Shown: positions 1-64,000 of the stretch, piece after piece
How positions within the stretch are numbered: position 1 is the first letter of the stretch
How the letters are laid out: the number at the start of each line of letters is the position of its first letter
From: Halieaceae bacterium
Lineage (GTDB): Bacteria > Pseudomonadota > Gammaproteobacteria > Pseudomonadales > Halieaceae
Direction: 5' to 3'
NCBI GenBank assembly: GCA_902623175.1
Contig: CACNSR010000002.1
Location: 1-64,000, forward strand
Length of the DNA: 64,000 bases
Notes under the pieces: generated by a model
What the model saw: the letters and a program-made list of their open reading frames with translations, nothing else
Databases searched by the model: none
What the model was told of the DNA's origin: nothing
Position numbers and translations under genes: made by a program

Positions 1-221
1 GGGTGGCGATTGCACGAGCGTTAGTGAACGAGCCGGCAAGTGTGCTGATGGATGAACCCACGGGCAATCTGGATCCGGATACGGCCGAGCAAGTGCTCGC
101 CGCCATGAGTGCGCTCCGCGATCGCGATACCGCTTTTGTCGTTGTCACACATGACCCGGCGATCGCCCAGCGTATGGATCGGCAGCTGACTCTCGCGAAC
201 GGCCGACTGGAGGCGCGCTAG
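1..221 (+). CDS. lolD: Lipoprotein-releasing ABC transporter ATPase LolD, C-terminal part (cut by window start)
   Basis: Only the last ~72 residues lie in the window; the reading frame is open to the left edge, so the true start is outside. It contains a Walker B and D-loop segment (SVLMDEPTGNLD, about residues 13-24 of the visible part) and the H-loop histidine (VVVTHDP). This is the nucleotide-binding domain of the LolCDE complex, which extracts mature lipoproteins from the inner membrane for delivery to LolA. The stop codon TAG shares its last base with the GTG start of the permease gene, so the two are translationally coupled. The LolD assignment rests on the LolE-like neighbour; the fragment alone would fit any MacB/LolD-type ATPase. 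Confidence 0.85.
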   Translation, partial: VAIARALVNEPASVLMDEPTGNLDPDTAEQVLAAMSALRDRDTAFVVVTHDPAIAQRMDRQLTLANGRLEAR

Positions 222-1426
222 TGCCCTGGTCGTTACGCTGGAGCATCGCGCTGCGCCAGACGCTGGATCCCGGCAAGGGCTTGTCTGCTTTTTTATCCCG
301 CGTATCGATTGTTGGAATGGCACTCGCCATTGCGTTAATGCTGTCGGTTCAGTCGGTGATGAACGGCTTCGAGCGAGAGATGCGCGAGCGAATACTGTCC
401 CTGCTTCCTCACGTTCAGGTGACCACCGTGGGTGATCCACAGCCATTAGCAGACCTCATCGAGACGCTAGAGCAGGATCCCAACATTGCCTCAAGTAGGC
501 CTTTCATTCTTGCAGAAGCGCTGTTGATGCGGGGACAGACGGTGTCTGCGGCGCAGCTGACTGGCCTTGAGCGGTCGGCGTTAGCACCATACGCATCGCT
601 TTTGATGCCCGATATGACCGATTGGCAGCCAGAATCGCTGGTGCTGGGTGCCTCGATGGCTGAGCGTTTGAATTTAAGCGTGGGCGATTGGGTGACGTTT
701 ATTTTGCCCGAGGAAAATCAGGCGGTGTACCAGCCGCTCAGCCTGCAACTGAGCGCTGTGCTGTCATCTGGGACCGAGCTCGATGAGGTCGTGGCGCTGG
801 TGCATGTTGATGCGCTCGAGACGTTGGCGGCAGGGACCAGTGTTCGCCGGGGTGTCGCGGTACAGCTTACGGACGTGTTCGCCGCCACCCGATGGCGCTG
901 GGAGATCGCCCAAATGTTGCCCTCGGAGATGAGGGTGACCGATTGGCGAGCCACCCACGGCAACTTGTACAGGGCTATTCAGCTGTCGCGGGATTTGATT
1001 GGCTTGATTCTCCTTATCGTGATTTTTGTGGCCGCATTTAATGTGGTGTCCTCCTTGATGCTGGTGGTGACAGACCGACGCAAGGGGGTGGCGATGCTAA
1101 TTGCCATGGGTGGCAGGCGCGCCGATATCACCGCCGTATTTTTTCTGCAGGGTGGCTTAATTGGTGTGGTGGGAGCGTTAGCGGGTGTGGCCTTGGGTCA
1201 TCTACTTGCGGTCAACGCACCGGATTTGGCCGTGATGCTCGAGCAGTGGCTGGGAGCACCGCTCCTGCAGACCGACGTTTATCCCCTCGCGTTCGTGCCA
1301 GTCGATACTCGCTGGCAGGATGCCGCGACGACGGCGGGAATCGCCATTGGGCTGTCAGTGCTCGCAGCAACGCTACCCGCACTGCGCGCGGCGTCATTAC
1401 CGGTAGCTGAAACCCTCGCTCACTGA
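221..1426 (+). CDS. lolE: Lipoprotein-releasing ABC transporter permease (LolC/LolE family)
   Basis: 401 residues, starting at a GTG that overlaps the lolD stop by one base. The architecture is that of FtsX-like LolC/E permeases: one N-terminal membrane segment (about residues 25-48), a large periplasmic domain (about 50-255), then three membrane segments (about 258-285, 305-335 and 365-390). With LolD it would pull lipoproteins out of the inner membrane. Only one permease lies downstream of lolD here, and any LolC partner is outside the window or replaced by a single LolF-type subunit; the sequence does not decide which. The 3' end overlaps the convergent DUF2062 gene by 7 bp. Confidence 0.85.
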   Translation: MPWSLRWSIALRQTLDPGKGLSAFLSRVSIVGMALAIALMLSVQSVMNGFEREMRERILSLLPHVQVTTVGDPQPLADLIETLEQDPNIASSRPFILAEALLMRGQTVSAAQLTGLERSALAPYASLLMPDMTDWQPESLVLGASMAERLNLSVGDWVTFILPEENQAVYQPLSLQLSAVLSSGTELDEVVALVHVDALETLAAGTSVRRGVAVQLTDVFAATRWRWEIAQMLPSEMRVTDWRATHGNLYRAIQLSRDLIGLILLIVIFVAAFNVVSSLMLVVTDRRKGVAMLIAMGGRRADITAVFFLQGGLIGVVGALAGVALGHLLAVNAPDLAVMLEQWLGAPLLQTDVYPLAFVPVDTRWQDAATTAGIAIGLSVLAATLPALRAASLPVAETLAH

Positions 1427-1935
1427 CGACGTCTGCGCCGCGCATGCCACTGGCGCCGAATTGCATTGCGCCACATCGTATCGATCATCCAGTAGCCCAG
1501 TACCCCCAGTAACACGCCCATCAATTGTGAGCCGACCAGCAGCGGCCACCAGATGTCGTCGAGGCTTTGCACAAACCAAGTCCAGGAAGCCTCAAATTCG
1601 ATATCGAGCGGCTCCTTACCCAAAACCCATGCTCCCAGCTCATAGGCGGCGTAGTAGATCGCGGGCATGGTGAGTGGGTTAGTGATAAAGATCAGCGAGA
1701 AGCTCAGCGGCACGTTGGCGGTAAACACGATAGCCAGTGCCACCGAGATGATCATTTGTCCCGGCACGGGCAGCATGGCGCAGTAAAGGCCTATACAAAA
1801 GGCCTTGGCAGTAGTGTGCCGGCTCAGTTGCCAGAGATTGCTGTCCTCAACCCAGCTACCAAAAATCCTCAATGAGCGATTCTGACGCACCTTGCCTGGC
1901 GTCGGAATCCATTTCCTTAGGCGTTTTTTGAGCAT
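1420..1935 (-). CDS. DUF2062 membrane protein
   Basis: 171 residues when started at the internal Met that gives an MLKKRLRKWIPTP N-terminus, the usual start of DUF2062 proteins; an upstream Met at 1956 would add seven residues. Charged N-terminus, then about three hydrophobic stretches, including the family-like region around VPGQMIISVALAIVFTANVP and a TNPLTMPAIYY motif. The C-terminus is very basic (RRQWHARRRRRQ). The function of DUF2062 is not established. The gene sits tail-to-tail with the lolE-like gene, with overlapping 3' ends. In related gammaproteobacteria DUF2062 genes occur in this same lol/exb/msbA neighbourhood, which supports the call. Confidence 0.8.
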   Translation of the reverse strand: MLKKRLRKWIPTPGKVRQNRSLRIFGSWVEDSNLWQLSRHTTAKAFCIGLYCAMLPVPGQMIISVALAIVFTANVPLSFSLIFITNPLTMPAIYYAAYELGAWVLGKEPLDIEFEASWTWFVQSLDDIWWPLLVGSQLMGVLLGVLGYWMIDTMWRNAIRRQWHARRRRRQ

Positions 1936-2274
1936 CCCACTGGTGGCCGGAGTCATGAATAACGATGCATATCATAATCGCTTGGCTAACGGATTTGACC
2001 AACAACTTGTGCCGATTGCGGGAAGCAACTGCCAAGTCCCGGTTGTGCTGGTATTGGTTGGTTCTGATGTTCCAACCCAAGTCAAGCCAGACCATCCTAA
2101 GTGGGCATTCGGGTTTCACATCGCCCGTTCCGGCCGTCAGCCCCCGCGGTGCGCATCGGGCGCTTCTGACATTTCGTTTTGGTTCTTAATAATGCCGTAA
2201 ATACCTGCCAAAACCCTGTCTGGGGCTGACCTTAGGGGCTCGGTATACTCAAGCTATCTGAGGGAGGGCTGTTT
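1936..2274. other. Intergenic gap between DUF2062 and exbB; no supported gene
   Basis: About 339 bp with only short ORFs in several frames, none with recognisable protein features. It must carry the divergent promoters for the DUF2062 gene and the exbB-msbA operon, but no convincing -35/-10 pair was found. In E. coli a comEC homologue (ycaI) lies just upstream of msbA; it is absent here. Confidence 0.5.
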
Positions 2275-2898
2275 GTGTATCAAGTGTTGGCCGCGGGCGG
2301 CTGGGTCATGCCTTTTATCATGGTGTGCTCCGTATTGGCCCTGGCGATCTGTTTAGACCGACATTTAGCGTTGAACAAGCAGCGGATTGCACCACCGCAT
2401 CTGCTCGCCACCGTCTGGCAGCAACTGCGAGGCCAGGGGCTTGATGCTCGGAAGCTCAAAGCCCTGCGGCAGGGCTCACCGCTAGGCGCCATTCTCGCAC
2501 CGGGCCTAGCCAATCGACATCAGGGCCGTGAGATGATGCGCGAGAGCATTCGTGAGGCGGCATCGCATGTGATTTATCGCCTCGAGCGGTATCTCAACGC
2601 TTTGGGTACAATTGCGGCGATTACACCTTTGATGGGTCTGTTGGGTACGGTGGTGGGGATGATCAGCGTGTTCACCGAGATCACCACCCATGGCACCGGT
2701 AACGCCAACGCGTTGGCGGGCGGTATTTCTGAGGCGCTGCTGACCACAGCAGCGGGCCTGGCGGTGGCTATCCCCTCACTGTTTATGCACCGGCATTACA
2801 CCGCGCGGATTGAGTCGATTGTGGTCGACCTGGAGCGCGAGGCGATTAAGCTGGTTGATGCGCTGCATAGCAACCAGAAGACGGAATACGATCTGTGA
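2275..2898 (+). CDS. exbB: MotA/TolQ/ExbB-family proton channel protein
   Basis: 207 residues from a GTG start preceded by a purine-rich GAGGGAGGG stretch. Three hydrophobic segments are visible: about 8-28, 105-130 (TIAAITPLMGLLGTVVGMI, the signature of the TolQ/ExbB family) and 150-172 (SEALLTTAAGLAVAIPSL). This family forms the proton channel that energises TonB or Tol systems across the inner membrane with an ExbD/TolR partner. Its GTGA overlap with the next gene (4 bp) and the position before msbA match the exbB-exbD-msbA-lpxK order of many gammaproteobacteria. Which process it energises (TonB, lipid A export, or other) cannot be told from sequence. Confidence 0.88.
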   Translation: MYQVLAAGGWVMPFIMVCSVLALAICLDRHLALNKQRIAPPHLLATVWQQLRGQGLDARKLKALRQGSPLGAILAPGLANRHQGREMMRESIREAASHVIYRLERYLNALGTIAAITPLMGLLGTVVGMISVFTEITTHGTGNANALAGGISEALLTTAAGLAVAIPSLFMHRHYTARIESIVVDLEREAIKLVDALHSNQKTEYDL

Positions 2899-3301
2899 AC
2901 TTTCGACAGCTGCGCCGGCGCGAGGTCTCGATCAATCTGACGCCGCTGATTGACGTCGTCTTTTTACTGCTGATTTTTTTATGGTTTCGAACAGTTTCTC
3001 CGAACTCACCCAGCTCGTGGTCGATTTACCCAAGGCGGAAGAAATCCCGGCGAGTGCCGATACCGCGGTGCTATTTGTTGTCGATGCGGCGGGGGACATG
3101 ACTCTGGACGGAGAGCCGGTGCCTAACCACGCGCGTGGCCTCTCGGCAGCTATGGGCCAGCGGTTGAGCGGCAATACTGACATTCCGGTTACCTTGTCAG
3201 CCGATGCCATGACCCCATGTCAGTATGTGGTGACCGCAATGGATGTGGCAGCGAAGCTCAACATCATGTGCCTCTCTATTGCAACTGAAAACACGCGTTA
3301 G
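2895..3301 (+). pseudogene. exbD: ExbD/TolR-family protein, split by a -1 frameshift (possibly recoded)
   Basis: The N-terminal frame starts at GTG 2895 (NFRQLRRREVSINLTPLIDV), giving the ExbD transmembrane helix with its essential Asp (LIDVVFLLLIF). The frame then runs out of family sequence and stops at 3101. The remaining ExbD sequence (MVSNSFSELTQLVVDLPKAE onward) continues from 2981 in the -1 frame to 3301. Joining the frames at the T run 2974-2980 gives a normal ~135-residue ExbD. The junction is a canonical T TTT TTA heptamer in the correct phase, so this could be programmed -1 frameshifting or transcriptional slippage, a true inactivating deletion, or a homopolymer sequencing error. 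The intact downstream half, with no other lesion, argues against an old pseudogene. Confidence 0.8.
2975..2981 (+). other. Candidate -1 ribosomal frameshift heptamer T TTT TTA in exbD
   Basis: In the 0 frame of exbD the codons are ATT TTT TTA TGG. The X XXY YYZ heptamer T TTT TTA spans 2975-2981, with TTT and TTA in the P and A sites. Tandem slippage by -1 lands both tRNAs on TTT TTT and puts ATG 2981 in frame, restoring the family sequence. No obvious Shine-Dalgarno-like stimulator or stable hairpin was found by eye nearby, so recoding is only a possibility. Confidence 0.45.
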
Positions 3302-3310
3302 GCAGCGATA

Positions 3311-5131
3311 GTGAAAACAGAGACAGGAAAGCAGAGCGACTGGGCCTTGTATCGCCGCCTTCTGGATTATGTGGCGCTGCACGGAGGCGCCTTTTTGCTG
3401 AGTATTCTGGGCTTCCTGATTTACTCCGTTGCCAACGTGCTGCTGGCGGACCTCACCCAATTTTTATTGGATTCGCTGGGCGAGGCGTCCCAGATCAGTA
3501 TGGGCTTTGTGTCCAATGCGGCGCACTGGTTCTGGCCGCCGGGGGATATGGGTCCCGTTGAATATGCGAGGATTGCCGTGCCTGTTGCGGCCGTTGTGCT
3601 GGCGGTGATTCGCGCAAGCGGCTATTTCTTTGGCAACTACTTTATGAACATTGTTGCCCGCGGGGTGGTTCACCGACTGCGCACGCAGGTCTTCGACGCG
3701 CTGATCCGCGTGTCGAGGCAATTTATCGACGGTCACACGCATGGCGAGTTGGTCTCCAAGCTCACTTTTAATGTGGAGCAGGTCAGTGGCGCCTCATCTG
3801 AGGCGCTCAAGACTATTTTGCGAGACGGGCTGACGGTGTTGGCGCTGATCAGCTATATGCTATACCTCAACTGGAAGCTAACTCTCGTGTTCTTCGCGAT
3901 CACTCCGGCGATTGCCGGCGTGGTGGTGGCGGTGGGTCGGCACTTTCGGCGCTACAGCCGGCGTATACAGGATTCGATGGGCGAGGTGACCCAGCTCAGC
4001 AACGAGAGCATGCGCGCGTTTGACGAGCTTCGGATGTTTTCTGCCACCGAGCAACAAAGCGAGCGCTTCCGTGCTGCAAGCCAATTTAATCGGGTGCAAA
4101 GCCTGAAGCTGGCCTTTGTGCAGGCGGTGTCGACGCCAATCGCGCAGGTGCTGTTGGCGTTGGCGCTGGGGGCGCTATTCTGGTTTGCGCTGGAACCCGC
4201 GATCCTCGCCAGTTTTTCCGCGGGTTCGTTGGTGGCGTTTATTGCCGCGGCAACCCAGTTGAGCAAGCCCATTCGCACCCTGACCAACGTGCAGAGCATC
4301 ATTCAGCGAGGCCTTGCAGCAGCTGAGGATCTATTCGCTCAAATTGACGCCGAGCCAGAGCCCGATCACGGGCAACTGTCGCTTGAGCGCGCCCATGGTG
4401 CCATTGCGCTGGATCAGCTGAGCTTCACGTATCCCGGGGCAGAGCAGCGAGTGCTGACAGATATAAGCCTGCAGATCCCCGCAGGGAAAATGGTGGCGTT
4501 TGTAGGGCGCTCCGGTGCCGGCAAAACCAGCCTCATGCATCTACTGTGTCGTTTTTATGCGCCGAGCGCTGGTAGCATCACATTGGATGATCAGCCGATT
4601 GCAGATTTTAAGCTCGACGATTATCGCCGCCAGTTTGGCTTGGTATCCCAGCGCGTCGTGCTGTTCAGCGATACGGTGCGGGCGAACCTTGCCTTTGGCC
4701 AGCGGGACTCGGTAACCGATAAGGCGCTGAGCGAAGCCTTGGAAACTGCGCAGGCGGCGTCATTTATTGACGCGATGCCCGATGGACTGGACGCCATGTT
4801 GGGTGATGGCGGCAGTGGTTTGTCGGGGGGACAAAAGCAGCGCCTTGCGATAGCGCGAGCCATCTTGAAGGATGCCCCTGTGCTCATTCTAGATGAGGCC
4901 ACCTCAGCACTCGATAATGAGTCTGAGGCCGCCATTCAGGCGTCGCTCGAGGGTGTCTCGGCCGGGCGCACAACCTTGGTGATCGCACACCGGCTCTCTA
5001 CGGTGGAGCGGGCTGACATGATCGTGGTCATGGACGAGGGACGCATTGTCGCCACAGGAACCCACACTGAACTCATGGCAGAGGGCGGGCTGTACGCCAA
5101 TCTTTATCAGCAGGGCTTCGCCGCCTCATGA
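3311..5131 (+). CDS. msbA: Lipid A export ATP-binding/permease protein MsbA
   Basis: 606 residues from a GTG start 9 bp after the exbD stop. It is a full half-transporter: six membrane helices in the first ~320 residues, then an ATPase domain with Walker A (VGRSGAGKTS, about 397-406), ABC signature LSGGQKQRLAIARA (about 503), Walker B LILDEATSALD (about 525) and the H-loop (VIAHRLST). MsbA flips lipid A-core across the inner membrane. The identity beyond a generic multidrug/lipid exporter rests on the neighbouring lpxK and kdsB, the classic msbA-lpxK-kdsB arrangement. The stop overlaps the lpxK start (ATGA). Confidence 0.92.
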   Translation: MKTETGKQSDWALYRRLLDYVALHGGAFLLSILGFLIYSVANVLLADLTQFLLDSLGEASQISMGFVSNAAHWFWPPGDMGPVEYARIAVPVAAVVLAVIRASGYFFGNYFMNIVARGVVHRLRTQVFDALIRVSRQFIDGHTHGELVSKLTFNVEQVSGASSEALKTILRDGLTVLALISYMLYLNWKLTLVFFAITPAIAGVVVAVGRHFRRYSRRIQDSMGEVTQLSNESMRAFDELRMFSATEQQSERFRAASQFNRVQSLKLAFVQAVSTPIAQVLLALALGALFWFALEPAILASFSAGSLVAFIAAATQLSKPIRTLTNVQSIIQRGLAAAEDLFAQIDAEPEPDHGQLSLERAHGAIALDQLSFTYPGAEQRVLTDISLQIPAGKMVAFVGRSGAGKTSLMHLLCRFYAPSAGSITLDDQPIADFKLDDYRRQFGLVSQRVVLFSDTVRANLAFGQRDSVTDKALSEALETAQAASFIDAMPDGLDAMLGDGGSGLSGGQKQRLAIARAILKDAPVLILDEATSALDNESEAAIQASLEGVSAGRTTLVIAHRLSTVERADMIVVMDEGRIVATGTHTELMAEGGLYANLYQQGFAAS

Positions 5132-6141
5132 GCACCGCGCGGGGCGCATTGGAGCGCCTGGTTAATCACATCTGGTACGGCAACAGCCTTTTGTCCTGGT
5201 GTCTGATACCCCTGACCTGGCCCGTGCGGTGGGCGATTCATCGCCGTCGCCAGCAGGCATCCCCCAAAGGCAGCACTCCCGAGGGCGTTACTGTAATTGT
5301 TGTCGGCGGTTTGACCGCGGGTGGCACGGGTAAGACACCAGTACTGATTGGCGTTGGAAAATGGCTGGCAGAGCAGGGCTATCGTGTGGGTGTGGTCAGC
5401 CGTGGCTACGGCGGTGCCCATGGCCCTGAGCCCCATAGCGTGATGGAGGTGGACACCGCGGCGGTTGTGGGTGATGAGCCGCTATTGATTCAACAAGCGC
5501 TGGGTGTGCAAGTCGTGGTGTGCGCTGACCGAAAGCGGGCGCTGGATGTTCTGGTCGATCAGGGTGCGGTGGATGTGGTGCTCTCAGATGATGGCCTGCA
5601 GCATTACCCCATGCCCCGCGACATCGAATTGCTCGTACTCGATGCGGAACGAGGCCTGGGTAACGGTCGACTGTTGCCAGCGGGACCTTTGCGAGAGCCG
5701 GCCAGCCGCCTCGCGGATGTCGACGTGGTGCTCGAGCGAAACAGCAGCGACCCTGATCGCGGCTTCAGTTTTCAACCTTCAGGCGTTCAGCATTTGGCAT
5801 CCGGTCGGCTGGTAACGTGGTCTGAGTGTGTTGCCGAGTGGCGCAACCAATCCATCATTGCCGTGACGGGCTTGGGGCAGCCCACGCAGTTCTTCGAGAT
5901 GCTCAGAGGGCAGGGGCTTGCGATAGAAGCAGAGTCTTTGGGGGATCACGAGGCGATGACCCAAGCGCATCTCGATCAACTTGGCGAACAAGTAGTGCTG
6001 ATTACCGCGAAGGATGCGGTCAAGTGGCCCGAGTGCAAGGACCCTCGCGTCTGGGTGGTAGCCATTGAGGTGGCATTGCCGTCATCATTGCTGACACGGC
6101 TAACGGCGCTTTTGCCGCCCGAGCGATTTGTCGAGGCGTAA
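5128..6141 (+). CDS. lpxK: Tetraacyldisaccharide 4'-kinase LpxK
   Basis: 337 residues, with ATG overlapping the msbA stop by 4 bp. It phosphorylates the 4' position of the lipid A disaccharide precursor at the inner membrane. Visible features are an N-terminal hydrophobic anchor (about 14-36), the atypical P-loop GGLTAGGTGKTP (about 60-71), VVSRGYGG just after, and DDGLQHYPMPRD, the conserved active-site segment of the family. The length is typical (E. coli ~328). It ends 7 bp before kdsB. Confidence 0.95.
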   Translation: MSTARGALERLVNHIWYGNSLLSWCLIPLTWPVRWAIHRRRQQASPKGSTPEGVTVIVVGGLTAGGTGKTPVLIGVGKWLAEQGYRVGVVSRGYGGAHGPEPHSVMEVDTAAVVGDEPLLIQQALGVQVVVCADRKRALDVLVDQGAVDVVLSDDGLQHYPMPRDIELLVLDAERGLGNGRLLPAGPLREPASRLADVDVVLERNSSDPDRGFSFQPSGVQHLASGRLVTWSECVAEWRNQSIIAVTGLGQPTQFFEMLRGQGLAIEAESLGDHEAMTQAHLDQLGEQVVLITAKDAVKWPECKDPRVWVVAIEVALPSSLLTRLTALLPPERFVEA

Positions 6142-6148
6142 TACCGCG

Positions 6149-6883
6149 ATGTTCAATATTGTAATTCCCGCCCGTTTTGGTTCCACTCGGCTTCCGGGTA
6201 AGGCGTTATTGCCTATCGCGGAAAAGCCAATGGTGGCCTGGGTGTGGGAGCGGGCCATGCAAGCGGGCGCAGAGCAGGTGGTTGTCGCCACTGACGATGA
6301 ACGTATCGCCGATGAGATGAGCAGTAGGGGGGCTCAGGTAGCGATGACGCGCGTGGATCACGCTTCGGGCACCGATCGGCTCGCCGAGGTGGTGGCTCAG
6401 CTGGGATGGAGAGGAGATGCCATTGTCGTCAATGTGCAGGGCGATGAGCCGCTGATGCCGGTAGCTAATATTCAGCGTGTCGCGGCAATGCTTAATGATA
6501 CGGCAGGCGCTGACATGGCGACGCTGATGGAGCCACTGGTGCTCGCAGAAGCTGAGCAGCAATCAGTAGTGAAAGTGGTGGCCAGCGAAACAGGCAGAGC
6601 GCTCTATTTTTCGCGCTCGGCGATTTCTTGTCATCGGAAGGGCGGGGTGCCGGCACCCATGTTTAGGCACATCGGGCTTTACGCCTACCGGGCAGACTTT
6701 CTCAACACCTTTGTGGGATGGTCTCCGACGGCGGCAGAGCAGAGCGAGTCGCTAGAGCAACTGCGTGCGTTGGCCCACGACGCGCATATCCAGATTGAGT
6801 TGGCGCCCGAGGCGGTGCCTGCGGGGGTCGATACCGAGTCTGATCTCGCTGCGGTGCGCGCGTTATTGGGCGAGGAGCAATAA
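6149..6883 (+). CDS. kdsB: 3-deoxy-manno-octulosonate cytidylyltransferase KdsB
   Basis: 244 residues from ATG 6149 (MFNIVIPARFGSTRLPGK). A longer TTG-initiated frame would overlap lpxK and adds nothing conserved. It activates KDO as CMP-KDO for lipopolysaccharide inner-core synthesis. The nucleotidyltransferase signature IPARFGSTRLPGKAL at the N-terminus and NVQGDEPLM in the middle are clear. E. coli has the small gene ycaR between lpxK and kdsB; none is present here. It ends 4 bp before the murB start, so the genes are probably co-transcribed. Confidence 0.94.
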   Translation: MFNIVIPARFGSTRLPGKALLPIAEKPMVAWVWERAMQAGAEQVVVATDDERIADEMSSRGAQVAMTRVDHASGTDRLAEVVAQLGWRGDAIVVNVQGDEPLMPVANIQRVAAMLNDTAGADMATLMEPLVLAEAEQQSVVKVVASETGRALYFSRSAISCHRKGGVPAPMFRHIGLYAYRADFLNTFVGWSPTAAEQSESLEQLRALAHDAHIQIELAPEAVPAGVDTESDLAAVRALLGEEQ

Positions 6884-6887
6884 GGCG

Positions 6888-7898
6888 GTGACGGCATGTG
6901 CTGACCTGACGGCGCTCAACACGCTGCAACTCCACTCCACGGCAGAGAATCTGGTCACCGTCACCTCGTCAGGTCAGTTACAGGTAGAGATCGCCGCGCT
7001 GGACGAGGTTGCAGTGCCTCATGTGCTGGGTGGCGGGAGTAACGTGATTCTCTGCGATCATCTGCCCGGGACAACACTGCTGATGGCCATCAAGGGTCGC
7101 GAAGTGCTTTGCGACGACGGCACCAAAGTGTTGATCAGGGTCGGCGCCGGGGAGTCCTGGCATGATTTTGTTGTGTGGTGCCATCACCAGCGCTTTCATG
7201 GCCTCGCGAATCTGGCGCTGATTCCCGGGTCGGTAGGCGGCGCGCCGATTCAAAATATCGGTGCGTATGGTGTTGAGGTGGCCCAGCACATCGAGGCGGT
7301 TCATGTGATTCACCGGCAAACCGGTGAGCGCGCCTGTTTGTCCCGAGAGGACTGTAAATTTCGCTACCGTGACAGTGTCTTTAAGCACCAGGCGGGGGTA
7401 CCGTGGATCATTACCGAGGTCGACTTCGTGTTGGATCGTGAGGCGCTGGTTGAGGCCAGCTATCCCACGTTGCGAGTGCGTCTTAGCGAGGCCGACCTCA
7501 CCCATGATGCGGTTTTGGCGGCAGTGATCAGCATTCGTCGCGAGCGGTTGCCTGATCCAGTGATTACGCCAAATGTCGGTAGTTTCTTTAAGAACCCCGT
7601 CATTTCTCAGAAAGATGTCGACATTTTGCGAAAAATTTTTCCCGAAGTGCCTGTGTACCTCGCGTCTAACGACGCGGTAAAAATCTCGGCCGCGTGGCTG
7701 ATCGATCAGTTGGGCTGGCGGGGAGAGGAGCGCGATGGTGTGAAAGTCTCGGAGGACCACGCGCTGGTATTGGAGGGCTGTGGCGCGCGATCGGCGGCGC
7801 CTTGGCTGGCGCTGGCCGAGGATATCGTCGCCAGTGTGAAAGACGCCTACAACGTGTCGCTGGAGTTAGAGCCACGTGTTATCGGCGCTGCGGGATAA
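6888..7898 (+). CDS. murB: UDP-N-acetylenolpyruvoylglucosamine reductase MurB
   Basis: 336 residues from GTG 6888 (VTACADLTALNTLQLHS). An in-frame upstream extension lies inside kdsB and is not family-like. It reduces UDP-GlcNAc-enolpyruvate to UDP-MurNAc with NADPH and FAD in peptidoglycan synthesis. FAD-binding motifs are present (GGGSNVIL, about 46; IPGSVGGAPIQNIGAYG, about 113). The catalytic serine lies in NVGSFFKNP (about 231) and the catalytic glutamate near the C-terminus in LELEPRV. The length matches the type I (E. coli) form. Confidence 0.95.
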   Translation: MTACADLTALNTLQLHSTAENLVTVTSSGQLQVEIAALDEVAVPHVLGGGSNVILCDHLPGTTLLMAIKGREVLCDDGTKVLIRVGAGESWHDFVVWCHHQRFHGLANLALIPGSVGGAPIQNIGAYGVEVAQHIEAVHVIHRQTGERACLSREDCKFRYRDSVFKHQAGVPWIITEVDFVLDREALVEASYPTLRVRLSEADLTHDAVLAAVISIRRERLPDPVITPNVGSFFKNPVISQKDVDILRKIFPEVPVYLASNDAVKISAAWLIDQLGWRGEERDGVKVSEDHALVLEGCGARSAAPWLALAEDIVASVKDAYNVSLELEPRVIGAAG

Positions 7899-7909
7899 GC
7901 GTTACCGGC

Positions 7910-9736
7910 ATGATTGATTTCGACGCAGAATCCTACCTGGCGCAGCTGACCACGCGCCCCGGCGTTTACCAAATGTTCGATGACTCTGGCGAGTTGCTCT
8001 ACGTCGGTAAGGCGAAGAACCTCAAAAATCGTGTGACCAGTTACTTCCGTGCCTCGGGTCTTTCTGCCAAAACGATGGCGTTGGTGGCGCGCATTGCCAA
8101 TGTCGAAGTGACGGTGACCACCACGGAACGCGACGCGCTGCTACTCGAGCACAACCTGATCAAGCAGTACCGGCCGCCCTACAACATTCTATTGAAGGAC
8201 GATAAGTCCTATCCCTACATCTATCTCTCCTCAGATGATCGTTGGCCGCGGTTGAGTTTCCACCGGGGCACTAAGCGGCGGAAGGGGGAGTACTTTGGCC
8301 CGTACCCCAGTGCAGGCGCGGTGCGTTCGACGCTTCATTTGATGCAGAAGGTTTTCAGGGTCAGGCAGTGCCGCGACAGCTATTTCCGTAATCGCTCCCG
8401 GCCTTGCCTGCAGTACCAGATCGGACGTTGTTCCGGGCCTTGTGTTGGTTTGGTATCGGATGGGGAGTATCGGGAGCAACTCGACAAGACGGTGCTCTTT
8501 TTGAATGGTCGCTCCCAAGATCTACTTACACGACTGGCCGATGACATGGAATCAGCAGCAGCTAAGCTCGAGTATGAGAAGGCGGCCGACATTCGTGACC
8601 AGATCAGCCAACTGCAGAACGTCCAGGCGACCCAAAACATTGAGGGCACCCGGGGGGATTTGGACTTGATGGCGGTATTCACTGAGCACGGCCACGCCTG
8701 CATGCAAGTGCTGTTTGTTCGTGAAGCACGGGTGCTGGGAAGCCGCAGCTACTATCCCCAGATTCGCCTCGATGAGTCCCCTGAGGCCATTCTTGAGGCT
8801 TTTTTGCCCCAGTTTTATCTCTCGGGACAGCAGCAGATCCCCCAGGAGATTGTGACCAGCCACACGATGGCAGATGGTGCGCTACTCGAGGAGGCACTGG
8901 GCGCCGAATCGGGGCGTAAGGTGGTGATCAAAGACAAGGTCCGTGACGCGCGCTTGCGCTGGTTAAAGATGGCCGAGCAGAACGCGCAGAACAATCTACG
9001 CTCTTTCCTTGCGGGCAGGCAGACCATGGCCGGCAGGTTGGAGTCACTTCGCCGCGCGTTGGATCTTGAGACCATACCGGCCCGCATGGAGTGTTTTGAT
9101 ATCAGTCATAGCTCGGGGGAGGCCACGGTAGCCTCCTGTGTGGTATTTGATGGGAGCGGCGCGCGCAAGTCGGACTATCGCAAGTTCAACATTAAAGATA
9201 TTGCCGCGGGCGACGACTACGCAGCCATGCAGCAGGCATTGGAACGGCGTTATAAACGCCTCGCCAACGGAGAAGGGCAGCTGCCAGATATTTTGTTTAT
9301 CGACGGCGGAAAAGGGCAGGTTAGTCAGGCACGGCAGGTACTCGCGACCTACGATATCTCCAGTGTCAAAGTGGTAGGCGTGGCGAAGGGAACCACCCGC
9401 AAGGCGGGATTCGAGACGCTGGTCGACGCTGACTCTGGCGCAGAGATGCGGCTCAGGGGTGATCATCCCGGACTGCATTTGATCCAGCAGATTCGTGACG
9501 AGGCGCATCGTTTTGCTATTAATGAGCATCGCGGCCAGCGGGCAAAAGCACGTAAGCAGTCCCTGTTGGAAGATATTCCCGGCGTGGGTGCGAAACGTCG
9601 CCGTGAACTGCTCCGGCATTTCGGTAGCGCCAGCGCGATCGAAAACGCGAGCGTGGAGGAGCTCTCCAAAATTAAGGGCATCAGTGATGCCGTTGCGCGG
9701 ACTATCTACGACCATCTTCATACGGTGAACGACTGA
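7910..9736 (+). CDS. uvrC: UvrABC excinuclease subunit C
   Basis: 608 residues from ATG 7910 (MIDFDAESYLAQLTTRPGVY); a 72-residue upstream extension overlaps murB and is rejected. UvrC makes both incisions in nucleotide excision repair. Domains in order: GIY-YIG nuclease (about 15-95, with GVYQMFD and LYVGKAKNLKNRV), a Cys cluster around residues 150-180, a UVR segment (about 205-240), the RNase H-like endonuclease core (about 380-540, with FDISHSSGE and FIDGGKGQV), and C-terminal helix-hairpin-helix motifs (about 555-608, DIPGVGAKRRRELLRHFGS). Followed at once by pgsA, a pairing common in gammaproteobacteria. Confidence 0.96.
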   Translation: MIDFDAESYLAQLTTRPGVYQMFDDSGELLYVGKAKNLKNRVTSYFRASGLSAKTMALVARIANVEVTVTTTERDALLLEHNLIKQYRPPYNILLKDDKSYPYIYLSSDDRWPRLSFHRGTKRRKGEYFGPYPSAGAVRSTLHLMQKVFRVRQCRDSYFRNRSRPCLQYQIGRCSGPCVGLVSDGEYREQLDKTVLFLNGRSQDLLTRLADDMESAAAKLEYEKAADIRDQISQLQNVQATQNIEGTRGDLDLMAVFTEHGHACMQVLFVREARVLGSRSYYPQIRLDESPEAILEAFLPQFYLSGQQQIPQEIVTSHTMADGALLEEALGAESGRKVVIKDKVRDARLRWLKMAEQNAQNNLRSFLAGRQTMAGRLESLRRALDLETIPARMECFDISHSSGEATVASCVVFDGSGARKSDYRKFNIKDIAAGDDYAAMQQALERRYKRLANGEGQLPDILFIDGGKGQVSQARQVLATYDISSVKVVGVAKGTTRKAGFETLVDADSGAEMRLRGDHPGLHLIQQIRDEAHRFAINEHRGQRAKARKQSLLEDIPGVGAKRRRELLRHFGSASAIENASVEELSKIKGISDAVARTIYDHLHTVND

Positions 9737-9770
9737 GTACAGCACCCGTTGGCTGTGTCAAAATCAGGTA

Positions 9771-10370
9771 TTGCAGAGCGGGAGTCAGGCCTTGCCGCAA
9801 AACTTGCCCAATATGCTGACCGGACTGCGGATCGTGGCGATCCCTTTGATGGTAGTGTGCTACTACCTGCCGCAGCCTATCTCCACTGTGGGCGCCGCTG
9901 TGGTCTTTATTGTGGCGGCTGTGACCGACTGGTTTGATGGCTGGGTAGCCCGGCGCATGGGCCAGACCTCGCAGTTCGGAGCGTTTCTCGACCCCGTGGC
10001 CGATAAGCTGCTGGTGACTGTGGCGCTCATTCTGCTCATGCATCGCATGGATAATATCTTTATCACGCTGGCCGGCATGGTGGTGATTGGTCGCGAGATC
10101 GTGATCAGTGCGCTGCGGGAATGGATGGCGCAGCTGGGGAAGCGAGCCTCGGTGGCAGTGAGCGGCATTGCTAAGGTTAAGACCGGTGTTCAGATGACGG
10201 CGATTCCCATCCTTCTATGGTATCCGTCCTGGCCGGCAGTGGAAGAGATTCGGCTTCTAGGCTTATTTTTGCTGACCTTGGCCGTGATCTTGACGCTGTG
10301 GTCGATGATTTTGTATTTCCGGGCGTTCCTGACCACCCTCGAGGAAGAAGCGCAATCAGCCGACAGTTGA
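9771..10370 (+). CDS. pgsA: CDP-diacylglycerol-glycerol-3-phosphate 3-phosphatidyltransferase PgsA
   Basis: Up to 199 residues from TTG 9771; TTG 9792 (giving LPQNLPNMLTGLRI) or ATG 9813 are also possible, so the exact start is uncertain. It makes phosphatidylglycerol phosphate from CDP-diacylglycerol in the inner membrane. The CDP-alcohol phosphotransferase signature DGxxARxxxxxxxxGxxxDxxxD is complete (DGWVARRMGQTSQFGAFLDP then VADK, about residues 63-85). Four or more membrane helices are visible. The stop codon lies inside the -35 element of the downstream tRNA-Gly promoter. Confidence 0.93.
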   Translation: MQSGSQALPQNLPNMLTGLRIVAIPLMVVCYYLPQPISTVGAAVVFIVAAVTDWFDGWVARRMGQTSQFGAFLDPVADKLLVTVALILLMHRMDNIFITLAGMVVIGREIVISALREWMAQLGKRASVAVSGIAKVKTGVQMTAIPILLWYPSWPAVEEIRLLGLFLLTLAVILTLWSMILYFRAFLTTLEEEAQSADS

Positions 10371-10394
10371 CGCCGACCACCGCGAGTCTAAAAT
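10367..10394 (+). promoter_or_regulatory. Promoter for tRNA-Gly
   Basis: TTGACG (10367-10372), 16 bp spacer, TAAAAT (10389-10394), giving a predicted start near 10401, three bases before the mature tRNA. The -35 element overlaps the pgsA stop codon. Confidence 0.6.
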
Positions 10395-10403
10395 AAAACC
10401 TGT

Positions 10404-10479
10404 GCGGGAATAGCTCAGTTGGTAGAGCGCAACCTTGCCAAGGTTGAGGTCGCGAGTTCGAACCTCGTTTCCCGCTCCA
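10404..10479 (+). tRNA. tRNA-Gly (anticodon GCC)
   Basis: 76 nt including an encoded CCA. The acceptor stem GCGGGAA pairs with TTCCCGC; the D-loop AGCTCAGTTGGTAGAGC and T-loop GGTTCGAA-type sequence (GAGTTCGAACCTC) are standard. The anticodon stem CAACC/GGTTG encloses TTGCCAA with anticodon GCC, reading GGC/GGU glycine codons. Confidence 0.97.
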
Positions 10480-10715
10480 ATCTCTCTTTTTTCTCAGCCG
10501 CCAGGGCCAGGCTTACCTATCGCAGTCCGGCGTTAATGCTGTTGAGGAACCTCGAGCCAGCACGCAACTCCCGCTGGCTCATTCTGTTCAAAGGCTTAGT
10601 CGCTGTTTGCCGGTGATCGGTAGCCTTACTGTGTGAAATTGCCCCATCCACAGCATGGATAGGGCGGATCAAAGGCGCACATTTTCGTCGGCTTAATCGC
10701 GCGCTATTGGGTGAC

Positions 10716-12599
10716 TCATGGGCGATACCAAATGGGTGAAGAGTAGGCGCGGTCCTGAACCGTTCGCGGCGCGTCTTTAAAGTCCATACCAAAGGCCTTG
10801 CGATCGTGCTCGCTCCAGCGGGGCCGGGGTATCTCGATGGCCCGCGCGTAATAAAACGCGGCCTGCGCGGCATCGAAGTCGGGGTCGGTCCACTGCGCAC
10901 TTAACTGCACAGCGCCGATCGTATTGGTAAAGGTAGCATTCTCCAGATCGACGGTGCTCCCCACGGGCGCCGGCAGCCCTGTCTTGGGATCGATGCTTCT
11001 ATTACCTGAGAGCGCAACATAGAAAATCTGCTCATGTGTCTGGCCTTGTTCGTCTATCCAACCCTTGATGATTTGAACCTGATCGAGGTTGGCAGCGTCC
11101 GGGTCCTTCATGGCTTGGACCATAAAAGTGGGCGCACCATCTGACTCGGGCGTCAACTCGCCGCCCATGGGCACGCCGTCACGATAGCCAATGGTTTCGA
11201 AGTAGGGGCTGTGCACGCTGTCGGGCGCGTAATCCCACCCACCAAAGAAGCGCAGCACAATGCGTGAGCCGGTGGTGGCATAGACTTCGCGGCGCTTCAT
11301 GCTGGCAAACAAATCTTTGCGGGTGTTTTGCGCTGCCCATATGGCAGCAAGCCCGGAGGCGCCCAGCTCCCAGTCAGCGTTGAGACCCGCCATGCGAGAG
11401 TCGCCGGTGCGTACGCCGGGCTCGGAGTTCGCGAATTTGCCGAAAAAGTTGTCCTCCTCGGCAGTGGCAAGCGAGGTGTGGTCATCAGTACTGCCAATCA
11501 TGCCGAACGCGTAGGGGTTTGCGCCGGCGCTTCTCTCCAACGAGAGGCCGCGTTGCAACGCCGATCTGGCGTAAGAGCCCGGATACATATCAGGTGTAGT
11601 CTTGATGGTGTTGGAGATATTGAATTCATCCCAGCGCTCGAAGTCGGCGAACGGGTCATCGGGCGAGAGGGTGGGGTGGGTTTCGCTATCGCCTTTGATT
11701 TGTGTCACCTCCGCAATCGGCTCCCAGCGCATGCGCCGCGCCGCGTAGTCGCTACCGATTGCCTCGCCATCGTAGGTGACCGTGTCCCACATGAGGCCGT
11801 TGCTGAGGTTGCCATTGTGAGGAATAGACAGCGCCTCCCCTCCCGTTGTTTGTTCGTACTCTAGTAGCGCTGCCCACAAGTCTTCGGGATTGCTCGAAGA
11901 TTGCGCGGAGTAGGGCGTCCACTGTGCGACAGTATCTGCGTCATCTTTCAGGATCACGCAGCGATGGAGGTTGTTACCGGCATACATTGCCGTCCACTCA
12001 TAGGCACTGAACGCCGTGAAGATGCCAGGGCTATTGAATTCATCTGCTGTGCGCGCCACGTCGCTCCAAATGGCACTTTTCAGTTCTGTGGGGTATGCAT
12101 CTCTATCAGGGTTTGGTTCGTTGATACTCATGACGAACTCAACAATGGGGTTGGCATTGCCCTCCTCAATGGGGCCCTGTTCCATAGTCTCCTGGGTGAT
12201 GCCTTCTCCGTACTTATCCCTCCATGCCCGCCCCAGTGATGTTGCCATCAGTCTCGGGTCCTGGAGATTGAACATTCGGTATATGCCCATGAATTCGGCG
12301 TGATCGGTGACCGCCAAAAAATCCAAGGGGCGCTTCAATCTTGCGGGCAGTCCGTTTGAGGCCATCACCTGCTCGCCTCGCGCAAATCGATAGGCGTCGG
12401 CACTGGTAAGCAGCAGATTGCCCATCGACTGGGCATCTGCAGAAATGTTGGAATGTAAGTGCAGGTCACCGAAGAACACCTGCTTGGGGTAATCGGTTCC
12501 CACGCCGGTGGAATAGGTTTCAGAGTTGGCGTGGCCGTTTGGTTGTGCCACCAATGCGGTCGCTGCCAGCGCAGCAGCAAGAAGTCTAAGGCGAAGCAT
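10716..12599 (-). CDS. DUF3604 family exported protein
   Basis: 627 residues from the Met at 12599, which begins a clear signal peptide (MLRLRLLAAALAATALVAQ); an upstream Met at 12632 would only lengthen the n-region. The mature part shows the DUF3604 hallmarks: FFGDLHLHSNISADA near the N-terminus (a PHP-like metal-binding HxH), then DFLAVTDHAEF, IPHNGN, STDDHTSLA and ATTGSRI. These His/Asp motifs suggest a metal-dependent hydrolase fold in the periplasm, but the family's substrate is not known. It stands alone on the minus strand, with tRNA genes on either side. Confidence 0.85.
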   Translation of the reverse strand: MLRLRLLAAALAATALVAQPNGHANSETYSTGVGTDYPKQVFFGDLHLHSNISADAQSMGNLLLTSADAYRFARGEQVMASNGLPARLKRPLDFLAVTDHAEFMGIYRMFNLQDPRLMATSLGRAWRDKYGEGITQETMEQGPIEEGNANPIVEFVMSINEPNPDRDAYPTELKSAIWSDVARTADEFNSPGIFTAFSAYEWTAMYAGNNLHRCVILKDDADTVAQWTPYSAQSSSNPEDLWAALLEYEQTTGGEALSIPHNGNLSNGLMWDTVTYDGEAIGSDYAARRMRWEPIAEVTQIKGDSETHPTLSPDDPFADFERWDEFNISNTIKTTPDMYPGSYARSALQRGLSLERSAGANPYAFGMIGSTDDHTSLATAEEDNFFGKFANSEPGVRTGDSRMAGLNADWELGASGLAAIWAAQNTRKDLFASMKRREVYATTGSRIVLRFFGGWDYAPDSVHSPYFETIGYRDGVPMGGELTPESDGAPTFMVQAMKDPDAANLDQVQIIKGWIDEQGQTHEQIFYVALSGNRSIDPKTGLPAPVGSTVDLENATFTNTIGAVQLSAQWTDPDFDAAQAAFYYARAIEIPRPRWSEHDRKAFGMDFKDAPRTVQDRAYSSPIWYRP

Positions 12600-12705
12600 A
12601 GTCTGACTCTTATTATGTTTTGGGTGCGCCAACTATAGCGGCTGCTCAGACGAAGTCATCCCCGAAAAAATCGCCAGCAATTTCCCGATTTCATCGGCGG
12701 GCGTG

Positions 12706-12711
12706 TATAAT
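12706..12711 (+). promoter_or_regulatory. -10 box of a probable tRNA-Cys promoter
   Basis: Perfect TATAAT followed by a very GC-rich initial region (12712-12737), the type of discriminator seen at stable-RNA promoters. The -35 (TTCCCG-like at 12682-12687) is weak. Confidence 0.45.
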
Positions 12712-12764
12712 CCGCGGCCGCGGCGGGGACCCCCGCCAGTACTCGTCTATAGACGTTGCCCCCT

Positions 12765-12838
12765 GGCTCGGTGGCAGAGTGGTTATGCAGCGGATTGCAA
12801 ATCCGTCTACGCCGGTTCGATTCCGACCCGAGCCTCCA
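12765..12838 (+). tRNA. tRNA-Cys (anticodon GCA)
   Basis: 74 nt including encoded CCA. The acceptor GGCTCGG pairs with CCGAGCC; the anticodon stem CGGAT/ATCCG encloses TTGCAAA with anticodon GCA. The T-arm CGGTTCGATTCCG is standard. Confidence 0.97.
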
Positions 12839-12957
12839 TTATTCGAACATTGGCCCCATGATTTCAGCGGGTTATGGCCACCTCGAAACCGTCGACCCCT
12901 CACGCGCCCCACAATGGCTGCATACAGCAGTCGATTTGAGCAGCCCAAGTTTGGGCG

Positions 12958-13125
12958 CTACTCGTCGGGTAGCTTCTTCATCGCCTCAAACAGCGCATCC
13001 ATGATATCGGTGACATCACTGGCGAGTTCCTCCCGCTCGGCCATCGGAGCATTGCCGAAGTCTATGGCACCTTGCAGCTTGCGCAGCATATCCATCACTT
13101 CTTGAAGTTCAGCTTTCATATTCAT
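12958..13125 (-). CDS. Small acidic helical protein (55 aa), unknown function
   Basis: A 55-residue ORF starting MNMKAELQEVMDMLRKLQGA, with a second Met at codon 3 as an alternative start. The sequence is strongly amphipathic and helix-like (repeated ELxEVMDMLRKL and MDALFEAMKKL segments) with an acidic middle. This composition is not expected from random frame shadowing, and codon choice resembles nearby genes. No TM segment or cysteine. No family recognised. It lies alone between tRNA-Cys and the GFA protein. Confidence 0.55.
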   Translation of the reverse strand: MNMKAELQEVMDMLRKLQGAIDFGNAPMAEREELASDVTDIMDALFEAMKKLPDE

Positions 13126-13242
13126 CGCCCGCTACCCTATATGTGCTGCGGAGCATATCAGGGCCAGTGAGGATGGTTTTGCTTCGCGGACCTTACCTGC
13201 CGCTCTGAGGTAGGCGAATTCCCTTTAGCTGTCGAAGTCCTG

Positions 13243-13653
13243 TCAAAACCCTGGGGGCAGTTCCTCGAAGTTTGGGATGTCGTTGGGGATGTGATGAAAA
13301 GGCATCGCATCCTTGATGAAAATCGCCATGTCAGGTTGAAAGAATGCGGCGTCATCCATCGTACCCACTTTCACCACGAAAACACCTTGGGCGTCGGGTG
13401 TGGTTGTCCCGACGGCAGTGCCGCATTTCGGGCAGAAGTGTCGGGTCACAGCAGTTTCAATATCCGTGCGCTGGAACGAGCTCAGCTCGCCCTTAGTGAA
13501 TTGAAGCCCGGACTCGGGAACCATGACAAATACGTTGGGATTGCCCCCCGTAATATACTGGCACTCCCGGCAGTGACATTGCATCGCTGGCCCCGGGTCT
13601 CCCTTAAAGCTATAGCGGACCTCGCCGCAATAACATCCACCTTCAATTTTCAT
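13243..13653 (-). CDS. GFA family zinc protein (CENP-V/GFA fold)
   Basis: 136 residues starting MKIEGGCYCGEVRYSF. The GFA domain fills the protein: Cys-rich zinc sites CYCG (about 7-10), CHCREC (about 26-31) and CPKCG (about 74-78), all in place. The family is named after glutathione-dependent formaldehyde-activating enzyme, but most members have no proven activity. A SAM- or formaldehyde-linked role cannot be claimed here; no glutathione-dependent formaldehyde dehydrogenase is adjacent. Confidence 0.88.
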   Translation of the reverse strand: MKIEGGCYCGEVRYSFKGDPGPAMQCHCRECQYITGGNPNVFVMVPESGLQFTKGELSSFQRTDIETAVTRHFCPKCGTAVGTTTPDAQGVFVVKVGTMDDAAFFQPDMAIFIKDAMPFHHIPNDIPNFEELPPGF

Positions 13654-14075
13654 CTCTCTCGCTCCTCAGTGACAGGTTATTGTTTATTTTTTTCACGGCA
13701 AGATTCTGGGTGCGCCTGTGACCACATAACTCAGCAGACAAATGACGGGCGACGCGGCGTAAGCGATGATCTCCTCGCCGGCGAATTCGGTCGAGAGTAG
13801 TCTCTGTAAAAGCGGCCCACTTCGCTGGTCGGGATCGGCAGGGAGTTATTCATCCCATTCAGCACGCGGGCCAGCAGGATCTATGCATGAGCAAACGCGA
13901 TCCACGACAGCAGAATAAATACCGGATTTTCTATAGGTACACCCATCTTACTCTCTTAATCGGTTCTAGCCACGGATCACGTTGAGTTCATTAGCAAAAG
14001 GTGGCCCCAACCTTCAATTTTGCATGCTCTAATGCCTTCCGTGCCCTCGTAAGCCTACTGGGCGGGATAGATACC
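13654..14075. other. Non-coding or decayed stretch between the GFA gene and a small membrane protein gene
   Basis: About 420 bp with no intact ORF that looks like a gene. It includes the apparent gene remnant on the minus strand described separately. Nothing else was recognised. Confidence 0.5.
13693..13946 (-). pseudogene. Possible remnant of a small membrane-protein gene
   Basis: Reading the minus strand from ATG 13946 gives MGVPIENPVFILLSWIAFAHA, then an in-frame TAG at 13881-13883, then further coherent sequence (ILLARVLNGMNNSLPIP). A second frame near the end gives FAGEEIIAYAASPVICLLSY and stops at 13693. Two membrane-like segments joined by a stop and a frameshift suggest a decayed integral membrane gene. 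The parent family was not identified with confidence. Confidence 0.35.
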
Positions 14076-14282
14076 TTACGGCACGAAACCCAGCCAAATA
14101 ATCGTTTGGGTGGCGAAATACAGTGCAATGCCTGCCCAGATGACGAAAACAATTACCCCAACGATGCCGTCCTTTAGCCAGTTGGGCCACTGAACATTAA
14201 TTTTTGTCAGGATGATCCAGGGTCCGGCGATGAACGCTACGACGATCACCACATCAATGATCAAAAAAAGAAATTGCAGCAT
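14076..14282 (-). CDS. Small two-helix membrane protein (68 aa), unknown function
   Basis: Started at the internal Met giving MLQFLFLIIDVVIVVAFIAG; a start at 14324 would add a polar stretch unlike a membrane protein N-terminus. Two hydrophobic helices (about 2-23 and 38-62) separated by a short charged loop with a Trp pair (INVQWPNWLKD). No family recognised. It lies downstream of the nei-like gene on the same strand with a ~93 bp gap. Confidence 0.55.
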   Translation of the reverse strand: MLQFLFLIIDVVIVVAFIAGPWIILTKINVQWPNWLKDGIVGVIVFVIWAGIALYFATQTIIWLGFVP

Positions 14283-14375
14283 CGGGGGATCCTGACAGGA
14301 GTAGAGACCACGTAAGCAGGACATGCCTTACCGGCCATACGAACAGTCAGCACAGCGATCTTACGACGGGCGTGC

Positions 14376-15200
14376 TCAGTCATTGGGTTGGCAGGTGGCG
14401 CAGGTATAAATTCTCCGGGAGTTGGCGGTTGAACGCTGAATCTTGGTTTTGCACACACGGCATGGATGGTTGGCACGGCTGAATACAAAGAAACGCGCTT
14501 TTCCATAGCTGACACCCTTTTTCTTTAATGCTTTGTATTGTCGATCCGGGATTGTGACGCCCTGCGATGCATAGCTGCGTTGGCAGATATCTAGCGTGGC
14601 GCGCGCCAGCTTCCCAATCTCGCCTCTGCTCAGCTCTCGAGCTTTTCTTGCTGGATGAATACCCGCGCTGAATAAAATCTCGCTCCTCAGGTAGTTACCT
14701 AATCCAGCGAGGAATGCCTGATCCAGATAGACAGAGTTCAGGGCTCTGCCGGCAAACGCCCTGCTCTGCAGTCGCTCTGCGACTTCCCGCCAGGTGAGGT
14801 TGGGATTGAGAATATCGGGACCAATGCGCTGCAAGAACGGATGCTCCTCGATCTTTTCGGTTTTCCACACGCTGATGTCTGATGCGCTGTAGAGTACGGC
14901 GCTATGTTGGTCTGTGTGGATGGCTAGCCGCAACTGCCGGTTTGTTTTAGGCAACTTGTCCCGCTTCACAACCCGCCACACGCCGTATAGTTGGTTGTGG
15001 GAGTAAATGGTGTAGCCCGAGTCAAAGTGCGAGAGCAGCGCCTTGCCTCGTGTCTCCAGAGAGAGAACGGTGCTGCCGGTGAGCGACTTCGCAAATCTTT
15101 TCAGCGGCGCTAGACCGAACTCAACGCGTTCGGCGGTCTTATCCTTGAGCGCCGCCTCAATTTTATCGGCAGCTCGGCGTATTTCAGGGCCCTCTGGCAT
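14376..15200 (-). CDS. nei: Endonuclease VIII (Nei), Fpg/Nei DNA glycosylase
   Basis: 274 residues from the Met at 15200. The start is fixed by the family rule that the mature enzyme begins PEG (MPEGPEIRRAADKIE), since Pro2 is the Schiff-base nucleophile and Glu3 the proton donor; the ORF extends further upstream without family features. It excises oxidised pyrimidines and nicks the abasic site. The helix-two-turn-helix region (LAGLGNYLRSEILFSAGIHP, about 165-185) and the C-terminal zinc finger (CRVCKTKIQRSTANSRRIYT then CATC) are intact. PEGPEIRRAAD is characteristic of Nei rather than MutM. Confidence 0.92.
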   Translation of the reverse strand: MPEGPEIRRAADKIEAALKDKTAERVEFGLAPLKRFAKSLTGSTVLSLETRGKALLSHFDSGYTIYSHNQLYGVWRVVKRDKLPKTNRQLRLAIHTDQHSAVLYSASDISVWKTEKIEEHPFLQRIGPDILNPNLTWREVAERLQSRAFAGRALNSVYLDQAFLAGLGNYLRSEILFSAGIHPARKARELSRGEIGKLARATLDICQRSYASQGVTIPDRQYKALKKKGVSYGKARFFVFSRANHPCRVCKTKIQRSTANSRRIYTCATCQPND

Positions 15201-15350
15201 AGGTAGCTCTCTTTGTGAAATGAATGGCAGCAGGGCCCCGAGTCGGCGACTCAGTCCTCGTCTTTGTCTTCCGCCGCCTTCGCTTGTTGCTATCTCAGAT
15301 TTTCCTGTTACTACCCCTCTGAGAGTTTGTGCTAGCCAATGCATTGCCCT

Positions 15351-15377
15351 GTTGGGCTTCGCCCGCTCCTACATTCA
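15351..15377 (-). repeat. REP-like palindromic element (single copy seen)
   Basis: Read on the minus strand, TGTAGGAGCGGGCGAAGCCC contains a GGGC-GAA-GCCC hairpin preceded by TGTAGGAGC, the consensus style of Pseudomonas-type REP repeats. It abuts the 3' end of a phosphoribosyltransferase gene, the usual REP location. Only one copy was noticed in the window. Confidence 0.35.
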
Positions 15378-16037
15378 GCCATCATTCCGCTCCTTTCTAT
15401 GCGTTGGTGTGATGTTGATCGTTTCAGAGGTTCCAGGCCACCAAGCGCCCTGTTGAATTTTGCTCAGGATGGTGGCCACGTCGGGCTTATGCTGAGCTAT
15501 TTCCTCAGGTGTTAGACCCTGCAGTTCGTATGGCAACACTAGCCAATCCTCGGTGGTGTGCAAGAAGTAGTCGGGTTTGCGGCCGCTCAGGTTTTTGCCC
15601 GGCTTGTAAAAGGGCACCGCCACGCGCACCTCTTCGGGCATGTTCCGCCGGCACTGCGCCTTGAGCCGGGTGATCAAGGCCTCAACGTTGTAGCCCGAAC
15701 TGAAAACGTCGTCGACGATGAGCAGCTTGTCGTTGCGGTTCAGGTTTTCAAACAGATACTGCAAGCCATGCACTCGGATGCGCTCGGGATTATCTACGAG
15801 TTCGCCATAACTCGGCTGGCCCCGGTAGGACGTTCTGATAGAGATGTGGTCGCTTTTAACGCCCAAATACTGGAGGCATTCTTGAACATAGATGCCAACC
15901 GTTGAGCCGCCGCGCCAGATGCCCACGATAAAGTTGGGCCGAAAGCCGCTGTCAAAGACGGTGACTGCGAGCTTGAAGGCTTCTTCGAGCAGTTGCTGCT
16001 CTTCAATAAATTGCTTTTTCACGTTAACGTCTTGCAC
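15375..16037 (-). CDS. Phosphoribosyltransferase-domain protein (paralogue 1)
   Basis: 220 residues. A type I PRTase fold with the PRPP-binding loop LLIVDDVFSSGYN (about 112-124) and an upstream FIVGIWRGGSTVGIYVQE segment (the PPi loop). It likely transfers a purine or related base to PRPP, or acts as a PRTase-like regulator; the substrate is not assigned. It carries a ~25-residue polar C-terminal tail absent from the paralogue. It is head-to-head (60 bp between starts) with a clear paralogue at 16098, and a purine permease is next, pointing to nucleobase salvage. Confidence 0.82.
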   Translation of the reverse strand: MQDVNVKKQFIEEQQLLEEAFKLAVTVFDSGFRPNFIVGIWRGGSTVGIYVQECLQYLGVKSDHISIRTSYRGQPSYGELVDNPERIRVHGLQYLFENLNRNDKLLIVDDVFSSGYNVEALITRLKAQCRRNMPEEVRVAVPFYKPGKNLSGRKPDYFLHTTEDWLVLPYELQGLTPEEIAQHKPDVATILSKIQQGAWWPGTSETINITPTHRKERNDG

Positions 16038-16097
16038 GGACCGCCTGATCAGCCTTAGCGGTAACTATATCCTCTATGCGGTGAGAATCTCGACACA

Positions 16098-16667
16098 ATG
16101 AGCTACAAGCAGTATCTCTCGGCCGACCAGCTGTTGGTCGATTCCTTCCGTCTGGCAGAGCATGTTTTCTCAAGCGGATTTCAGCCGACGATGATTATTG
16201 CCATTTGGCGGGGCGGGGTGCCGATTGGTATCGCCGTGCAGGAGTTTCTCGCCCACTGCGGCGTCGAGACCGATCACATCGCGATTCGCACGTCGTCTTA
16301 TGATGCGGGCATTGATCAGCGCCTGGGCGGGATTCGCGTGCATGGCCTTAATTACCTGATTAAGAACGTTACGGCGGAAGACAAGCTTTTAATTGTGGAT
16401 GATGTCTTTGATACCGGCCGTACCGTCGATGCTGTGATTGAAAGGCTGACCTCGCTCGCGCGGCTAAACACGCCTTCAGATATTCGGGTAGCGGTACCGT
16501 ATTTCAAACCGAGCCGTCGTGAGGTAGACCGTGTGCCTGAGTACTTCCTTGAGGAGACCGACGCTTGGCTGATGTACCCCCACTCACTGGAGGGTCTGTC
16601 GGTGGAGGAGATCCGCGAACACAGACCGGCCCTCTACGAGATTATTAAGGATCGCATCGCATCCTAG
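16098..16667 (+). CDS. Phosphoribosyltransferase-domain protein (paralogue 2)
   Basis: 189 residues starting MSYKQYLSADQLLVDSFRLA. The same layout as the divergent neighbour: IIAIWRGGVPIGIAVQE (about 33-50), DHIAIRTSSYD, IRVHGLNYL, the PRPP loop LLIVDDVFDTGRT (about 95-107) and AVPYFKP. This loop is closer to the canonical DDVxDTGxT of hypoxanthine/guanine PRTases than paralogue 1 (DDVFSSG). It ends 85 bp before the 3' end of the convergent purine permease. Probable purine salvage enzyme; exact base unknown. Confidence 0.84.
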   Translation: MSYKQYLSADQLLVDSFRLAEHVFSSGFQPTMIIAIWRGGVPIGIAVQEFLAHCGVETDHIAIRTSSYDAGIDQRLGGIRVHGLNYLIKNVTAEDKLLIVDDVFDTGRTVDAVIERLTSLARLNTPSDIRVAVPYFKPSRREVDRVPEYFLEETDAWLMYPHSLEGLSVEEIREHRPALYEIIKDRIAS

Positions 16668-16752
16668 TGGCAGGCCGTTGCCGGTTTTCGCTCCTTCCTC
16701 TAAGCAGTTTGTCTGCGCCATTATGCTTTGTGAGTCCGCGCTGGGCGCCGAG

Positions 16753-18039
16753 TCACACAAAGGCAAATCGAGCCGTAAAAATAAGCGCCATTACCCAGGC
16801 CGCGGCACTCACATCAGACGCTTTGCCCGCAATTACCTTTAGCAGCACATAGCTTAAAAAGCCCGCGGCAATGCCGTTTGCGATGGAAAAAGACAGCGGC
16901 ACCATGATGATGGTTAGCAGCGCCGGCAGTAGCTCGGTGGGGTCGGACCAGGTGAGGTGCTGCATGCCCGACATCATGAGTAGCGCCACGTAAAGCAGGG
17001 CGCCTGCAGTGGCGAAAGGCGGAATCATGCTGGCTAAAGGCGCAAAAAAGATCATCGCTAAAAACAGCACGCCCACCGCACAGGCTGTGAGACCGGTTTT
17101 GCCTCCTGCAACGACCCCTGCCGCACTCTCTACGTAAGAGGTGACGGGGGCGCAGCCAACCAGCGCGCCGGCTACACTGCTAGCACTGTCGGCCTTAAGC
17201 GCGCGATCAAGATTTTCAATCATGCCATCTGCTTTGGTGAGCCCCGCCTGAGTTGCCACTCCCACCAGCGTGCCAGCGGTATCGAACAGATTCACGAACA
17301 GTAGGGATGCGATTGCACTGGTCATTGCGACATCCAGTGCGGCGGCGATATCCAGCTTGCCCAAAACAGGGGCGATAGGAGGTGGTGCCGACACCACGCC
17401 CTGATACTGGACGACACCGACTCCCAAACCGACGGCAGTGGCCGCCAAGATGCCGATTAGGATCGCACCGGGAAAGCGTCGCGTAGCTAACCCAGTGATA
17501 ATGAGAAAGCCCAGCGCCGCCAGGAGTGTTTCGGTAATCCGGAAATTACCAAGCGAGAGCAGGGTGGCGGGGTGATCGACGATCAGTCCGCCATTGCGGA
17601 GCCCAATCATGCCCACAAAGAGCCCGATGCCCGCGCCCATCGCGATGCGCAGGTTCCAAGGGATACTGATGAGCAACCATTCCCTGAGTCGGGTCACAGT
17701 TAGGACTACAAACAGGATCCCCGCAATAAACACAGCACCCAGTGCGGTCTCCCACGGATAACCCATATCCCCGACGATGGTGTAGGTGAAAAACGCATTG
17801 AGTCCCATACCCGGCGCAAGACCCACCGGCCAGTTGGCGTATAGCCCCATTAAGAAGCAGGCCAGTGCTGCGGCGATGCAAGTGGCGACAAACGCTGCAC
17901 CCTGATCCATGCCGGCCGAGGCCATCATTTGCGGATTCACAAAGGCAATGTAGGCCATGGCCATAAAGGTAGTGAGGCCTGCGCCCAGCTCGATACCAAC
18001 GGTGGTATTTGATTGAGACAGTTTGAAGAACCGTTCCAC
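16753..18039 (-). CDS. NCS2/AzgA-family purine (adenine/hypoxanthine/guanine) permease
   Basis: 428 residues with about 12 membrane helices. AzgA-type features: VGIELGAGLTTFMAMAYIAF at the N-terminus, VGLAPGMGLNAFFTYT (about 72-87), the substrate-site segment VNLFDTAGTLVGVATQAGL (about 250-268) and APVTSYVESAAGV (about 297-309). A proton-driven uptake protein for purine bases in the inner membrane. Beside the two PRTase genes it would feed nucleobase salvage. Confidence 0.92.
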   Translation of the reverse strand: MERFFKLSQSNTTVGIELGAGLTTFMAMAYIAFVNPQMMASAGMDQGAAFVATCIAAALACFLMGLYANWPVGLAPGMGLNAFFTYTIVGDMGYPWETALGAVFIAGILFVVLTVTRLREWLLISIPWNLRIAMGAGIGLFVGMIGLRNGGLIVDHPATLLSLGNFRITETLLAALGFLIITGLATRRFPGAILIGILAATAVGLGVGVVQYQGVVSAPPPIAPVLGKLDIAAALDVAMTSAIASLLFVNLFDTAGTLVGVATQAGLTKADGMIENLDRALKADSASSVAGALVGCAPVTSYVESAAGVVAGGKTGLTACAVGVLFLAMIFFAPLASMIPPFATAGALLYVALLMMSGMQHLTWSDPTELLPALLTIIMVPLSFSIANGIAAGFLSYVLLKVIAGKASDVSAAAWVMALIFTARFAFV

Positions 18040-18279
18040 GACGTGCCCCTTTATCGAATCATTCTTGGGTCAGCCCCAGCTCCTGAGGCCGCTATGGAGT
18101 TTACCCGCACGCCGCTGCGATTGCCGTTGTGATGTTCGGCTGGAGGGTCAAAGACCGCGCATCAGTAGAGGCGGTCGCTCGCCGGATGCCGTAGCAAGAC
18201 TCGCTAGCCTTTGACCTGCCAGCGCAGGCCGCGAGCTGATGAAGTTCATGCCGTCACTCATGTCGCCCCGGAGGTTTGG

Positions 18280-18302
18280 TCCCGGGCTACATGAGCCCGG
18301 GA
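18280..18302. terminator. Strong hairpin downstream of the TonB receptor gene
   Basis: TCCCGGGCT, ACATG loop, AGCCCGGGA: a perfect 9-bp stem just after the receptor stop (minus strand). No U-tract on either strand, so it may be a transcript-stabilising or Rho-assisted end rather than a classical terminator. Confidence 0.4.
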
Positions 18303-18311
18303 GGTCAGTGC

Positions 18312-20588
18312 TTAGAAATCGATGCCTATTCGAGCCATCAACTGACGTGGAGGGATAAACTGATCACCGGTGGCGCCCACGCCAAATACATCGGTAAAGC
18401 GCGCATTGATGCCGTCCTTATCCGTCAGGTTTCTACCGATCAGCTCGACCCGCCAGTTGGCGTTGGTCGGCGAGAAGCGCAACATCAAATCAAAGGTGTC
18501 GTAGCTGTCCACCTCATCGGTGATGGGGTTATTGAAGATGCGGTGTCTGAAGTCACCCCGGTGGGTGTAGCTCACGGTGCCCTCGAAATCACCCCAGCTC
18601 CCGATGTCATTGCTATAGGTGAGCGCCAGATTTGCGGTAAAGCCGGGTGTCTTGGCCAGCTCGTTACCTCTGACATCGGCAATCTGGCCTGCCCGGGCAG
18701 TCTCTACCTCGGGGCTGAATAGGCTGATGCCCTGAGCGAGCAGTGCATTTGTCGCGGCCTCGGACTCGACGTTGTCCAGCGCCAGATGGCTTGAGGTGAT
18801 TTCGGTATCCAGCCAGGCGAGGCGGGCATCGAATATCAGTGAGTCCGTGACAAACGCGCCAAGTTCTAGCTCAGCGCCCATGATTTCCGATTGAGGGATG
18901 TTGCCCACGCCGCCCTGGAACACCTCCGGGTCAGTGGCTTGATACTGGAGGTTGTCGTAAGTGTAAAAGAACGCCGAGCCGTTGAGTCGAACCCTGCCCT
19001 CGACGAGGTCGGTTTTAACACCGACCTCAAAGGCATCAATTGTTTCTTCCTCAAAAACAGGCAATACCACGATCGGTGACACCACGTCTTCACGGCCGAA
19101 GGTCAGATTAGAGCCGCCGGGCTTGAAGCCTCGCGTGTAGGAGGCATAGGTCATGGTGGCGTCACCAAGATCGACCTCCAGAGCCAGTCTCCCGGTCACT
19201 TTCTCACTCTCGATCTCGAGAATCTCCGTGCCCTCGCGGCCGTAGAAGTTGGTGACAGCGCTGTAAACCTCATCCTCGGTATACCGCAGACCGGCGATCA
19301 TGCGAATGCTATCCGTAAATGACCAGGTGCCCTGACCATAAACCGATATCGACTCGCGTTCCGGTTTTGAATCCGAGATGAAGCCTACGTCGCCCCCATA
19401 GGCATAGATATCGTCGAGAGTGAAGTCGTCAAAGACGCCATCAAACCCGAAGTCGAGCCGCTCAAGAATGCTGATGTCGACCTCAGTGTCTAGGTAGAAC
19501 ACACCTGCCACCCAATCGAGGCGACCAAAAGCCGGCTCGTTCGAGATCAGATTGAATTCCTGTGTGGTCGTTTTTTGTTCGTTGGTTTCAGGGTCAAAGT
19601 AGCTTTGCAGCAAAAAGAAGGGCGGTAGCGTGCGGTAGTCGTGGCGGTCGTTGTCGCGCTGGATCGCAATATCGTCATTCTGGTAGCTGGTTAGTGACTT
19701 TAGCGTTATCCCGCCGAGGTCCCATTCCAGCGTCATGCTGTAAAGCTGTGATTCGAGTTCATAGCTTGAGAGAGAATCCTGAGCGAGTTTGCGGGCGCCA
19801 GGCGTCGGGTCATAAATCCCTTTCTGCGCCTGACCATTCACCTCTTCGTCAAACAGCTGCGCGGTAAATGTGGCGGAGAACGTGTCGCTCGGTTGAATCA
19901 GCAGCTTGGCGCGGGCAGAGATGCTGTCAGCGTCGTCGAGGTCTTGTCCATTGCCAACGTTGTCAGTGAAGCCATCGTGCTTGTGGCTCATAACAGAGAC
20001 GCGCGCCGCTACTGATTCGCTGAATGGGATGTTCATCGCAGCGCGGGCCTTCGCCAGACTGTATTCCCCCAGAGTCAGGTCTGCAGTACCCGAGAAATTG
20101 TCGAAGGTGGGCGCTTTGGTAATCACGTTAATACCGCCGCCGGTGGAATTTTGCCCGAACAGCGTGCCCTGAGGTCCTCTCAAGACCTCGATGCGCTCCA
20201 GATCAAGGAAGTCTGTTTGCAAAGCAAAGGGTGAGGCCACATAGACACCATCGAGGTGATAGGAGACCGACGGGTTGGCGATCGCGTTTTGGTTCGCCTC
20301 GTTACCGACACCACGGATAGTGATAACGGTTTTAAAGCCCTCGTTCTTGGCGACATTTACACCGGGTGCGATCGCGCTGAGGTCAACAAAAGAGGTCAGC
20401 TGGCGATTTTCCACGTCCTCCGCGCTGAGTGCAGTGACCGCTTGAGACAGGTTCTGCAGGCTCTCTGTTCGTTTCTCTGCGGTGACTAATACTTCCTCAA
20501 ATACGGGCACTCCCTGTGCCCAACTTCCTGCGGATACGGCAATAACAAGCGGACTGGCCACCGCGGTCAGTAAACGACGATTCTTCAC
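18312..20588 (-). CDS. TonB-dependent outer-membrane receptor
   Basis: 758 residues. Signal peptide (about 1-25), then a TonB-box-like segment (FEEVLVTAEKRTESL, about 30-44), the plug domain (about 45-160, with ITIRGVGNEANQ, YHLDGVYV and RIEVLRGPQGTLFGQNSTGG), and a β-barrel ending in a C-terminal Phe (ARIGIDF). Members carry large or scarce nutrients across the outer membrane using TonB-ExbBD energy. The closest style is the Caulobacterales/NOR5 group of unassigned substrate receptors (RTESLQ, GVNV, DGVYV). No linked siderophore or B12 genes, so the substrate is open. A 750-bp gap separates it from the MFS gene, which lies upstream on the same strand. Confidence 0.92.
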   Translation of the reverse strand: MKNRRLLTAVASPLVIAVSAGSWAQGVPVFEEVLVTAEKRTESLQNLSQAVTALSAEDVENRQLTSFVDLSAIAPGVNVAKNEGFKTVITIRGVGNEANQNAIANPSVSYHLDGVYVASPFALQTDFLDLERIEVLRGPQGTLFGQNSTGGGINVITKAPTFDNFSGTADLTLGEYSLAKARAAMNIPFSESVAARVSVMSHKHDGFTDNVGNGQDLDDADSISARAKLLIQPSDTFSATFTAQLFDEEVNGQAQKGIYDPTPGARKLAQDSLSSYELESQLYSMTLEWDLGGITLKSLTSYQNDDIAIQRDNDRHDYRTLPPFFLLQSYFDPETNEQKTTTQEFNLISNEPAFGRLDWVAGVFYLDTEVDISILERLDFGFDGVFDDFTLDDIYAYGGDVGFISDSKPERESISVYGQGTWSFTDSIRMIAGLRYTEDEVYSAVTNFYGREGTEILEIESEKVTGRLALEVDLGDATMTYASYTRGFKPGGSNLTFGREDVVSPIVVLPVFEEETIDAFEVGVKTDLVEGRVRLNGSAFFYTYDNLQYQATDPEVFQGGVGNIPQSEIMGAELELGAFVTDSLIFDARLAWLDTEITSSHLALDNVESEAATNALLAQGISLFSPEVETARAGQIADVRGNELAKTPGFTANLALTYSNDIGSWGDFEGTVSYTHRGDFRHRIFNNPITDEVDSYDTFDLMLRFSPTNANWRVELIGRNLTDKDGINARFTDVFGVGATGDQFIPPRQLMARIGIDF

Positions 20589-20917
20589 CTAAGGCTCCTT
20601 GATGATTGACTGGCTACACCAACTAACAAGACGCAATCCGTATGCCAATTACGGAAATACGGCTAGCGTGCAAAGCGATATATTGCTTATATCTACGGGG
20701 TCTGAGCAGCAACCGATGAATGACCCTGTTTTGCACCGATTCAGTGCCAAGGTCGGGCTAAATTAGGGCCACGTTTTCTGCTCAAATCGCCGTGTGACTC
20801 TACCGAAAGCCGAGGAAGTTTGCTCCTCTTATTCGGGTAAAACAGAGCAAGTTCGTGAATGGATTGCGAAGATTGATGGCTAACTTACTAGTTTGGTTGA
20901 GATTGAGACATTAAGGA
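20589..20917. other. Upstream region of the TonB receptor; no gene seen
   Basis: About 330 bp holding the receptor's upstream region and the approach to the RNA promoter. No credible ORF; it becomes AT-rich towards 20920. Confidence 0.45.
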
Positions 20918-20973
20918 AATTTTTCTAAAAATTTTCAAAAAAAGGTTGACGAGTCTGATCGGATTGGTAATAT
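20918..20973 (+). promoter_or_regulatory. Strong promoter with UP-like element for the 21-kb RNA
   Basis: An A/T tract rich in AAATTTT and AAAAATTTT (20918-20943) directly precedes TTGACG (20946-20951), then a 16-bp spacer and TAATAT (20968-20973). Predicted start about 20980. The layout matches promoters of abundant stable RNAs. Confidence 0.65.
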
Positions 20974-20979
20974 TAACAA

Positions 20980-21198
20980 TGCCGACGGCGACCGACGAGT
21001 GACCAACTGCAGACGGAAGCGAGGGGGAAGCCGGAGGAAGAGTGCTCAGGTAGAAAAGCGTAGCGGAGGGCCGGCACAAACGCAGTTCGCTACCCACCGA
21101 GGGTGAGGGGATACCACCCGAGGGGCCAGATGGAATCCCGGTCTGGACGCCTGAGAGGCTCGAATAAAAAAAACAGAGGGAAGCCTCTGTTTTTTTTT
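20980..21198 (+). ncRNA. Candidate structured non-coding RNA (~220 nt), family not recognised
   Basis: The transcript is bounded by a strong promoter and an intrinsic terminator and has no credible ORF. Pairings read by eye: closing helix CTCAGG (21045-21050) with CCTGAG (21150-21155); inside it three hairpins, GTAGCG/CGCTAC (21060-21065, 21088-21093), GGGTG/CACCC (21101-21105, 21115-21119) and CCAGA/TCTGG (21126-21130, 21142-21146). The first loop can also pair outward: GCAGTT (21082-21087) with AACTGC (21005-21010), a pseudoknot, and CCGGC (21071-21075) with GCCGG (21030-21034). It does not match what I know of 6S, RNase P, 4.5S, tmRNA or common riboswitches. The nearest downstream genes are on the other strand, so it is probably trans-acting or autonomous. 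A CsrB/RsmZ-like sponge is possible but GGA motifs are not clearly enriched. Confidence 0.6.
21166..21198 (+). terminator. Intrinsic terminator of the 21-kb RNA
   Basis: A-tract, stem AACAGAGG (21172-21179), GAAG loop, CCTCTGTT (21184-21191) and a run of nine T (21190-21198). The flanking A and T runs could make it work in both directions. Confidence 0.88.
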
Positions 21199-21341
21199 GC
21201 CCGCTGCTTTTGCCAGCGTAATCGCGAGCTGCGCTATCAGCGCTGATCACAAGGTTTGTACTGACTACCGCATTTCGATTGCCGCAGAAAAGCGCCTCTC
21301 ACCTGTAGCTGCTTGCCGGTAGGACCTCCCCTCGGGTCAGC

Positions 21342-22838
21342 TCAGCCCTTGGTCTGCCCCAGCTCAACTACGAAATCCTGCTGCAGGGTTCTGGCACACA
21401 TTAAGAAGCAGGCCGAAGCGATCAGAAAGATACTGGCTGTGACCGCCATCGCAAACTTGAGCCCCTCGGAGTTGGCGTTTCGGCACAGCTCGTCATTAGT
21501 CACTGAGCGCACCATGTCGGTTGTTTTGCAGGCTTCAGGTGACAGAAGCGTGGCGGGGTTCAACAAAAGCAGTTCGCGCTGCATGAAAAAGTCACTCATG
21601 AATCCGACGAAATAAGGTCCGATGCCGTTTCCGATCAGCGACACAAGTATGAGTAGCACGGCGATAGCAGTTGCTCTAGAGCGGTTACTGACCACGCCCT
21701 GACCAATGTTGTACTGAGCGCCTAGGTAGCTGTAATGAAAGACCGCACCAATACCCCAGAGTACAAAAACGGCAGTCAGGTCCTCTGAGAAGAAGGCGGC
21801 CGCGTAAGCGGGTACCGCTATCGCAACCCCCAAGGCCGGCACCCATGCTACAGCGGTAGGCGATCGCTCCGTCAATCGCTCTGTGACGTAGCCGCCCAGG
21901 AAGGTCCCGATTGCCGCCATGAGAGAAAGCGGCGCACCAAATTGCAATGCGGCGTCGCGCACACTCAAGCCATGCTCGCGCTGTAGAAATGGTGCTTGAA
22001 ACGAGATCAAGCCGTACCCGACAAATGCGACCGACGATGCGGCAATCGCCATCCACCAAAACGAGGGCTTGCGGCGCAGCTCGGCAAAGGTCTCTGGCCA
22101 GTCGGGTGCGCGATCTGCGCTTTGACTGGGAGGGTCGGAATAACCTCGGGGTGCCTCCTTGATGCTCGCCCAGACCAGCCACGCGATCAGCACGCCCGGA
22201 AGGCCGACTGCGACAAAGGCGATACGCCACCCTTCAATATTCGCCCAGTCTAGGCCACCAAACAGCCAGCCCAGACCGATGCCGCTCAACCAGTTCCCCA
22301 CATCGATGCCCTGCATCTGTGCGATCGGGCCACCAAAGACGTTGGCCAGCACACTGCCGAGAGTCACGCCCATGGAGTACACCCCCAGTGCAGTGGCGCG
22401 TTTTCGGGCGATGAAGTAATCGCCGATCAGCGAGTTCGCAGGCGGTGTGCAGCCGGCCTCGCCGATGGCGACACCAATCCTGAACAGGAGTAAGGTGAAA
22501 AAACCAATGGCCACACCACAAAGCGCGGTCATGATCGACCACAGCACGATGCACAGGCTGATGATATGCACTCTGTTAGAGCGATCTGCCCAGAGCGCAA
22601 TGGGCAAGCCCATCACTGCGTAAAAAATGGCGAATGGCGGCCCGTATAGCAAACCCCACTGGGCATCGGTGAGTTGAAATGACTCGATGATTGGCTGGGC
22701 GACGACTGCAATTAATGTGCGGTCGACGAAATTCAGCGTGTACACCAGCATCAGCAGGATCAACACATAGTGGCGATAGGTGGGTGAGCCGTATCCGGTC
22801 AAATGCCCGTTAGCGGCGTCACTTGCGGTGGTTTGCAT
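21342..22838 (-). CDS. MFS transporter, spinster-like
   Basis: 498 residues with 12 membrane helices. N-terminal YVLILLMLVYTLNFVDRTLIAVVAQPI and the motif-A-type loop (GLPIALWADRSNR, about 95-107) are typical of spinster-type MFS carriers common in catabolic regions of marine proteobacteria; GEAGCTPPANSLIGDYF is also family-typical. A long C-terminal loop (about 440-470) with two Cys precedes the last helix. Probably organic-acid or aromatic uptake; substrate unknown. Transcribed towards the RNA terminator and the TonB receptor. Confidence 0.85.
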   Translation of the reverse strand: MQTTASDAANGHLTGYGSPTYRHYVLILLMLVYTLNFVDRTLIAVVAQPIIESFQLTDAQWGLLYGPPFAIFYAVMGLPIALWADRSNRVHIISLCIVLWSIMTALCGVAIGFFTLLLFRIGVAIGEAGCTPPANSLIGDYFIARKRATALGVYSMGVTLGSVLANVFGGPIAQMQGIDVGNWLSGIGLGWLFGGLDWANIEGWRIAFVAVGLPGVLIAWLVWASIKEAPRGYSDPPSQSADRAPDWPETFAELRRKPSFWWMAIAASSVAFVGYGLISFQAPFLQREHGLSVRDAALQFGAPLSLMAAIGTFLGGYVTERLTERSPTAVAWVPALGVAIAVPAYAAAFFSEDLTAVFVLWGIGAVFHYSYLGAQYNIGQGVVSNRSRATAIAVLLILVSLIGNGIGPYFVGFMSDFFMQRELLLLNPATLLSPEACKTTDMVRSVTNDELCRNANSEGLKFAMAVTASIFLIASACFLMCARTLQQDFVVELGQTKG

Positions 22839-22897
22839 ACAACAATTCCTGCTGGGGGCGGTGAGTGTACCAATCAGAGCGCGTGGGTGTGACGCAA

Positions 22898-23647
22898 TCA
22901 GAGATTGATCGAAATCTCCTGCCCCTTGATGAAGCGCACAAACGGTGCGGTCTGTTTAAGCTGCTCCGCCGGGCTCAGCTGGATCCGTTGCTCGACCAGA
23001 TCAATGGCCCATCGTGTTACCGCGGGTAGATCCAGTCGTCGCGCCTCATTCAGTGTCAGCCAATGGAGCTCATTGAGCTCGCCGCTGGCATCGCTGATCT
23101 GCTCGGGGTCACTGTAGATGAATTGGTCATGAATCATGAAGAAGCGGGTATCGAAACGCCGGGTGCGATAGGCGGGTGTGATCGCCCGGGCGATAAAATC
23201 CATGTGCTCCAACGGTGGTTCTGCACCGTGAGCAAGGTAGTCCCGCCAAACCGGGTGTGTTGTCGTCACAGTTCTGGAGGCGGGTCGGCCCACAATCAGA
23301 CCAGTTTCCTCAAAGGTTTCTCTGATGGCCGCCAAGGCGAGGCCCCGAAGCTTGCGATCGTTCACGGTCTTTCTTGTGGCCTTTCGCAGCCGCTCCATTA
23401 CGGGTCGGCTCAAGTCGCCCGGTACTTGCAGTCGCTGGTCTGTCAGATCCAAACGGCCACCGGGGAAGACGAATTTGTTAGGCATAAAGCGATGGCTGGT
23501 TGCGCGCTTACCCATCAGTAAAGTAGGTTTTGGTCCGGCGCGCACCACGATCAGCGTTGCCGCCTCTTTTGGTCTAGCCAGTTTGGCAGTGCCCTCTCTG
23601 TATTCACCCGGATCAGTGGGTGTCCCGCCGTACTGATGGCGCTTCAT
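22898..23647 (-). CDS. NUDIX hydrolase
   Basis: 249 residues. The NUDIX helix contains RETFEETGL (about 114-122), supplying the metal-binding glutamates; the glutamate of the leading GX5E part is replaced, so the full 23-residue signature is not perfect. PNKFVFPGGRLDLTD precedes a ~40-residue insertion before the helix. It hydrolyses a nucleoside-diphosphate-linked compound; substrate unknown. 58 bp separate it from the MFS start, same strand, so they may be co-transcribed. Confidence 0.85.
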   Translation of the reverse strand: MKRHQYGGTPTDPGEYREGTAKLARPKEAATLIVVRAGPKPTLLMGKRATSHRFMPNKFVFPGGRLDLTDQRLQVPGDLSRPVMERLRKATRKTVNDRKLRGLALAAIRETFEETGLIVGRPASRTVTTTHPVWRDYLAHGAEPPLEHMDFIARAITPAYRTRRFDTRFFMIHDQFIYSDPEQISDASGELNELHWLTLNEARRLDLPAVTRWAIDLVEQRIQLSPAEQLKQTAPFVRFIKGQEISINL

Positions 23648-23727
23648 ATTGGATCCTGAAAAAGTGGTTCGGTTATGCTACCGGCTTTAGGGCACGTGCC
23701 GGAATATCAAACGTCCATGAGCCTTAT

Positions 23728-23755
23728 AAAAAAGCCCCGCTTCGAGCGGGGCTTT
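23728..23755 (-). terminator. Intrinsic terminator after the small membrane protein gene
   Basis: Perfect 11-bp inverted repeat AAAGCCCCGCT-TCG-AGCGGGGCTTT with a run of six T on the minus-strand side, 9 bp after the gene's stop codon. Confidence 0.85.
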
Positions 23756-23763
23756 ATGTGTGA

Positions 23764-23970
23764 TTAGAATATGTGAGGTCCGGGACTGGTCAGATAACGC
23801 CAGTCTGTTAAATCGGTGCCGTCAGTGAGCGCGCTGTTCGATGTGATTTGATCCGCTTCCGGCTTTGTGTTTTTGGGCAACCCCCCAAGCGACATGATGC
23901 CCAGCACAAATACGACGGCAACGGTGCCCAGAATCATCACAGTCATCAATGCAGCGAAAAGTTTATTCAT
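23764..23970 (-). CDS. Small single-span membrane protein (68 aa) coupled to the hydroxylase gene
   Basis: MNKLFAALMTVMILGTVAVV begins a single hydrophobic helix (about 3-30), followed by a polar, probably periplasmic tail (GGLPKNTKPEADQITSNSA) with no cysteine. Its start overlaps the end of the sterol-desaturase-family gene by 8 bp, so translation is probably coupled, and an intrinsic terminator follows immediately, marking it as the last gene of that operon. No family recognised. It may be an accessory subunit or anchor for the hydroxylase; this is inference. Confidence 0.65.
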   Translation of the reverse strand: MNKLFAALMTVMILGTVAVVFVLGIMSLGGLPKNTKPEADQITSNSALTDGTDLTDWRYLTSPGPHIF

Positions 23971-24973
23971 GGAGGCCCGCCGATGAGCCGCTTTTGGCCT
24001 TGATCATTGCGCTCCAGTCGCGAAAAGGGCCCGAAACGTTCTGCCAAAAGGATCGGTATTCACCTTGGCTGGCTGGCCCCAACCCCCACGGCGTGTGCTC
24101 GTCTTTTTCAGGGATATAGAGGGTGCCGAATGCTCGATCCCAAATACTGGTGACCGCTGCCAGGTTTGTGTCCCAATGGTGCTCAAGGTAACTATGGTGA
24201 GTGTGATGCATCACGGGGCTGTGCAGCCATTTCGAGAGCCAGCGAGGGTAGTGAAAAGCCACGTGATAATGACGAAAGGAGCCATTGAAGCCGAATAGCA
24301 GCGCAAAAAAGCCAATGTTGAACAGCGTGGCTTGCGCAATACTTTCGTTGAATAGCCAGCCAAACAGGCCAGCGGCGATGCCAAAGGACAGCGCGGCGCC
24401 AATTGCGTAAATGGGTCCCTCCAGAAAATGCTCCCGGTAGCGAGTAAGCGGTGTGAGCACTTCTGCCGAATGGTGAACTTTGTGAATGGCCCAGAGCGCC
24501 GGGATTTTGTGCTCCGCGTAGTGAATGAGAAAAAACAGCAAATCGTATAGCAGCAGAGTGACCAGACTGTAGAGCAACATCCAGCCGTAGTGGCTATGCA
24601 GGTCGGGCCCGCTGCCCAGCAGCGCATTGAGTGTGTCCATGACTAGCGCCTCGGTACCCGGCGCTATGCCGACGAGCAGCGTGGTCACCCACAGCGGGCG
24701 CAGTAACCGCTCAAAGACGTAGAGTCCGACGTCGACGCGTGCTGACACATGTGTGTAGATCTCCACAGGTAACAGGAACTGCCTCAGCGGCAACCTGCGC
24801 ACCCGGCCGTCCGCGCCCTTTGCGCCAACACCGTTGCGAAAAAGCCAAATGGTAGTGGCAAGGCCAGCAGTCAGTAGGAGGATGGGCCATGTCAGATCTC
24901 GGGGCACATGCGGCGCTATCACGGCAAGTGCGTCGGAGATGAGTTGGTTGAGTGGTCCGGCTGTGCTGTCCAT
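23963..24973 (-). CDS. Sterol desaturase / fatty acid hydroxylase family protein (membrane di-iron)
   Basis: 336 residues with about five membrane helices. All three His clusters of the FA_hydroxylase family are present: HYAEH (about 166-170), HKVHHS (about 179-184) and HTHHSYLEHH (about 256-265). These bind two irons that activate O2 for hydroxylating or desaturating a lipid or terpenoid chain in the inner membrane. The substrate is not determined; bacterial members include carotenoid and ornithine-lipid hydroxylases. Confidence 0.88.
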   Translation of the reverse strand: MDSTAGPLNQLISDALAVIAPHVPRDLTWPILLLTAGLATTIWLFRNGVGAKGADGRVRRLPLRQFLLPVEIYTHVSARVDVGLYVFERLLRPLWVTTLLVGIAPGTEALVMDTLNALLGSGPDLHSHYGWMLLYSLVTLLLYDLLFFLIHYAEHKIPALWAIHKVHHSAEVLTPLTRYREHFLEGPIYAIGAALSFGIAAGLFGWLFNESIAQATLFNIGFFALLFGFNGSFRHYHVAFHYPRWLSKWLHSPVMHHTHHSYLEHHWDTNLAAVTSIWDRAFGTLYIPEKDEHTPWGLGPASQGEYRSFWQNVSGPFRDWSAMIKAKSGSSAGLHE

Positions 24974-25105
24974 CGAGTGAGTATACGATCATTATGCGCT
25001 GGCCATGGCGGCTTTACCTTCCACTCAAGGCCCTCCTCCGAGCGGATGTTGTTCTGCGCGGCCTCGTGTCAGAATGTGCTGGTATCGCTATCAGGTGCTT
25101 TATTG

Positions 25106-25684
25106 ATGGAGCCTTTACACGGATCGGTCGCGAACCTCTTCCTTGGTGATTCGGGAACACTAAGTAAGGCCTCGCAGAGTTCGCTCAAATTTGCCTTTGA
25201 CGGGATAGTGGGTGACCGGCACCGGGGTCACACCCGAAAAGCCTGGGAGCAAACTGATAAACAGCCGGGTGGCACCGAGCGGCGCAATGAGCGGCAGTGG
25301 TCAGCCGTGGCACAGGAAGACCTTGATAAGGTGTCCCAAGCATTGAACCTAGCGAAACCGATGAGTGCTGGTGATGTGGCTGTGAACCTGAGTATCTCGG
25401 GTATACCGGATTTTTCCCGCTTGCCTCGCGGCACGATCATCACCTTCGAGGGGGGTGTCGTGCTGATGGTGGAGGAGTACAACCCACCGTGTAGTCGAAT
25501 GTCGCAGTATGTTGCGAAGGGTCACGAAGCCGCTACCGGGGTGCCACTGGGGGAGGCGGACTTTATTGAGGCCTCCAAATTCAGTCGAGGTCTGGTCGGT
25601 GTGGTAGAGGTGCCGGGAGTGATATCGGTTGGGGAGGGCGTCTCGATAGCGCCCGAAGTCTTGCCAAAATGGCTACGCGCCTGA
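25106..25684 (+). CDS. MOSC-domain protein
   Basis: 192 residues from ATG 25106 (MEPLHGSVANLFLGDSG); an upstream start at 24908 would overlap the divergent hydroxylase gene. MOSC features: GIVGDRHRGHTRK (about 33-45), SAGDVAVNLSISG, and the conserved cysteine in YNPPCSRM (about 127-134), which in MOSC proteins handles sulfurated molybdenum cofactor or N-hydroxylated substrates. It may serve Mo-enzyme maturation or N-oxide reduction. It ends 27 bp before the aldehyde dehydrogenase start on the same strand. Confidence 0.85.
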   Translation: MEPLHGSVANLFLGDSGTLSKASQSSLKFAFDGIVGDRHRGHTRKAWEQTDKQPGGTERRNERQWSAVAQEDLDKVSQALNLAKPMSAGDVAVNLSISGIPDFSRLPRGTIITFEGGVVLMVEEYNPPCSRMSQYVAKGHEAATGVPLGEADFIEASKFSRGLVGVVEVPGVISVGEGVSIAPEVLPKWLRA

Positions 25685-25711
25685 TGGCGGTTCGCGAGGG
25701 AGTCGAGCGTC

Positions 25712-27139
25712 TTGGATAAATTATTGAAGTTTTACATTAACGGAGAATGGGTGAATCCACTCTCCGCCGATAGGATGCCAGTGCTTAATCCTGCTTCAGT
25801 CGAACAGGTTGGCGAGGTGGCGTTGGGTGGTGAGGCAGACGTGGACCGAGCGGTTGCTGCAGCTGCGGCTGCTTTTGATCAATTCAGCCTGTCCAATAAG
25901 GCAGAGCGGCTCGATTTGCTGGCTCGTATTAGAGCGGTGACAGAACGCCGGTTTGAGGAGCTTGCGCAGGCCATGCGTCTAGAGATGGGCGCGCCCATTA
26001 CGATGGCCAGAGAAGCGCAGGCCGACGCCGCGATTGGGCACCTCGATGGCTTTGTTGCGGCACTGGAACAGCTAGAGGAGCAAGAGCGGTTTGAAAACGG
26101 CGAGGTGCTGCTTAGGGAGCCGATTGGTGTCTGTGGTCTGATTACGCCCTGGAATTGGCCGATGAATCAGGTCGTGCTCAAAGTGCTTCCTGTCATTGCC
26201 ACAGGCTGTACGTGCGTGCTCAAACCCAGTGAACATACCCCTGTCTCGGCCCTGATTTACGCGGAGATCCTCGATGAGGCCGGCGTGCCTGCGGGTGTTT
26301 TTAATCTGGTGAATGGCGTCGGTCCCGTAGTGGGCGGTGCGTTGTCTCGTCACCCCGATGTGCAAATGATGTCGTTTACCGGGTCAACCCGAGCCGGTAC
26401 TGCGGTGACCCGCGACGCGGCTGACTCGGTGAAGCGCGTCACCCTCGAGCTCGGTGGAAAATCGCCCAACCTGGTATTTGCCGACTGCGACCTTGAGGAG
26501 CGGGTTACGCAATCCGTTGCCGAGTGCATGTTTAACACGGGGCAGTCTTGTGATGCACCGACGCGGCTCTTGGTAGAGCGGTCCTGCTACGACGAAGTCG
26601 TCGAGATTGCTCGGCGCGCGGCAGAAGCCACCGCTGTGGGAAATCCGGAAGAGGAGGGCGATCACATCGGCCCGTTGTTTGATCAGATTCAGTTTGATCG
26701 CGTGCAAAACATGATTCAGGTCGGTATTGATGAGGGTGCCAATCTGATCGCTGGTGGCATGGGCCGGCCGGAGGGCTTTGAGGCAGGATGGTTTGTTCGA
26801 CCCACCATTTTCGCTGACGTGAACAACACCATGCGGGTGGCCAGAGAAGAAATCTTTGGCCCTGTTCTAGCCATTATTCCCTTCGACACCGAAGAAGAGG
26901 CGGTCGAGATAGCGAACGATACGCCCTATGGTCTCGCCGCGTATGTTCAGACCGGTAGCGCTGAGCGCGCAGCGAGATTGTCACGATCGTTGAGAGCGGG
27001 TGCAGTGCACATTAATGGTGGCGCCTACGAATACGGCTCCCCGTTTGGCGGCTACAAAGCCTCGGGTAACGGTCGGGAAGGCGGAGACATGGGGCTCGAA
27101 GACTTTCTCGAAACTAAAATGGTGCATGGATTGGCGTGA
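25712..27139 (+). CDS. NAD(P)-dependent aldehyde dehydrogenase
   Basis: 475 residues from TTG 25712, chosen because the in-frame alternatives are further inside the protein and a GAGGGAG sequence sits 9 bp upstream. The ALDH fold is complete: PWNWPMNQ, the glutamate in ELGGKSPNLVF (about 248), the catalytic Cys in NTGQSCDAPTR (about 282), EEIFGPVL (about 378) and PFGGYKASGNGREGG. It oxidises an aldehyde to the acid in the cytoplasm. Downstream and convergent is dmdA, so it may act on aldehydes from DMSP/methylthio metabolism, but this is unproven. Confidence 0.9.
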   Translation: MDKLLKFYINGEWVNPLSADRMPVLNPASVEQVGEVALGGEADVDRAVAAAAAAFDQFSLSNKAERLDLLARIRAVTERRFEELAQAMRLEMGAPITMAREAQADAAIGHLDGFVAALEQLEEQERFENGEVLLREPIGVCGLITPWNWPMNQVVLKVLPVIATGCTCVLKPSEHTPVSALIYAEILDEAGVPAGVFNLVNGVGPVVGGALSRHPDVQMMSFTGSTRAGTAVTRDAADSVKRVTLELGGKSPNLVFADCDLEERVTQSVAECMFNTGQSCDAPTRLLVERSCYDEVVEIARRAAEATAVGNPEEEGDHIGPLFDQIQFDRVQNMIQVGIDEGANLIAGGMGRPEGFEAGWFVRPTIFADVNNTMRVAREEIFGPVLAIIPFDTEEEAVEIANDTPYGLAAYVQTGSAERAARLSRSLRAGAVHINGGAYEYGSPFGGYKASGNGREGGDMGLEDFLETKMVHGLA

Positions 27140-27146
27140 GCCTTGC

Positions 27147-27165
27147 GGCGAGTTTAGTTCTCGCC
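27147..27165. terminator. Hairpin between convergent aldehyde dehydrogenase and dmdA genes
   Basis: GGCGAG-TTTAGTT-CTCGCC, a perfect 6-bp stem in the 14-bp gap and the very end of dmdA. It could end transcription from either side; no long U-tract. Confidence 0.4.
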
Positions 27166-28275
27166 GGTTTGCCAATCCTTATCTGCAATGCGCCCTGTCA
27201 CGATGCCATCAGGCAACGCAATCGCGAGCTCTGTGCCCACCTCAGAGTGGTCGCTGGGCACGTAGCCCATGCCGACGTTGCACTCGAGCCGCGGAGAATA
27301 GGTAATGCTAGTCACGCAGCCGGTGAGTTCTGTCCCAGCTAAGGTGATGGGATAGGTTTCCCGGGGATTGCGCGCTGGATCGCCCCGTACGACAAGCCTG
27401 ACCATTTTTAGCGGGCAGCCCGCTTCTGCGATCCGTCCCAGCGCCTCCCGGCCTAGGTAGTCAGCGGTTTTACCTAATTTAAAGAAACGGTCCAGCCCTG
27501 ACTCAATCGGGTTGTTGTCGAGCGTCATGTCGTTGCCGTAGGAAAGCAGGCCGGTCTCGATCCGGTCGATCAAATTGGGGCAGCCTGGGCGCAGATTTAG
27601 ATCGGCGCCGGCTTCGGTCACGATGTCCCACAAGCGCTCCCCTTCGGACGAATCGCTCAGGTAGAGCTCAAAGCCTCCCTGACCACTCCAGCCCGTGCGA
27701 GCGATTACCAGTGGTATACCGGCAATCTGTGTCTCAATGAAGCGGAAGAACCGGATATCTCCGACGCGCTCGTCGATCAGTCGGCTCAGCAAAGTTTCTG
27801 ACTTGGGGCCTTGAATTGAAAGGGGGAATACGTCTGGATCGCAGACTTCGACATCGAAGCCCGCGCCAACAGCTAGTCCTTTGACCCAGAGCAATACGTC
27901 AGAGTCCGAGATCGATAGCCAGAACCGGTCGGGTGCCAGGCACAAGATAATGGGATCGTTGATGATGCCGGCCTTTTCGTCGATCAGCGGCACATACATG
28001 CACTGCCCGGGCACAATCTTGGAAAGATCTCTCGGGGTCAGATACTCAGCGAGCTTGAGTGCATCAGGCCCCATGATCTCGACCTGAACCTGACAGGCTA
28101 CGTCCCAGATCTGAACATGCTCTCTGAGGTGCCAATAGTCCTCTTCAAGCGACGCATAAACTGAGGGCAGTACCACATGGTTATAGACTGACGCCCCCGT
28201 AGCGCCTTTGTGGGAGCGCGTTTCGAAAGGGGATTTACGAAGTCGACGTGATAAGAAAAGAGCAGGCGCTGTCAT
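27154..28275 (-). CDS. dmdA: Dimethylsulfoniopropionate demethylase DmdA (GcvT-fold)
   Basis: About 373 residues from the Met at 28275 (MTAPALFLSRRLRKSPFETR); an alternative Met at 28302 adds nine residues. A tetrahydrofolate-dependent demethylase of the GcvT family that converts DMSP to methylmercaptopropionate. Segments typical of DmdA: SLEEDYWHLREHVQIWDV, LTPRDLSKIVPGQCMYVPL, FWLSISDSDVLLWVKGL, QGPKSE, RTGWSGQGGFELYL and GLLSYGNDMT. These match DmdA better than the glycine-cleavage T-protein or sarcosine oxidase. A divergent Fe-alcohol dehydrogenase and an SSS symporter follow upstream. Confidence 0.75.
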   Translation of the reverse strand: MTAPALFLSRRLRKSPFETRSHKGATGASVYNHVVLPSVYASLEEDYWHLREHVQIWDVACQVQVEIMGPDALKLAEYLTPRDLSKIVPGQCMYVPLIDEKAGIINDPIILCLAPDRFWLSISDSDVLLWVKGLAVGAGFDVEVCDPDVFPLSIQGPKSETLLSRLIDERVGDIRFFRFIETQIAGIPLVIARTGWSGQGGFELYLSDSSEGERLWDIVTEAGADLNLRPGCPNLIDRIETGLLSYGNDMTLDNNPIESGLDRFFKLGKTADYLGREALGRIAEAGCPLKMVRLVVRGDPARNPRETYPITLAGTELTGCVTSITYSPRLECNVGMGYVPSDHSEVGTELAIALPDGIVTGRIADKDWQTGEN

Positions 28276-28536
28276 TGATAACACTCTCGTGGCTGGTGCC
28301 AAAGTTTCTGGGGCTCCCCAGATTTAGCATGTTTGAATTGTGATGCGCTCTGGTAGCGGTCTTTTTATTGGGCGCCCCGCAAGGCGTGATATCGTTCGCC
28401 CTAGATGAGCTTACATTGGCGAAAATATAAGCAAAGCGCGCCGCCGATGCATCTCATTCTTCATCAAATGGATCAGTTCTTTCTACTGCGAGAGATGCGA
28501 AATAAGAGTGAATCTGGCCTAAGGTATGAGCGGCAA

Positions 28537-29721
28537 ATGACTGATAAAAAGAGGGAAAAGCTGCTCGCTAATCATGATTGGTCGTTCCCCGTTCCGATTG
28601 CCTACGGGCCCGGGCGCCTGAAAACCCTGGCGCAGCAGGCATCGGATTTGGCTTTGGCGCATCCTCTTATCGTGACGGATAAGGGTTCTGCAGCGCTGCC
28701 TTTCATAGAGACCCTTCAACAAGTCCTTCGCAGTGCAGACATCGAAAGTGAGGTGTTTTCTGAGGTCGCGCCTAATCCCAGAGACTCTGACATTGCGTTA
28801 GCTCGGGAGACCTTTCGCCAAGGTGGGCATGACAGTGTCATTGCTATCGGCGGGGGTAGTGGAATGGACGCCGGAAAGGCTACTGCTCTGACGGCCAACA
28901 ACGACTGCGACGTTTGGCAATTCGATTTTGACAGGGACGTTCCGGAATTGCCTGCCGGTCATGCGTTTCCGAAGCTAATTTGCATTCCAACCACAGCGGG
29001 CACAGGGGCCGAAACTGAAAGCACGGCGATGATCACCCATACGGATCGCGGCATGAAACTGTGCGTCTGGCACCCGGACCTCAAACCGTCACTGACGCTG
29101 CTAGACCCCGAGATCACCCTAGGCTTACCGTCCCCGCTCACTGCCTGGACCGGCGTGGACGCTATGGTGCATGCCATTGAGGCCTACTGTGTTCCGGACT
29201 ATCACCCTATGTGTGACGGCATTGCGCTGGAAGCACTCGAGTTGATTGGGCGTTGGTTGCCCACTGCGGTGGCGACCCCAAACAGTATGATAGCCCGGGG
29301 AGGGATGCAGATCGGCGCCTGTCTCGCTGGGATATCGTTCCTGAAAGGGCTCGGACTGGTGCATGCCATCAGTCATATGGTGGGCGCCGAGTATGACACG
29401 CATCACGGACTCACCAATGCCGTCGTGCTGCCCGCGGTGCTGCGCTATAACGCACCGACTCTTCAGGATAAGTGGCCGGCCATGTCCCGTGCTCTGGGTT
29501 TGCAGCAGGCTGACTTCGAGACGTTCCACGCAACAATCTGTGGATTGTTGGATCAGCTCGCGATTCCGGTGACGTTGTCCGAGTTGGGCGTGCCGGTTGA
29601 GGCCGCGGGTCGTCTGGCAGAAAAGGCACACCAGGACGCGGCGGCGGGAACCAACCCACGTCCAGCAGATGTAGGCACCATCGAGCGTCTGATTGTTGAG
29701 GCGATTACGGTCGGCCGATGA
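28537..29721 (+). CDS. Iron-containing alcohol dehydrogenase
   Basis: 394 residues from ATG 28537 (MTDKKREKLLANHDWSFPVP); an upstream start at 28405 gives a non-family N-terminus. Family III ADH: cofactor-binding GGGSGMDAGKA (about 105-115), TTAGTGAETESTAMITH (about 150-166) and a metal-site region (VDAMVHAIEAY, ISHMVGAEYDTHHGLTNAV). It oxidises or reduces an alcohol/aldehyde pair with NAD(P). DddB of the DMSP lyase pathway belongs to this family, and DmdA is divergent next to it, so a DMSP-related role is possible. The stop overlaps a micro-ORF start. Confidence 0.88.
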   Translation: MTDKKREKLLANHDWSFPVPIAYGPGRLKTLAQQASDLALAHPLIVTDKGSAALPFIETLQQVLRSADIESEVFSEVAPNPRDSDIALARETFRQGGHDSVIAIGGGSGMDAGKATALTANNDCDVWQFDFDRDVPELPAGHAFPKLICIPTTAGTGAETESTAMITHTDRGMKLCVWHPDLKPSLTLLDPEITLGLPSPLTAWTGVDAMVHAIEAYCVPDYHPMCDGIALEALELIGRWLPTAVATPNSMIARGGMQIGACLAGISFLKGLGLVHAISHMVGAEYDTHHGLTNAVVLPAVLRYNAPTLQDKWPAMSRALGLQQADFETFHATICGLLDQLAIPVTLSELGVPVEAAGRLAEKAHQDAAAGTNPRPADVGTIERLIVEAITVGR

Positions 29722-29813
29722 TCAACGAGGTGAACACTGATCGTTACGCTGTGGGTTATGCCCTCGCGACGATTGGTCTCATTGCGGTTGACGGTCCGCT
29801 CGCACGCTTATGA
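29718..29813 (+). CDS. Micro-ORF (31 aa) bridging Fe-ADH and the SSS symporter
   Basis: ATG 29718 overlaps the Fe-ADH stop (ATGA) and its own stop overlaps the SSS start (ATGA), so it is stitched exactly between the two. It encodes MINEVNTDRYAVGYALATIG and 11 more residues, including a short hydrophobic stretch. It may be a small transporter subunit, or only a coupling leader. Much shorter than DUF4212/DUF997-type partners. Confidence 0.4.
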   Translation: MINEVNTDRYAVGYALATIGLIAVDGPLARL

Positions 29814-31474
29814 ATAGCTTTCAGCTGGGTATTGTGGCTAGTCTGGCCTGTTATCTAGCGATTGGTTGGTATGCTGGAAAGCGTGTCCGGCATTTGGAAG
29901 ATTTTTTTGTCGCCGGGCGGAATGCGCCGACCATATTGATTCTGGGTACCTTGGTCGCCAGTTTCATGAGCACTAATGCCTTCATGGGGGAGGCGGGCAT
30001 GTCGTATCAGGGGCACGCGCCACTCGTGATTATCATGACCTGCTTCAATTGTCTCGGTTACATCGTTGGCGCGGTATTTTTTGGTCGCTATCTGCGTCGC
30101 AGTCAAGCATTGACCGTCCCCGCTTTTTTCCGGGCGCGCTTTAATAGCCGACGCATTCAGATGTTTGCTGGTATTTCCATTGTCGCAGGGCTCTCTGCTT
30201 ACTTGCTCGCAGTCACTTGGGGTATGGCGCTTATCATCACTGAGGTCACCGGATTCAGCGAGGTGGCGGCCATACTGCTGGTATGGGTCAGCTACACGCT
30301 GTTCACGCTGTACTCGGGCTCTCGCGGCGTCATCTTGACCGATACGGTGATGTTCCTGCTGTTCTCAGGAATTATCGTGATCACCTGTTTTTTCATTGTT
30401 GACGCGGCGGGTGGTTGGTTCAGCGCAATCGAATCTCTAGCGGTGTATGAGGCGAAGCCGGGGATCATCGCCTGGCATGGCCGGATAGGGCCTGATGTCT
30501 ATTGGCAGACAAAGTGGGAAGCGCTCATCTGGGCGAGCATCCTTGGTGTGGCGTGGGGCATCGTGGTAGCGGTGAGTCCCTGGCAGACGAGCCGCTATCT
30601 CATGGCGAGAAGCGAACACGTAGTGCTGCGGTCGGCCTGCGGTGCATTGATTGCCATGCTGCTGTTATATCTGATTACCAACTTCGCGGCTGCGACAGTG
30701 AATTTGATTAACCCCGACATCACACCCGCCGAGAGCACCATGATTTGGGTCGCGATGAATTTACTGCCCACTTTATTAGGGGCGATCCTGATATGCGGAG
30801 TGCTGGCGGCTGGGCTGTCCTCTGCCTCAACTTTTCTGTCGCTGGTGGGTTTTAGCGTTAGTCACGACATTCTGGGGAGCGGGAATGAGCAGGTTGCTGA
30901 AGGGGCCGGCAATAATGCTGAGAGCCGCATGCACTTGAGAGCAGCGAGGTTGGCCATGTTGATGGTGGGCCTGACCGTAATTGGCTTGGCGCTCTTGCTG
31001 CCGCGCAATATTTATTGGCTTACTCACTTCGCAGGCCCGCTGTTTGCGTCTTCCTGGGGCGTCGTGGCATTTATGAGTATTTGGAGCGGGCGACTCACAG
31101 AGGCGGGCGCCTTCTGGGGCATGGCGGCGGGGTTTGGTGTGAACGTGACCATGAATGCCCTCTCTCTCGGAGGTTGGGTGCAGTGGCCGGTCGTAGCTGA
31201 TCCGATTCTCGTAGGTGTGGTTAGTAGCTATCTCGTGGTGCGGGTGGTATCGAATTTGGGCCCGGTCTCCATGCACGAGGCAACGTATCGCGAGGCACTT
31301 CATACCATGCCGCCACAGGAGCGGGACCCCGCAGTTGTCCAGCAGACCTTAGTATGGCCAAAGATCATGGTAGCGATGGGAGCGGTGATAGCTGTGGCGT
31401 TGACCCTGTTTTACGCCCTGCCTTATCAAGCAGCGATCGCAAGTGTCGAGCAGATGGTGTGGGAAGAAGAATGA
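29810..31474 (+). CDS. Sodium:solute symporter family (SSS) transporter
   Basis: 554 residues, about 13 membrane helices. N-terminal FQLGIVASLACYLAIGWYAG and KRVRHLEDFFVAGRN (about 24-38) are typical of the SSS family (PutP/PanF class), as are FMSTNAFMGEAGM and a late GVLAAGLSSASTFLSLVGF segment (about 326-344) near the sodium site. Na+-driven uptake of an organic solute; substrate unknown. The start overlaps the preceding micro-ORF, and a second small ORF overlaps its stop. Confidence 0.88.
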   Translation: MNSFQLGIVASLACYLAIGWYAGKRVRHLEDFFVAGRNAPTILILGTLVASFMSTNAFMGEAGMSYQGHAPLVIIMTCFNCLGYIVGAVFFGRYLRRSQALTVPAFFRARFNSRRIQMFAGISIVAGLSAYLLAVTWGMALIITEVTGFSEVAAILLVWVSYTLFTLYSGSRGVILTDTVMFLLFSGIIVITCFFIVDAAGGWFSAIESLAVYEAKPGIIAWHGRIGPDVYWQTKWEALIWASILGVAWGIVVAVSPWQTSRYLMARSEHVVLRSACGALIAMLLLYLITNFAAATVNLINPDITPAESTMIWVAMNLLPTLLGAILICGVLAAGLSSASTFLSLVGFSVSHDILGSGNEQVAEGAGNNAESRMHLRAARLAMLMVGLTVIGLALLLPRNIYWLTHFAGPLFASSWGVVAFMSIWSGRLTEAGAFWGMAAGFGVNVTMNALSLGGWVQWPVVADPILVGVVSSYLVVRVVSNLGPVSMHEATYREALHTMPPQERDPAVVQQTLVWPKIMVAMGAVIAVALTLFYALPYQAAIASVEQMVWEEE

Positions 31475-31590
31475 TGAGTGGAGAGGTGGTGCTGGCGCTT
31501 GCTTACGGATTGGTCCTGACGATTTCGGGCCTTTGGGTATGGCGGCGAGTGGTCAAGGATTATCTCCATCACAAAGGCGACGAGGAGTAG
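31471..31590 (+). CDS. Small single-span membrane protein (39 aa) overlapping the SSS stop
   Basis: ATGATGAGT at 31471 overlaps the SSS stop codon. The product, MMSGEVVLALAYGLVLTISG and 19 more residues, has one TM helix (about 4-25) followed by a basic cytoplasmic tail (RRVVKDYLHHKGDEE), a very plausible transporter small subunit. Small partner proteins are known for other Na+ transporters (for example MetS beside MetP), but this one is not recognised as a member. Confidence 0.65.
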   Translation: MMSGEVVLALAYGLVLTISGLWVWRRVVKDYLHHKGDEE

Positions 31591-31733
31591 TAACTCACGA
31601 CCCCAGTGTCGGTTCTATCGATGTTGCGAGCGCCAAGAGGGCGCCACCGCTTCGTTGGCGCTTGGAGGCGCTGGTGTGCAATTGTTGCTGATGCGGATAG
31701 AGTAGGGCACATAGACACGATGGAGGCGATGCG

Positions 31734-32069
31734 ATGAACGAAGTGCTCTCCTTTGACGACGAGGCGCAAGCTTACGAAGAGATCGAGGCCATGGGCTATC
31801 ACGCGATGGCATTCGATTTTCCCGCTGAGGAAAACGAATTGCATTGGCACGAAGTTGATTCGGTGCTTTACGTCACCGGTGGTGAGCTTACGGTATGGGT
31901 AGACGGCGAGGATGACTCGGTCACTTGTCAGCGTGGCGCAAAGATTATTGCTACGGCGGGCACGGTTCACAGAGAGCAAACGCCCGGTTACAGCGCCATC
32001 ATTGGTTTTTCTGTTGCGCCTGAATCGCTGACTCAGTCTATTAACAAGCCACTGCCGGTTTCGCTTTGA
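31734..32069 (+). CDS. Cupin-domain protein
   Basis: 111 residues, a single small β-barrel. Metal-site pattern ENELHWHEVDSVLYVTGGEL (HxH plus a downstream E, then H in GTVHREQTPG). Could be a metal-dependent isomerase, dioxygenase, lyase or a sensor. DMSP-lyase cupins (DddQ/DddW) exist, and DmdA is in the neighbourhood, but the motifs do not settle membership. About 140 bp after the small membrane protein. Confidence 0.75.
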   Translation: MNEVLSFDDEAQAYEEIEAMGYHAMAFDFPAEENELHWHEVDSVLYVTGGELTVWVDGEDDSVTCQRGAKIIATAGTVHREQTPGYSAIIGFSVAPESLTQSINKPLPVSL

Positions 32070-32352
32070 GGCAATCGCTGGATGTTACGATCTCTCGGCC
32101 GGTTCCAATCGGCGCGGCACACTGAGAGATATCAGCGTTGGCTACGAGGACCGCAATGGCCCGCAGTATGGTTGGAAAGAAGCTCATCCGCTGACGCCCA
32201 TTTCGCAGCCACGGAGCGATGACACTGGTTTGGTGCTCCCCCTTAAATGGGCCTCAGATAACCAGCGTGTTCGAGTACGCTTGCGCTTTGACATGCACAG
32301 CGAGGATGAGAGCAGCATCGAGCATATCGCTATCTTGACGCCAGGTGCGTGA
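32032..32352 (+). pseudogene. C-terminal remnant of an unidentified gene
   Basis: An open frame with no start codon runs from 32032 (overlapping the cupin end) to TGA at 32350-32352. The sequence reads like real protein (TLRDISVGYEDRNGPQYGWK, then LVLPLKWASDNQRVRVRLRF, ending EHIAILTPGA). No Met, GTG or TTG lies at a sensible upstream position and no RBS is seen. It looks like the tail of a gene whose front half has been lost. Family unknown. Confidence 0.45.
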
Positions 32353-32429
32353 TCACCAAAACCTGTAGATTAATTGCACTGGCAATAACTTACTTTCGCT
32401 AAAGAGAGTATTGGCGACGGACTCTTCTC

Positions 32430-33221
32430 TCAGGCAACAACCCAACGAATCGCATTTTCCACCAGACGTCGATAGTGGGGTGATGAATAAGTCTCAGGCC
32501 CATCACCCGGCTGCAGATACACGACTCGGCTGTTTTCAACCGTCTTTGTCCAGCCAATCAGGTTCGGACCTTCTGGGTGAGGCCAGTCGTCATTGCAGAA
32601 CATGTTGCCAGTTACCGCGTGATGAGCGGAGTAGAAATGCTCGCGATCAAAGATGTGACCGCTAGTGAGCAGGGGATCAATGCTATCTTCGAATACTTCG
32701 TACAAGTACAGCTCATCCTTGAGTGCGAAGGCATTATTCAGGCCCTCGGTAACGGGGTGGGATGTACCCACTACCTGCACAGAGTGGGACACATCGTGCC
32801 GATAGCCCGAGTCGAGCACCGGTTGACCGCGGCATTCGTTGGGCAGATAAAAAAAGCGTCCACCAATTACCTCGCCGTAATCCGGCCAGAGGGGCCAGCC
32901 AGCGATTGCATGGTGTAAGAACACCATGCCCTTTCCCGCAGCCAGCAAGTCCATGAATCCTTGCTTGAACTCATCCGAAGGCGACACCAATCCCGGAGGT
33001 TGGGTACTGAAGTCGATTCCCGGCATGTCATAAAACACAAAGGCATCCCAAGGCACAGACGCGGTCGGATTCATGAATGATTGACTGGCGGGTTGCTCAA
33101 CGAGGGTGTGGCGGATGCCGTCAAAGGATTCAAATAGCTCGGCAAAAGCATCCCTTTCGAAAGGATGTCCCTTAACCGAAACGAGAATATTCAGGGGGCT
33201 GTGATAATCGATGATACCCAT
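32430..33221 (-). CDS. ThuA-like (glutamine-amidotransferase-fold) protein
   Basis: 263 residues. ThuA-family features: N-terminal ILVSVKGHPFERDAF, YDMPGIDF, GKGMVFLHHAIAGW (about 97-110), GGRFFY, HPVTEGL and the C-terminal SSPHYRRLVENAIRWV. ThuA proteins handle 3-keto sugars or trehalose-type compounds in rhizobia; in marine catabolic regions their substrate is mostly unknown. A second ThuA-like gene lies at 43105-43803. It lies downstream of the Rieske gene, same strand, 71 bp gap. Confidence 0.82.
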   Translation of the reverse strand: MGIIDYHSPLNILVSVKGHPFERDAFAELFESFDGIRHTLVEQPASQSFMNPTASVPWDAFVFYDMPGIDFSTQPPGLVSPSDEFKQGFMDLLAAGKGMVFLHHAIAGWPLWPDYGEVIGGRFFYLPNECRGQPVLDSGYRHDVSHSVQVVGTSHPVTEGLNNAFALKDELYLYEVFEDSIDPLLTSGHIFDREHFYSAHHAVTGNMFCNDDWPHPEGPNLIGWTKTVENSRVVYLQPGDGPETYSSPHYRRLVENAIRWVVA

Positions 33222-33292
33222 GGCGAGGATCCCTCATGGCAGTGCCAGAGGAGCTTAGTCGGCTAGACCGTTAGTCGCTAGCAAGGGAGTGG

Positions 33293-34435
33293 TCAGCCGG
33301 TGTTGCAGACAGTGGCAATGGATCGATGGTAGTGCTGAACTGCGGGTTCATTTCGGCCAATCAGAAAGCTCTCGTTAGCGCCAGAGAGCAGCGCGTCCTG
33401 TACCGTAGCTACCAGAGCGTAGTCCTCATCACGGACTGCTTGTAGCGTCATTTGGCTAAAGGTTTCTATTTCTTCAGCTTCTTGATCGTTGGCCGGTGTC
33501 TTGGCACTCAAAATGAGCTGGCGGGTCACAGTGGTAGTACTCGTCTCGCCCGGGAAAATGAAGCCGATCAGGCACTGGCCGCCAAGAATCGCGGAAATCG
33601 AAAGATTTGGAAACACCGAGTGCACCACGCGGATGTAGGCCTCGGGCGTCGTCCAGGTCTCAGGCGATGACTCATTGAGCTCACCGATATTTTTTCTGGC
33701 AATAGCCATTCGCTGATGAGCGCCCCAGGTATCGTGAACCAGCAGGTTGCCGACCGTATGCGGCCCCACGGTTTTGCCATGCACGCTGTCGTGGTGGTAG
33801 ATCTCCAGGTAGCCATCCAGGGTTGCCTTCCACCCAGCGCCAGAGAGATGGCGTTCAGTATAGAGATGCCAGTCGTGTAGTGCCTGATCCTCGAGCTTGT
33901 CTGCGAATTCACCCAGCCACTCACTCAGCTCAAATGTCTTGCCCGGGGTCAGGCAAACAAAAATGACCCCCGCGCTTTCATCGCAGGCCAGCTCCGTGAG
34001 GCCCATGCTGTCGCGATCGACATCGCCAAACGTCTCCTCCCCGTAAATGCCAACCAGCGCGCCGCGATTGTTGTAGGTCCAGGCGTGGTAAGGGCAGCTG
34101 AAGCGGGATTGGTGGCCTTTTTCCGCCTGACAGACCTTGGCCCCTCGGTGCCGGCAGACATTGATAAAGCAATGAACGCGCCCGTCGCGATCCCGGGTCA
34201 TCAGCAAAGGAATATCCATCACCGTCTGTGTCTGAAAGTCACCGGGTTCGGGTATCTCTAGCGACAGCGCCACCGCAATGGGAGACTCAAAAAAAACGGC
34301 CTGACGCTCCACTTGATACTGCTGCTCGTCGGTATAGGCGGAGAGAGGGATGCGCATCTGCGAGGGCGCCAGATCAGTGGTGCCCTCGTTGAAATGCTTC
34401 AGTGCGCGTGTGGCGAGCTCTAGCTCGTCAGACAT
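33293..34435 (-). CDS. Rieske non-heme iron oxygenase, large (alpha) subunit
   Basis: 380 residues. Rieske [2Fe-2S] site CRHRGAKVCQ and CPYHAWTY (C-x-H ... C-x2-H, about 88-113). The catalytic domain has the mononuclear iron histidines in YLEIYHHDSVHGKT (about 208-221). It inserts O2 into an aromatic ring or removes a methyl group; reductase and ferredoxin partners are not adjacent, though a 2Fe-2S ferredoxin gene is at 41986. No small (beta) subunit gene is nearby, so it resembles the alpha-only class. Confidence 0.88.
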   Translation of the reverse strand: MSDELELATRALKHFNEGTTDLAPSQMRIPLSAYTDEQQYQVERQAVFFESPIAVALSLEIPEPGDFQTQTVMDIPLLMTRDRDGRVHCFINVCRHRGAKVCQAEKGHQSRFSCPYHAWTYNNRGALVGIYGEETFGDVDRDSMGLTELACDESAGVIFVCLTPGKTFELSEWLGEFADKLEDQALHDWHLYTERHLSGAGWKATLDGYLEIYHHDSVHGKTVGPHTVGNLLVHDTWGAHQRMAIARKNIGELNESSPETWTTPEAYIRVVHSVFPNLSISAILGGQCLIGFIFPGETSTTTVTRQLILSAKTPANDQEAEEIETFSQMTLQAVRDEDYALVATVQDALLSGANESFLIGRNEPAVQHYHRSIATVCNTG

Positions 34436-34471
34436 AGCTTGCCCGCTGATTTGGCTTAATGCAGCATTTTA

Positions 34472-36676
34472 TCAGAATCGGTACGTTGCGCTCGCTGTGA
34501 ACAGTCTTGGGTGCCCATGTGTACCGATGATAATTTCCGCGGGCTCGGTACCAATGAGGCCACCAAAACCAAAGTTAGGGAATGGTTCGATGTCGGTATA
34601 GTATTTTTCGTTGAGAGCGTTATCTAGATTGAGCAGCAATTCCCAGCTGTCAGAGACTAATCCCACTTGCAGATTTAAAACTGTAAACTCTGGATTAGTA
34701 ACGGTCCCGCCAGATGGCTTTCCACCTTCCATTGTACCATTGTGGCTCAGCTGAAAGTTAGCTAGCCAATCGAATCCAGAGAACGCAGGTTTTTGGAAAT
34801 TGGCTGTCAATGAAAGACTTTTATCAATGATTTGCGGTGGTGTCTGGCCGCCGAGATTTGCACTGCCGTCGGGTAAAATCGTATTGTCATCCCACTCGGC
34901 GCTTATATACCCATAAGCTGCCGCTATCTGCAGATATTCACTTGCTCTCCAGGTAAGACTGGCCTCAAGGCCTCTCTGCTCAGAGTCTCCTATGTTTTCA
35001 ATACCGTCTATTAAAGTGCCATCTCCGCTGGGGTTAGGCACTATGAATTCGAATTGGCGGTTGTCGTAATCGATGAAAAATACGGAAGCTGTTGCTTGCA
35101 AGCGTCCATCTTCAGAGGAGCCTTTCCAGCCGAACTCGTATTGAATTGCCTCTTCTGGATCAAAACCCGCTAGGGTTTTTTCGCCATTCGGGCCATAAAC
35201 CGGCGGTGCACCATCAGCTATCCCCACCCATCCTCCTGGCTCAAAGCCTTTCGAAACAGTGAGGTAGGTCATAGAGTTTTCGCTTAAGTGTCTTGTTACT
35301 GACAGCTTGGGTAAAACTTCCACATCATCCTTGGACGCAGAGTGCCCAATGTCCACGGCTTCTTCTTCTGACTCCCATCGATCAATTCTTAGACCAAGAC
35401 CGAATTCCCACTGTCCTGTTTCGTAAGTCACGTTTCCGAAGGCCGCTAAGTTGCCTTTATCCTCTCGCCGGGTTTCGAAGGGGACTTGCACGTGCACTGA
35501 CGGGTCATCTGCTTCGAGAATAATCCATCCAAAATCGAGAAAGGAATTCATAGTCTCTTCGAAATCCATGAGATAAACCCCGCCAACCCATTGCAAGGGC
35601 CCATCTGAATTAGACGAGAAACGGAATTCTTGCGTTAAGACCTCCATGGTTTCAGGCCTAAATGTATTGAAAAACCAAAGCTGCGTCAGGTCGACATCAG
35701 TATGACGATCGCTCTCGGTGTCCGTGTAAGACGTGATGCTCTTGAAGTCGAAATTATCGAATTCAGCATTGATCTCAAAGCGGGCGCCAAATGTTTCTCT
35801 TTCATGAGTCGGATTGAGGTTGGTATCCAAGGTGAATGGATATTGGAGATTTCCTGGCGTACCCATTTCCCGGGCCCAATTGTTAACCGGGCCATCGTAC
35901 TCATTGTATCGCGCCGATGCCGTGATGCTGACACGGTCCGAAATGTCACCGTGTAAGACCAATCGCCCGCCAGACTGCTCGTAAGCGCCGACATCCTCAG
36001 GTTGGTTGTAGTCCACCCCAAATACAGGGGATAGCGACCCCGGATTGGTCATGAAGCCGTCATCTTCGCGGGTGAAGGCGAAAGCCCGCAGCGCCCACTT
36101 GTCTGACAGAGGGACGTTGATATCACCCTCAATGTCCCAAATGCCTTGTTCTCCAGCTAGAACCTTTAGTCTGCCTCCCATCTCTTCGGTTGACGGCGTT
36201 TTGCTGACATATTTGACTGCACCGCCAATATTGCTTCCACCATACAAAACGCCTTGAGGGCCCTTCAGAACCTCTATTCGTTCTATATCGCCAAAGCGAG
36301 AGGACGCGTCGCTGAAGAGCTGCACGTCGTCGAGATAGAAGCCCACCCCTTGAGTCATGCCATAGGCGCCAACACCACGAATGGTCACGTTGGGGTAGCC
36401 GTCGGTTCGCATTGAGAGATTTAGGTTAGGGACGGCTAATCCGATTTTGTTAAGGCCTTTGATGTTGCGACGCTCAACCTCAGCTGCGCCAATCGCAGAG
36501 ACCGACTCTGGTATGTCCATCAGGTTTTCATCGCGCTTTCTGGCCGTCACGATGACTTCTTCAAGTGACGCGCCCTGTGCGAGGGCGACGGGTATGCCGT
36601 CGATCCCGATGCCCAGAGAAATCGTCAAAATAGCAAGTGATAGGCGATTTGGGGTGGGGAATGTGTGCCTTAGCAT
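34472..36676 (-). CDS. TonB-dependent outer-membrane receptor (second)
   Basis: 734 residues. Signal peptide (about 1-33), a TonB-box-like EEVIVTARKRDENL, the plug (about 45-150, with TIRGVGAYGMTQ, YLDDVQLF and IEVLKGPQGVLYG) and a β-barrel ending in Phe (FTASATYRF). The coding sequence looks more AT-rich than its neighbours, hinting at recent transfer. The stop lies 36 bp before the Rieske start, so the receptor, Rieske and ThuA-like genes probably form one operon. Divergent from the AraC regulator 205 bp away. Confidence 0.9.
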   Translation of the reverse strand: MLRHTFPTPNRLSLAILTISLGIGIDGIPVALAQGASLEEVIVTARKRDENLMDIPESVSAIGAAEVERRNIKGLNKIGLAVPNLNLSMRTDGYPNVTIRGVGAYGMTQGVGFYLDDVQLFSDASSRFGDIERIEVLKGPQGVLYGGSNIGGAVKYVSKTPSTEEMGGRLKVLAGEQGIWDIEGDINVPLSDKWALRAFAFTREDDGFMTNPGSLSPVFGVDYNQPEDVGAYEQSGGRLVLHGDISDRVSITASARYNEYDGPVNNWAREMGTPGNLQYPFTLDTNLNPTHERETFGARFEINAEFDNFDFKSITSYTDTESDRHTDVDLTQLWFFNTFRPETMEVLTQEFRFSSNSDGPLQWVGGVYLMDFEETMNSFLDFGWIILEADDPSVHVQVPFETRREDKGNLAAFGNVTYETGQWEFGLGLRIDRWESEEEAVDIGHSASKDDVEVLPKLSVTRHLSENSMTYLTVSKGFEPGGWVGIADGAPPVYGPNGEKTLAGFDPEEAIQYEFGWKGSSEDGRLQATASVFFIDYDNRQFEFIVPNPSGDGTLIDGIENIGDSEQRGLEASLTWRASEYLQIAAAYGYISAEWDDNTILPDGSANLGGQTPPQIIDKSLSLTANFQKPAFSGFDWLANFQLSHNGTMEGGKPSGGTVTNPEFTVLNLQVGLVSDSWELLLNLDNALNEKYYTDIEPFPNFGFGGLIGTEPAEIIIGTHGHPRLFTASATYRF

Positions 36677-36880
36677 GCGCTGTCCTCTCTTATGGTGTGT
36701 TTAGACAGTCGAGGTGTCGACAAAATCAGTATAGGCACACCGGCCGCGTACACCTGTGCTCAGAGGGACAAGGGGTTTTTCTCTGGGTGAAACGGCCGGT
36801 GCCTGCGATGAGCGTGCTGACTTGACCAAATCGCCCCAGTTGATAGTGTGTGGCTATAGCGAGACCAATAAGACTGATAA

Positions 36881-37846
36881 ATGAACTGTTTCGTGAGAGA
36901 GTCCTGGGAATCCGGTGGTACTCGGGGTGCGGATGCTTATGAGGCCTGGGTAGACAAGCTAATGTCCGCGCAGGGTTCGGACTGGTGTCCGGGAAAAACG
37001 CCCGGTGGCCCGTTTAGCGCTTCACTTCGTCATAAGGTGATCGACAACATCAATGTCATTGAGAGTCGATGCGATCCCTGCTCAGGTTTTCGTACTGAGA
37101 GACATGCCGACAATATCGAGGAGCCGTCGGTCATATTGCTCAGCTACCTCGAAGGGGGCGAGCACATCGAGTTTGGCGGGCAACGTTACACGGTTGCAGC
37201 CGGTGACACCTTTGTCTGGGACAGTTCAAAGGCGACGCAGTTTGAGGTGTACGAGCCACTGCACAAGGTGGCGCTGGCAATGCCCTCCCGTCTGCTCAGC
37301 CACAACGCACTCTCGGCACTTAACCAGATGCCGCGCAAATTTGACCCATCCTCGGGTAGCCGATTTTTACTGAACAATCTGATCAGGGCGGTCGCTGATC
37401 GCGATTTCGACGATGCGGAGGTTGAGTCCGAAACAATACTCGATGCGGTCAATGCCTTCGTTTTGGGAGCGCTCCCAGCAGACTTGCATCACGATAAAAG
37501 CCTCCGTGAGCGGCAGCGTTGCGAAATCATGCGCTACATTGACCAGCATCTTCCCGACCCCACACTGAGTGTGAGCCAGATCGCCAGCGTGCACAGAATT
37601 TCCAAGCGCTATCTGCACTGGCTGTTCCGCGATCAGTCAGTCACCGTAAACGAACTTATCATTCTCAAGCGTCTGGCGGGCTGTCAAAGAGATCTTTCCA
37701 GTCCGGTTGGCACGCATCTTCAGATTGGTCAGATCGCTTATGCCTGGGGCTTCTCTAATATCTCACACTTCAGTAAGCGCTATCGTGCACAGTACCAAGA
37801 ATCGCCCACGGAAACTCGTCAGCGTGCGGCGGAAAAGATGGCTTAA
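36881..37846 (+). CDS. AraC-family transcriptional regulator
   Basis: 321 residues. The N-terminal half has an AraC-binding-like β-barrel region (about 70-180, with FGGQRYTVAAGDTFVWDSS). The C-terminal double HTH (about 215-310) includes DPTLSVSQIASVHRISKRYL then RDQSVTVNELI and the second-helix motif WGFSNISHFSKRYRAQYQES. Probably senses a catabolic compound and controls the divergent receptor-Rieske operon; target sites were not identified. Confidence 0.9.
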   Translation: MNCFVRESWESGGTRGADAYEAWVDKLMSAQGSDWCPGKTPGGPFSASLRHKVIDNINVIESRCDPCSGFRTERHADNIEEPSVILLSYLEGGEHIEFGGQRYTVAAGDTFVWDSSKATQFEVYEPLHKVALAMPSRLLSHNALSALNQMPRKFDPSSGSRFLLNNLIRAVADRDFDDAEVESETILDAVNAFVLGALPADLHHDKSLRERQRCEIMRYIDQHLPDPTLSVSQIASVHRISKRYLHWLFRDQSVTVNELIILKRLAGCQRDLSSPVGTHLQIGQIAYAWGFSNISHFSKRYRAQYQESPTETRQRAAEKMA

Positions 37847-37861
37847 GGCTAAGCTAGCTGA

Positions 37862-38395
37862 TCAGTGACTCAGCGCCCCCCGCTCGCCGATCAATGAAGT
37901 GATAGCGTCAGCGTTCAATATCTCAATCCAGTAGCCGTCGGGATCTTTAATGAAGGCCAGCCCTTTCATTGAGCCATCATTGGGTCTTTTGACAAACTCG
38001 ACCCCCAGTTCCTCAAAGCGTTGGCAGGCGCCGTCCACATCGGGCACTGTGATCCCGATGTGACCGAAGCCGCGGGGTTCGATATTGCCATCGTGATATC
38101 CCTCGAAATTTTCGTCAGCTTCCGTACCCCAGTTATGGGTGAGCTCTAATAGAGCACTTTGCTGAAAGGTGAATCGAGATCGCTCAGCGGGCTCGCTCGG
38201 CAGGCGCTCCCCCGGGTGATTGGAGGGGTAACCCAAGAAATACAGAGAGAAAGACATTTCGGCGAAATCAACGCGCTGGTAGAGGGTCATACCCAGTACC
38301 TGCTGGTAGAAGTCCAGAGATAGCGCGGGATCCTTGATGCGCATCATGGTCTGATTGAGAACGAAGCCATCGGTGGCTGTGGTCTGGTTTGCCAT
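37862..38395 (-). CDS. VOC-family protein, lactoylglutathione lyase-like
   Basis: 177 residues. Glyoxalase I-like pairs: [19 protein letters not shown] at the start, [12 protein letters not shown] (about 80-91), [11 protein letters not shown] (about 108-118) and [13 protein letters not shown] (about 149-161). The metal ligands H/E are in place, matching the GloA-type Glx I arrangement. In this region a catabolic dioxygenase or isomerase role is as likely as methylglyoxal detoxification. Confidence 0.85.
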
Positions 38396-38587
38396 AATTT
38401 AATCGCCATTGGTGTGTGCACAGATCAAACTAAGCGTCCGCGGTTGCTCTGACAAGTGATCGTTTTGCTGACGGTGCAAGGCGGTCATGCCAGTAAGGAA
38501 AACGATTGGGTTGGGATGACGTGTGCCTTTTGAGATGTGTCTGAATGCGCTACGTTTAAAGCTATAGACCTACTAAGGAGAATCCTC

Positions 38588-39658
38588 ATGAGTGAAGGAT
38601 CTTTGGCGTTCAACCCCGAGTTTGATCCCGACGGAGCAGAAGGCGGGGTCGATACCAACCTGCTGCCATGGCTACCCCTTAGTGGTGTTGCTGGTTGCTC
38701 ACTGAAGCCGCTGCGAGCCAGCATGGAAAGTGGTATGTTCAATGTGATTGTGCGGCTTGAAAAAGGCGCCGTCCTCGAGCGCTTGCTGTCTCTGTCGGGC
38801 ATGGACTTGTTGGTGTTGTCAGGAAGCCTTGATTATAGCGACAGCAATGGCGAGAGCCACCTTGAGCCGGGTATTTGGGGCTATCTGTCGGCCAATACCT
38901 GCATGCAAAGCCTCACGGCGGCCGAGGAGTCCGAGTTCCTGGTGAATTGCTACGGCGCCTTTGCCATGCTCTCCGCCGATAATCAGGTAGACCGTCTGGT
39001 CACCAGCGCAGATATTCGGCAAATGGCGTTACAAGCTGGCATCAGCATGGTGCCCAACACTCTTGCCGAGTGCATGGTCGAGCGTGAAGCTTATTCGGGC
39101 GAAGGTGCGCCGTTAGCTATCGCGGGCAAAAAGTCAGGTCATCTGGTGGCGAGTGTGACCACTGCCACCGCAGACACTTTTCAGCACCCTTACTTCATCG
39201 ATTGCCGTGCAGTGCCCTGGGTTGTGAATCCAGACCTGCCCGACATTGGCCTGAAGGTGCTGCGAGTCAGTCAGGAGACGGGATTTATCTCGCTGATGGT
39301 TCGCCATAACGGTGTTGCGGCGCCCCATAACCATATTGGTGGTTCCGATTTTCTAGTGCTCGAGGGCGCGTTGGGTGTTCGTGCCGGTCCGCCAGAGGGT
39401 TACGGGCCTGGCACATGGTTCTATGAGCCTTCCGGTGCGCGACACGACGCCACCCAACGCGTTTCAGAAGACGACCTGATTTACACCGCGAATGTCTATG
39501 GTCCGCTGACCTTCGATACCGGACCGGGTACGCCGATTGTGGCCGTAGTGAGTTGGCTGGATTACGTGGCCTTGGCGGAGGCAGGGGGCATCAAGCTGGT
39601 GCCTAATACCTTTACCAACGACAGCAGTCTGTTGGCTTGGGCGCCAATTGGCTCATAA
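38588..39658 (+). CDS. Bicupin protein, possible 2,4'-dihydroxyacetophenone dioxygenase-like
   Basis: 356 residues from ATG 38588, fixed by AAGGAG seven bases upstream; the longer frame from 38537 has no RBS. Two cupin domains: the first (about 35-135, with LVLSGSLDYSD) lacks obvious metal-binding histidines; the second (about 205-340) has HNGVAAPHNHIGGSDFLVLE and ARHDATQ, a complete HxH-E-H set. Similar in layout to ChrR/DHAP-dioxygenase cupins. The enzyme function and substrate are not certain. Confidence 0.7.
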   Translation: MSEGSLAFNPEFDPDGAEGGVDTNLLPWLPLSGVAGCSLKPLRASMESGMFNVIVRLEKGAVLERLLSLSGMDLLVLSGSLDYSDSNGESHLEPGIWGYLSANTCMQSLTAAEESEFLVNCYGAFAMLSADNQVDRLVTSADIRQMALQAGISMVPNTLAECMVEREAYSGEGAPLAIAGKKSGHLVASVTTATADTFQHPYFIDCRAVPWVVNPDLPDIGLKVLRVSQETGFISLMVRHNGVAAPHNHIGGSDFLVLEGALGVRAGPPEGYGPGTWFYEPSGARHDATQRVSEDDLIYTANVYGPLTFDTGPGTPIVAVVSWLDYVALAEAGGIKLVPNTFTNDSSLLAWAPIGS

Positions 39659-39680
39659 GGCATCACTTGAGGGTAGCTGC

Positions 39681-40919
39681 TTAGTGCCCGCGCACATATT
39701 CTTTCGGGTAGCGTCCTAGCAGTAAGATCAGCACCACCGAGACCATGAAGAGCCCGGCCGCGACTGTGTAGCCAAGGTCGTAGCTGCCCGTGGTGTCGTA
39801 AACCGAGGCGAAAATCATCGGTGCGGTGCCTGAACAAATGGCGAGGGTGGCATACAGAATCGAGTAAATCTTGGCGTAGTGGGCCAACCCAAAATAGCGC
39901 GCCGCAAGAAAGGCCATCAGGTCCAGTTCCGCGCCGGCTGCAAAGCCAATCAGAAACGCCGCCAGCGCGGCGGTTTCAAAACTCTGTGAGCCGTGAAGCA
40001 TCGCCGCGCCCGCGGCGGGTATGGCTAGGCAGAAAGCGGCCACTCCCGGCGCCCACAATCGATCTACCAGGTACCCCACCACCACACGTCCAATGATGAT
40101 CGAGAGGCCAAAAACGCTTTGCACCGACGCAGCCTGCTCTCTGCTAAAGCCGTCGTCAGTGAGAGAGGGAAGTAGGTTGGGTCCGATTCCAGAGAAGCCC
40201 TGATAAGCAAAAAGGATCGACAGCAACAGGACCCAAAACCGATATCCCCGAACGGCCTCACTTAAGGTGAGGCCGCTCTCTAGCGCCGCTGAGTTTTCGG
40301 GCTCGTGATTCTCTGTTTGAGAGTGCGCATCCAGCGGCTTGAATAAGAAGTACAGCATGGGCCACGCAAGCAATAGCGGTACTAATGCGAGACCAACGTA
40401 GGCACCCCGCCACCCAAACTGATTGGTCAGCCATACGGTGTAATGCGGCGCGACCGACGCGCAGATGCCGGTGCCGGTCAGCGCTAGTCCGAGTGCCAAG
40501 CCTCTTCTTTTAAAAAAGCTGGTCGCGATGGCCCGTGTCCAGGTCACCGGTATCGTGCCGGCACCCAGCAACGCCATCATGCCGTAGGCGAGAAATAGCA
40601 TCCACAAGTCGCCATGAATCTGGGAGGCAGTGAGCAAACCAAGAGAGAGGCCGATCATCGAAGGAAGAGCGACTCTTCTGGGGCCGTACTTGTCGTTTAG
40701 CCAGCCAATTAGCGGGGATGTCAGCGCACCAAGGCCAGAGCTGAACAGGATGGCGGCTTGGAACTGCGCTCGGCTCCAACCGAATTCCTCAGTCACTGGC
40801 GTCAAGAGGGCCCCAATCGAGTAGTAAGGCAGCACGAAGGAGCTGCTTATGATGCCCATGCAGGTCGCCATGATCAGCGGCCATCTGTTTGCTAACTCAT
40901 CCCTGTTGTAACCTCTCAT
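39681..40919 (-). CDS. MFS transporter, monocarboxylate/oxalate-formate type
   Basis: 412 residues with 12 helices. SFVLPYYSIGALLTPVTEEF and GWSRAQFQAAILF (about 38-60), then the motif-A-type GWLNDKYGPRR, are typical of the monocarboxylate porter group. Last gene of the long minus-strand run that starts at 49146; one base after the amidohydrolase stop. Probably imports the organic acid or a related substrate used by this pathway. Confidence 0.85.
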   Translation of the reverse strand: MRGYNRDELANRWPLIMATCMGIISSSFVLPYYSIGALLTPVTEEFGWSRAQFQAAILFSSGLGALTSPLIGWLNDKYGPRRVALPSMIGLSLGLLTASQIHGDLWMLFLAYGMMALLGAGTIPVTWTRAIATSFFKRRGLALGLALTGTGICASVAPHYTVWLTNQFGWRGAYVGLALVPLLLAWPMLYFLFKPLDAHSQTENHEPENSAALESGLTLSEAVRGYRFWVLLLSILFAYQGFSGIGPNLLPSLTDDGFSREQAASVQSVFGLSIIIGRVVVGYLVDRLWAPGVAAFCLAIPAAGAAMLHGSQSFETAALAAFLIGFAAGAELDLMAFLAARYFGLAHYAKIYSILYATLAICSGTAPMIFASVYDTTGSYDLGYTVAAGLFMVSVVLILLLGRYPKEYVRGH

Positions 40920-40920
40920 T

Positions 40921-41937
40921 TCAGGGAATTGCTCTCAACAAGCGCTTGGCGTTTGCGGACATTGTTTCTGCCAGTGCTGGGTCAATCTCTTGGACCAGTG
41001 CGTGTTGATCCCATCCGGCGAAGTTGGTGCCCATAAGCAAGCGATCCATACCTACGATCTCTATGAACCAACTCAATACTCGCTGATCATGCACATGGGT
41101 ATCAAACCATAGTTGCTGCAGAGCTTCTTCAAAGGCGCCCTCGTAACGCAAATAATCAGGAACCCACGGTCGTTTGGTGCAGGCACGATTCAAGCGACCG
41201 ATCAGCGAGGTCATGCTTCCACCCGCATGGCTTATGCAAATGTCGATATTTGGGTGTCGATTTAGTACACCACCAAAAATCAATGTGGCGACAGCAATCG
41301 ACTCTTGCGCTGCGAAGCCTGTCAGAAGGTCGAGGTCAAACTGTTTTAAGTTGGGGTCGCCTGCTGGACCGTCGATACCTGCAGGGGCAGGGTGGAACAT
41401 TAAAGGTACGTTCAGATCAACAACTTTCTCATAAAATTTGTCTAGATCAGGATCATTCAATGGTCTTCCAATATCGGTGCCGATATATGCGCCTACGAGA
41501 TCGAGAACCTTGACAGCTCGCTCAAGCTCTAGACATGCTTCCCCTATGTCCTGCATTGGTAGTGCTGCAAATGCGGCCAATTTTGACGAGTTAGCGTCAA
41601 CAAGCTTTGCGAGTGCATCGTTGTGCTCTTGACAGAAACAAACCGCATCTTCCACTTTAATGTGATGCAGATAGGTTAGAGGGTTGGGTGACAGCACTTG
41701 GAAATCTATTCCCGCAGATTCCATATTGGCGAGCCGAATATCGACCTCCATGAAAGGGCTTCCCTCATATCGCACCCCATCCAATCTATAATCCCCTACT
41801 CGAAACCACGGAGCACCGCACTCTGTGTAGCCAATTTCTGGACCATGCGAGCCGGCGGTGCCCATAGATGCGGCCAGAACGGCATGGGCATGAATATCTA
41901 TCGTCTTGGCGGCTGCTATCGCATTGCGGTCAGTCAT
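40921..41937 (-). CDS. Amidohydrolase family 2 (ACMSD-like) protein
   Basis: 338 residues. TIM-barrel metal hydrolase: IDIHAHAVLA (HxH metal site, about 14-23), LMFHPAPAG (about 180), CISHAGGSMTSLIGRL (about 235-250) and a C-terminal Asp in MGTNFAGWD. The family includes ACMS decarboxylase, γ-resorcylate decarboxylase and related C-C hydrolases/decarboxylases, so it could decarboxylate or cleave an aromatic-derived acid. The coding sequence looks more AT-rich than neighbouring genes. Confidence 0.82.
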   Translation of the reverse strand: MTDRNAIAAAKTIDIHAHAVLAASMGTAGSHGPEIGYTECGAPWFRVGDYRLDGVRYEGSPFMEVDIRLANMESAGIDFQVLSPNPLTYLHHIKVEDAVCFCQEHNDALAKLVDANSSKLAAFAALPMQDIGEACLELERAVKVLDLVGAYIGTDIGRPLNDPDLDKFYEKVVDLNVPLMFHPAPAGIDGPAGDPNLKQFDLDLLTGFAAQESIAVATLIFGGVLNRHPNIDICISHAGGSMTSLIGRLNRACTKRPWVPDYLRYEGAFEEALQQLWFDTHVHDQRVLSWFIEIVGMDRLLMGTNFAGWDQHALVQEIDPALAETMSANAKRLLRAIP

Positions 41938-41985
41938 CGATTTCTTTTCAAAGAGATGTTTCGTGAATGTGCATCGAAAAGACGC

Positions 41986-42315
41986 TCATTCCTCCGGTGC
42001 TATGGTCAGACGCATCCCGTCCATTTCAGGCACAATCTGAAGAGAGCAGCTTAGCCGAGATCTATCAGGGTCGTAAAATTCCGCATATTGCAGAAGCATG
42101 AGTTCCGCCTGATCTCTTTCAGGTAACTTTTTCATCGACTCCGGATCGATGAATACGTGGCAAGTGGCGCAAGAACTGCAGCCGCCGCATATCGCTTCTA
42201 CACCAATATCTTGGTCGTAGAGCATCTGCATCAACGTTTGGTGGCCGCTTTCCTGTGCTACGACGATTTCTTCACCTTCGCGCGTTGTCACGATCACACT
42301 GATTGGTTCAGTCAT
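41986..42315 (-). CDS. 2Fe-2S ferredoxin (adrenodoxin/putidaredoxin type)
   Basis: 109 residues. Cluster ligands CX5CX2C in AICGGCSSCATCHVF (about 43-53) and a fourth Cys in RLSCSLQIVPEMDG (about 90). The vertebrate/putidaredoxin-type spacing makes it a natural electron donor to class I P450s or Rieske oxygenases. It overlaps the SDR gene by 8 bp in the same operon as two P450s; no ferredoxin reductase gene was found in the window. Confidence 0.9.
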   Translation of the reverse strand: MTEPISVIVTTREGEEIVVAQESGHQTLMQMLYDQDIGVEAICGGCSSCATCHVFIDPESMKKLPERDQAELMLLQYAEFYDPDRSRLSCSLQIVPEMDGMRLTIAPEE

Positions 42316-43108
42316 GGTCGCAAGTCTCCTTCATAGCACTTACGGCCGGGTCTTGCGTCAAACCGAGACCAAGGCCTCCATCGATATCAATCATGGCGCC
42401 AGTAACCCACTCTGCGCAAATAAGGTAAGCCATGGCTTCTGCAATTTCTTCTGTGGTGCCGATGCGCCCCAAGGCGTGCAAGTCTGACATTCCCTCCAGT
42501 CTTTGCAACGCGGTTTCATCGTCCATCAGGCCGGCGCGCTGGTTGATTTCCGTGAACACGGCCCCGGGCAGTAAGCAGTTTACGCGAATCTTTTTCTCGC
42601 CAAGCTCGGCTGCCAGTACGCGCGTAAGGCCTTGCACAGCGGCTTTGGTTGCGGCGTAAGGTGAGGCACCGGGAAAAGCGCGGCGTGTATGAATTGATCC
42701 AATGAACACCACGGCGCCTTTCTGCTGCTCAAGGTATGGCGTACAGAGGCCGGTCAGCATCATTGCTGCGATCACATTGGTGTGAAAGACCTCTTGTAAA
42801 GCGACCTCCTCTAGTTCTGTGATAGCACCCCGATACATGTTGCCTGCGTTATTGACCAGTGCATCGAGTTGGCCGCCGTGATTTTTGGCTGCTTCTAGCA
42901 ATGTTTCCCGGTCAGCTGCTACGGTAATATCTGCTGCGACTCCGCGACAAGAGTCACCCAGTGCCGTTGCCGCCGCCTCGATCTTATCCTTTCGTCGACC
43001 GCAGATGGTAACCCTTGCGCCCCGCTCAACGCAGTAGCGAGCCGCCCCCAATCCTATTCCTGAGCCGCCGCCCGTGACTAATATCGACATGCCCTCCAGT
43101 GATCTCAT
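42308..43108 (-). CDS. Short-chain dehydrogenase/reductase (SDR)
   Basis: 266 residues from the Met at 43108, which overlaps the preceding gene's stop by 4 bp; an upstream in-frame Met lies inside that gene. Rossmann motif ILVTGGGSGIGLGAA (about 8-22), NNAGN (about 87), catalytic S/Y/K (YAATKAAVQG, about 154-163). Classical SDR, oxidising a hydroxyl or reducing a keto group. C-terminal extension ...KETCDHD is unusual. Between ThuA-like and ferredoxin genes in the minus-strand operon. Confidence 0.85.
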   Translation of the reverse strand: MRSLEGMSILVTGGGSGIGLGAARYCVERGARVTICGRRKDKIEAAATALGDSCRGVAADITVAADRETLLEAAKNHGGQLDALVNNAGNMYRGAITELEEVALQEVFHTNVIAAMMLTGLCTPYLEQQKGAVVFIGSIHTRRAFPGASPYAATKAAVQGLTRVLAAELGEKKIRVNCLLPGAVFTEINQRAGLMDDETALQRLEGMSDLHALGRIGTTEEIAEAMAYLICAEWVTGAMIDIDGGLGLGLTQDPAVSAMKETCDHD

Positions 43109-43803
43109 AGCGAGTTCGCCTCGCCGAGCGCCCATTTCACTGTCTCCCGGAGCAGTTGAGCATGAGAGGGGTGGCATAGCGATTGACTGTCGTGGCCTAA
43201 CGCATCGTAGACCACCCGGCCAGCGCCGACTTTATGCGACCACACGATGGGCTGTGGTGTCGGCATAGCCGCGCTATGGCCATGGGCCAGCACCTGAGCG
43301 CCCGGTTCAACAAATAAATCGGTATATAGCTCATCGTGCACGGCAAAAGTGGGCAGAGCGCCCAGAGCGTTATTTTGATCTGGTACCACAGTCACTGTCT
43401 CGGGTTGCGGGTGGAAACTGGTGCCCCATACCCAGTGGCCTCCCAATAGAGACCCCCATTCCGGCCAGTCGGAGAAGCAAATGCTCGCAGTATGCAGGCC
43501 TAGTAACGCGCCGCCAGCCCGCAGATGCGCCTCAATGGCCAGTCGGGTTTTGTGTGGAGGGGAGTAAGCCTCTGCCTCGCGATAGGGATCGTATTTCCCG
43601 CCAATCATCTCCCAGCGCAGCGCGTTAACAGTCAAAAGGTCGACCGGATTGTCAGCGAGGCTGGCGACGCTGGCATCGAGGTCGGCTTCGATGCGCGATT
43701 CAATGCCCAGCGGCGCCAGCACCGTCGCAAGCGCCTCGGCTGATGCACGAAAGTCGTGGAAGATGCCTCCGACGAGAATCAGATTTTGGCGGGCCGCTGT
43801 CAT
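43105..43803 (-). CDS. ThuA-like protein (second copy)
   Basis: 232 residues. The family pattern is present: NLILVGGIFHDFRASAEAL at the N-terminus, GGALLGLHTASICFSDWPEW (about 100-119), GGHWVWGTSFHP, and C-terminal HPSHAQLLRETVKWAL. Clearly different in sequence from the 32430-33221 protein, so not a recent duplication. It overlaps both neighbours by 4 bp, embedded in the P450 operon, suggesting a role in handling a keto intermediate. Confidence 0.8.
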   Translation of the reverse strand: MTAARQNLILVGGIFHDFRASAEALATVLAPLGIESRIEADLDASVASLADNPVDLLTVNALRWEMIGGKYDPYREAEAYSPPHKTRLAIEAHLRAGGALLGLHTASICFSDWPEWGSLLGGHWVWGTSFHPQPETVTVVPDQNNALGALPTFAVHDELYTDLFVEPGAQVLAHGHSAAMPTPQPIVWSHKVGAGRVVYDALGHDSQSLCHPSHAQLLRETVKWALGEANSL

Positions 43804-44540
43804 TCTCGGGGCAGATGGGCCATGACGCTGTTGGATACCCCGCCATCCACTACCAGTTCGTGACCGGAGATATATTTCGCGCCTTCGGAGTCGAGAAAAA
43901 GCACCGCTTCCGCGATGTCGGCCGCTTCGCCCAAAGCGCGGAGTGGCACACCTCCCTCCCTCACCGCCCGCACTTTGGGGTTCTCAAAAATTGGCTTGGA
44001 CATGCCTGCGTCGATCATCCCGGGCGCGATGGCGTTCACGCGTATTCCTTTTGGACCCCATTCGATGGCCATGGCCTGCGTCATGTTGGCCATGGCGGCC
44101 TTGGTAGGCCCATACATCCCGACGCCGGGGGCGGGGTGTATGCCATTGATGGACGTAAAATTGATGATATGGCCAGAGCCTCTCTTGATCATGGCCGGCG
44201 CGATCTCGCGGGCGCAAAAGCAACTACCCAGCAGATTGATATTGACCACGTCTATATAGTCCTGCACTGACTGAGATTCCATGGCGCCGAAACGCACGAT
44301 CCCAGCATTATTCACGAGGAGATCAGGCGTATCGTTAAAGGCTCTAAACGCGGCGGCGACCTGTTCTGGGGAAGTGACGTCGGCCTCGATGCCAACTGCA
44401 TTTGCCAGACTAGACGCAGCTTGAGCCACGCGCTCAGCGCCTAGATCGAAAATACCTATGCGGTAGCCGGCCTCACTAAGACGTCGCGCGACATCGGCCC
44501 CCAGCCCTGCGGCTCCGCCCGTAATTACTGCTGTTCTCAC
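43800..44540 (-). CDS. Short-chain dehydrogenase/reductase (SDR)
   Basis: 246 residues. MRTAVITGGAAGLGADVARR has the TGxxxGxG cofactor site (a GAAGLG variant), NNAG is at about 87, and the catalytic YGPTKAAMANM is at about 149-159. Probable NAD(P)-dependent dehydrogenase of a hydroxylated intermediate. First gene after a 128-bp gap downstream of the amidohydrolase, so it may have its own promoter. Confidence 0.86.
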   Translation of the reverse strand: MRTAVITGGAAGLGADVARRLSEAGYRIGIFDLGAERVAQAASSLANAVGIEADVTSPEQVAAAFRAFNDTPDLLVNNAGIVRFGAMESQSVQDYIDVVNINLLGSCFCAREIAPAMIKRGSGHIINFTSINGIHPAPGVGMYGPTKAAMANMTQAMAIEWGPKGIRVNAIAPGMIDAGMSKPIFENPKVRAVREGGVPLRALGEAADIAEAVLFLDSEGAKYISGHELVVDGGVSNSVMAHLPRE

Positions 44541-44668
44541 TTTGACCTCACTTTTTTCTATTCAGATGACAGAGGTGAATGCCCAATGCTTTCTGGGGGT
44601 TAGGACCTACATTGTCGGTGGCTGCATGCCCTCACAAATCCGCTGCATTAAATCTACTCGCGCGTCAA

Positions 44669-46021
44669 CTAGAGATTCAGTCCCATTGACTGGACCAGCT
44701 CCTTAGTCAGGATTTTCTCCGAGTACTCACTCACCCTCCAGCCAGGTAAATGCCATTGCTTGGGAAGGGGGGTGCTGGTGTCCACGAGCTGCCCGTCCTT
44801 GATGATGTGTCGGAATCGATCGGCGTCTCCCAGCTGCGCGACATTGGTCTCCGGTTCACCATCAAATATGAGAATGTCGGCTAGATAATTGGGTTTGATG
44901 CACCCTAGTTCGCCCTCCATTCTCAGCGCGCGAGCGCCTTGCTCGGTCGCACTGTTGATCGCCTGTAGCGGTGACATACCCAGGTCTTCAACGAAAATCT
45001 GCAACTCCCTATAGTGCCAATCGCCGTAAGGAGTAAGGCTGAATCCGCTTTCGCTTCCGGTAAGCAGCGGCACGCCGGCGTCAAACGCTGCACGCAGTGT
45101 GTTGACGCTTTCTGTGATTTCAGCTCGAAAGACCTCTCGGAGGCTTTCATCAGAACCAATTGCTGCGCCAAAGTCCGCCAAATTGGCTTGGAATGTAAAG
45201 GTGGGAACTAACGGCACTTTATTATCGACAACGGCAGTCAGTGCCTCGTCATCCATGTAGGTGGCGTGGAGGATCATGTCGAAGCCAGCAGCAGCAGCAT
45301 CTCTGGTGCTGGTGGAATCGCGGCAGTGCCCCACTACCGGGATGCCAAACTGATGGGCGGTGTCGCACACAAGCTTCAGTTCGTCCAGTGTCCAGGTGCA
45401 GATCTCACCCTTATGCTTGCCAGGGCGGATTGGAAGTCCACTTACATGCACCTTGATCCAATCTACGCCTGCTTTTATTTGCTTATGGATCTCAGAAATT
45501 ATCTGATCAGGCGTATGCACGATTCGAGCGTAGCCGCGAGTTCCTTCATCGGGCAGTAATCTAGCGGCTGTACCCCCAACGCAATTGATAAGAACGTTGC
45601 CACCAGAGGTCATTCTGGGCCCTTGCAGTACGCCCCCCTCAATCGCATCTCGGAGATCGATAGCTACGTCGAAGACGGAGTCGGCGTCAAAAAAACTGGT
45701 GAATCCAGCTCGCAAAACTTTCTGAGCATTTACCCCCGCAACAAGAGCTGCCAGACCCTCTCTACGATGAAAAAACAGCTCATCGTTGCTGTTTGGGTGG
45801 TCAAAGCTGATATGGCAGTGGCTGTCGATCATCCCTGGCAGCACTCGACATCCCGAAGCATCAATATGATTAACCACAGCACCCTCTGGACAGCTGGCGC
45901 TCGCTTCGACCCCTACGTCCACAATGCGCTGACCGCTTAGGAGCACATCACCAAGGAAAGGGTCGCTCCCCGTCCCATCAATGATCAGTCCGTTTTGAAT
46001 CAGTGTATAGGATCCACTCAT
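44669..46021 (-). CDS. Amidohydrolase (imidazolonepropionase/aryldialkylphosphatase-like) protein
   Basis: 450 residues. Metal-dependent hydrolase: MIDSHCHISFDH (HxH, about 64-72), VDWIKVHVSGLPI (likely the metal-bridging Lys region), VVGHCRDS (His), MILHATYMDDEAL (His) and LLTGSESGFSLTPYG (Asp equivalent replaced by the SGS region). Cyclic amidohydrolase/prolidase group. It cleaves an amide or ester-like bond in an unknown substrate. The start overlaps the GntR stop by 4 bp. Confidence 0.82.
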   Translation of the reverse strand: MSGSYTLIQNGLIIDGTGSDPFLGDVLLSGQRIVDVGVEASASCPEGAVVNHIDASGCRVLPGMIDSHCHISFDHPNSNDELFFHRREGLAALVAGVNAQKVLRAGFTSFFDADSVFDVAIDLRDAIEGGVLQGPRMTSGGNVLINCVGGTAARLLPDEGTRGYARIVHTPDQIISEIHKQIKAGVDWIKVHVSGLPIRPGKHKGEICTWTLDELKLVCDTAHQFGIPVVGHCRDSTSTRDAAAAGFDMILHATYMDDEALTAVVDNKVPLVPTFTFQANLADFGAAIGSDESLREVFRAEITESVNTLRAAFDAGVPLLTGSESGFSLTPYGDWHYRELQIFVEDLGMSPLQAINSATEQGARALRMEGELGCIKPNYLADILIFDGEPETNVAQLGDADRFRHIIKDGQLVDTSTPLPKQWHLPGWRVSEYSEKILTKELVQSMGLNL

Positions 46022-46725
46022 ATTTGCTGCTCCTTGATGAATCTCTGCGGATGGAAGTCTGCGTGGGAGGTTTTGTTAAGCGCAATAAAGCGCATCAACG
46101 CATCCCCTTGCTCAAGCGTGTGGCGGCGGATTTCCTCGCGGGCAGACTCGGCATCCCCCGCGAATATAGTGGAAATGATGGCGTCATGATGGGTTTGGTT
46201 TCTCTGCAATCGGCCTGGCGCGACCACTTGGAATCGCCGGTACGGGAGTACTCGCAACGACAGCCACTCGGTGGTCTCGATCAAAGCAGTGTTGTGACAT
46301 CCGCGAACGATCTGCTGGTGGAAGGCGAAGCCGAGATCAGCGTACTCATTAGGGTCGCCGCCACTGCGAAGGTTCTTGGCCGCCGCCTCGTGAATATCCT
46401 TCAGCTTGAGTTTTTCGACCGCTGACATTCGCGAAGTACTCAAGAAAACAGCGGCGCCCTCGAGTTCAGCGAGCGCTTCAAACAGCTCCAGCAGGGTGCT
46501 GGGATCCAGTTGGGACACGACCGCGCGTTTGTGTGCACGTTTGGTAATGAGTCCGGCCTGCGCAAGCTGAGTGATGGCTTCCCTGACGGGGGTCCGTGAC
46601 ACTCCAAATCGGTCGGCTAGGCGGCCTTCCTCAAGGGCATCGCCCGGCGCCAACTGACCGCCAAAGATCTCCCGCTCGATGGCGAGGCGGACGGTGTCCG
46701 CTTGTGTGGGTTCGCGATCTGTCAT
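46018..46725 (-). CDS. GntR-family regulator, FadR/FCD subclass
   Basis: 235 residues. N-terminal winged HTH (about 10-75) with GGQLAPGDALEEGRLADRFG then VSRTPVREAITQLAQAGLI; C-terminal all-helical FCD ligand-binding domain (about 85-225), with EYADLGFAFHQQI and HHDAI. FCD domains usually bind an acyl or organic acid and, with a metal, release DNA. Located inside the P450-amidohydrolase operon (4-bp overlaps each side), so it probably controls it. Two GTAYAC palindromes at 49205-49232 are candidate operators. Confidence 0.9.
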   Translation of the reverse strand: MTDREPTQADTVRLAIEREIFGGQLAPGDALEEGRLADRFGVSRTPVREAITQLAQAGLITKRAHKRAVVSQLDPSTLLELFEALAELEGAAVFLSTSRMSAVEKLKLKDIHEAAAKNLRSGGDPNEYADLGFAFHQQIVRGCHNTALIETTEWLSLRVLPYRRFQVVAPGRLQRNQTHHDAIISTIFAGDAESAREEIRRHTLEQGDALMRFIALNKTSHADFHPQRFIKEQQI

Positions 46726-47939
46726 GTTGCGCCTCCCGTCTGCTGACCGATGATCAACGGATAGCTTCCCCAGTTAGGCCGCTCGGTGTCAGCGTCGGCT
46801 AGTGGCGGATTGGCGGGGTCCGGACGAGCGTCGTGTTGCATGAGATTCTTCAGTAGATTGGTCAAAGTGCCGAGGTGGGGCGCTTCACCTTGTGTCCTGG
46901 CGTCACCGAGACCGCCGGCAATGTCGCGACCAAAGCAAGTGTGAATGCCAATACCGAAACTGAGCCCAAATGGCGGTATGCGATCCGCCACTCTTCGATG
47001 TGGGTTAAAGTGCTCGGCATCGGAGCCGAAAAGCGGTTCTTCCAGATTGGCCGACATCAGATCTATTACAACGCTTTCGCCCTCGTCTACACTGGTGCCA
47101 TCTGGCAGTAAAAATGCTTCGCTTGCCGTCCGCCAGGCTACGGGGCTCGCGGGATGAAGTCGCAAGCTCTCATGAACGCAGGCTTGAAGAAAATGATCAT
47201 CCGCCATGATTCGACTCCGATCCTCTGGGTGATGGCGACACCATTGATCGATTTCATGAAAGCTGTGAGTCAGCGCATTAGCTGAGCTGTGCGAGCCCGC
47301 CTGCATGAAGAACGCCACCTCGCGTAAGATCATGTCATCGTCCAGGTCCTGGTCAGCGCGATTGGCAAGCAGCACCGTGAGAATATCCCTTGGCGCTTCT
47401 TGGACTTGACTGCCTTCTTCTATCTGTTTCAGCAGAGCCTCCCGACGAGATCTGGAGGGGAGTAAAAATTGCTCATTGAATTGCTTCAGTGCCGCCGCCA
47501 CTTCCTGGCGAACGATGCTCTTTTCCCGGGTGGAATGAAACAGAGTCGCTCCCTCGCTGAACTTGCGCGTAAAAGCGACCAGTGCGTCGGTCTCTGATTT
47601 AGAGCCTTCGGGGCGATCAATGCCCGCAATGTCCGCGCTCAGGTTGATGTTCACTCTGAACCCGAACTCGGGGAGATCAAGATGCCCACGAGCAAGATAC
47701 GGATCAAATGTCCGAGCCAAGGTTGCGGGATAGACCTCGCGCTCGTAGTAGCGCGCGAAGTCTCGCCGGAACAGCTTCCATTCGATAGCTCTGCGGCAGG
47801 TGTGTTCATCACCGTGCAGAGTGAGCAAGACACGCTCCATAAGTACGTCACACTCGCTGTACATAGATTGCACCAGACGCCGGTCGCAAAGCGCTCGGTG
47901 GACATTCTGGTAGCCACTGATCCGGGCGGGGGCATTCAT
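46722..47939 (-). CDS. Cytochrome P450 (paralogue B)
   Basis: 405 residues from the Met at 47939, 4 bp after the end of the other P450 gene; the longer ORF would overlap it. Heme site FGIGIHTCFG with Cys335; ExxR in ESLRLHP; FNPHR follows. The I-helix reads QAGSHSSAN, with His217 where most P450s have the acid of (A/G)Gx(D/E)T, and Ser replacing Thr. Bacterial class I size; needs ferredoxin and reductase. Homologous to the adjacent P450 A throughout. Confidence 0.9.
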   Translation of the reverse strand: MNAPARISGYQNVHRALCDRRLVQSMYSECDVLMERVLLTLHGDEHTCRRAIEWKLFRRDFARYYEREVYPATLARTFDPYLARGHLDLPEFGFRVNINLSADIAGIDRPEGSKSETDALVAFTRKFSEGATLFHSTREKSIVRQEVAAALKQFNEQFLLPSRSRREALLKQIEEGSQVQEAPRDILTVLLANRADQDLDDDMILREVAFFMQAGSHSSANALTHSFHEIDQWCRHHPEDRSRIMADDHFLQACVHESLRLHPASPVAWRTASEAFLLPDGTSVDEGESVVIDLMSANLEEPLFGSDAEHFNPHRRVADRIPPFGLSFGIGIHTCFGRDIAGGLGDARTQGEAPHLGTLTNLLKNLMQHDARPDPANPPLADADTERPNWGSYPLIIGQQTGGAT

Positions 47940-47943
47940 ACGA

Positions 47944-49146
47944 TCAGAAAAGCACTGGATAAATTGCCCACACATCTCGCTCGGAGGCTTCGATTTTTTG
48001 CGGCGCCTTGTTGGGATCGGGCCGCATGCCGCGCTCAATCAGCTCTTTAATTATCAGCGTGATCGTTCCAAACTGATGGTTGTCTGGGTTGGGTGATGCT
48101 CCATCTCTTAGCATGGTGCCTGCAACGAGGTTCATCCCGAGGCAGACATGCATCCCGCCGCCGAAGGACATGCCGGCAGGGCTGATTCGCCCCTGAATAG
48201 TGCGCTGTGGATTGAACTCCGCAGCGTCCTCACCGAAGATGCTGGTGTCACGGTTGGCGGTCTGTAGGTCGACGACGACTTTATCTCCCTGCGGAACCAC
48301 TCGTCCGTCGGCCAAAGTGATTTCGGCCTCGGCGCGACGCCAAGCCTCGGGACTTGAGGGGTGTAGGCGCATGCTCTCAAACACGAAGCGCTGCAATTTA
48401 TGGACATCCGCAACTACTTCAGCTGGCGCCTGACCCTGACGTTGGCACCAGTTAAACAGCTCGTTGGTCGCGTGGACTAAGGTATGAACGGAGGTATGTG
48501 AGGCGGCGAGATAAAAGAAGGCGACCTCTCTCACCATCAGCTCTTCTGGCATAGATAGCTCAGCGTCATGCATCAGCAGAATAGTGAGGATATCTCGGGG
48601 CAAGTCCTCCTCACTCAGTTTGCCTGCGTTGTGTTGATTCAGCATTTCCAGGCGTCTGGTTCGAGATGGCGAGAAGAAGCGTTCCCGAAATTCGTCAAGA
48701 GCCTCACGGATTTCTTGAAAAATTGGCTCTCGATTGCCCTTAAATTGACCAATCGTTGCGGCCTGGCCAAGCGCAATGAGCAGCCGGTGCTGTGCGTCTG
48801 CCTCTTCGAAGGTGCCGTCGACGCGGTCTATGCCCGCGAACGAAAGCGAGAGGTGGACCATAATGCGGTACCCCAGTTCCTTGAGATCCAGAGAAGATTC
48901 TGTGAGGAATTGGTCAAGTGTCTCGCCAAGCAAGCTGGGAAAGACCTCGCTCTCATAAACCCGAAAAAAATTTCTGCGAAATAGCTGGCTTTCTATGGAG
49001 CGTCGCTGCCTGTGCTCGTCACCGTGTAGCGTCACCAGGACTTTATCCATCAGGATCTTGCCCTCGTCGTACAGCGACTGCTTAAGATCGGTAATCCGAA
49101 GGGCGTGCTCGACATCGTGATAGGCACTAACGCGATGAATTTCCAT
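47944..49146 (-). CDS. Cytochrome P450 (paralogue A)
   Basis: 400 residues, start MEIHRVSAYHDVEHALRITD. Heme site FGGGMHVCLG with Cys335, the same position as in paralogue B. ExxR in ESMRLHPSSPEAWRR. The I-helix reads LAASHTSVH: His217 replaces the usual acid, but the following Thr is kept. First gene of a long operon; its promoter region is shared with the divergent molybdenum hydroxylase operon. Likely hydroxylates the same or a related compound as P450 B. Confidence 0.9.
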   Translation of the reverse strand: MEIHRVSAYHDVEHALRITDLKQSLYDEGKILMDKVLVTLHGDEHRQRRSIESQLFRRNFFRVYESEVFPSLLGETLDQFLTESSLDLKELGYRIMVHLSLSFAGIDRVDGTFEEADAQHRLLIALGQAATIGQFKGNREPIFQEIREALDEFRERFFSPSRTRRLEMLNQHNAGKLSEEDLPRDILTILLMHDAELSMPEELMVREVAFFYLAASHTSVHTLVHATNELFNWCQRQGQAPAEVVADVHKLQRFVFESMRLHPSSPEAWRRAEAEITLADGRVVPQGDKVVVDLQTANRDTSIFGEDAAEFNPQRTIQGRISPAGMSFGGGMHVCLGMNLVAGTMLRDGASPNPDNHQFGTITLIIKELIERGMRPDPNKAPQKIEASERDVWAIYPVLF

Positions 49147-49204
49147 TCTTGTTCCCCTAAACTTAACCCTTTGACGCTGCTACACCAGCCTATTGGAGAA
49201 GGAG

Positions 49205-49232
49205 TGTATACAGTGTTTGCTAAAGTGTACAC
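49205..49232. promoter_or_regulatory. Candidate GntR operator pair in the P450 / Mo-hydroxylase divergent promoter region
   Basis: Two 8-bp palindromes, TGTATACA (49205-49212) and GTGTACAC (49225-49232), with centres 20 bp apart, about two helix turns. FCD-type GntR proteins commonly bind TNGTATACNA-like or TGTACA-like palindromes. Placement between two divergent operons, one of which encodes a GntR, supports the guess. Confidence 0.45.
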
Positions 49233-49388
49233 ACTTGGCGGGCGCCTTAGAAACTCCTTGGTGCACCCGCGGCATACAGTATGCGTTGCACACCCTGAAG
49301 TGTAAGTGGGCTGGGTGGCTCTTTATCAAAGGCCTCGGCAGTGTCATATTGACCGCAACCGTAAGGTATTTGAATCTGAGGGTCTGCC

Positions 49389-49859
49389 ATGAAGCTGAAG
49401 GTGAATGGTGATGAAGTCGAAGTGACTAGCGAGGCTGATACGCCTCTGCTTTGGGTTCTGCGGGATGAACTGAATCTGGTGGGAACCAAGTTTGGATGTG
49501 GCATCGCCCAGTGCGGTGCTTGTACAGTTCATTTGGAGGGTCGCGCGATTCGCTCCTGCGTGATGCCCGTTTCGGCGGTCGCAAGTAAGGACATTCGAAC
49601 CATCGAGGGACAAGCCACCGAAAAAGGGTTGTCACCGGTGCAGCGGGCTTGGCTGGAGACCGACGTAGCGCAATGTGGTTACTGCCAGTCGGGTCAGATT
49701 ATGGCAGCTACGGCGCTTCTGGCCCAGAACCCCAACCCCAGCGACTCGGAGATCGACGCTGCGATGGCAGGCAACATCTGCCGCTGTGGCACCTATCCCC
49801 GTATTCGTAAAGCGGTGCATCTGGCGGCGGCGTTAATGGCAGAGGAGCAGGGCAGATGA
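49389..49859 (+). CDS. Molybdenum hydroxylase (2Fe-2S) small subunit, IorA/CoxS-like
   Basis: 156 residues. Two [2Fe-2S] clusters: the plant-type site ([20 protein letters not shown], then C) and a second cluster in [10 protein letters not shown] plus NICRCGTY, the standard double set. Passes electrons from the molybdenum subunit. It overlaps the large subunit gene by 4 bp. No FAD subunit gene lies in the cluster, as in the two-subunit isoquinoline 1-oxidoreductase type, which uses a cytochrome c acceptor. Confidence 0.93.
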
Positions 49860-52060
49860 GCGACGCATTGACGCCGCGCTCGCTGAGCCGCAGACGATTT
49901 GTGCAGAGTAGCGGTGCGCTGCTCTTTGCCGCGCATTGCCCGGTAGGCCTCTCTGGCAAAGCTTATGCGGGTGGCGCGGGCGCTATGATGAACAGCTTTG
50001 TGCGCATCGACCCCAACAACGTCATTACGATGCTGGCGAATAATTCTGAGTTTGGTAACGGCGCCTACACAGTAATGAGCATGATGTTGGCTGAGGAGCT
50101 CGACGTCGATTACCGCAGCATCGCACTCGAGGCTGCACCAACGACGCCGGAGTACTACTCGCCATTATTCCGCGAATACCTGACAGCGGGATCCGTGACC
50201 ACGGGTAGCACCTTTATACCGATGCGCACAGCGGGTGCCAAAGCGCGCGCCATGTTACTGGAGGCCGCGTCACAGGATTGGCAGACACCTGTCGCCGAGC
50301 TTACCACCGAAGGCGGGCGCGTGACCCATGCCGGTAGCGGCCGCACCAGCACTTACGGAGAGTTACTGGACGTCATTCATCGACTAGATATCCAGCCCCC
50401 CGAGGCGGTGGAACTCAAAGACCCCAGTGAATTCAAGATTCTGGGTAAGCCTGCCCGGCGATATGAAGGCGCCGGCAAGGTCGATGGCAGCGCCGAGTTC
50501 GGTATCGACATCAAATTGCCAGGGATGCTCTATGGTGCTATCGCGCGGCCTCCGGTTCATGGTGGGTCGGTAATCGACTTTGATGCCACGGAAGCCCTGG
50601 CTATGCCGGGTGTGGTCAAGGTGAAATCGATCAGGGCCGGCGTGGTGGTATTGGCGGAAAGCTACTGGCGGGCGCAGAAGGCGCGCGCCAAACTCAAAAT
50701 CGAATGGGACCGCGGCGTTAATGCCGGGGTGTCGAGCGAGCAGTTCTACGCGGATTATCGCGACTTGGCTGATACACCCGGTTTGCTGGCAGAGGATATC
50801 GGCGATGCAATCGGTGCGCTCGACGCGGCGGAGGCGGCCGGGAATGTGGTCGAGGCCACATATGAGATGCCGCTATTGGCTCATGCCACTTTGGAGCCAA
50901 TGAACTGCATTGCCCGGGTTGAGGGGGATACTTGCACGATCTGGAGCGGTACGCAGTACCAATCCAACGACCAGGAGGTGATCTCACGCTTCCTGGGGAT
51001 CCCGCAGCAGAACGTGACCATTCATCGACCGCTGATGGGAGGTAGCTTCGGGCGCCGCTCGAGCAAAACCGCGGATTACACTGTTGAGGCGGTAGAGGCG
51101 GCGACGGGTGAGTCGGTGCCGGTGCAGATCATTTGGTCGCGGGAAGAAGACATCCGCAGCGGCCATTATCGGCCACTGTTTGTACACAAGCTCCGCGGCA
51201 GTGTGGATGAGTCCGGTATGCCAGAGGCCTGGCATCAGGTGGCAGTGGGTCAATCGCTCATGCAGGGCACCAAGCACGACCCGGGGTATATGGTGCGAGG
51301 TATGGATATCTATTCGCTGGATGGTTGCTTGCAGGAGCCTTTTGGGGTGTTCCCCTATGGGACGTCCTATCAGATCCCGAATCATCGGGTTGAGAGCCAC
51401 AACGCGCCCAAGAAAGGCATTGTTCCTCAGGAGTGGCGCTCGGTAGGTCACACCCACACAGGCATTGCCTATGAGTGTTTTCTGGATGAGTTGGCACATA
51501 AAGGTGGTATCGACCCCATGGAGCTCCGATTGCGTCTGACCAAGGACCACGCGCGCATGAACCGCGTGCTGAGCGTGCTAAAGCAAAAATGTGACTGGGA
51601 TACGCCGTTGGCACCGGGGCGCGGCCGGGGCGTCGCATCGCGAATCTACAACATCTCACCGGTTGCTCAGGCAGTCGAAGTGACGGTTGCCGAGAATGGT
51701 GATTTCACTGTCGATCGCGTTGTCTGCGTGGTGGACTGTGGCTTCGCGGTGAATCCTCTCGGTATCGAGGGGCAGGTAGAAGGCGGCCTTGCTTACGGAT
51801 TGGGAGGGGCGGCCTTCGGCAACATCGACATCGTGAACGGTGAAGTGCAGCAGAGTAACTTCCATGACTACCCCGTCATGCGGTTACCGCAGATGCCGGA
51901 GGTTGAGGTGCATATCTTGCCCAGCGATGAGCCGCCTACCGGGATCGGCGAGCAGGCAACGACACCGATTGCGCCGGCCGTCGCCAATGCGCTATTCAAT
52001 GCGACAGGGCGGCGCGTGCGTCGATTCCCGCTGTCGAGTCAGGGTTTTAATCTGGTCTGA
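49856..52060 (+). CDS. Molybdenum hydroxylase large subunit (IorB/aldehyde-oxidase-like), Tat-exported
   Basis: 734 residues. N-terminal [17 protein letters not shown] is a twin-arginine signal, indicating export to the periplasm with the cofactor already loaded. Mo-pterin binding segments and the conserved GGSFGRR (about 396) are present, and [19 protein letters not shown] near the C-terminus contains the catalytic glutamate. Oxidises an aldehyde or N-heterocycle. The MOSC protein at 25106 could assist cofactor handling, but is far away. Substrate unknown. Confidence 0.91.
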
Positions 52061-52067
52061 GGTTGAG

Positions 52068-52355
52068 ATGGCGCTAGAGCATATGGTGTGGCTCACCCCG
52101 AAAGCTGGGGTGGGTAACGACAAAATGGAAGAGATCCTCGTGTCGGTTCGTGCGCTGACTCATATTCCCGGTGTTCTGGCGATCTCGGCAGGGCAAAACA
52201 TCACGGACCGCGCCAATGGTGCGACCCACGGGGTGCTTGTCACGCTGGAGACGGCCGTCGATTTGCCGGCGTATCTGAATCACCCCGACCATCAAGCCGT
52301 CGGAGCGGTATTGCGCGAGCACTGCGAGGTGCTCGCGCTGGACTATGAGCGTTAA
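52068..52355 (+). CDS. Dabb (stress-responsive A/B barrel) domain protein
   Basis: 95 residues from ATG 52068, 7 bp after the large-subunit stop. The family pattern is seen: MALEHMVWLTPKAG, a central GQNITDRANGATHGVLVTLE and the C-terminal HPDHQAVGAVL. Dabb proteins are small dimeric ferredoxin-like barrels; some are enzymes such as olivetolic-acid or polyketide cyclases. Convergent with the PQQ gene, with a 4-bp stop overlap. Exact role unknown. Confidence 0.85.
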   Translation: MALEHMVWLTPKAGVGNDKMEEILVSVRALTHIPGVLAISAGQNITDRANGATHGVLVTLETAVDLPAYLNHPDHQAVGAVLREHCEVLALDYER

Positions 52356-54331
52356 CGCGCGCTGACTGAACCCGTCGCTTTAGGGGCGAACACGAGCAGG
52401 GCATTACCGGCTTCGTGGTTATACAAACCGTACCCTGAATTGATCACCATATGGCCTGCGCCCAGCGCTGGCCCTGAGCCGCTCATACCCCCACCTTGCG
52501 CGATGACACCGTTGGTACCGGTCACCGGCGTGGTGGTGTTGTAAGACCAGATGATCTCGCCGCTGTTGCGGTCATAGATTCGGATAATGCCATCGAGGTG
52601 GCCTGCGATGACTGCGCCATCTGTTGCCGTAATGGCGGCCGACACACCAGGATCGCAGAAGGGCCGGCCCTCGCCGCAGACATTCTCCTGCACGTGAGTC
52701 CACAGCACCTCACCCGTCACGGCGTTAACCGCTGACACACCCGGGCGCGCGGTTTCTGGGTCCAGCCACTCACCGTTGCGGGTATCGTTCATGTCATTAA
52801 TAGGCACATAGACGGTGGTGCCGTCAGCGGCCATACCAAAATGCACGCCACCCTGAATGCTGCCACGTCCCAGCTTGACCTCCCACAATTTGTTCTGGCC
52901 TGTCTCCCAGTCGAGCGCAAACACGCGACCATCTTTTTGGCCCGCGACGACAACGGTTTTGCCCGCGCCAATATCAACCAACAGCGGGCTTGAAGCCTGG
53001 TCATAGTCTGGGCCATCTTCTTCAGGGCAGTTTGGATTGTCGACCATCATGCAGGCGACATTCCATGCATCGTCGGGGAAGGTTTGTCGTGACCACAGGC
53101 GCTCGCCGGTGTCCAGGCGAACTGCGATAACGGCATCACTATTTTGGTCCGCAGGGGACGAATAATTCTCGCCAGTGCCGAAAATCAGCAGGTTTCGATC
53201 GACATCGATAGTCGGGCTGGTCCACACGGGTGCGCCAGAAGGGGCGAAGATTTTGGTTCCCGCTGCGGTGTCCCCGGTGGAGATGGGAGTATTGGGAATG
53301 GCGTAGCTATCCCACAGAACCGAGCCATCATCGCCATTGACTGCCATAACGTGCCCTCGAAATGTGCAACAGGCATATTCTGGATTGGCCGCTGTGACTA
53401 CCTCCAGCGATGAGACAGGGACGTACAGGTTGCCGTTGGCAAAGGCTGGGGTGCCCGTTAACGTGGCGCTGTGATGGTCATCGGGGCTGGCCTGCCAGAC
53501 GAGTTCGCCGGTTGTGGCATCCAGCGCGTAAAGGTTGGCAATAATGTCGCCGAAGTAGGCGGTGGGGATGCCCTCCGGACCGCGTTTGCCCAGCGTGATA
53601 CCCGTGCGAACTTCAGCTCGCGCAGCAAAGGTCCAGCGCACGCACCCGGTCTCCAGATCAAAGGCATAGACGGTGCCGTCCTGACTGCCTACGAACACAG
53701 CACCCATGGCGATGGTAGGTTGGGATCTGGCGCGGGTAGATGCCGGGAAACCAAAGCTCCACTTCAACTCAAGATTGTCGATTTGCGACCGATCGAAGCC
53801 GGCTGCATCGGACGACACGTAGCGGCGGGTATCGTGACCCCACCCTGTCAGGTGACTCTCGTCGAGCGTGGAGAACTCGCTCGCCGAACCCTCGCACCAA
53901 GCCACCGCGGGTCCCGCATCGGGATCACCCAGGCGCATTTGCGTGATGTATTCGACGATGTGTTGCTTATCTCCGCCGGACAGGTGGGCGGCCTGAGACT
54001 GCATGATGCCTTTGGTAATGGAGCGATACAGCACCTGCGGAGACATGAGTTCCAGCCAGGTGGTGTGGGGTGCCTTGTAGACCTGTGCCTCGTGACAACC
54101 GGCACAATTTTCAATGTAAAGGGGCTTTCCGGGTAGCGCGTCGCGATCGCCCAGATCGCCGACCCAGGCGTACTGCTCATCCATCGATCCCAAAGTGGCA
54201 GGCTCGGCTTCCTCTACCGAGATATCTGCCGCTAAAGATGTGGCTTCCGCTTTTGCCTGACAGCCTATCAATACCGCCAGAGTAAAAACGATGGACCCAG
54301 CACCGAGGCGGGTCAGCATATCAAAGATCAT
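52352..54331 (-). CDS. PQQ-dependent quinohemoprotein dehydrogenase, PVA dehydrogenase-like
   Basis: 659 residues from the Met at 54331. The N-terminus is a lipoprotein signal (LAVLIGC, lipobox). A c-type cytochrome domain follows with ENCAGCHEAQ (CxxCH, about 76), then an eight-bladed PQQ propeller with repeated W-docking motifs (SQDGTVYAFDLETGCVRW, GQKDGRVFALDWETGQNKLW, AVTGEVLW, DRNSGEIIWSYN). Oxidises alcohols in the periplasm and passes electrons to cytochrome c. Heme-before-PQQ order matches polyvinyl-alcohol dehydrogenase-like enzymes. No PQQ biosynthesis gene in the window. Confidence 0.88.
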   Translation of the reverse strand: MIFDMLTRLGAGSIVFTLAVLIGCQAKAEATSLAADISVEEAEPATLGSMDEQYAWVGDLGDRDALPGKPLYIENCAGCHEAQVYKAPHTTWLELMSPQVLYRSITKGIMQSQAAHLSGGDKQHIVEYITQMRLGDPDAGPAVAWCEGSASEFSTLDESHLTGWGHDTRRYVSSDAAGFDRSQIDNLELKWSFGFPASTRARSQPTIAMGAVFVGSQDGTVYAFDLETGCVRWTFAARAEVRTGITLGKRGPEGIPTAYFGDIIANLYALDATTGELVWQASPDDHHSATLTGTPAFANGNLYVPVSSLEVVTAANPEYACCTFRGHVMAVNGDDGSVLWDSYAIPNTPISTGDTAAGTKIFAPSGAPVWTSPTIDVDRNLLIFGTGENYSSPADQNSDAVIAVRLDTGERLWSRQTFPDDAWNVACMMVDNPNCPEEDGPDYDQASSPLLVDIGAGKTVVVAGQKDGRVFALDWETGQNKLWEVKLGRGSIQGGVHFGMAADGTTVYVPINDMNDTRNGEWLDPETARPGVSAVNAVTGEVLWTHVQENVCGEGRPFCDPGVSAAITATDGAVIAGHLDGIIRIYDRNSGEIIWSYNTTTPVTGTNGVIAQGGGMSGSGPALGAGHMVINSGYGLYNHEAGNALLVFAPKATGSVSAR

Positions 54332-54512
54332 TACGGCCTCTCCCTTTTTGTTGTGCCGAAAATAATAAAGGCTTGGGAGCGAGATTGGTACGGACATTTC
54401 AGGTGCGCTGTAACGAAATGCCGTCTCTGGCTCGGAGGTGAAAAGCTGGTTATGGTGGGGCCTTGGCGCTCTGCGAGCACGAAGTAATACTCAATGGATA
54501 CAGGAGAGTGAT

Positions 54513-54833
54513 ATGGCCCGGGAGAATCTTTGGCTGGTCAAGTGCACTGACCGTGACGGCGACGACGTGGACGGTCTGCGTGAGAAGCACATGGCGGGGC
54601 ACTTGGCGCACATCGAGGCGATTGTGGACCACATTGCCATGGCAGGCCCGCTCAAAGACTCGGCGGGAGAAAAAATCGTCGGTAGCATGCTGGTGTATCG
54701 GACTGATGACCTCGAGCAAGCCAAGGCCTGGTTAGATGGCGATCCCTACGCGCGCTGTGGTATCTGGGGGACGATCGAGTGGTCCCGTCTGGTGTTGGCG
54801 GCTGGTGCTCTGGCCGGTGGAGTGACATGGTAG
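54513..54833 (+). CDS. YciI-family protein
   Basis: 106 residues from ATG 54513 with CAGGAGA seven bases upstream; the longer frame from 54438 has no RBS. The YciI pattern: LWLVKCTDRDGDDVDGLREK, a conserved His (HMAGHLAHIEAI) and Asp in LDGDPYARCGIW (about 76-86), the presumed active-site region. YciI proteins share the Dabb-like fold; some act as dehydrochlorinases or muconolactone-type isomerases. Divergent from the PQQ gene. Confidence 0.85.
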   Translation: MARENLWLVKCTDRDGDDVDGLREKHMAGHLAHIEAIVDHIAMAGPLKDSAGEKIVGSMLVYRTDDLEQAKAWLDGDPYARCGIWGTIEWSRLVLAAGALAGGVTW

Positions 54834-54950
54834 TGCCCATCGGCGCGACGCATAAGAAGCGTTGCTGCCCCAGCCAGCACCTCGCGCGCAAAGCAGCGCA
54901 TGGAGTGGATTCGTTAGCAACGTTAGCCAAAGCCTGAGGGAGAGCAAATT

Positions 54951-55718
54951 ATGTCCAGCAACTCGATGAGCGTTAGTCTCAGTGGTAAGACGGCATTGGT
55001 AACAGGTGCGAGCTCGGGTATTGGTGCGGCTGTGGCAAGCGCATTGGCCGCCAATGGAGCGATGGTCTGGGTAAACCACCCGGACGAGGCCACAGCAGAA
55101 TCTGCAGAGGCAGTGGTGACGAGCATTGTAGAGTCCGGCGGGGCGGCTCAGACGATACAGGCCGATGTCAGCAGTGAGTCTGATGTGTTGGCGATGTTTT
55201 CAGCTTTGGGGTCGGGTCCACTGGATATCCTTGTGAATAACGCGGGAATCGCCCATTCCAGCCCGGTTGAGACGCTTGAGGTTGCAGACTTCGACCGATT
55301 GATGGGTGTGCACCTGCGCGGCACCTTTCTCTGCACGCGTTCTGCATTGGAGATGATGTATGCGCAAAATAGCGGCCGCATTATCAACACAGCCTCGCAG
55401 CTTGCTTATATCGGCGCGCCGGGGTTCTCTCACTACACTGCGGCGAAAGGCGCGATTCTCTCATTCACGCGCAGCCTCGCGCTCGAGATTGGCGACCGCC
55501 CGATTACCGCTAATTGTGTGGCGCCGGGGGCGACCATGACCCCGATTTTAGCTGACGTGCCCGACGATATATTGGAAGGTATTCGTCAAAACATCCCCGC
55601 GGGTCGGATTGCAGAGGTCGAGGACATTGTGGGGGCCTATCTGTTCCTGGCTAGTGACGCGGCGGGGCATTTCAGAGGCCAGTGTTTAAGCCCCAATGGT
55701 GGGGATGCCTTTCTCTAG
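54951..55718 (+). CDS. Short-chain dehydrogenase/reductase (SDR), glucose-1-dehydrogenase-like
   Basis: 255 residues. GKTALVTGASSGIGAAVASA (TGxxxGxG), NNAG (about 97), catalytic YTAAKGAILSF (about 162-172), and a C-terminal GQCLSPNGGDAFL in place of the usual GxDGG. Terminal oxidation or reduction step in the catabolic region. 117 bp after the YciI gene on the same strand. Confidence 0.85.
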   Translation: MSSNSMSVSLSGKTALVTGASSGIGAAVASALAANGAMVWVNHPDEATAESAEAVVTSIVESGGAAQTIQADVSSESDVLAMFSALGSGPLDILVNNAGIAHSSPVETLEVADFDRLMGVHLRGTFLCTRSALEMMYAQNSGRIINTASQLAYIGAPGFSHYTAAKGAILSFTRSLALEIGDRPITANCVAPGATMTPILADVPDDILEGIRQNIPAGRIAEVEDIVGAYLFLASDAAGHFRGQCLSPNGGDAFL

Positions 55719-55831
55719 CTTCGCCGCATCTGCAGTATCAGTGCTGTCGCTTTGGGCGACATGTTGCGAGGTGCGACACTATTTTTTCGGAAATTGATCG
55801 CTAAACTCAATTGCAATCGCTGGCAAAAAAG

Positions 55832-55847
55832 CTGAATATATATACAG
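55832..55847. promoter_or_regulatory. LexA (SOS) box upstream of recA
   Basis: CTG-N10-CAG with N10 = AATATATATA, giving CTGAATATATATACAG, a near-perfect gammaproteobacterial SOS box. 146 bp before the recA start. Confidence 0.9.
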
Positions 55848-55993
55848 TACTTAAGCAGCGGGTATTTTGGGTGCGAAAACCCAGTTGAATGGGGTTGAGC
55901 GCGACATAGCGTGAGCTTCGGGGCGCAGCCGAAAGGGCGCGCTCGGCCGAACAAGCGAAGAAAGCAGAGCGAGCAAATCAAAGGGAGCAAGAC

Positions 55994-57070
55994 ATGGATC
56001 CGAACAAGCAAAAAGCACTGGATGCGGCGCTGTCACAAATTGAGCGCCAGTTTGGCAAGGGTACGGTCATGCGCATGGGTGACCAGGAACGGGTAGCGAT
56101 ACCCTCGATCTCCACCGGCTCACTGGGCTTGGACATTGCACTGGGCATCGGCGGCTTGCCCAAGGGCCGCATTGTGGAGATATACGGCCCTGAATCATCG
56201 GGCAAAACGACCCTAACCTTGCAGGTGATTGCAGAGGCGCAAAAGGTGGGAGGCACTGCGGCATTTATCGACGCGGAGCACGCTTTGGACCCTCAGTACG
56301 CCGACAAACTGGGTGTGCAGGTGGACGACCTGATCGTATCCCAGCCGGATACCGGTGAGCAGGCGCTTGAAGTCGCCGAGATGCTGGTGCGCTCCGGTGC
56401 TGTTGACGTACTGGTTGTAGATTCCGTTGCGGCGCTCACCCCGAAGGCAGAGATCGAAGGTGAGATGGGGGATTCGCACGTGGGTCTCCAGGCGCGACTC
56501 CTCAGTCAGGCGATGCGCAAACTCACGGGTGCGATCAAGCAGACTAACTGCCTAGTGATCTTTATCAACCAGATCCGTATGAAGATCGGCGTTATGTTCG
56601 GTAGTCCTGAAACCACCACCGGTGGTAATGCGCTCAAGTTTTACTCCTCAGTGCGTTTGGATATCCGACGCATCGGGGCGGTTAAAGAGGGCGACGAGGT
56701 AGTGGGTAATGAGACCCGCGTGAAGGTGGTGAAGAACAAAGTCTCACCGCCATTCCGTCAGGCGGAGTTCCAGATCATGTACGGTGGTGGCATTTACCAC
56801 ATGGGCGAAGTGATTGATTGGGGCGTGAAGCTGAACCTCATCGATAAGTCTGGTGCATGGTATGCCTACAAAGGCGACAAGATCGGTCAGGGCAAAGCGA
56901 ACGCCTCCAAGTTCCTAGAGGAGAATGCGGCGGTTGCAAAAGAGATCGAAGACCAAATCCGCCATCAAATGATGGGTCTGCCGCTAGCCGCGGTGGAAAC
57001 TGAGGTGGCCGAGGCGCCGGTTGAGGAATCAAACAAGCCTGACATCGGAGAGGTTGCCGAGTCATCCTGA
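55994..57070 (+). CDS. recA: Recombinase RecA
   Basis: 358 residues. P-loop [10 protein letters not shown] (about 66-75), EHALDPQYA, the L2-loop region [14 protein letters not shown], and a typical acidic C-terminal tail. Catalyses strand exchange and promotes LexA self-cleavage, with the LexA box upstream closing the SOS feedback loop. Preceded by a 275-bp intergenic region, followed by recX 20 bp after the stop. Confidence 0.98.
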
Positions 57071-57090
57071 CGCTAGGCGGAGCCTCCTCT

Positions 57091-57624
57091 ATGGAGGATT
57101 ACACGAAGAAAGGTCCGGTTACTCCCGGCGAGCTAAGACTCGCCGGGATGGAGTTGCTTGCGCGGCGGGAACACGGCTCATATGAGCTCAAGACCAAGCT
57201 TGCAAAGCGTTTCAGAAAGCGCGATTGTGACGCAGACACAGTCGAGCAAGTCACGCAGCAGTTCATTGAAGAAGGTCTGCTCAGCGACGAGCGCTTTGCG
57301 GCTTCTAGAGTGCGGCAGCTTGCGGGTCGAGGTTACGGACCCAGCTGGATTCGCAATGATCTGCGCCAGCAGCGCGTTGAACACTTGATCAGTGACAACA
57401 TGGGAGAGGCTTTCGACGCAGAAGTTGATTGGGAAGCAGAAGCCATCGCGGTCTATAAAAAGAAGTACGGCGGTGCGCCCATTGAGGGTGACTGGGACGC
57501 GCGTCAGCGAGAACGCGGACGACGCCTCAGATTCATGCAGTATCGTGGCTTTAGTTTAGATGTCAGCCAAAACCTCGTAAATAAAGATGACCAGGGTGAT
57601 CAATCTCCAGAAGACGTGGAGTGA
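57091..57624 (+). CDS. recX: RecA-modulating protein RecX
   Basis: 177 residues in three helix-rich repeats typical of RecX (AGMELLARREHGSYELKTKL, DERFAASRVRQLAGRGYGPS, RRLRFMQYRGFSLD). It limits RecA filament growth. The position right after recA, with a short gap, is the usual arrangement. Convergent with the DUF3014 gene, ends only 3 bp apart. Confidence 0.94.
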   Translation: MEDYTKKGPVTPGELRLAGMELLARREHGSYELKTKLAKRFRKRDCDADTVEQVTQQFIEEGLLSDERFAASRVRQLAGRGYGPSWIRNDLRQQRVEHLISDNMGEAFDAEVDWEAEAIAVYKKKYGGAPIEGDWDARQRERGRRLRFMQYRGFSLDVSQNLVNKDDQGDQSPEDVE

Positions 57625-57627
57625 GCG

Positions 57628-58488
57628 TTAGGTTGACTCCGATACCTGACTGAGCCACAGGCCTCGTACTTCAGCGGCTTTTGCCTTTAAAATTTCGGCG
57701 TTCTCTGGACCCATGCGAAGCACAAGCTTTTGGATCGGCGCGAGTCCTTCAATGGCCGGATCCTCAAAGATCCAAACCGCCTCCTTGCGAATGAGCCGCG
57801 CCTCGCTGAGATCTACTTCAGGTGTGGCGATCAACAAGTCGAGCGTTATCACAACCGCCATGTCGAAGGCAGCGGGATCCTCGCCGTAGTAAGACCAGGC
57901 CTCTCGGAACAGCGGGATGAACCACTCAAGCGATGACAAGAGTGATGCAAGGTCAAGGCTCCCAAGCCATTTGGTTAGTGAGTCATAGCGCTCAAAGCCA
58001 GCTGGGTCGGCGACGACCTGCGTGCCATCGTCGCTGAAAGGGAATGCAGCTCTGGGCCGTGAGACGGGCAGGAGCTTGTAGGGGACGTCGCCCTGCGCCA
58101 TCAGGTAGACAACGCTGGCGCTACGCTCGATGATATTACTTGGTGTCAAATATTGCTGTCCGGTTGTGCCTAGCGGGATATCCCCCAAGGCATCGCGCAC
58201 CGCGTCGTCGCTCTCCTCAAGCCGGGGTAAAGGCTCTTCTACTGGCGCAGGCGGCGGAAGCGATGGCAGTGGTGTCGGACCCTCGATTTCCGCCGCGACG
58301 GGAGCAGGTGGAGGTGCGAGTGGCGGGGCCGTTAAAGTTGGCGCGGGCTCCTCTTCCGGTGGCCAGATGCGGGTCAACAGGACCATACCGCCGGCGATGA
58401 CCAATAATAGGACCACGATGAGCCCCGCCTGTGCCGCGGAAATAGCTCCTCGTTGAGTGCTCACGATATGGAATTTTTTGGCCATCAC
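57628..58488 (-). CDS. DUF3014 family membrane-anchored protein
   Basis: 286 residues. A single N-terminal TM helix (about 20-43), a Pro-rich linker (PAPTLTAPPLAPPPAPVAAE, about 48-85), then a globular domain with SAVVYLMAQGDVPYK and AAFPFSDDGT-type segments typical of DUF3014. Probably periplasmic; function unknown. A start at the second Met is equally possible. Confidence 0.82.
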   Translation of the reverse strand: MMAKKFHIVSTQRGAISAAQAGLIVVLLLVIAGGMVLLTRIWPPEEEPAPTLTAPPLAPPPAPVAAEIEGPTPLPSLPPPAPVEEPLPRLEESDDAVRDALGDIPLGTTGQQYLTPSNIIERSASVVYLMAQGDVPYKLLPVSRPRAAFPFSDDGTQVVADPAGFERYDSLTKWLGSLDLASLLSSLEWFIPLFREAWSYYGEDPAAFDMAVVITLDLLIATPEVDLSEARLIRKEAVWIFEDPAIEGLAPIQKLVLRMGPENAEILKAKAAEVRGLWLSQVSEST

Positions 58489-58540
58489 ATGTTTTCCTGA
58501 TTACTCAACAGCTAACATTTGGTTTAATGATACTGAGTGA

Positions 58541-58620
58541 TTTGAGGCCGTCACGCCACCACAGTGCCTGCCGGTGTGCTTAATACCAGCAATAACGCCC
58601 GTTATTTGAGGCCGTTACGG
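58541..58620 (+). repeat. Two copies of a 16-bp direct repeat
   Basis: ATTTGAGGCCGTCACG (58541-58556) and ATTTGAGGCCGTTACG (58605-58620), 15 of 16 bases identical, spaced 64 bp, in the DUF3014/peptidase gap. Meaning unknown; possibly a regulatory pair or a remnant duplication. Confidence 0.5.
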
Positions 58621-58639
58621 CGGGTTACCGATCATCCAA

Positions 58640-60556
58640 CTATTGACCGTGGGTTGCCACCGCCTCCATCTCCGCTAAGGCTTGCTCAAGTTGATCAACC
58701 AAGTCGTCAAACACCTCGATCGTCGCTTCGATGGGCTCGGGTGAGGTCATGTCGATACCAGCCTTTTTGAGGAGCTCGATGGGGTAGTCATTAGAGCCGG
58801 ACTTGAGCATGGTCAAGTATCGCTCCCGAGCCGGCTCTCCTTCCTCAAGAATTTGCTTGGCCAGAGCCGTGGCAGCGACAAACGAGGTCGAGTACTGGTA
58901 GACGTAAAAGTTGTCACTGCGCAAAAAGTGTGGGATCCGGCTCCACTCGATCTGATTGAGGTCGTTGGCATGAACCGCATTTCCGTAGTAATCGCTAAAT
59001 ACATCGGCATAAATCGTGTTCAGCACTCCCGCAGTAAGCGCTTCGCCAGCCTCGACTTTGGCATGGACGCGCGCTTCAAAATCGGCAAAAGAGGCCTGCC
59101 GATAAAAGCCGCCCCTAAATTCATCAAGGTAGGAGCTCAGCAGATACGCGCGCTCGCCCGCCGAGGTCGCCTCGGCCAACATTTTTTGCATCAGGATCGC
59201 CTCATTGGTCATTGAGGCAATTTCGGCGATGAAGGTGCGGTAGTCGCCATAAACCTGGGGCTGGGTGTTGCGGGTTAGGTAGCTATGGATCGAGTGACCG
59301 TACTCGTGAGCGAGGGTCGAGACGTTGTTGAGCGTGCCCTCGAAGTTCATAGAGAGATAGGGTTTGGAGGTGTAAGTACCCCAGCTATAGGCGCCGCTGC
59401 GTTTGCCACGGTTGGGCATGGCATCGACCCAACCATCGTCGAATCCTTTCCAAAAGATGTTGATGTATTCCTCGCCGAGTGGCGTGAGTGCATCGGCCAC
59501 GATCTCCTTCGCCTCGTCAAAGCTCACGTCTTTGATTGTTGGGGGAACAATGGGCGCATACATGTCCCAGATTTCCAACCGATCCACGCCAAGCGTTTTT
59601 TCTCGAAGTCGAAGGTAGCGTTGCAATGGCGCGGTACCTCCTCGCGCTGTTGTGATCAGGTTATTAAAGACCTCGATCGGAATGGCGTTGGTGTAAGTGG
59701 CGTGCTTCAGTCGGGACTCAAAGCCTCGAGCACGCGCAAAAAATACGCGGCTTTTAACATGCCCCTCATAGTTGGCGGCGAGGGTGTGATTGAGCGTCTT
59801 ATATCCCTCAAACAATCCTTTCCATGCCGCTTCACGCACGTTGCGATCCGCAGAGTGCAGGAATGCGCCATAGCGACTGTTGGTAAGCTCAATCTCATCT
59901 CCCGACTCATCAATCATGGTCCCGAAGGACAGATCAGAGCTGTCAATCGCGGTGAACACACTGTCAAATTTATCGAGGGGGTCCGACGCCATCGCTAGTA
60001 AACGCTCTTCGGCCTCAGATAGCGTGTGAGGTCGCATGCGGGCGGTTTCATCCAAATAGTGCTTGTAGACCTCGAGTCTGGGCGTGCGATCGATGAACTG
60101 GGTCAGCGTCTCTTCGGGGATGGCTAGCAGTTCTGGCGTGAAGTAGGATAGTGCTTGCTGGTACTGAGAATACATCCCCTGCGCCTCAGAAAAGCGCGCT
60201 GCATTATCGGAGATGCGGGTGTCCTCATAGCTCTTGAGTCCGGCGTAGACATACAGGTTAGCGATGATGGTTTCTGCGGTCTGGATGCTTTCAATGGCTT
60301 GCAACAAGTTCTCGCCGCTCTCACTCAGCTTGCCACGAAATGCCGACAGCGTTGGCAGTGATTCCAGGAATCTCTCCCGATCCGCTTCCCATGCGGTAGA
60401 GTCCGTATACATATCGGTTAGATCCCACTTGAACTGAGCATCTATATCTGTGCGTTCGGGCACGGCTTTGGCAAAGACCGCAGTGGAAGCAAGAAAGATT
60501 AGGCCGAATAGGGAACTACAGAGTAGGCGGAAAAAGTCGATTTTGATCGGTGGCAT
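58640..60556 (-). CDS. Oligoendopeptidase F-like M3 metallopeptidase, exported
   Basis: 638 residues from the Met at 60556, chosen because it begins a signal peptide (FFRLLCSSLFGLIFLASTAVFA). Catalytic zinc motif HEYGHSIH (about 391-398) with downstream Glu. The PepF/oligopeptidase F layout is clear (RWLSEAEERLLAM-type region, DRNVREAAWKGLFEGY). Cleaves oligopeptides, here in the periplasm. C-terminal acidic, repetitive tail. Neighbouring genes are unrelated. Confidence 0.86.
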   Translation of the reverse strand: MPPIKIDFFRLLCSSLFGLIFLASTAVFAKAVPERTDIDAQFKWDLTDMYTDSTAWEADRERFLESLPTLSAFRGKLSESGENLLQAIESIQTAETIIANLYVYAGLKSYEDTRISDNAARFSEAQGMYSQYQQALSYFTPELLAIPEETLTQFIDRTPRLEVYKHYLDETARMRPHTLSEAEERLLAMASDPLDKFDSVFTAIDSSDLSFGTMIDESGDEIELTNSRYGAFLHSADRNVREAAWKGLFEGYKTLNHTLAANYEGHVKSRVFFARARGFESRLKHATYTNAIPIEVFNNLITTARGGTAPLQRYLRLREKTLGVDRLEIWDMYAPIVPPTIKDVSFDEAKEIVADALTPLGEEYINIFWKGFDDGWVDAMPNRGKRSGAYSWGTYTSKPYLSMNFEGTLNNVSTLAHEYGHSIHSYLTRNTQPQVYGDYRTFIAEIASMTNEAILMQKMLAEATSAGERAYLLSSYLDEFRGGFYRQASFADFEARVHAKVEAGEALTAGVLNTIYADVFSDYYGNAVHANDLNQIEWSRIPHFLRSDNFYVYQYSTSFVAATALAKQILEEGEPARERYLTMLKSGSNDYPIELLKKAGIDMTSPEPIEATIEVFDDLVDQLEQALAEMEAVATHGQ

Positions 60557-60666
60557 GGGCGTATCGTCCTTGAAGTGACCGTTGGCGTTGCTTTTATCGG
60601 TGGGCCGAGCAGGTGCCGCCATCTGCGGGCGCACAGCCTAACGGATCTCTGTAGTGAAAACGAGAT

Positions 60667-61311
60667 TTACAATTGCTGCGGTGGGGAGGTCGTACCGGCG
60701 GGTGCAAATCGCACGCCGGCATGCGGTTGCGTGTAGGTGTCGAGCCCGACCACCGCGACGAGACCCATGTCGCTCAGAGAGAGACCGCCATCGCTCCGTT
60801 GGGCCGTCATTGGGTACTGCAGATGCTCCACTTCTCCAATGATCATATGCGTACCGTTGATTTCGAGCAGGTGATGTTCTCGTAATAAACATCCTATTTG
60901 TAACGGTGACCCTTTGATAAAAGGCGCGCCAAACTCATCCAACCACTCAGCGTCAAAGCCGCAGGCATCAAATTCCGATTGATCCTTGGGAAAGGGGGCA
61001 GAGGTCTGGTGTGCCTGTGCGGCGTCATCCAGCGAAAAGCCGTTCAGCGACCAGCACTGGGTTTCCAACAGGTTGTGGAGGGTGTGCCGTTCGCTCTCGC
61101 CCGTGCTGGGGCGCAGAATCATAGCCAAGAGGGGCGGGCTTGAGCCCAGATGGAAATGAGAGCTCACCATGGCGAGATTCTCTCTGCCTGCTGCGTCGCA
61201 AGTGCCCACGAGCATCGCGGATTTGTATCCAGGCAGGCTATTAATAAGTAGCGCTCTCGCCTGTGGCACCATATCGGCGATGTCGGGCGCGGTGAGGTGC
61301 GCTATCGTCAA
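60667..61311 (-). CDS. Flavin reductase-like (FMN-binding split-barrel) protein
   Basis: 214 residues from TTG 61311, which overlaps the preceding stop by 4 bp; the ORF extends upstream in-frame but only through the overlapping gene. Flavin reductase/DIM6-type features: MVSSHFHLGSSPPLLAMILR, NGFSLDDAA, FIKGSPLQIGCLLREHHLLE, and a C-terminal domain typical of the split-barrel. May reduce FMN for a monooxygenase, but no dedicated partner is nearby. Confidence 0.8.
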   Translation of the reverse strand: MTIAHLTAPDIADMVPQARALLINSLPGYKSAMLVGTCDAAGRENLAMVSSHFHLGSSPPLLAMILRPSTGESERHTLHNLLETQCWSLNGFSLDDAAQAHQTSAPFPKDQSEFDACGFDAEWLDEFGAPFIKGSPLQIGCLLREHHLLEINGTHMIIGEVEHLQYPMTAQRSDGGLSLSDMGLVAVVGLDTYTQPHAGVRFAPAGTTSPPQQL

Positions 61312-61694
61312 TTTGAGACGCTCGATTCGGAGTCTAGCGGATAGCGCTTGGCGTAGCGGCGGACCGCCCACTGGCGGTAACACCAGCTAGCGAGAGGTTT
61401 GACCAAAGGCCAAGACAGCCAGCGCCAAAAAAATCCGATACGGGTGTACTGCCAGGCTGCCACGTTGGCCTCGAGTCCAATGACCCACTCAGAGCCTCGT
61501 TTGAGGTGCAGGTTTTTTAGCAGCGTTTCCTTATCCGGCCCTTCGGTGCCAGGTGGCAGCGCATGAATGTCTTGCAATACCAGCTGCTCTGACTTGAGTT
61601 TCGTCAGATGGGACATCTCGCGCTGGCACAAAGGACAGCTGCCGTCATAATAAAGAATGTCAGGCTCTTGCATGGCAGTGTTACGAGTCGACAT
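61308..61694 (-). CDS. DCC-family thiol-disulfide oxidoreductase (DUF393)
   Basis: 128 residues. The DUF393/DCC hallmark YYDGSCPLCQREM (DxxCxxC, about 16-28) opens a thioredoxin-like domain. The C-terminal stretch ends WCYRQWAVRRYAKRYPLD. Membrane-associated redox or auxiliary function; exact role unknown. The start could also be the second Met (codon 8). Overlaps the flavin reductase gene by 4 bp. Confidence 0.85.
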   Translation of the reverse strand: MSTRNTAMQEPDILYYDGSCPLCQREMSHLTKLKSEQLVLQDIHALPPGTEGPDKETLLKNLHLKRGSEWVIGLEANVAAWQYTRIGFFWRWLSWPLVKPLASWCYRQWAVRRYAKRYPLDSESSVSN

Positions 61695-61749
61695 TTGCTA
61701 CGGATGAGCAAGAGCGTTGGCGGGAGGTGAACAGGAACGGGACGGCGAT

Positions 61750-62307
61750 TTAGGAATCAGCGATAAGTGCCTGAATTTGCTCTCTTAAGAGTGCCTCATC
61801 CCCCTTGCGAAAACCGACATGGACTTTTCTGATCAGACCGTCTCGGCCTATCAGGTAGCCCGAGGGCATGCCTGCCACCGCAAAATCCCGTCCGGAATTG
61901 CCCGTCTTGTCAATGGCAACCGGGTAGTCGACGGGGTAGCGCTTCAAGAAGTCGAGTGCATCCTCGTCGACATAATCGACGCTGATTGCCACCACACCAA
62001 AATCTGCAGCGTCGAACTCTTTGCTCAGTCGGTTCAACGCCGGTAAGGAAAGCCTGCACGGCCCACACCAACTGGCCCAGAAGTCCACATAGGTCACCCT
62101 GCCAAGATAGGTCGAATCCGTTACGTTGCCCTCACCGTTCGCAATCAGCGGTAGCTCCCACGCGGGTTGCGGAAGCGGCTCATCAAGTGTGATGTGCGAG
62201 CCCCGCTCTGCCTGCACGTTAGATGTGAGGAGGCCGGAGCAAATGAGCCCTGCTATACAGACGCCCCGCAAGAGCAGCTGAAAGCGCTCAGTAAGTTTCA
62301 TCGACAT
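61750..62307 (-). CDS. TlpA/ResA-like thioredoxin domain protein, exported
   Basis: 185 residues from the Met at 62307 (or 62301), giving a signal peptide (MSMKLTERFQLLLRGVCIAG). The upstream part of the ORF lies inside the HMG-CoA reductase gene. The thioredoxin domain has DFWASWCGPCRLSLPALN (CxxC) and VAGMPSGYLIGRDG (cis-Pro region). A periplasmic thiol reductant or electron donor; in Gram-negative bacteria TlpA types often serve cytochrome c or oxidase maturation. Confidence 0.88.
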   Translation of the reverse strand: MSMKLTERFQLLLRGVCIAGLICSGLLTSNVQAERGSHITLDEPLPQPAWELPLIANGEGNVTDSTYLGRVTYVDFWASWCGPCRLSLPALNRLSKEFDAADFGVVAISVDYVDEDALDFLKRYPVDYPVAIDKTGNSGRDFAVAGMPSGYLIGRDGLIRKVHVGFRKGDEALLREQIQALIADS

Positions 62308-62311
62308 TGCT

Positions 62312-63502
62312 TCAGCGGTTGCGACCCAGTCGCTCATGGGCATCCACCCATTCATTGGTCCGAGTCTTCTTGTCGACCCGCGCCGCGCCAGAGAGCGACA
62401 ATTCGCCGGCGACAACCAACGCAGCTGCGATTTCACACAGCTTAAGAGCCTTGCCTTTGCCTTCGCAGCCCAGCATCCGCAGGCACTCGCGTTGGGTGGG
62501 TAGGGCAGTACCACCGCCATAGGTCGCCATGATCACTGCGGGCAAAGTAATTGAGAAGTAAAAATCTCCCTTGCTGGTCGCGCGCTGATAGGTCGTGCAC
62601 TGATTCGACTCGCCGATGTTGGCCACATCTTGTCCAGTAGCCAAATACAAGGCGGCCAGCGCGTTGGCTGGATGGTTGGCGTTGTTAGACGAGTTGGTCA
62701 GGATCGCCGAGAGCGTGGAAATCTGCTGGCCGTAAGCGATTTGCTCAGGGGCAACCCGCAGGTGCTTCATTAAGATCTCCCGGGGCACGGTGATTTCTGC
62801 AGTGACGCGCTTTCCGCGGGTTTTGAGCAGGTTCACTGAAGAGGTCTTTTTTTCCGTATCGAAGTTGCCCGAGAGCATGTAGTGCAGCATCTCGGGGCGC
62901 CGCTCATTGATCCATTCGCAGGCGATAAAGGTCGCCCGAGACACCATGTTCTGACCGGCGGCGTCGCCAGTCGAATAATCGAAGCGTGTGAACACCATGC
63001 TGTGTGCGTGATAGCTCTCGATGTCATGCAGTTTGCCGACAGAGGTTGAGGTTTCGGCTTTCGCCTTGATGGCCTCAAAATTGTCTTTGAGCCAAAGCTG
63101 AAAGTCCCTTGCCTGACGGGCGTTGCGGAAGATGAATACCGGCGAGCGCTGCATCGATTCCTCGGAGACCGTCGTCAGAACGCCACCGCACTCCCGAATC
63201 ACCTTCATCCCCCGGTTGTAGGACGCCAGCATGGTGCCTTCGACGGTCGCCATAGGGACGTAGAATTCGCCTTGAGCATGTTCTCCGTTTACGAGTAGCG
63301 GTCCCGCTACGCCGATGGGGATTTGAGCAACGCCCCAAAAGTTCTCGATATTGCTCTCCATTTCATGGGGATCGAACGAGAACTGTTTGGTGTGTTCGAG
63401 CTCTGCGCCAGTCCGCTGCTCGATAAATTGTTGGCGATGCTTGACGATCTCCCTGCTATAGTCGTCCTCGGCACTGCGGGGTATTTTATTGCGTTCAATC
63501 AT
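62312..63502 (-). CDS. Hydroxymethylglutaryl-CoA reductase
   Basis: 396 residues. Catalyses HMG-CoA to mevalonate. Catalytic set: Glu in PMATVEGTMLASYNRG (about 84-99), Lys in NFDTEKKTSSVN, Asp in LATGQDVANIGES, and His in the C-terminal VDAHERLGR. ENFWGVAQIPIGVAGPLLVN matches the class I-type lid and substrate segment rather than the class II (degradative) form. The final insert (DKKTRTNEWVDAH) is longer than usual. Overlaps the nitronate monooxygenase gene by 4 bp. Unexpected for a gammaproteobacterium, most of which use the MEP pathway. Confidence 0.9.
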   Translation of the reverse strand: MIERNKIPRSAEDDYSREIVKHRQQFIEQRTGAELEHTKQFSFDPHEMESNIENFWGVAQIPIGVAGPLLVNGEHAQGEFYVPMATVEGTMLASYNRGMKVIRECGGVLTTVSEESMQRSPVFIFRNARQARDFQLWLKDNFEAIKAKAETSTSVGKLHDIESYHAHSMVFTRFDYSTGDAAGQNMVSRATFIACEWINERRPEMLHYMLSGNFDTEKKTSSVNLLKTRGKRVTAEITVPREILMKHLRVAPEQIAYGQQISTLSAILTNSSNNANHPANALAALYLATGQDVANIGESNQCTTYQRATSKGDFYFSITLPAVIMATYGGGTALPTQRECLRMLGCEGKGKALKLCEIAAALVVAGELSLSGAARVDKKTRTNEWVDAHERLGRNR

Positions 63503-64000
63503 AATGAATTGATCCGTTGTTTAGCCTGTTGGTACTGATCGGTCAGCTTGGTAACGTAATCACCAGCGGTACCCAGCTCTTTGACTGCGCCGATCCCTTG
63601 ACCGCATCCCCATATATTCTTCCAGGCTTTGGCATCGGTATTGCCTCCCGACCCAAAGTCCATCTTGCTAGGATCGCTTTCGGGCAGGTTGGTGGGGTCG
63701 AGTCCGGCTGCTTCGATCGATGGCTTGAGGTAATTGCCGTGAACACCCGTGAAAAGGCTGCTATAAACAATGTCATCAGCGCCATAATCCACGATCGCCT
63801 GTTTGTAGGCCTGCTCCGCGTCCGCTTCTTCTGTGGCGATGAAGGCAGAACCGATATAAGCGAGGTCTGCGCCCATCGCCTGAGCGGCCAGTACCGCGTC
63901 GCCGGTCGCGATAGAGCCAGACAGCAGTAAAGGGCCATCGAACCACTCCCGAATTTCCTGTATCAAAGCCATGGGTGAGGTCGTGCCTGCATGGCCGCCT
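63499..64000 (-). CDS. Nitronate monooxygenase / 2-nitropropane dioxygenase-like, 3' part (cut by window end)
   Basis: The C-terminal ~166 residues. The frame stays open to the edge and reads GGHAGTTSPMALIQEIRE, so the gene starts beyond the window; the internal Met is not the start. The NPD-type FMN site region LSGSIATGDAVLAAQAMGAD (about 30-50 of the visible part) and IGSAFIATEE fit the family. Flavin enzyme oxidising alkyl nitronates, or a related enoyl-reductase-like role. Its stop overlaps the HMG-CoA reductase start (ATGA), suggesting co-transcription. Confidence 0.85.
   Translation of the reverse strand, partial: GGHAGTTSPMALIQEIREWFDGPLLLSGSIATGDAVLAAQAMGADLAYIGSAFIATEEADAEQAYKQAIVDYGADDIVYSSLFTGVHGNYLKPSIEAAGLDPTNLPESDPSKMDFGSGGNTDAKAWKNIWGCGQGIGAVKELGTAGDYVTKLTDQYQQAKQRINSL

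Follow-up and report, generated by a model that had tools for sequence, protein, structure and literature searches.

The RNA gene and its neighbours

The window (the whole stretch of 64,000 nucleotides analysed here, from a Halieaceae bacterium) carries a short plus strand unit flanked by genes for a TonB-dependent receptor and an MFS transporter (Table 1). Both neighbours lie on the minus strand, confirming that no plus strand gene follows the unit, and a minus strand open reading frame of 120 amino acids overlapping it gave no Pfam match. Using cmscan, we found that the unit matches the family RF02034 (IMES-1) at full length and above the curated cut-off, with an E-value of 1.8e-28 over the window. 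The segment 20918-21198 is virtually certain to be an IMES-1 gene, judging from this match, and it is the only copy found in the assembly. A 2009 study of marine metagenomes reportedly presented IMES-1 as abundant; it is a catalogued RNA for which we know of no function. The preliminary description had called the RNA unassigned. That no known family matches it is wrong, the significant RF02034 match being the very outcome that the description had named as speaking against the claim. Its proposal that the unit is a structured RNA gene standing alone, with a terminator and a promoter of the stable-RNA type, is well supported. The window contains no match to 6S RNA (RF00013) at the gathering score, and its score with the IMES-5 model (RF02995) is 13.5 bits, far below the cut-off of 96.1.

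The promoter is formed by a -35 element, TTGACG (20946-20951), and a -10 element, TAATAT (20968-20973), separated by a spacer of 16 bases. A promoter scan gave 3 promoter-like sites (0.5 expected from shuffles), two of which are overlapping registers of this same promoter. The A/T-rich tract and both elements recur in nearly all listed IMES-1 copies, L312 and L332 being without a clear TTGACA; the UP-like tract and promoter first recognised by inspection are thus present, picked up by the scan and found again in relatives. It is plausible from this promoter that the window RNA is highly abundant. The -10 element is covered by a near-perfect palindrome, TTGGTAATATTAACAA, which is the only match in the window to TTGGTAATATTACCAA when up to 3 mismatches are allowed (0.09 expected). 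In 8 Luminiphilus copies of this type, the 16-base palindrome of the TTGGTAATATTACCAA type is intact or almost intact, and the listed SAR86 promoters showed none over their -10 element. It is possible that 20964-20979 is an operator of some regulator, for which it is a candidate.

At the other end of the unit, the sequence CAGAGG-GAAG-CCUCUG is followed by nine T, and A-U pairs lengthen the stem in the predicted fold. The CAGAG...CUCUG part is invariant (68/68 rows of the alignment described below). The nine-T intrinsic terminator that had been claimed is therefore present in the sequence, in the fold and in relatives; a simple terminator scan did not list it.

Table 1. Coordinates of the genes, signals, helices and loops at the IMES-1 locus of the window
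Feature	Position	Strand	Basis
Upstream neighbour, TonB-dependent receptor	18312..20588	-	PF00593, PF07715
UP-like A/T-rich tract	20917..20945	+	sequence; similar A/T tracts before TTGAC in most listed copies
Sigma-70-type promoter TTGACG-16-TAATAT	20946..20973	+	promoter scan; same layout in nearly all listed copies
Near-palindrome TTGGTAATATTAACAA over the -10 element	20964..20979	+	TTGGTAATATTACCAA pattern search
Putative transcript, ~219 nt	20980..21198	+	start inferred from -10, end inferred from terminator
IMES-1 RNA, RF02034 model 1-191	20986..21173	+	132.8 bits (gathering score 81)
Helix P1	20986-20989 with 21030-21033 (20986..21033)	+	two-sided changes in 4/4 pairs; 79.0% of cells
Helix P1a	20996-21000 with 21019-21023 (20996..21023)	+	two-sided changes in 5/5 pairs; 87.1% of cells
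Loop 1 hexamer CUGCAG, self-complementary	21007..21012	+	counted in 112 copies
Helix P2, closing the multiloop	21045-21050 with 21150-21155 (21045..21155)	+	two-sided changes in 4/6 pairs; 85.0% of cells
Helix P3	21060-21065 with 21088-21093 (21060..21093)	+	two-sided changes in 6/6 pairs; 97.1% of cells
Loop 3 hexamer GCCGGC, self-complementary	21070..21075	+	12 hexamers in 112 copies; tree
Helix P4	21101-21104 with 21116-21119 (21101..21119)	+	two-sided changes in 3/4 pairs; 97.8% of cells
Loop 4-loop 5 contact, GGGAU with AUCCC	21108-21112 with 21135-21139	+	covariation in alignment A2
Helix P5	21126-21130 with 21142-21146 (21126..21146)	+	two-sided changes in 3/5 pairs; 99.4% of cells
Intrinsic terminator, 6-bp stem and nine T	21174..21198	+	sequence, fold, conservation
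Downstream neighbour in convergent orientation, MFS transporter	21342..22838	-	PF07690; orthologues served in the empty-site test

Conserved helices and self-complementary loops

The putative transcript has a predicted folding energy of -91.2 kcal/mol, against a mean of -69.5 for its shuffles (z -5.33), and none of 200 shuffles folded as well. The structure of the family was analysed in several sets of copies. Alignment A2 combines distinct copies of Luminiphilus with those of one SAR86 family, 68 in all (68 of 69 were used, one truncated copy being dropped), and alignment A3 contains 27 copies of 28, the last being dropped as a member of another family. A larger set was built from 190 extracted stretches, many of which are the same place fetched repeatedly, and which reduced to 97 distinct cores with partial copies at contig ends omitted; 15 f54 copies cut out by position were added. 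The resulting set of 112 copies, 111 of them differing, does not include every IMES-1 place found in the genome scans.

In A2, the nested structure composed of P1, P1a, P2, P3, P4, P5 and the terminator comprises 36 pairs; 91.8% of cells are paired, and two-sided changes occur in 26 of the 36 pairs. Its covariation score is 0.487, compared with at most 0.108 when the partners are slid, and the count of further pair types is not unusual (reached in 72 of 500 shuffles). The multibranch fold that had been predicted from the letters is thus stable with respect to shuffles, and the helices of the family covary. The window copy has these same helices and is a stand-alone gene, not the leader of one gene, and nothing in it excludes membership of IMES-1. 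The least regular helix position is the innermost pair of P1, broken in 40 of the 68 rows. Two pairs of P1a are, in the window, tandem G-A/A-G mismatches, replaced by A-U or U-A in many SAR86 copies; the tandem G-A mismatch is a stable motif.

A pseudoknot between 21005-21010 and 21082-21087, proposed in the preliminary description, is perfect in the window, yet only 66.3% of cells pair across the 68 relatives. We rejected it: three of its six pairs fail (in 61, 57 and 19 rows, respectively), and no pair displays a two-sided change. A different contact is supported in its place, with loops 4 and 5 pairing in cis. The first four pairs between these loops are standard in all 68 rows of A2 and the fifth in 35, with two-sided changes in three pairs. 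A search by regular expression detected the complement in 102 of the 112 copies, distributed between the types GAGA/UCUC (88), GGGAU/RUCCC (12), AGGAU/AUCUU (1) and GAAGA/UCUUC (1); it was not detected in the remaining 10 (6 with none, 4 with other runs). The structure line given by cmscan for IMES-1 includes neither this contact nor the self-complementary loops described below.

Loops 1 and 3 each carry a self-complementary hexamer. That of loop 1 is CUGCAG in 85 of the 112 copies and CUCGAG in the other 27, with the layout AA-hexamer-A in 111 of them; it is invariant in A2 and changed once on the tree of all 112 copies. Loop 3 evolves much faster. Its hexamer exists in 12 versions (GUCGAC, GUCGAU, GUCGGC, GCCGGC, GUAUAC, GUUAAC, GUUGAC, GUGCAU, GUGCGC, GCUAGC, GGUACC and GCAUGC), with at least 20 changes on the tree, which was computed with both hexamers masked, and it is self-complementary in 112/112 copies. 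A purine lies immediately 5′ of it in all 112 copies and immediately 3′ in 111. The partial copies L009, L010, L011 and L014, which are outside these counts, have GCCGGC in loop 3 as judged by eye.

Both hexamers self-pair in 408 of 408 cells of A2, a value that none of 500 shuffles reached (shuffle mean 94.5%). Loop 1 being invariant in A2, this signal comes from loop 3. Two hexamer pairs have two-sided changes, an unremarkable number that was also attained in 265 of 500 shuffles, and sliding the hexamer partners by -3 still gives 94.9%, on two countable pairs. The two bases at the centre of loop 3, which are neighbours in the strand, are each other's strongest covariation partners and rank 8 among column pairs that are at least 90% canonical. 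Other partners are stronger for the middle pair (96-99), and for the outer one (95-100) the score is close to zero. Since adjacent bases cannot pair within one strand, the covariation of the two centre bases points to pairing between two molecules. When stem-loop 3 regions were considered on their own, 70 of 70 distinct regions contained a self-complementary hexamer, compared with 21.1 expected from shuffled letters. As a control, we analysed 10 6S RNAs of these genomes; self-complementarity reached 80% of rows in 2 of 163 windows and exceeded it in no window. A2 itself contains one further self-complementary window, in an arm of P5, at 0.9; further hexamers that are self-complementary in every row, all invariant, number one in A3 and two in the f54 set.

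We propose with good confidence that loop 3 of one molecule would pair with loop 3 of another. Loop 1 probably does likewise, though our confidence is lower here. The adjacent covarying bases that characterise the self-complementary loop of a homo-oligomeric RNA are found in loop 3 only, loop 1 varying too little. Computed duplex energies range from -11.7 kcal/mol for GCCGGC, the hexamer of the window, to -3.4 for GUUAAC and -2.6 for GUUGAC, so the weakest loop 3 hexamers would need help from the loop context in order to pair.

Hosts of IMES-1 and relationship with IMES-5

We searched for IMES-1 in the order of genome G302, which contains the named SAR86 genomes examined and is called here the SAR86 order. 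A match was obtained in 128 of its 203 genomes (121 over the cut-off), belonging to 18 of 22 genera; many of these genomes are incomplete and some copies lie at contig ends, such that counts of absence are upper bounds. In the family of one named SAR86 genome, 84 of 107 genomes matched (81 over the cut-off). Among eight named SAR86 loci, six had IMES-1 over the cut-off with cmscan, and all eight of their genomes did. The family of the window gave a match in 14 of 140 genomes, 12 of them over the cut-off and all from the genus of the window (1 of 28 genera). One of these 12 genomes is named Luminiphilus, and we refer to the genus as Luminiphilus-like. Among 369 genomes drawn evenly from the class, three gave IMES-1 (the genome of the window, G302 and G553). 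When E-values up to 1 were allowed, the IMES-1 model also matched in 7 of 14 control genomes. All of these matches stayed below the cut-off, and sub-threshold matches alone were not trusted. One such match, in G043 (28.7 bits), is unlike the family by eye and was not counted.

Several genomes have two or three IMES-1 matches, some in tandem. Six loci (L323, L278, L330, L345, L348 and L353), from one SAR86 genome each, carry two copies about 0.3-1.3 kb apart, and in five of the six a separate promoter is listed for each copy.

In the midpoint-rooted tree of the 112 copies, the 12 Luminiphilus rows form one group (98), which clusters with six SAR86 rows (SH-aLRT 98) and is separate from the remaining SAR86 copies; for the Luminiphilus rows, the tree came with warnings about long branches and composition. 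This placement of the Luminiphilus copies among SAR86 copies suggests a transfer, and IMES-1 was probably acquired from SAR86 by the Luminiphilus-like genus.

Twenty loci have a match to the MFS gene with at least 74% identity; IMES-1 is present in seven and absent from 13 within the stretch examined. At four of the 13 (in G011, G120, G115 and G126), the TonB receptor gene still adjoins the MFS gene, without IMES-1 between them. The gap in G011 (L451) resembles the 3′ half of IMES-1, with a local score of 47 against 37 for the best of 300 shuffles; the empty sites of G120, G115 and G126 have local scores of 15-19. The G011 site is probably a decayed remnant of IMES-1, in which case at least one absence would have arisen through decay. 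Together, the syntenic sites without IMES-1 and the decay in G011 suggest that the RNA is probably dispensable in the genus of the window.

At least 120 stretches of viral contigs match a short conserved pattern, and a four-copy profile detected IMES-1 in a single one of those listed, L111. This contig of 2162 bases, from a viral collection, ends inside IMES-1 (2071-2162), which is fused to other sequence. From the viral stretches listed, we rejected a phage origin of IMES-1, as L111 is probably a chimaeric assembly. L036, L043 and L052 gave weak matches to the R1 model (E 8e-4 to 2e-3), whose ends are, by eye, terminator-like hairpins.

The IMES-1 model matched only weakly in one family of the SAR86 order, f185. 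In four genomes from one genus of this family, the best match was IMES-5, with 124-129 bits. Three genomes from another f185 genus gave sub-threshold matches, and cmscan around the best of these (L429-L431) found neither IMES-1 nor IMES-5. When 27 IMES-1 copies from another family of the SAR86 order were made into a model, this recovered all four IMES-5 loci at E-values of 5e-10 to 2e-8, the next best match having 8e-4; these E-values are rough, and the model includes the terminator. IMES-5 and IMES-1 have AACUCGAGACG of loop 1 in common. The four IMES-5 copies read keep CUCGAG in loop 1, their third loop has no conserved hexamer by eye, and the IMES-5 model is shorter than that of IMES-1. No clan is shown by cmscan for either family. 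From these similarities, IMES-1 and IMES-5 are likely to be homologous. The IMES-5 copies (L425-L428) are located between a tRNA gene and a trpS-like gene, named by eye.

Proposed mode of action

The genes that flank IMES-1 differ between lineages, as seen in 86 rows of copies (some being the same place fetched twice). Of 16 Luminiphilus stretches, that of the window included, seven have the MFS gene after IMES-1 and nine have other surroundings or a contig edge. The RNA has kept its own promoter in nearly all listed copies and its own terminator in the aligned ones. With such a setting, IMES-1 is very likely to act in trans.

The sequences show that IMES-1 is a stand-alone gene whose RNA folds into P1/P1a and a multiloop closed by P2 and bearing P3, P4 and P5, with loops 4 and 5 paired in cis. 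We propose that loop 3, and probably loop 1, would form symmetric kissing loops with its counterpart in another copy of the RNA, and the covariation suggests that the working form would be a homodimer or a homo-oligomer of more than two molecules. As each molecule has two self-pairing loops, the assembly could be a dimer held by two contacts, or else chains or rings. With less confidence, we suggest that this trans-acting and probably abundant RNA would offer a protein a scaffold or a platform for binding; taken singly, the platform role is a tentative assignment. We also consider, again with less confidence, that IMES-1 would not be an antisense RNA dependent on Hfq and would not switch a neighbouring gene. 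As a whole, the reading in which IMES-1, probably acquired from SAR86, has self-pairing loops, associates into a homodimer or oligomer and, less surely, offers a protein platform appears likely to us.

IMES-1 could instead be a monomeric antisense RNA that pairs with mRNAs in trans, its palindromic loops being seeds or due to chance. Its own promoter and its terminator with a U-rich end are features of many small RNAs, and Hfq is present in all four examined genomes of the genus of the window, the latter's own included. However, no Hfq match was found in any of the seven SAR86-order genomes examined (G726, G730, G813, G827, G831, G446 and G553). Moreover, the unpaired segments are nearly invariant across lineages, and loop 3, the one that changes fast, keeps its self-complementarity. 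An antisense role is thus unlikely.

Still less probable is a decoy of a known regulator, either a mimic of the open promoter as in 6S RNA or a sponge for CsrA/RsmA with GGA sites. The window copy does contain several GGA motifs, and the genome of the window encodes CsrA and gave no 6S match; this assembly is 85% complete. The other 10 of the 11 genomes examined all have a 6S match elsewhere, over the cut-off in eight, in agreement with the earlier statement that the window RNA is not 6S. This separate match sets 6S RNA apart from IMES-1, which resembles it in size and in being a stand-alone stable RNA. In addition, CsrA was not found in five of the same seven SAR86-order genomes, all five of which carry IMES-1, and the GGA sites are not conserved in the family, for instance in A3 (by eye). 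For the family, a CsrA sponge, a replacement of 6S and an Hfq-dependent small RNA are thus unlikely, either from the absence of the partner or from the presence of 6S RNA; the argument from absent partners does not apply to the window alone, whose genome has both CsrA and Hfq.

It is very improbable that the palindromes act in DNA, as a protein operator or as a restriction or recombination site. Ninety of the 112 loop 3 hexamers are indeed also palindromes in DNA, but the other 22 are self-complementary only through G-U pairs, which points to pairing of RNA. The hexamer is located in the loop of an RNA hairpin whose stem covaries, and its many changes are unlike a fixed binding site. Finally, a cis-acting leader, riboswitch or attenuator can hardly be entertained, for even though a same-strand pyruvate kinase-like gene (named by eye) starts 9-174 bases downstream in 20 of the 86 rows, all from SAR86, downstream genes differ widely, a terminator directly follows the RNA in aligned copies and both neighbours in the window are on the other strand.

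The homo-oligomeric form that we favour has precedents among larger RNAs. OLE and GOLLD are homo-oligomers with symmetric kissing loops, supported by covariation of adjacent bases and known from cryo-EM, according to PMC12286853, the main text of which does not mention IMES. OLE, GOLLD and ROOL are large RNAs with symmetric kissing loops, like those proposed for IMES-1, and their oligomers were solved by cryo-EM; no homology is claimed. Loop 1, a hexamer flanked by purines, has the layout of the dimerisation initiation site of HIV-1, in which a six-base palindrome occupies an apical loop and flanking purines are needed, as described in PMC7357161; this is an analogy only, the viral leader element being unrelated. 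No statement on self-association of IMES-1 was found in the literature searched, which left out most subscription papers and is no proof of priority.

The gene in the window is ordinary in its identity as a member of IMES-1; what is new is a testable reading of how this family works. On balance, we lean towards IMES-1 being a housekeeping-type RNA of about 220 nt that would be active as a homo-oligomer through two independent symmetric kissing loops, that occurs widely across the SAR86 order, another family of which has the related IMES-5 in at least one genus, and that was passed to Luminiphilus. IMES-1 can now be assigned hosts, which belong to the SAR86 order and to one Luminiphilus-like genus. 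The self-complementary loops lead to a sharp and cheap prediction, namely that the RNA forms a dimer or an oligomer. SAR86 bacteria are a major part of the marine plankton. If our reading is true, an RNA of this plankton group would be directly testable in vitro, and natural RNA homo-oligomers would not be confined to very large RNAs.
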